A stretch of DNA of 14,938 bases from an uncultured Bacillota bacterium (lineage in GTDB: Bacteria > Bacillota_I > Bacilli_A > RF39 > UBA660), in contig CAJKKJ010000003.1 of NCBI GenBank assembly GCA_905200435.1, positions 1 to 14,938 of the forward strand, written 5' to 3'. Shown here piece after piece: positions 1-14,938 of this stretch. The translations under genes and the position numbers were made by a program. Position 1 is the first letter of the stretch, and each line of letters starts with the position of its first letter. Under the pieces are notes generated by a model, which saw only the letters and a list, made by a program, of their open reading frames with translations, ran no database searches and had not been told where the DNA came from.

Positions 1-35
1 GACTATTTTTAGTCATGGCGGAAGGAGAAAGAAAA

Positions 36-224
36 ATGGGAAAATACGTAAAAACAACTGTTACATGTGCATGCGGAAATACATTTGAAGTAATGTCAAA
101 TAAAGAAACACTACACGTAGAAGTATGCAATAAATGTCATCCAGCATTTACTGGAACACAAGGTAAAAAAGTAAAAACAGGACGTGTTGAAAAATTCAAT
201 AAAAAATACGGACTAGATAAATAA
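36..224 (+). CDS. rpmE: 50S ribosomal protein L31 (zinc-binding form)
   Basis: Structural protein of the large ribosomal subunit, 62 residues. The paired motifs CACG near the N-terminus and CNKC about 20 residues later form the four-cysteine zinc site of the C+ type of L31, and the C-terminal [12 protein letters not shown] is the family signature. An in-frame ATG lies at 15, but the strong Shine-Dalgarno GAAGGAG at 21-27 sits 8 bases before the ATG at 36, so the later start is preferred. It is slightly shorter than Bacillus L31 (about 66 residues), lacking a few residues before the first beta strand. It is followed directly by a terminator, so it is transcribed apart from the next operon. The promoter lies left of the window. 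Confidence 0.96.
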
Positions 225-252
225 TATAGGTAGTAAACCTATATTTTTTTTT
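223..252 (+). terminator. Rho-independent terminator of rpmE
   Basis: A perfect 9-bp stem (AATATAGGT at 223-231 with ACCTATATT at 237-245), a 5-base loop and a run of seven T at 246-252. It begins inside the rpmE stop codon. Confidence 0.9.
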
Positions 253-259
253 GTAAATA

Positions 260-288
260 TGGACAATTAAAAAATACTTTGTTAAAAT
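260..288 (+). promoter_or_regulatory. Sigma-A promoter of the 308-3452 operon
   Basis: The -35 box TGGACA (260-265) and -10 box TAAAAT (283-288) are separated by 17 bases. The promoter lies just after the rpmE terminator and about 20 bases before the ribosome binding site AAGGTGAG of the first gene. Confidence 0.75.
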
Positions 289-307
289 ATATATAGAAGG
301 TGAGAAA

Positions 308-760
308 ATGAAAAAAGCATTAATCATAACAATAATAGTTTTATCAGGAATTTTGATATACTATATATTCAACAAAAAAGAATATATAACATGTACAAAA
401 AAATCAATGAATGAAGACTATACATTATTATCAAACTATAAAATATACTATAAAAATAAAGAAGTATATAAAATAGAAATCAAAGAAAATGTAGAAGCAA
501 AAACAACAAATACCCTAAACCAAATAATGCAAAATATAGAAAGTAGCTATAAAAACTACAAAGAAGAAATCGGAAGTTATGATTATGAAGTAAAAAAAGA
601 AAAAACAAAAGGAGAAACAAAGGTAATAATAAATTACGATGAAATAGATATGGATGCATATTTAAAATACAATCCAGATGCTAATTTAAATGAAAACAAA
701 AGATACAATATAGAAGATTTAAAAAAAATGTATGAAGAAAGAGGTGCAGTATGCAAGTAG
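308..760 (+). CDS. Small membrane-anchored extracytoplasmic protein, unknown function
   Basis: 150 residues. Residues about 4-22 form one hydrophobic segment after MKK, with no cysteine lipobox at its end, so it looks like an uncleaved signal anchor with the rest outside the cell. The exterior part is highly charged (Lys/Glu/Asn/Tyr) and alternates strand-like and helical stretches. The layout (anchor, strand-rich part, KETKVIINYDEIDMDAY-like strand near residue 110) faintly recalls the DUF1307/YehR lipoprotein fold, but I cannot confirm this. It is the first gene of an operon: the Shine-Dalgarno is AAGGTGAG at 297-304, and its end overlaps the isomerase gene by 10 bases, so the two are probably translationally coupled. 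Confidence 0.75.
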   Translation: MKKALIITIIVLSGILIYYIFNKKEYITCTKKSMNEDYTLLSNYKIYYKNKEVYKIEIKENVEAKTTNTLNQIMQNIESSYKNYKEEIGSYDYEVKKEKTKGETKVIINYDEIDMDAYLKYNPDANLNENKRYNIEDLKKMYEERGAVCK

Positions 761-1188
761 GACTATCATATGACCATAATGGTTATGAAATAGCACAAAA
801 AATAAAAGAACACTTAAATAATAAAGGATATAAAGTAATAGATTACAATAATACATATAATAAAGATGATGATTATCCAAAAGAAGCCTTAAAAATGTTA
901 GCTCATAAATCAGAATATGAAAAAGGAATTCTAATATGTGGAAGTGGAATTGGTATGAGTATCATTGCAAACAAGGTAAAAGGAATAAGATGTGCCAAAG
1001 TAGAAACAAAAGAAGATGCTGTTTTAACAAGAAAGCATAATGATGCCAATATAATCGCACTAAGTTCAAAAAATTCAGATATAATAGAAATAATTGATGC
1101 TTTCTTAGAAACACCATTCTCTTATGAAGAAAGACACCTAAGAAGAGTAAAAGAAATAGAAGAGTATGAAAGTAAGGTAATGAAATGA
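751..1188 (+). CDS. rpiB: RpiB/LacA/LacB-family sugar-phosphate isomerase
   Basis: 145 residues, the full family length. RpiB interconverts ribose 5-phosphate and ribulose 5-phosphate; LacAB paralogues isomerise galactose 6-phosphate, and related enzymes act on other sugar phosphates. Visible family features are YDHNGYE (D8, H9) at the N-terminus, the GILICGSGIGMSIIANK core with the catalytic-type Cys63, and RKHNDANI (His96-Asn97-Asp98), which binds phosphate and opens the ring in RpiB. Neither lac genes nor other sugar genes are nearby, so ribose phosphate is the default substrate, but the setting between two membrane-anchored unknown proteins is unusual. It overlaps the upstream gene by 10 bases and the downstream gene by an ATGA overlap. 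Confidence 0.9.
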   Translation: MQVGLSYDHNGYEIAQKIKEHLNNKGYKVIDYNNTYNKDDDYPKEALKMLAHKSEYEKGILICGSGIGMSIIANKVKGIRCAKVETKEDAVLTRKHNDANIIALSSKNSDIIEIIDAFLETPFSYEERHLRRVKEIEEYESKVMK

Positions 1189-2321
1189 AAAAAATATTTG
1201 CATCCATAACAATACTATATATATTTCTTTTCTTTTTAGAATTTAGTTTTAACTATTTCAAAAAGCATCATGAAGTAACATATAAAATAGATAATTTTGA
1301 AATAAAAGAAAACTATAGGGGAAACACAAAAGGGGAAGAAAATAATTATTATATAGAATTAAAAACAGAAAAAAATACATTCCATATTCAAACATATGAG
1401 GATTTCCAAAAAGAGAAAAAAATAATCAAAGAAGTAAAATATTATAATGACGGTACCAATGAATGTATATTTCCAATATTTAAAAAAAATAAAGTTGTAA
1501 CAGATTTAATATGTATATCAGATGGAAAAGAGTGGAATTATAATACAAATAAAAATAGTAAAATAGATGAGTATTTGAACACAATTCCTGAATATTCAAA
1601 AGAAAATTATGAAGACAAATTAGATAATGTAATTATGCGAATGCAAGCAAGCGTATATCTATCAAATTTGCCCAAAGATCAGTTTGTAGCGCTAACTTAC
1701 TATAAAGGCTTATTAGTTGCAGATGAAACATCATTTAGAGAAATAGAACTATTTAAAAAAGATGTTTATACGCAAAAAATAAAAGCCTTTACAAACAACA
1801 AATATCTAATAATAAATTATAATAATAACTATGATTCAAATGAATTTTATGTAGTAGACTTAAAAACAAGACAATATAATACATTTGGAAGTAATAACAT
1901 AATAAAGTACGATGCATACATCCAAGGAATATTAGATGATTCCGTTTATTTATTTGATAAAGACAGTAAAATACAATATCAATTAGATTTAAAAGATGAA
2001 ACAATAACAAGAATAGGAAATGTAAATACAGGAATAAAATACTACGATGGTACATGGAAAAATAGAAATGCATATGAAGCAGTAAACGAAGAATTAAAAT
2101 TCAAAGAATATGAATCAAATGATGAATATGTAATGATTAAAAAAATAAGAGGAACAAACTATGGGACAACCATATATGTTAAAGAAGTAAACGGAATATA
2201 TGAAGTATATAGAGGAATAAGAGATAATAAAAATTTAACTTATCTATTTACGACAACAGATTATAAAACAATGAAATTTTATAAAGATTACATCTACTAT
2301 ATATATAAAAATGTATTCTGA
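1185..2321 (+). CDS. Large membrane-anchored extracytoplasmic protein, unknown function
   Basis: 378 residues. Residues about 4-24 are a hydrophobic signal anchor after MKK; the remainder is hydrophilic and rich in Tyr, Asn, Lys and short beta-type stretches. From about residue 150 it shows repeated segments of the kind hydrophobic strand, turn, D/N-rich loop (for example around YYKGLLVADE, LIINYNNNYDSNEFYVVDL and SVYLFDKDSKIQYQLDL), which suggests a beta-propeller-like exterior domain. This is inference. I recognise no catalytic motif. Two cysteines near residues 94 and 109 could form a disulphide. It starts inside the isomerase stop codon (ATGA overlap), indicating co-translation. It ends in TGA at 2319-2321, overlapped by a possible short ORF leading into the patatin gene. 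Confidence 0.75.
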   Translation: MKKIFASITILYIFLFFLEFSFNYFKKHHEVTYKIDNFEIKENYRGNTKGEENNYYIELKTEKNTFHIQTYEDFQKEKKIIKEVKYYNDGTNECIFPIFKKNKVVTDLICISDGKEWNYNTNKNSKIDEYLNTIPEYSKENYEDKLDNVIMRMQASVYLSNLPKDQFVALTYYKGLLVADETSFREIELFKKDVYTQKIKAFTNNKYLIINYNNNYDSNEFYVVDLKTRQYNTFGSNNIIKYDAYIQGILDDSVYLFDKDSKIQYQLDLKDETITRIGNVNTGIKYYDGTWKNRNAYEAVNEELKFKEYESNDEYVMIKKIRGTNYGTTIYVKEVNGIYEVYRGIRDNKNLTYLFTTTDYKTMKFYKDYIYYIYKNVF

Positions 2322-2403
2322 TTTAACAGGAATAAAAACAATCATGAAATCAAGTGAGATAACAAATAAATCAGTAGATTTTTACGTAGGAGAAAATATA
2401 TGA
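2311..2403 (+). CDS. Possible 30-residue linking ORF
   Basis: An open frame from ATG at 2311 to TGA at 2401-2403 bridges the 78-base gap between the two large genes. It overlaps the previous gene by 11 bases and meets the patatin start as ATGA. The predicted peptide starts MYSDLTGIKTIMKSSE and has codon use like its neighbours; an internal ATG lies at 2344. There is no clear Shine-Dalgarno before 2311, so translation would rely on reinitiation. It could equally be a decayed tail of the previous gene or chance. Confidence 0.25.
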   Translation: MYSDLTGIKTIMKSSEITNKSVDFYVGENI

Positions 2404-3452
2404 GAGCATTAGTATTATCTGGTGGTGGTCTAAAAGGATCATACCAAATAGGAGCATATAAAGCTTTAAAAAAATTAAAATATGATTTTGATATTGTAAC
2501 AGGAACATCAATAGGTGCAATAAATGGCGCATTTATAACTGCCAAAGAATATAAAAAGGCAATAGAATTATGGAAGAATGTCAAAATAGATTTTTTATTC
2601 ACAGAAAAAGTAAATGAAGATCTAATAGTTTTAGAATATTTAAGAAACATAATTGAAAACAAAGGAATGGATGTAAGTGCGTTAGAACAAAATGTTAATA
2701 AGTATCTAAATAAAAATAAGTTTTTTAAATCAAATATCAATTTTGGTTTAGTAACAGTAAACAAAAAAACTAAAAAGCCAAAATATATTGAAAAAAAGGA
2801 TCTAACAAAAGATAATTTAGTGGATTATTTAATGGCATCAGCATGTTTCTATCCAGTATTTCAAAGTAAAAAAATAGAAAATGATGAATATCTGGATGGA
2901 GGATACCATGATAATATGCCAGTAGATTTTGCAATTGAATTAGGTGCAGATGAAATAATTGCAATCGATCTAGAAGCAATAGGAATAAGAAAAAAAATAG
3001 AGGGAAATGCTAAAATAAAGTACATAAGACCAAATAACCCATTAGGAGCTGAAATGATTGTAAGCAATAAACAAGTTAGAAAAAACTTATGTTATGGATA
3101 CAATGATACAATGAAAGCATTTAATGAGTTAGATGGTAAAAAATATACATTTAAAAAAGGCGAATTAGAAAAATATCAAATCCGCTATAAAGAAGAATAC
3201 GAAAAAAAAGCTCATAAAAAGAAAAAAAATTATGAATTAACTAAAGAAGAATTAAGAAGAATCATTGAAAACTTATGCACAATACTAAAAATAGATGATA
3301 CAAAAATATATACAATAAAAAAATTAAATAACATAATAAAAAAGAAAATAAAGCAAAGAAATCTATTTGAAGAAGAAATCAAAAGAATAAATAAAAAAAC
3401 ACTTACATTTCCAGTAAATGACAAAATAGCGATTTATTTATCAATAATATGA
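2400..3452 (+). CDS. Patatin-like phospholipase
   Basis: 350 residues. Patatin-family serine lipases hydrolyse acyl esters of (phospho)lipids with a Ser-Asp dyad. The oxyanion-hole motif GGGLKG is at residues 8-13, the nucleophile elbow GTSIG places Ser37, and the DGG motif (D166-G167-G168) supplies the catalytic Asp, so the site is intact. The catalytic domain fills about residues 1-210. The remaining 140 residues are a lysine-rich, mainly helical extension of unknown role. There is no signal peptide, so it is probably a cytoplasmic or peripheral membrane enzyme. The Shine-Dalgarno is AGGAG just before the start. It is the last gene of the 308-3452 unit; no hairpin terminator is seen after it. 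Confidence 0.92.
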   Translation: MRALVLSGGGLKGSYQIGAYKALKKLKYDFDIVTGTSIGAINGAFITAKEYKKAIELWKNVKIDFLFTEKVNEDLIVLEYLRNIIENKGMDVSALEQNVNKYLNKNKFFKSNINFGLVTVNKKTKKPKYIEKKDLTKDNLVDYLMASACFYPVFQSKKIENDEYLDGGYHDNMPVDFAIELGADEIIAIDLEAIGIRKKIEGNAKIKYIRPNNPLGAEMIVSNKQVRKNLCYGYNDTMKAFNELDGKKYTFKKGELEKYQIRYKEEYEKKAHKKKKNYELTKEELRRIIENLCTILKIDDTKIYTIKKLNNIIKKKIKQRNLFEEEIKRINKKTLTFPVNDKIAIYLSII

Positions 3453-3484
3453 AAAAAATGTCGAAATTTGAAGACTTAAAAAGA

Positions 3485-3519
3485 TTGAAATATATACTCC
3501 CACAATAGTAAAATATAAT
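3485..3519 (+). promoter_or_regulatory. Promoter region of the cold-shock gene
   Basis: TTGAAA at 3485-3490 pairs with TAAAAT at 3509-3514 at an 18-base spacing. A perfect TATAAT also lies at 3514-3519 but lacks a good -35 box. The predicted 5' leader is only about 25-30 bases, far shorter than the long thermosensing leader of E. coli cspA. Confidence 0.6.
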
Positions 3520-3550
3520 TGTAAGCGATTTACTTAGAAGGGAGATTTAT

Positions 3551-3778
3551 ATGATAAGAGGAAAAGTAAAATGGTTTAACAATGAAAAAGGTTTTGGGTT
3601 TATAGAATACAATGAAAAAGAGGATATCTTTGTTCATTATTCAGCAATCCTATCAGAAGGATATAAAACATTAGTAGAAGGACAATATGTTGAATTTGAC
3701 ATGGTAAGAACAGATAAAGGATTACAAGCCAAAAATGTTGTTGAATTGAAAAATTTAGTAGAAATGAATACTTTGTAG
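3551..3778 (+). CDS. csp: Cold-shock-domain RNA-binding protein
   Basis: 75 residues, a single five-stranded cold-shock domain that binds single-stranded RNA/DNA and acts as an RNA chaperone. The opening [16 protein letters not shown] includes RNP1 (KGFGFI), and DIFVHYSAI is RNP2; the GQYVEFDM strand and the LQAKNVV end complete the fold. It carries about ten residues beyond the usual 66, ending [12 protein letters not shown]. The Shine-Dalgarno AAGGGAG is at 3538-3544. It has its own promoter and stands as a single gene before hpf. Confidence 0.95.
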
Positions 3779-3814
3779 TCATTTCTTTTTAATAATTTTT
3801 AATAATTTGTTTGC

Positions 3815-3843
3815 TTGAAAAAATAAAGAAAATAAGTTATAAT
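3815..3843 (+). promoter_or_regulatory. Sigma-A promoter of hpf
   Basis: TTGAAA (3815-3820), a 17-base spacer and a perfect TATAAT (3838-3843). The start of transcription is expected at about 3850. Confidence 0.85.
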
Positions 3844-3849
3844 TAATAT

Positions 3850-3863
3850 GTAAGGAAACTTAC
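3850..3863 (+). promoter_or_regulatory. Small hairpin at the predicted 5' end of hpf mRNA
   Basis: GTAAG (3850-3854) and CTTAC (3859-3863) form a perfect 5-bp stem closed by GAAA, a GNRA-type tetraloop. It ends just before the Shine-Dalgarno AAAGGAGG (3865-3872). With the promoter above, the transcript would begin at or within this hairpin, a setting that can stabilise mRNA or modulate initiation. The role is inferred. Confidence 0.4.
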
Positions 3864-3879
3864 AAAAGGAGGCAAAAAA

Positions 3880-4404
3880 ATGAAATATGTAATAAGAGGA
3901 GAAAAGGTTGAAATAACCGAAGCAATTAAGAATTACATCATGGAAAAAATAGGCAAACTTGATAAATATTTTCAAACGCCTGACGAAATAAAAGCAAATG
4001 TGCTAGTAAGAATAAGAGGAAAAGAACAAATAGTTGAAGTTACAATTCCAATTAAGAAAATAGTATTAAGATGTGAAGAACGAGATGAAGATTTATATAA
4101 AGCAATTGATTTAGCTTCTGACAAATTAGAAAGACAATTAAGAAAAAATAAGACAAAAATGATGAAGCAAAAGAAAGATATAACAAAAGAAATGCGATTC
4201 GAGGAATTAGAACCGATTGAAACAAAAGAAGAAATAGTAAAAAGAAAAAAAGTAGAAATGAAACCAATGAATGAAGAAGAAGCAATGATGCAAATGGATT
4301 TAGTTGATCATGATTTCTTCGTCTATAAAGATATAGATACAAAAAGTGTGAATGTAATCTATAAAAGAAAAGATGGAACATTCGGAATAATTGAAACAGA
4401 CTAG
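3880..4404 (+). CDS. hpf: Ribosome hibernation promoting factor, long form
   Basis: 174 residues, the length of the long HPF (YvyD type) that joins two 70S ribosomes into inactive 100S dimers in stationary phase or stress. The N-terminal S30AE domain (about 1-100) starts MKYVIRGEKVEITEAIKNYI and binds the ribosomal decoding region. A charged Lys/Glu linker (about 100-120) leads to the C-terminal dimerisation domain (about 120-174), with the typical EEAMMQMDLVDHDFFVYKD and VIYKRKDGTFGIIE segments. Its place directly before secA is the usual arrangement in Bacilli. The ribosome binding site is strong (AAAGGAGG, 7 bases before ATG). It has its own promoter and terminator. Confidence 0.96.
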   Translation: MKYVIRGEKVEITEAIKNYIMEKIGKLDKYFQTPDEIKANVLVRIRGKEQIVEVTIPIKKIVLRCEERDEDLYKAIDLASDKLERQLRKNKTKMMKQKKDITKEMRFEELEPIETKEEIVKRKKVEMKPMNEEEAMMQMDLVDHDFFVYKDIDTKSVNVIYKRKDGTFGIIETD

Positions 4405-4423
4405 AAAATATTTCTAGTTTTTT
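4400..4423 (+). terminator. Rho-independent terminator of hpf
   Basis: ACTAGAAA (4400-4407) pairs with TTTCTAGT (4411-4418) around a 3-base loop, then five T (4419-4423). The stem starts in the last codons of hpf. Confidence 0.85.
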
Positions 4424-4433
4424 CTATAAATAA

Positions 4434-4462
4434 TAGACTTTAAAGCCATAATTTGATAAAAT
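4434..4462 (+). promoter_or_regulatory. Promoter of secA
   Basis: TAGACT (4434-4439), a 17-base spacer and TAAAAT (4457-4462), preceded by TG at 4454-4455 (extended -10). It lies immediately behind the hpf terminator, so secA is transcribed independently. Confidence 0.65.
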
Positions 4463-4483
4463 ACTAAATAGGAGATGACAAAA

Positions 4484-6958
4484 ATGAATTTTTTAAAGAA
4501 ACTATTCGATCATGAATATAAAGAATTAACACGTTTTAGCGCTATTGCTGATAATGTAATTGCACTAGAAGATGAATATAGTAAACTAACAGATGAAGAA
4601 TTAAAAGCAAAAACATTAGAATTTAAAAAAAGATTATCAGATGGCGAAACACTAGAAGATATTAAAGTTGAAGCCTTAGCAACAGTAAGAGAAGCATCAT
4701 ATAGAGTAATAGGTGAAAAACCATTTAAAACCCAAATACTATGTGCTTTAACACTACACTATGGCAATATAGCTGAAATGAAAACTGGTGAAGGTAAAAC
4801 TCTAGCTGGAGCTCAAGCGGCATATCTTAATGCCCTAGAAGGAAAAGGCGTTCACATAATAACAGTTAATGAATACCTTGCTGGACGTGATGCTGAATGG
4901 ATGGGAGGAATCCATAAGTTTTTAGGACTAACAGTAGGTGTAAACTATAGAGATTTAAGTCCAAAAGAAAAACAAGAAGTCTACAACTGTGATATTATGT
5001 ACTCAACAAATAATGAAATTGGATTTGACTATCTAAGAGACAATATGGTAATCAAAAAAGAAAATAGAGTACAAAGAGGACTTAATTTTGTAATAATCGA
5101 TGAAGCCGACTCAGTATTAATTGATGAAGCAAGAACACCATTAATAATATCTGGAGGTGTAATGCAATCAGCCAATTTATATAAAGATGCCGATAGATTT
5201 GCAAAAACATTAAAAGAAAATGATGGATATATATATGATGAAAAAACAAAAGCAGTTATGCTAGATGATAAAGGATGTGAGATGGCCGAAAAAATGTTTG
5301 GTTTATCAAACCTTTATGATATAAAAAATGCTAACCTTTTGCACTTCATAAATCAAGCTTTAAAAGCAAATTATGCTATGAAAAAAGATTTTGATTATGT
5401 TGTAAATAATGGTGAAGTATTAATTGTAGACCAGTTCACAGGAAGATTAATGAAAGGTCGTCAATTCTCGGAAGGCTTACACCAAGCAATTGAAGCAAAA
5501 GAAGGTGTTAGAATTAATGAGGAAACAAAAACACTAGCAACTATTACATTTCAAAACTTATTTAGAATGTATAATAAATTATCAGGTATGACAGGAACAG
5601 CAAAAACAGAAGAAGAAGAATTTAGAGAAATCTATAATATGTATGTAATCTGTATTCCAACAAATAAACCTGTAATAAGAATAGATTGTGGCGATTTATT
5701 ATATGCAACTAAAAAAGGTAAATATAAAGCAATTGTTGAAGAAATAAAACAAAGACATTTAAAAGGACAACCAGTATTAGTTGGTACTATAGCAGTTGAA
5801 ACAAGTGAATTAATAAGTGAAATGCTAAAAAAAGCTAAAATACCACATGAAGTATTAAATGCTAAAAACCACGAAAGAGAAGCTGAAATAATTGCGAAAG
5901 CCGGTGAAAAAGGAGCAGTTACTATTGCAACCAATATGGCTGGTCGTGGTACTGATATCAAATTAGGTGAAGGTGTAAAAGAACTTGGTGGTTTATTTGT
6001 TTTAGGAACAGAAAGACATGAATCAAGAAGAATAGATAATCAGTTAAGGGGACGTTCAGGAAGACAAGGTGACCCAGGTGAATCTCAATTCTGTGTATCA
6101 TTTGAAGATGACTTAATGGTAAGATTTGGTACAGACAGAGCTAAGGTAATGCTTCAAAACATGGGTTTTGATGATGACATGTCTATCAGAAACAGAATGC
6201 TATCAGGGACTATTGAATCTGCCCAAAAGAGAGTTGAAGGAAATAACTTCGATATAAGAAAGAATCTACTTCAATATGATGATGTAATCAGTGGTCAAAG
6301 AAAAATAATTTATGAAAAGAGAAATGAAATTCTAGATAGTGATTCTATTCATGAGATAGTATTAGATACATTCCATGAATATGCTAGAGAACTTGTAGAA
6401 AATCATACATCAATTGAAGGTCATATAAGTAAAGAAGCAGAAAGTGAACTTATAGAGTCTGTAAATGAATTATTAAGAAGAAAGATAACTGAGTTACCAA
6501 AAACAAAAGAAGAAATTATAGAGTATATAACAGATTGTTTTAAAAATGAATATAATGAAAAAATAAAAGATATTCCAACTGAAATAACAAATGAATTTGA
6601 AAAGGCTATCACTTTAAGGGTAATAGATACTCATTGGATGGATCATATTAATACAATGGCTCATCTAGAAGAAGGTATTGGTTTAAGAGGATATGCCCAA
6701 GAAAATCCAATAAGAGCATATACGCAAGAGGGATTTGAATTATTTGACAATATGTTAGATACAATTGATAAAGAAGTAACGACATATTTATTAAAAGCTG
6801 AAATAAGGCAAAATACTGAAAGAAAAGAAGTAGTAAAAGGTCATGCGGTAGATGGTAAGGAAAGTGCATCAAAACCTAAAAAGGTAGAAAAAGTAGGTAG
6901 GAACGACAAGTGCCCATGTGGTTCGGGAAAAAAATATAAGCAATGTTGTGGCAAATAG
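4484..6958 (+). CDS. secA: Preprotein translocase ATPase SecA
   Basis: 824 residues, normal length (Bacillus about 840). SecA binds preproteins at the membrane and drives them through SecYEG by ATP hydrolysis. It opens MNFLKKLFDHEYKEL; Walker A (MKTGEGKT) is near residues 101-108 and the DEAD-type Walker B (IDEADSVLIDEARTPLIISG) near 205; the preprotein cross-linking domain, second helicase lobe (TNMAGRGTDIKL, QLRGRSGRQGDPG) and helical scaffold follow. The tail DKCPCGSGKKYKQCCGK is the zinc-binding SEC-C motif. An ATG at 4475 lies directly against the GGAG at 4471-4474 and cannot use it; the ATG at 4484 has a 9-base spacing and is preferred. The usual next gene, prfB, is absent; foreign DNA follows. 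Confidence 0.98.
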   Translation: MNFLKKLFDHEYKELTRFSAIADNVIALEDEYSKLTDEELKAKTLEFKKRLSDGETLEDIKVEALATVREASYRVIGEKPFKTQILCALTLHYGNIAEMKTGEGKTLAGAQAAYLNALEGKGVHIITVNEYLAGRDAEWMGGIHKFLGLTVGVNYRDLSPKEKQEVYNCDIMYSTNNEIGFDYLRDNMVIKKENRVQRGLNFVIIDEADSVLIDEARTPLIISGGVMQSANLYKDADRFAKTLKENDGYIYDEKTKAVMLDDKGCEMAEKMFGLSNLYDIKNANLLHFINQALKANYAMKKDFDYVVNNGEVLIVDQFTGRLMKGRQFSEGLHQAIEAKEGVRINEETKTLATITFQNLFRMYNKLSGMTGTAKTEEEEFREIYNMYVICIPTNKPVIRIDCGDLLYATKKGKYKAIVEEIKQRHLKGQPVLVGTIAVETSELISEMLKKAKIPHEVLNAKNHEREAEIIAKAGEKGAVTIATNMAGRGTDIKLGEGVKELGGLFVLGTERHESRRIDNQLRGRSGRQGDPGESQFCVSFEDDLMVRFGTDRAKVMLQNMGFDDDMSIRNRMLSGTIESAQKRVEGNNFDIRKNLLQYDDVISGQRKIIYEKRNEILDSDSIHEIVLDTFHEYARELVENHTSIEGHISKEAESELIESVNELLRRKITELPKTKEEIIEYITDCFKNEYNEKIKDIPTEITNEFEKAITLRVIDTHWMDHINTMAHLEEGIGLRGYAQENPIRAYTQEGFELFDNMLDTIDKEVTTYLLKAEIRQNTERKEVVKGHAVDGKESASKPKKVEKVGRNDKCPCGSGKKYKQCCGK

Positions 6959-6975
6959 CCCATAAAATAAGGGCT
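6957..6975 (+). terminator. Weak hairpin after secA
   Basis: AGCCC (6957-6961) and GGGCT (6971-6975) can pair around a 9-base loop, starting in the secA stop codon. No T tract follows, so termination here is doubtful; the strong hairpin at 7121-7146 is the better stop. Confidence 0.25.
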
Positions 6976-7019
6976 TGTGAGATTTTGAAAAGTTCAAAAA
7001 AGTGCTAAAAATAGCAAAA

Positions 7020-7041
7020 TGTTTGCAATTTGTTTGCAAAC
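7020..7041. repeat. Left att-like repeat
   Basis: It contains GTTTGCA twice at an 11-base period (7021-7027, 7032-7038); the second copy is part of the perfect palindrome GTTTGCAAAC (7032-7041). Bases 7020-7039 recur exactly at 14795-14814. A further inverted copy, ATGCAAACATT, lies at 7096-7106 and also recurs at the right end (14785-14795). This could be a core attachment site or recombinase arm sites. Confidence 0.5.
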
Positions 7042-7120
7042 AAAAAAATTTGAAAACAAAATCGTCGAAAAGCCTTGTAAAATAAGGAAATCTCTATGCA
7101 AACATTTTTGTAAATAATAT

Positions 7121-7146
7121 AAAGTTGGCATTTGTGCCAACTTTTT
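7121..7146 (+). terminator. Strong hairpin terminator before the integrase remnant
   Basis: AAAGTTGGCA (7121-7130) pairs perfectly with TGCCAACTTT (7135-7144) around TTTG, followed by T to 7146. The A run on the left flank makes it potentially active in both directions. It isolates secA from the acquired genes. Confidence 0.85.
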
Positions 7147-7180
7147 CATTTACTCAATTGTAAATGGAGGAGAGATTATT

Positions 7181-7353
7181 ATGGCTGATGTAACAGTTCA
7201 AAAAAGAGGAGAAGTATATCAATATAAATTTGAAATTGTTTCAATCGATGGAAAAGAAAATTTAAAAATAAGTCAGGATTCGCAACAAAAAGCGAAGCAA
7301 AACAAGCAGGTATCATTGCATACAATGAGTATTTGAATACTGGACATAGTTTT
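7181..7353 (+). pseudogene. Tyrosine recombinase N-terminal fragment, frameshifted
   Basis: Good Shine-Dalgarno (GGAGGAGA, 7166-7173) and ATG. The first 25 residues, starting MADVTVQKRGEVYQYKFEI, match the arm-type DNA-binding domain of Tn916/phage-type integrases as I know them. After GGAAAAGAA at 7250-7258 the frame is lost: the ATG frame runs only to a stop at 7334-7336 (51 codons), while the expected continuation (KRKFKNKSGFATKSEAKQAG, then YNEYLNTGHSFK) lies in the -1 frame up to about 7353. Loss of one A from a five-A run explains this. The catalytic domain is absent; the sequence passes straight into a hydrolase fragment. Confidence 0.8.
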
Positions 7354-7647
7354 AAATTCTTGCCTCTGTCGATTTTTGATAATATGGCATTTAATAAAAA
7401 GGATACTTTCATTTTAGAAAAATCAATGAAGAAACTAGATTTTAGTAATAAAGTACAAAAAATTAAATGTCCTACCATTATAGTGTGTGGAGAGAAAGAT
7501 AGTGCCAATATTAAATCAGCATATTATTTATCCGAAAATATAAAAAACGCAAAATTAAAAATTATTGAAAATACAGGACACGTTGTAAATGAAGAAAAAT
7601 CACAAATATTAGCAAAAGTTTTAGAGCAATTATATAAAGAATTTTAA
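7354..7647 (+). pseudogene. Alpha/beta hydrolase C-terminal fragment
   Basis: About 97 residues, in frame with the shifted integrase remnant and joined near 7354. It holds the last strands of an alpha/beta hydrolase: IKCPTIIVCGEKDSANI carries the catalytic-acid Asp and IIENTGHVVNEEKSQ carries the catalytic His. The N-terminal two thirds, with the nucleophile elbow, are missing, so it cannot be active. It has no start codon with a ribosome binding site. A product could arise only as an integrase-hydrolase chimera through a -1 frameshift. Confidence 0.8.
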
Positions 7648-7752
7648 AGTATAAAATACGAAAAGTTTATTTTTAAAATAATATATATTAAAATATATCT
7701 AAATAAGATTTATCTAAAAAATGTTATTCAATATATTTTGTTAAGTTTTGTA

Positions 7753-7761
7753 TGGTATAAT
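7753..7761 (+). promoter_or_regulatory. Extended -10 promoter of vanRS
   Basis: TGG followed by a perfect TATAAT (7756-7761), giving an extended -10. The -35 region is poor (a TTGTTA at 7738 is too close). Upstream, 7660-7735 is almost pure A/T, with TATCTAAA twice (7696-7703, 7711-7718); the 15-base step does not suit an OmpR-type dimer. This suggests constitutive or weakly regulated vanRS expression. Confidence 0.6.
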
Positions 7762-7804
7762 TAGTATGTATTGTTAATTTAAAACTTGTGGAAGGGAGAG
7801 GAAG

Positions 7805-8494
7805 ATGAATAAAATTTTAGTTGTAGATGATGAAAAGGAAATAGCAGATTTAGTTGAATTATATTTGAAAAATGAAAATTATACAGTTTATAAATATTAT
7901 TCTGCTAAAGAAGTGCTTGATAATATTGATAATTTAAGTGTAGATTTAGCAATTTTAGATGTTATGATGCCTGAAATTGATGGATTTATGCTATGCAATA
8001 AAATTAGAGAAAAATATACTTTCCCGATTATTTTTGCAACTGCAAAAGTAGAAGAAATTGATAAAATAAATGGCTTGATGATAGGAGCAGATGACTATGT
8101 AACAAAACCTTTTCAACCTTTGGAATTGATTGCAAGAGTAAAAGCACAGTTAAGAAGAAGTCAAAAGTATAATAATTCAAATCAAAAAGAAAATGTAATT
8201 GATTTTAGAGGGATACTTATAAATAAAGATACTCACGAATTTTATTTCAACGAAAAAAAGGTCGAACTAACAAAAATAGAATTTGAAATATTATGGCTAT
8301 TATGCGAAAACAGAGGAAAAGTAATTAAAACAGATGAATTATTTTCTAAAGTATGGGGAAGTAAATATTTTGAAAAAGATAACAATACTGTAATGGTACA
8401 TATTAGACATTTAAGAGAAAAAATGAATGATATTGAAAAGAAGCCAAAATATATAAAAACAGTTTATGGAGTGGGGTATAAAATTGAGAAGTAA
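7805..8494 (+). CDS. vanR: VanR-type OmpR/PhoB-family response regulator
   Basis: 229 residues, full length. The receiver domain (1-115) has the acidic pair D8-D9, phospho-acceptor Asp52 (LAILDVMMPEIDG), Thr79 and Lys101 (VTKPF), all intact. The C-terminal winged helix (about 130-229) has the PhoB-type ELTKIEFEIL-like start and ends HIRHLREKMN...YIKTVYGVGYKIEK. It should activate the resistance operon when phosphorylated by VanS; the likely target is the repeat array at 9598-9637. The Shine-Dalgarno AGGGAGAGGAAG precedes the ATG. The 3' end overlaps vanS. Naming as VanR rests on the cluster and on the paired kinase. Confidence 0.93.
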   Translation: MNKILVVDDEKEIADLVELYLKNENYTVYKYYSAKEVLDNIDNLSVDLAILDVMMPEIDGFMLCNKIREKYTFPIIFATAKVEEIDKINGLMIGADDYVTKPFQPLELIARVKAQLRRSQKYNNSNQKENVIDFRGILINKDTHEFYFNEKKVELTKIEFEILWLLCENRGKVIKTDELFSKVWGSKYFEKDNNTVMVHIRHLREKMNDIEKKPKYIKTVYGVGYKIEK

Positions 8495-9596
8495 AAAAAA
8501 TAAATTATTGAAAAAAACATTTATAAATTTTGTAATAAAAATATTGGTATTGTCTATATGTATGCCATTTGGTATTTTACTTTTGGTGGCACTAATTGAT
8601 AGGCTAAGTTTTCAATGGCTATATGATATTTCACCGGAAGTTTACAACAATTTTAGAGAATTTTTTTACAGCATAACAGACCTTAGAACTCTTATAATTC
8701 CTATACTAATAATTTGGGTAATTGGAACATTAGTGCTACTATATAGATTATTAAAGAAAGTTTTTGGATATATTGATGAAGTTGGAAAGGCAACTGAAGA
8801 TTTAGTAAATAAAGATGTTGAATATATTGAATTACCAGATGAATTAGAAGAAATCCAAAAGCGTATGAATCACTTAAAAAGAGAATCAGAGAAAAATGAA
8901 AAATTAGCTAAAGAAAATGAAGAAAAGAAAGATGAGTTAATAGTTTATTTAGCCCACGATATTAAGACACCTTTAACATCAATGATAGGTTATTTATCAA
9001 TTTTAGATGAAATAGATGATATGCCAAAAAAGAAACAAAAAAATTATATTTCTATTGCATTAGATAAATCATATAGATTAGAAGATTTAATCAATGAGTT
9101 ATTTGATGTAGCTAGATTTAATTCCGAAAAAATTGTTTTAGAAAAAGAAGAATTAAATCTTAACTTGATGTTGGAACAAATAATTGATGATTTCTATCCC
9201 ACTTTACGAGAAGTAAATAAGAGTATTAAATTAAATTATGATGAGCCAATCAGTATAAATGGTGATTCAGATAAATTAAGTAGAGTATTTAATAATCTTA
9301 TAAAAAATGCTATTAGTTATAGTAAAGAAGAAAGTGAAATTGTAATCAATTTGAAAAAAGATAATAATAATGCAATTGTTGAAGTAATAAACAAAGGGAA
9401 ACAAATATCAAAAGAAAAATTAAGTAAAATATTTGAGAAGTTTTATAGACTAGACTCTGCAAGAACATCAAGAACAGGTGGAAGTGGATTAGGTCTTGCC
9501 ATTGCAAAAGACATAGTTGAATTACATAACGGAACAATAATTGCCGAAAGTAATGAGGAAGAAACAACTTTCCGAGTTACATTACCATTAAAATAA
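8484..9596 (+). CDS. vanS: VanS-type membrane sensor histidine kinase
   Basis: 370 residues from a proposed TTG start. Transmembrane segments at about 14-38 and 67-90 flank a short external loop of about 30 residues; a linker and coiled coil (about 100-150) lead to the H-box LAHDIKTPLTSMIGYLSILDE (His158), N-box NLIKNAISYS, and the F/G2 region FYRLDSARTSRTGGSGLGLAIAKDIVELHNG. All catalytic motifs are intact. An in-frame ATG at 8466 lies deep within vanR, before the GGAGTGGGG at 8468-8476; TTG at 8484, 7 bases after that Shine-Dalgarno, is the better start. It overlaps vanR by 11 bases. It should sense glycopeptide and phosphorylate VanR. A hairpin terminator follows. Confidence 0.93.
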   Translation: MRSKKNKLLKKTFINFVIKILVLSICMPFGILLLVALIDRLSFQWLYDISPEVYNNFREFFYSITDLRTLIIPILIIWVIGTLVLLYRLLKKVFGYIDEVGKATEDLVNKDVEYIELPDELEEIQKRMNHLKRESEKNEKLAKENEEKKDELIVYLAHDIKTPLTSMIGYLSILDEIDDMPKKKQKNYISIALDKSYRLEDLINELFDVARFNSEKIVLEKEELNLNLMLEQIIDDFYPTLREVNKSIKLNYDEPISINGDSDKLSRVFNNLIKNAISYSKEESEIVINLKKDNNNAIVEVINKGKQISKEKLSKIFEKFYRLDSARTSRTGGSGLGLAIAKDIVELHNGTIIAESNEEETTFRVTLPLK

Positions 9597-9597
9597 A

Positions 9598-9637
9598 TTT
9601 AAGAAGAATTTAAGATTTATTTAAGATAGAATTAAAG
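9598..9637 (+). promoter_or_regulatory. Probable VanR operator: TTTAAGA repeats, 11-bp period
   Basis: TTTAAGA occurs exactly at 9598-9604, 9609-9615 and 9620-9626, each start 11 bases after the last. Degenerate copies keep the phase on both sides: ATTAAAG (9631-9637) and ATTAAAA (9587-9593, across the vanS end). Direct heptamers one helical turn apart are the known binding pattern of OmpR/PhoB-family regulators, and the array abuts the -35 position of the vanW promoter. Binding by this VanR is inference. Confidence 0.7.
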
Positions 9638-9663
9638 AACAATCATTCATAAATCAGTATAAT
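9635..9663 (+). promoter_or_regulatory. Activator-dependent promoter of vanW-vanT operon
   Basis: A perfect TATAAT lies at 9658-9663; 17 bases upstream the -35 position is AAGAAC (9635-9640), a poor match. A weak -35 with regulator repeats ending against it is typical of a class II activated promoter. The start would be at about 9670, leaving a 46-base leader. Confidence 0.6.
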
Positions 9664-9695
9664 TTAATTGTATTGATTTGAATGATTGTTTTTTT
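9638..9695 (+). terminator. Hairpin terminator of vanRS with the next promoter in its loop
   Basis: AACAATCATTC (9638-9648) pairs with GAATGATTGTT (9680-9690), and inside it AAATCA (9651-9656) pairs with TGATTT (9674-9679) after a 2-base bulge. The loop is 9657-9673. T to 9695 completes a Rho-independent terminator. The vanW -10 box lies in the loop, so RNA started from that promoter lacks the left arm and escapes termination. Confidence 0.7.
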
Positions 9696-9715
9696 GTTGA
9701 TTGGAGGTGCTGCAA

Positions 9716-10534
9716 ATGGCAAGAAAAAGGTTAACACAATTATTTCCATTTTTATTACCATTACGAATATGGCAAAGGAACTTATTTTATCAAATTGGAA
9801 TGAAGTTTGACGGAAATAAGTATTCTAAAAGTTTTGGAGAAAAATTAAAATATGAAGTTTGTAAGACTAAAACATTGATGATAAACGAAAATAGTGGATA
9901 CGATATTATTTATCAAAAAAACAAGGTCGAAAACTTAAAAATAGCAAGTAAAACTATGAATCATATTTTAATATATCCTAATGAAACATTTTCCTTTTGT
10001 TATTTAGTTAGAAACAGTAAAAAGTACGGAAAATATAAAGATGGTTTGATATTGGTAGATGGAAAAATAGTAGCAAAAAAAGGTGGAGGGCTTTGTCATT
10101 TAAGTAATTTGTTACATTATCTATTTTTAATGAGTCCGCTTACAGTTACTGAAAGGCACGGACATAAAGTAAAATCTTTTCCTAATCCAGATAAATCTTC
10201 TTTAGAAGGAATTGACGCAACAATTAGTAGTGGTTGGTTAGATTTAAAAGTAAAAAATGAAACTAACAATATATATCAAATAGACATTTCATTTGATGAA
10301 GATTATATGTATGGGAAAATATTATCAAATAGTGAATCAAATGTTGATTATAAGATAGTAAATGGAAATTTAAAGTATGTCAAAGAAAACGAAAATATTT
10401 ATGAATGCGTTGAAGTTATAAGAGTTGAAATAGGCAAGAAAACAAGAAAAGAAATCAGAAAAGAGAAATTATATGATGAGAAAGTTCTTATTGAATATGA
10501 ATTGCCAAGTGATGTTAAAGTAGAGGAGATGTGA
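9716..10534 (+). CDS. vanW: VanW family protein
   Basis: 272 residues. VanW proteins accompany VanB and VanG clusters; their biochemical role is not established. The family core is present: a stretch beginning IASKTMNHILIYPNETFSF, then GKIVAKKGGGLCHLSNLLHYL with the conserved GGG-L-C segment, and TERHGHKVKSF...GIDATI. The N-terminus (ARKRLTQLFPFLLPLRIWQRN) is basic and amphipathic, with no clear signal peptide. The GGAGG at 9703-9707 lies 8 bases before the ATG at 9716; a TTG at 9701 precedes it in frame and is rejected. First gene of the inducible unit; its stop overlaps a GTG that precedes the vanG start. Confidence 0.92.
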   Translation: MARKRLTQLFPFLLPLRIWQRNLFYQIGMKFDGNKYSKSFGEKLKYEVCKTKTLMINENSGYDIIYQKNKVENLKIASKTMNHILIYPNETFSFCYLVRNSKKYGKYKDGLILVDGKIVAKKGGGLCHLSNLLHYLFLMSPLTVTERHGHKVKSFPNPDKSSLEGIDATISSGWLDLKVKNETNNIYQIDISFDEDYMYGKILSNSESNVDYKIVNGNLKYVKENENIYECVEVIRVEIGKKTRKEIRKEKLYDEKVLIEYELPSDVKVEEM

Positions 10535-10539
10535 TTTTT

Positions 10540-11580
10540 ATGAAAAAAACAGTAGCAATTTTATTTGGAGGGTGTTCAAGTGAATATGATGTATCACTTG
10601 TATCTGCAACTTCCGTAATTAAAAATATCAAAAAAGATAAGTACAATTTATTGATGATTGGAATTACAAGAGATGGGGATTTTTATTTATATAATGGTGA
10701 TGTAAATAATATTGAAAAAGATGAATGGTTAAATGAAAAAGATACCAAACGAATTACAATTTCAACAAATAGAAGTGATCACGGAATTATAGTTTTAGAA
10801 ACAAATGAAATTATTCAAATTGATGTTGCTTTTCCAGTATTGCACGGTCAAAACGGAGAAGATGGAAGATTACAAGGACTATTGGAACTTGCAGGAATAA
10901 AATATGTTGGGTGTGATATGACTTCATCTGCGATATGTATGGACAAGTATTTAGCCCACGAAATTGTTTCTTCAAATGGTTATTTATCACCTATATCTTA
11001 TTTATTTAATGAAAAAGATAGTTACGAGATGATAGAAAATAAAATTTGTAACTTACATTTTCCATTGTTTGTAAAACCTTTGAAAGCAGGATCATCTTTT
11101 GGTATTACAAAAATAAAAACAATAAGCAAATTAAAAGAAGCATTAAAAGAAGCATTTAAGTATGATAATAAAGTGATTATAGAAGAAAATGTAGATGGAT
11201 TTGAAGTTGGATGTGCTGTATTAGGAACAGATAAATTAATAATTGGTGAAGTGGATGAAATAGAGTTAGAAGATGGCTTCTTTGATTATTTTGAAAAATA
11301 CAATTTGAAAACAAGTAAAATACATTTACCTGCAAGAATTAGTAAAGAAGAAAGAGAAAGAATTAAAGATACTGCTCTTGCTATTTACAAAATATTAGGT
11401 TGTAGTGGTTTTGCCAGAGTTGATATGTTTTACACAAAAGATAAAAAAATCGTCTTCAATGAAGTAAATACTATTCCGGGCTGCACATCACATTCAAGAT
11501 ACCCTAGTATGTTAAAAGAAATTGGTATTCCTTTTGAAGAAGTTATTGATCGTTTAATTGAATTGGGGTGGGATAAATGA
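10540..11580 (+). CDS. vanG: D-Ala-D-Ser ligase, VanG type
   Basis: 346 residues. ATP-grasp ligase that joins D-Ala to D-Ser, giving peptidoglycan precursors with low affinity for vancomycin. The N-terminus VAILFGGCSSEYDVSL is VanG-like (Glu15 matches the first D-Ala-binding Glu of Ddl). Ddl-type ATP-grasp motifs follow: FPLFVKPLKAGSSFGITKI, EENVDGFEVG and FNEVNTIPGCTSHSRYPSML. The omega-loop region near residue 250 reads FEKYNLKTSKIHLPARI; it is not the EKYQ of D-Ala-D-Lac ligases (VanA/B/D) but resembles the VanG type, so D-Ser is expected. A GTG at 10531 is in frame, but GAGGAG (10523-10528) suits the ATG at 10540 better. It overlaps vanXY by ATGA. Confidence 0.93.
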   Translation: MKKTVAILFGGCSSEYDVSLVSATSVIKNIKKDKYNLLMIGITRDGDFYLYNGDVNNIEKDEWLNEKDTKRITISTNRSDHGIIVLETNEIIQIDVAFPVLHGQNGEDGRLQGLLELAGIKYVGCDMTSSAICMDKYLAHEIVSSNGYLSPISYLFNEKDSYEMIENKICNLHFPLFVKPLKAGSSFGITKIKTISKLKEALKEAFKYDNKVIIEENVDGFEVGCAVLGTDKLIIGEVDEIELEDGFFDYFEKYNLKTSKIHLPARISKEERERIKDTALAIYKILGCSGFARVDMFYTKDKKIVFNEVNTIPGCTSHSRYPSMLKEIGIPFEEVIDRLIELGWDK

Positions 11581-12311
11581 AAAATATAACTTTAAAAAAA
11601 GAAGATATTGGAAAAGGAGAATTAGTCCTTATTAATCCAGATTATACATTGAAAAGTACAATAAATAATCTAGTATCCTTTGATGAAGAATACAACAATA
11701 TCAAATTAAATAATATTGCAAATTATTCTTTACACTTAATACTGAATAATATAAATGCTGAAAATAAAATAGTCCCTGTAAGTGGGTATAGAACACTTGA
11801 AGAACAAAAAGATATATATAATACATCTTTAAAAGAGAATGGCAGAGAATATACGCAAAAATATGTTGCACTACCTAATGCTAGTGAACATCAAACAGGT
11901 TTGGCAATAGATTTAGCATTAAATGAGGAAAATATTGATTTTATTTGTCCTAAGTTTCCTTATTATGGTATATGCCAAAGTTTTAGAAATATTGCTCCAA
12001 AATATGGATTTATTGAGCGATATAAAGACGAAAAGAAAGCAATCACGAAAATATCAAAAGAAGAGTGGCATTTTCGATATGTTGGTTATCCACATTCAAA
12101 AATAATAACAGAAAAAGATATTTGTTTAGAAGAATATATAGATTTTTTGAAAGATTTTATATATCCAAATAATCCTTTAATTTATGAAGAATATAAGATA
12201 TTTTTCATTCCTTATAAAGACGAAAGTATTAGTTTAGAGGTGGAGGAAAATTATAATATCTCTGGAAACAATGTTGATGGATTTATTTTAACTATCAAAG
12301 GAGAAAAATAA
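11577..12311 (+). CDS. vanXY: D,D-peptidase VanXY
   Basis: 244 residues, VanY/peptidase M15 fold. VanXY proteins hydrolyse D-Ala-D-Ala and trim the terminal D-Ala from precursors, leaving D-Ala-D-Ser in place. Zinc ligands and base are visible: SEHQTGLAID gives His105 and Asp112 and EEWHFRYVG gives Glu162 and His165, with the same 7- and 3-residue spacings as in VanX. The conserved VSGYRTLEEQ is near residue 65. No signal peptide or membrane segment is seen, fitting the cytoplasmic VanXY form. About 55 residues beyond the catalytic core (from about 190) form a beta-rich tail. It starts inside the vanG stop codon and ends TAATG, sharing one base with the next gene. Confidence 0.93.
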   Translation: MKNITLKKEDIGKGELVLINPDYTLKSTINNLVSFDEEYNNIKLNNIANYSLHLILNNINAENKIVPVSGYRTLEEQKDIYNTSLKENGREYTQKYVALPNASEHQTGLAIDLALNEENIDFICPKFPYYGICQSFRNIAPKYGFIERYKDEKKAITKISKEEWHFRYVGYPHSKIITEKDICLEEYIDFLKDFIYPNNPLIYEEYKIFFIPYKDESISLEVEENYNISGNNVDGFILTIKGEK

Positions 12312-13306
12312 TGAGTAAAAAAATAAATATTGATATATGGAGATTTATAGTATCGTTCTTGATTGTTGCTATACATATTTCACCATTTGCCAAAATTAGT
12401 CCTGAATTTGATTTCTTCTTTACAAGAATATTAGGAAGAATAGCAGTTCCTTTATTTCTAATGATAACTGGATATTATATATTAGACAGGGCTTTAAAAG
12501 ATAAACAAGTTTTAGTTGACTATACAAAGAAAATACTAAAAATTTATCTTCTTTGCATATTACTTTATTTACCAATAAATATTTATATGGGTAGTTTTAA
12601 GAACATTGATATTATTACAATATTAAAAGATTTTTTTATAAATGGAACATTATATCATTTATGGTATTTTCCAGCACTTATTGTTGGAGTGTGGATTACA
12701 TATTATTTAGTTAAAAAATTAGGACGAAAAAAGGCTTTAATTGCAACGATATTATTATACATAATAGGTGTGTTTGGAGATAGTTATTATGGCATAACTA
12801 TTATGAATCAGATTACAAAAAATATATATGAATTAATTTTTAATATTTTTGATTATACGAGAAATGGCTTATTCTATGTACCAATATTTATATGTTTAGG
12901 ACATATTATAAAGGCAGGCACAAGAAAAACTACAAAGTTTGATTTATTGTATGCTTTATTATTCTTTATTCTTATGAGTGTGGAAGGAAGTATTTTACAT
13001 TATTATAATTTACAAAGACACGATAGTATGTATTTATTTTTACTTCCGCTTATGTACTTCTTGTTTTGCTATTTAATGGATCATAGTAAAACATCAAATA
13101 AGAAAATAAAAAATATTGCAACATATATTTATATTTTCCACCCACTTTTTATTGTAGGAATTAGGTTTGTTTCTGGCATTATTGGAATGGATAAAATATT
13201 TGTTGAAAATAATTTAATACTTTATCTGTTGGTTTGTATAACAACAACAATATTTGCCTTTTTAATAGAAAAAATAAAGGAAGTAGTAAAAAATGAAAGA
13301 AAATAA
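12311..13306 (+). CDS. vanTm: VanT membrane half: acyltransferase-3-type integral membrane protein
   Basis: 331 residues with about ten hydrophobic segments (roughly 8-26, 43-62, 75-95, 115-135, 140-155, 185-200, 210-225, 240-255, 268-285, 300-320). The start KKINIDIWRFIVSFLIVAIHISPF, with a His in the first segment, is the acyltransferase_3 signature and the N-terminal domain of VanT. In fused VanT this part is proposed to bring L-serine to the racemase. Here it ends in a stop and the racemase is a separate protein, as with vanTm/vanTr of the VanL cluster. Shine-Dalgarno AAAGGAG at 12297-12303; one-base overlap with vanXY and 14-base overlap with the racemase gene in another frame. Confidence 0.88.
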   Translation: MSKKINIDIWRFIVSFLIVAIHISPFAKISPEFDFFFTRILGRIAVPLFLMITGYYILDRALKDKQVLVDYTKKILKIYLLCILLYLPINIYMGSFKNIDIITILKDFFINGTLYHLWYFPALIVGVWITYYLVKKLGRKKALIATILLYIIGVFGDSYYGITIMNQITKNIYELIFNIFDYTRNGLFYVPIFICLGHIIKAGTRKTTKFDLLYALLFFILMSVEGSILHYYNLQRHDSMYLFLLPLMYFLFCYLMDHSKTSNKKIKNIATYIYIFHPLFIVGIRFVSGIIGMDKIFVENNLILYLLVCITTTIFAFLIEKIKEVVKNERK

Positions 13307-14426
13307 TTTGTTAAAAGACAGAGCGTGGATTGAAATTGATTTAGATAATTTAGTAAATAATATAAGTGAAATAAAAAAAATAATTTCTCCAAAGACAAAG
13401 ATAATGGCAGTTGTAAAAGCAAACGCTTATGGACACGGGGCATTATTAACAGCAAGAAAATTATCAGAAATTGGTATAACTGATTTTGCAGTGGCTACAT
13501 TAGAAGAAGGTATATATTTAAGAAAAAATAATATACAAGGTAATATCTTAATATTAGGTTTTACTAATTTTGATGATTTAAAATATGTTATGAAATATGA
13601 TTTAATTCAAACTATTATAGACTATGATTATTCTGAAAAGATAAAAGAGTTAAATTTTAATGAAAAGTTAAAATGCCATATAAAAATAAATACTGGTATG
13701 AATAGATTAGGAGAAAAATATAATCATTTAGATAAATTATATAAGATTTACGAAAATGAAAAATTAAATATTTTAGGAACATTTAGTCATTTATGCGTTG
13801 CAGATTCTAACACAAAAGAAGATATTGATTTTACTAACCGACAAATAGAATTATTTAATGAAACTATAAAAAGAATTAAAACAAAAGGATATGATACTGG
13901 AAAAGTGCATTTACAGAGTAGTTATGGTGTAATAAATTATACTGGATTAGACTATGATTATGTGCGAGTTGGTATTCTTATGTATGGAATAAATAGTTCA
14001 TACGAGTCATATCAATTAATACATTTGAACTTAAAACCTGTTTTGTCATTGAAAGCCAGAATTACAAGTGTAAAAGAAATAAATAAAAACGATTCTGTTA
14101 GTTATGGAAGAACATATATTGCAACAGAAAATAGAAAAATTGCCTCTGTATCAATAGGATATGCAGATGGAATACCGAGAAATTTATCTAACAAAAATAT
14201 GCAAGTCAAAATAAATGAAAGTTATGGCACTGTAATAGGTAGAATTTGTATGGATCAATTACTAATTGATATTTCTGATATATCAAATGTAAAAGTTGGA
14301 GATATTATAACAATTATAGGAGAAGATAAGAATATTACTGCTGAACAAGTCGCTGATAAAGCAGATACTATTACAAATGAATTGCTATGCAGACTTGGAG
14401 ACAGACTAGCAAGAATTATTGTCTGA
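13293..14426 (+). CDS. vanTr: VanT racemase half: serine/alanine racemase
   Basis: 377 residues, the length of a free alanine racemase. Fold type III PLP enzyme; should make D-serine from L-serine for VanG. The PLP lysine is Lys42 in VVKANAYGHG; DYVRVGILMYG, VSYGRTYIA (catalytic Tyr region) and GRICMDQLLIDIS follow. In alanine racemases the segment C-T-I-S-Y-R carries Tyr354; here the equivalent reads C-R-L-G-D-R, so Asp370 replaces that Tyr. VanT of E. faecalis has Asn696 at the site governing serine use, so Asp supports a serine-adapted enzyme but differs from it. A separate AAAGGAAG ribosome site (13276-13283) shows true gene splitting rather than a sequencing frameshift. Confidence 0.9.
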   Translation: MKENNLLKDRAWIEIDLDNLVNNISEIKKIISPKTKIMAVVKANAYGHGALLTARKLSEIGITDFAVATLEEGIYLRKNNIQGNILILGFTNFDDLKYVMKYDLIQTIIDYDYSEKIKELNFNEKLKCHIKINTGMNRLGEKYNHLDKLYKIYENEKLNILGTFSHLCVADSNTKEDIDFTNRQIELFNETIKRIKTKGYDTGKVHLQSSYGVINYTGLDYDYVRVGILMYGINSSYESYQLIHLNLKPVLSLKARITSVKEINKNDSVSYGRTYIATENRKIASVSIGYADGIPRNLSNKNMQVKINESYGTVIGRICMDQLLIDISDISNVKVGDIITIIGEDKNITAEQVADKADTITNELLCRLGDRLARIIV

Positions 14427-14432
14427 TTTTTT
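14402..14432 (+). terminator. Possible terminator of the van operon
   Basis: CAGAC (14402-14406) and GTCTG (14421-14425) can pair around a 14-base loop, followed by six T (14427-14432). The stem is short and lies in the last codons of the racemase, so this is tentative. Confidence 0.35.
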
Positions 14433-14450
14433 GGAAAGAATTTATTAAAA

Positions 14451-14657
14451 ATGAGATATAAATACGAATGTATAAATAAGATATTAACAAATGGAATTGA
14501 AATAAGAGATGTTGCAGATATACTTGGACATAGAAATGTAGAAACAACAGAAAATTATTATATTTCAAGTACAGAAAAATCTAAACGATTAGCAACTGAT
14601 GTTTTTGATAAGATAACAAAATCTGAAATTATAGAAGAAATTATTAAATATAAATAA
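14451..14657 (+). pseudogene. Tyrosine recombinase C-terminal fragment
   Basis: 68 codons ending at a TAA, open back to the racemase stop at 14426 in the same frame. GIEIRDVADILGHRNVETTENYY matches box II of tyrosine recombinases: the His of LGH and the nucleophile Tyr nine or ten residues on. The catalytic Arg-Lys-His-x-x-Arg part and all N-terminal domains are missing, and no ribosome binding site precedes the ATG, so it is a dead remnant. It may be the far end of the integrase whose start is at 7181, or come from another one; the middle of the protein is nowhere in the window. Confidence 0.8.
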
Positions 14658-14684
14658 TTAAATATAAATAATTGGATAGATCCA

Positions 14685-14713
14685 TTGATAAAAACAAATA
14701 TTTATAGTATAAT
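14685..14713 (+). promoter_or_regulatory. Strong sigma-A-type promoter reading out of the element
   Basis: TTGATA (14685-14690), a 17-base spacer and a perfect TATAAT (14708-14713). No gene starts within the remaining 225 bases, so any target lies beyond the right edge of the window. Confidence 0.6.
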
Positions 14714-14715
14714 AA

Positions 14716-14740
14716 ATGTGCAAAAATACAAAATGCACAT
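14716..14740. promoter_or_regulatory. Inverted repeat just after the promoter (possible operator)
   Basis: ATGTGCA (14716-14722) and TGCACAT (14734-14740) are perfect inverted arms around an 11-base A-rich spacer, centred near the predicted start of transcription. The centre-to-centre distance of 18 bases suits a repressor dimer; as RNA it could also form a 7-bp stem. Confidence 0.4.
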
Positions 14741-14769
14741 TGGTAAATATATGATATAGATAGTATAAT
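14740..14769 (+). promoter_or_regulatory. Second tandem promoter candidate
   Basis: TTGGTA (14740-14745), an 18-base spacer and a perfect TATAAT (14764-14769), sharing the local context TAGTATAAT with the first promoter 56 bases upstream. The -35 match is moderate. Confidence 0.4.
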
Positions 14770-14784
14770 GACTGTAGTAAATGA

Positions 14785-14814
14785 ATGCAAACATTGTTTG
14801 CAATTTGTTTGCAA
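14785..14814. repeat. Right att-like repeat
   Basis: It carries the inverted repeat TGCAAAC-ATT-GTTTGCA (14786-14802) and a second GTTTGCA at 14807-14813, 11 bases on. Bases 14795-14814 equal 7020-7039, and ATGCAAACATT (14785-14795) equals 7096-7106. The two shared blocks are in opposite order at the two ends. Confidence 0.5.
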
Positions 14815-14840
14815 GAGAGAAATATTTATAATAACAAAAG

Positions 14841-14931
14841 TACTATAAATATTATAAATATAATAGGTTACCAAAACGATAAAGCCTTGAAATATCAATA
14901 ATATTATAAATATTATAAGTATTATAAATAT
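14841..14931. repeat. AT-rich 9-bp direct repeats
   Basis: TATTATAAA or one-base variants are tandemly repeated at 14841-14858 (two copies) and 14902-14928 (three copies, followed by TAT). Between them lies an AAAGCCTTG (14881-14889) that is also found at 7069-7077 near the left repeat. No gene is seen from 14658 to the window end; apart from these repeats and the promoter and att-like sites, nothing else is recognisable there. Confidence 0.5.
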
Positions 14932-14938
14932 GGGAGTT

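What the first reader, a model, noticed from the sequence alone, without database searches (positions are those of the whole stretch)
7805..14426. Complete VanG-type D-Ala-D-Ser cluster in a low-GC chromosome, with vanT split in two and no vanU or vanY
All functions needed for inducible D-Ala-D-Ser resistance are present with intact motifs: VanR, VanS, VanW, VanG ligase, VanXY, membrane VanT and racemase VanT. The enterococcal VanG operon has a fused VanT and extra genes (vanU, vanY) not seen here. A split VanT is known from the VanL cluster; here the split occurs next to VanW and a VanG-like ligase, a mosaic order. A separate ribosome site for the racemase argues that the split is real.
Basis: partly seen in the sequence, partly recalled or inferred. 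Interest (0 to 1): 0.7.

Follow-up and report, generated by a model that had tools for sequence, protein, structure and literature searches.

The report
Transplanted VanG cluster with split VanT
An uncultured low-GC bacterium carries a standard-looking vancomycin-resistance gene set (VanG type, with its serine racemase made as two proteins) that it shares almost unchanged with a distant class of bacteria and that sits inside a broken mobile element beside the secA gene.

Summary
In detail: vanR-S-W-G-XY-Tm-Tc at 7805-14426, every gene open. The ligase passes the VanG cut-off, lies apart from sampled host-order Ddl in a tree and has the EKY loop of D-Ser ligases. The vanT split is real: 16 of 54 distinct ligase loci mapped have separate membrane and racemase ORFs. 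'Complete' needs a qualifier: the three closest relatives carry a vanZ-like ORF after vanTc that is missing here. New in this work: a 7.1-kb block (7347-14445) is 96% identical to a Clostridia genome, while the window's SecA (Bacilli-like) is at most 60% identical to that genome's. The block lies between two remnants of an integrase gene, in an element parked after secA. I infer that SEC-C codons at the end of secA are the attachment site: the window's right end matches elements that stop at SEC-C codons elsewhere. Function (inducible D-Ala-D-Ser resistance) is inferred; the source of the block is open. Known kind of system; interesting vehicle and transfer.

The parts
6917..6958 (+). SEC-C codons (CGSGKKYKQCCGK) and stop at the 3' end of secA (4475-6958); presumed left attachment site
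   Evidence: Sequence; SEC-C codons recur at the right ends of elements in L199, L204 and L001; presumption, not shown
7020..7039 (+). 20-bp repeat, left copy: TTTGCAA twice at 11-bp period; arm-type integrase site (inferred)
   Evidence: Exact second copy at 14795; 0.01 expected with up to 3 mismatches; 11-bp-period repeats after secA in 14 of 39 stretches, window included
7181..7346 (+). 5' remnant of a tyrosine integrase gene, frame disturbed
   Evidence: 71.7% DNA identity to L001 integrase over 7181-7299, 66.7% (110 of 165) over 7181-7346; the 37-aa piece 7181-7291 gave no Pfam hit
7347..14445 (+). Inserted block
   Evidence: 96.4% identical over 7,099 aligned positions to L001:2818-9915
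7333..7647 (+). ORF over the 3' remnant of an alpha/beta hydrolase gene
   Evidence: Weak Pfam match to the C-terminal end of Abhydrolase_1, under cut-off; whole gene at L001:2495-3118
7805..8494 (+). vanR
   Evidence: NF033117 363.7 bits, cut-off 350
8466..9596 (+). vanS (start codon uncertain; overlaps vanR)
   Evidence: HK_VanS best hit 367 bits, below cut-off 400; HisKA and HATPase_c
9598..9638 (+). TTTAAGA repeats at 9598, 9609, 9620 (11 bp) and a weaker fourth at 9632: putative VanR-binding sites
   Evidence: Only such triple in the window, both strands, one mismatch allowed; spacing 11,11,12 also in L001-L004, L006, L131
9634..9694 (+). Hairpin with T tract (terminator-like, end of vanRS) holding TATAAT at 9658-9663
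   Evidence: -26 kcal/mol, z -6.05, 0 of 200 shuffles; outer arms and T tract kept with few changes in the 8 aligned sequences, which were not folded one by one
9716..10534 (+). vanW
   Evidence: NF033128 402.4 bits, cut-off 365
10540..11580 (+). vanG, D-Ala-D-Ser ligase
   Evidence: NF000091 543 bits, cut-off 495; best solved structure 4fu0, 401.7 bits; EKY loop
11577..12311 (+). vanXY
   Evidence: Best NCBIfam vanXY_G 264.7 bits, below cut-off 500; best solved structure 4f78, 261 bits
12311..13306 (+). vanTm, membrane (acyltransferase-3) part of VanT
   Evidence: PF01757; N-terminal half of the vanT-CELN model; conserved residues in 28 aligned VanT membrane parts
13293..14426 (+). vanTc, serine racemase part of VanT
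   Evidence: NF033131 522.7 bits, cut-off 460; 4ecl 358.4 bits; KANAYGHG and ITNELL present
14451..14657 (+). 3' remnant of the tyrosine integrase gene
   Evidence: PF00589 24.3 bits, under the cut-off 27.1; 68% protein identity to the L001 integrase over 59 residues
14795..14814 (+). 20-bp repeat, right copy
   Evidence: in L001 the same place holds a GTCCACA pair of equal period
14815..14938 (+). Right end of the island (inferred); window stops at ATGGGAGTT, just before the presumed right attachment site
   Evidence: 14656-14938 is 68% identical (191 of 281) to L001's end; same terminal stretch in L199

Best explanation
This is a VanG-type D-Ala-D-Ser glycopeptide-resistance cluster. Inferred working: VanS senses the drug or wall stress and phosphorylates VanR; VanR binds the 11-bp TTTAAGA repeats and switches on vanW-G-XY-Tm-Tc from the promoter beside the vanRS terminator; VanTc makes D-serine from L-serine; VanTm, a separate membrane protein, supplies serine or does an acyl-transfer step; VanG joins D-Ala to D-Ser; VanXY removes D-Ala-ending precursors. 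The split of VanT is probably ancestral in this low-GC clade, with the two parts made from overlapping genes. In this genome the cluster is an insert: a 7.1-kb block, nearly identical to DNA in Clostridia genomes, lies between two remnants of the integrase gene of an element sitting after secA in a Bacilli-like host. With its integrase broken, the island is probably not mobile by itself. Shown: gene content, kinship, split, block edges, flanking integrase pieces. Inferred: activity, inducibility, attachment site, immobility, and the donor.
For: Family scores and best solved structures 4fu0, 4f78, 4ecl. Ligase tree: window with VanG-like rows, 14 of 14 host-order Ddl rows given form their own group (SH-aLRT 97); EKY loop shared with VanC and VanN, those Ddl rows have AKY or SKY, VanA and VanB have HQE...EKGSEN. 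Split ORFs in 16 of 54 distinct loci mapped and in one 27-row group (17 split with the window, 9 without Tm, 1 fused). Block 96.4% identical to L001, while SecA of L001's and L002's genomes is 60% identical over its first 500 residues and 43-46% over the rest; SecA of L015's and L004's genomes is 72% and 71% over the whole length, the best of 146 genomes of that order 75%. No SecA match was scored in L003's genome. The L001 contig's threonyl-tRNA synthetase is 76-79% identical in three genomes of its own family and 58-61% in four Bacilli-like ones. Differences from L001 lie mostly at third codon positions in the six genes compared (all but vanS), e.g. vanXY 2,1,20. Flanking 20-bp repeat, integrase parts on both sides, element right end. 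Nine of nine genomes checked have transpeptidases and Ddl-family ligases.
Against: No MIC, precursor or expression data. VanS, VanXY and VanTm fall below NCBI's curated cut-offs. Whether the vanG cluster of C. difficile confers resistance is called unclear (PMC11326576, passages). The host assembly is not held, so neither the host's own Ddl and MurF nor the DNA beyond 14938 could be read. The ThrRS check is not clean: two genomes of other families in L001's order are only 45-53% identical, below the Bacilli-like ones, and one genome of the same genus as G001 (G338) gave no strong match. Class labels rest on titles of metagenome-derived records. Direction of transfer is not resolved. The split group's base is weakly supported (87/99, open).
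Confidence: 0.82

Rival explanations
1. The cluster is genuine but silent or decayed cargo: it confers little or no resistance in this host, as is debated for the vanG cluster of C. difficile.
For: Insert cut off on both sides (hydrolase truncated, vanZ-like ORF missing); a near-identical copy in L003 is damaged in vanG and vanTm and carries a transposase ORF; C. difficile precedent called unclear, with overexpression linked to lower susceptibility (PMC11326576, passages).
Against: All seven genes are open; substitutions against L001 concentrate at third codon positions in the six genes compared; VanR-box-like repeats and promoter/terminator region intact.
Confidence: 0.3
2. The van block beside secA is a metagenome assembly chimera.
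For: The window's own assembly is not held and its kin are metagenome-derived; abrupt identity change at 7347 and 14445.
Against: The two parts of one integrase gene lie left and right of the block, and the two ends carry the same 20-bp repeat: a chimera would not be expected to give both. Base composition is alike across the joins.
Confidence: 0.07
3. The vanT split is a frameshift artefact or a programmed frameshift giving one fused protein.
For: The two frames overlap at an A-rich stretch; other VanG clusters have a fused VanT (8 of 54 loci).
Against: Frames differ in 13 of 13 relatives printed, with differing junction sequences; vanTc has its own ATG and SD-like AAAGGAAG; racemase without matched VanTm in 10 of 54 loci.
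Confidence: 0.03

Closest known systems
VanG operon of Enterococcus faecalis BM4518 (PMC4405338, passages)
   Same: Ligase family, order vanW-vanG-vanXY-vanT, VanRS with a separate resistance promoter
   Different: No vanU or vanY here; VanT made as two proteins
VanL cluster of E. faecalis (vanTm and vanTr are named in a figure legend of PMC11597547, passages; that they are VanL's, and its gene order, are recalled)
   Same: VanT in two genes, membrane part first
   Different: Racemase and ligase score far lower with VanL models than with VanG models; VanL has no vanW and its regulators follow the resistance genes (recalled)
VanG-type clusters of uncultured Clostridia L001-L003
   Same: Same genes in the same order; 95-97% identical in DNA over the shared stretches
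   Different: A vanZ-like ORF follows vanTc; L003 is damaged in vanG and vanTm
Tyrosine integrases beside secA or SEC-C codons (whole in L001; L039, L040, L169 and others)
   Same: Related integrase soon after secA, or element ending at SEC-C codons
   Different: In the window the integrase gene is in two remnants around the van block

Membership tests
VanG-type D-Ala-D-Ser cluster | Ligase of the VanG family | tested here: met
   NF000091 543 bits against cut-off 495; tree
VanG-type D-Ala-D-Ser cluster | vanW-vanG-vanXY-vanT order behind vanRS | tested here: met
   published order
VanG-type D-Ala-D-Ser cluster | Serine racemase of the VanT-G type | tested here: met
   NF033131 522.7 bits, cut-off 460; ITNELL as in most VanT rows
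VanG-type D-Ala-D-Ser cluster | VanXY-G D,D-peptidase | tested here: inconclusive
   Best hit but 264.7 bits against cut-off 500; 4f78 best structure
VanG-type D-Ala-D-Ser cluster | vanU and vanY genes of the E. faecalis operon | tested here: not met
   No such ORF. Only G, XY and T are strictly required for resistance (PMC4405338), so I do not treat these genes as defining for the type
VanG-type D-Ala-D-Ser cluster | Low-level inducible vancomycin resistance with D-Ser-ending precursors | not testable with these tools
   Needs the organism
VanL-type cluster | VanL ligase and VanT-L subunits | tested here: not met
   VanL ligase 328.3 bits (cut-off 750); VanT-L membrane 176 (675); VanT-L catalytic 283.3 (750)
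Integrative element (tyrosine integrase) | Intact integrase gene | tested here: not met
   Two remnants only
Integrative element (tyrosine integrase) | Flanking attachment sites | tested here: inconclusive
   SEC-C codons on the left; window stops just short of the presumed right site

The most novel reading that the evidence does not exclude
A family of tyrosine integrases targets SEC-C codons (at secA in the Bacilli-like order, at another SEC-C gene in one Clostridia genome). The elements carry near their ends pairs of short repeats at 11-bp period whose letters differ between elements (TTTGCAA, GTCCACA, GTCTACA, TAGATCA and others); in the window, the one case where both ends were read, the pair is the same left and right. 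Because the SEC-C motif is conserved across classes, the site serves as a shared docking point through which cargo such as VanG clusters crosses between Bacilli-like and Clostridia bacteria.
Probability: 0.5. Interest if true: 0.55.

Novelty: new member of a known kind. Interest (0 to 1): 0.38.

Why it matters
It shows a nearly unchanged vancomycin-resistance cluster shared between two bacterial classes of uncultured bacteria, and shows that the two-protein VanT is ordinary in these lineages. Separate VanTm and VanTc genes, with VanTm apparently lost in several lineages, are natural material for asking what the membrane half of VanT does, a function described as not considered so far (PMC12423673, passages).

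Tried and rejected
Considered and rejected: mosaic VanG/VanL cluster (order is the VanG one; VanL models score low); ligase as ordinary Ddl; frameshift artefact; phage or plasmid origin (no megablast match of 6900-14938 in 50,697 phage records; racemase and ligase matches in plasmids all under 60% identity).

Led nowhere: the window's own assembly is not held; the 18-base core of the repeat was in none of the 165 loci then held, but it is in L166, fetched later from G176, a host-order genome; no Pfam hit for the integrase 5' piece; literature searches on vanG in such uncultured lineages and on SEC-C or secA as integration site listed nothing to the point; the 2015 VanT structure paper is not held, so the role of the Asn in ITNELL is recalled. 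The nearest kin by DNA was 74-76% identical among 260 genomes scored of 385, so no same-species empty site was seen.

Rows dropped or not given: L140 and L141 repeat L001 and L003; L152 and L154 (broken vanT ORFs) were not given to the racemase tree; L003 and L016 not to the ligase tree, and 14 of the 22 Ddl-like loci L060-L081 were; 2 of 44 secA stretches were duplicates and 3 of the remaining 42 too short for the lag test. The secA stretches are best-scoring loci, not a random sample. Results against a tidy story: only 14 of 42 secA stretches, window included, show an integrase, and within their reach (1.5 kb or less, longer for the window) only L166 (same genome as L204) shows a second SEC-C copy. 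Of the eight longer stretches fetched, six (L197, L198, L200-L203; 3.2 to 20 kb) showed only secA's own SEC-C copy, two (L199, L204) a further one.
Full report
What is there. Seven genes run head to tail on the + strand: vanR, vanS, vanW, vanG, vanXY, vanTm, vanTc (families). The ligase, VanW, VanR and the racemase pass NCBI's curated cut-offs for Van families; VanS, VanXY and the membrane part are best hits below theirs. The ligase and racemase also pass generic D-Ala ligase and alanine racemase models at lower scores. The closest solved structures are 4fu0, 4f78 and the serine racemase 4ecl (that 4fu0 and 4f78 are E. faecalis VanG and VanXY-G is recalled, the listing calls them D-alanine--D-alanine ligase 7 and D,D-dipeptidase/D,D-carboxypeptidase). 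No vanU- or vanY-like ORF lies in the cluster.

Ligase. In a tree of 65 ligases (quick method, SH-aLRT only) the window row sits among VanG-like rows; the 14 Ddl rows that I gave from the host's order, of 22 such loci held, form their own group (97). Two rows that I had labelled vanG-like from more distant genomes (L157, L158) fall with Ddl, and two (L159, L160) fall with VanA and VanB, so those labels were too generous. In the specificity loop the window reads EKYN; VanC and VanN read EKYQ; the Ddl rows AKY or SKY; VanA and VanB HQE...EKGSEN. That EKY marks D-Ser ligases is recalled and agrees with this table. L015, L128 and L130 read KKY and may differ.

The split. Of 56 loci mapped, 54 are distinct; not all are VanG proper. 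Sixteen have membrane and racemase parts on separate ORFs (L003's membrane part is damaged), one more is ambiguous (L152), eight are fused and one is fused but broken (L154), ten have the racemase without a matched membrane part, five the membrane part without a matched racemase (some at contig ends) and thirteen neither (some at contig ends, nine of them the distant ligase loci L157-L165). Frames differ in all 13 junctions printed. In the racemase tree (39 rows) 27 low-GC rows group together: 17 split including the window, 9 without VanTm, 1 fused (L134); the group's base is only moderately supported (87/99, drawn open). The other rows lie outside: ten fused (clostridial and enterococcal) and two without VanTm (L156, L210). 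One origin of the split with repeated loss of VanTm is the simplest reading; L134 may be a re-fusion. NCBI holds a model named 'serine racemase VanT catalytic subunit' (vanT-G-Cterm), which suggests that lone VanT-G racemases are known to its curators. A database search with VanTm, whose length limits exclude fused VanT, matched 1300 proteins, 120 listed; the weaker ones may be other acyltransferases.

Regulation. Between vanS and vanW lie three TTTAAGA repeats at 11-bp spacing and a weaker fourth after 12, one mismatch allowed. It is the only such triple in the window. Of 11 relatives compared, L001-L004, L006 and L131 have the same 11,11,12 spacing, L129 has 11,11, L127 and L130 one pair at 11, L015 and L128 none. 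Next to it is a hairpin with a T tract (z -6.05) whose outer arms and T tract are kept with few changes in the 8 aligned sequences, holding TATAAT. I read this as the end of vanRS and the start of the resistance transcript. In E. faecalis three 12-bp putative VanR sites lie in the resistance promoter region (PMC4405338, passages).

Origin. The block 7347-14445 is 96.4% identical to L001 over 7,099 aligned positions; L002 and L003 match from 7795 and 7805 at 95-97%. All three are Clostridia by record title. SecA of the window is 72% identical to L015's genome and 71% to L004's (both Bacilli by title) over its whole length, but 60% over the first 500 residues and 43-46% over the rest to the genomes of L001 and L002; L003's genome gave no scored match. 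The best of 146 genomes of that Bacilli-like order is 75%. The L001 contig's own threonyl-tRNA synthetase is 76-79% identical in three genomes of L001's family (G001, G449, G004) and 58-61% in four Bacilli-like genomes, as expected of a Clostridia contig; but two genomes of other families of the same order reach only 53% and 45%, and G338, same genus as G001, has no strong match. So a near-identical cluster occurs in two classes. The window's copy is the inserted one: its edges cut a hydrolase gene and lie in an integrase gene. Whether it came from Clostridia directly is not resolved. A second cross-class pair, L006 (Tenericutes by title; its genome falls in the order of G045) and L131 (G449, same genus as G001), is sister in both trees. 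VanG-like ligases are sporadic: 8 of 288 genomes in the Bacilli-like order at 56% identity or more; 14 of 287 in the Clostridia order at E <= 1e-100, identities 54-98%.

Where it sits. In L001 the hydrolase gene left of vanR is whole and a vanZ-like ORF follows vanTc. In the window the hydrolase is cut at 7347 and the vanZ-like ORF is missing; instead integrase remnants flank the block: the 5' part at 7181-7346, the 3' part at 14451-14657. The stretch after secA is an integration hotspot in this order: 14 of 42 distinct stretches, window included, hold a related integrase (34 of the 42 are 700 nt or longer), and 14 of 39 have a repeat of 7 bases or more at 11-bp lag against 0.56 on average in shuffles (largest 3) and 0-3 at the seven other lags tested. 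The window's 20-bp repeat is of this kind and has an exact copy near the right end; in L001 the same right-end place holds a GTCCACA pair. The last bases of the window match the right ends of L001 and L199, where SEC-C codons follow at once; L204 has a second SEC-C copy 990 nt after secA's. I infer that SEC-C codons are the attachment site and that the window stops just before the right one. The L001 integrase carries an Arm-DNA-bind_4 domain, which fits arm-type repeats.

Function. Nine of nine genomes checked (seven Bacilli-like, two Clostridia) have transpeptidases and a Ddl-family ligase over the cut-off beside any van ligase (in G034 in two pieces of one frame), so a wall target is likely in the host, which itself could not be checked. 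The inferred steps are the textbook D-Ala-D-Ser route. What VanTm does is open: a serine transporter (PMC6182600, passages) or an acyltransferase fold of unrecognised function (PMC12423673, passages). Resistance itself is untested, and whether the vanG cluster of C. difficile gives it is called unclear (PMC11326576, passages).

Verdict. A real VanG-type cluster with a real but ordinary split; the surprising part is the near-identical sharing between classes and the secA island that holds it.

Noticed in passing
6958-7181 and secA-downstream stretches of L036-L043, L166-L220: Stretch after secA is an integration hotspot with 11-bp-period repeat pairs whose letters differ between genomes (14 of 39).
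   Followed up: partly
L204:195 and 1185; L199 near 16273 (- strand); L001:16795: SEC-C codons at the right ends of elements; in L199 and L001 joined to the element's own short start (MGV...CGSGKKYK); in L204 a second copy 990 nt after secA's.
   Followed up: partly
L003:10951-12520 and 13354-14260: A near-identical Clostridia copy of the cluster has a DDE transposase ORF between two parts of vanG and a damaged vanTm.
   Followed up: no
L013, L014, L129, L130: Four racemases without VanTm have PEL in place of the NEL of VanT rows near the C-terminus, perhaps a changed substrate; L007, L133, L138, L142, L144 and L156 keep NE, L210 has QE.
   Followed up: no
L134 (G405): One fused VanT lies inside the mostly split group: re-fusion or old state.
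   Followed up: no
L133, L138, L142, L144: Loci with VanG-like ligase and lone racemase but no matched vanXY, vanTm or vanW.
   Followed up: no
L015, L128: VanG-like ligase with KKY instead of EKY and no matched vanT nearby: perhaps another specificity.
   Followed up: no
2400-3452; 1185-2321: A patatin-like phospholipase and a 378-aa protein without Pfam match left of secA.
   Followed up: no
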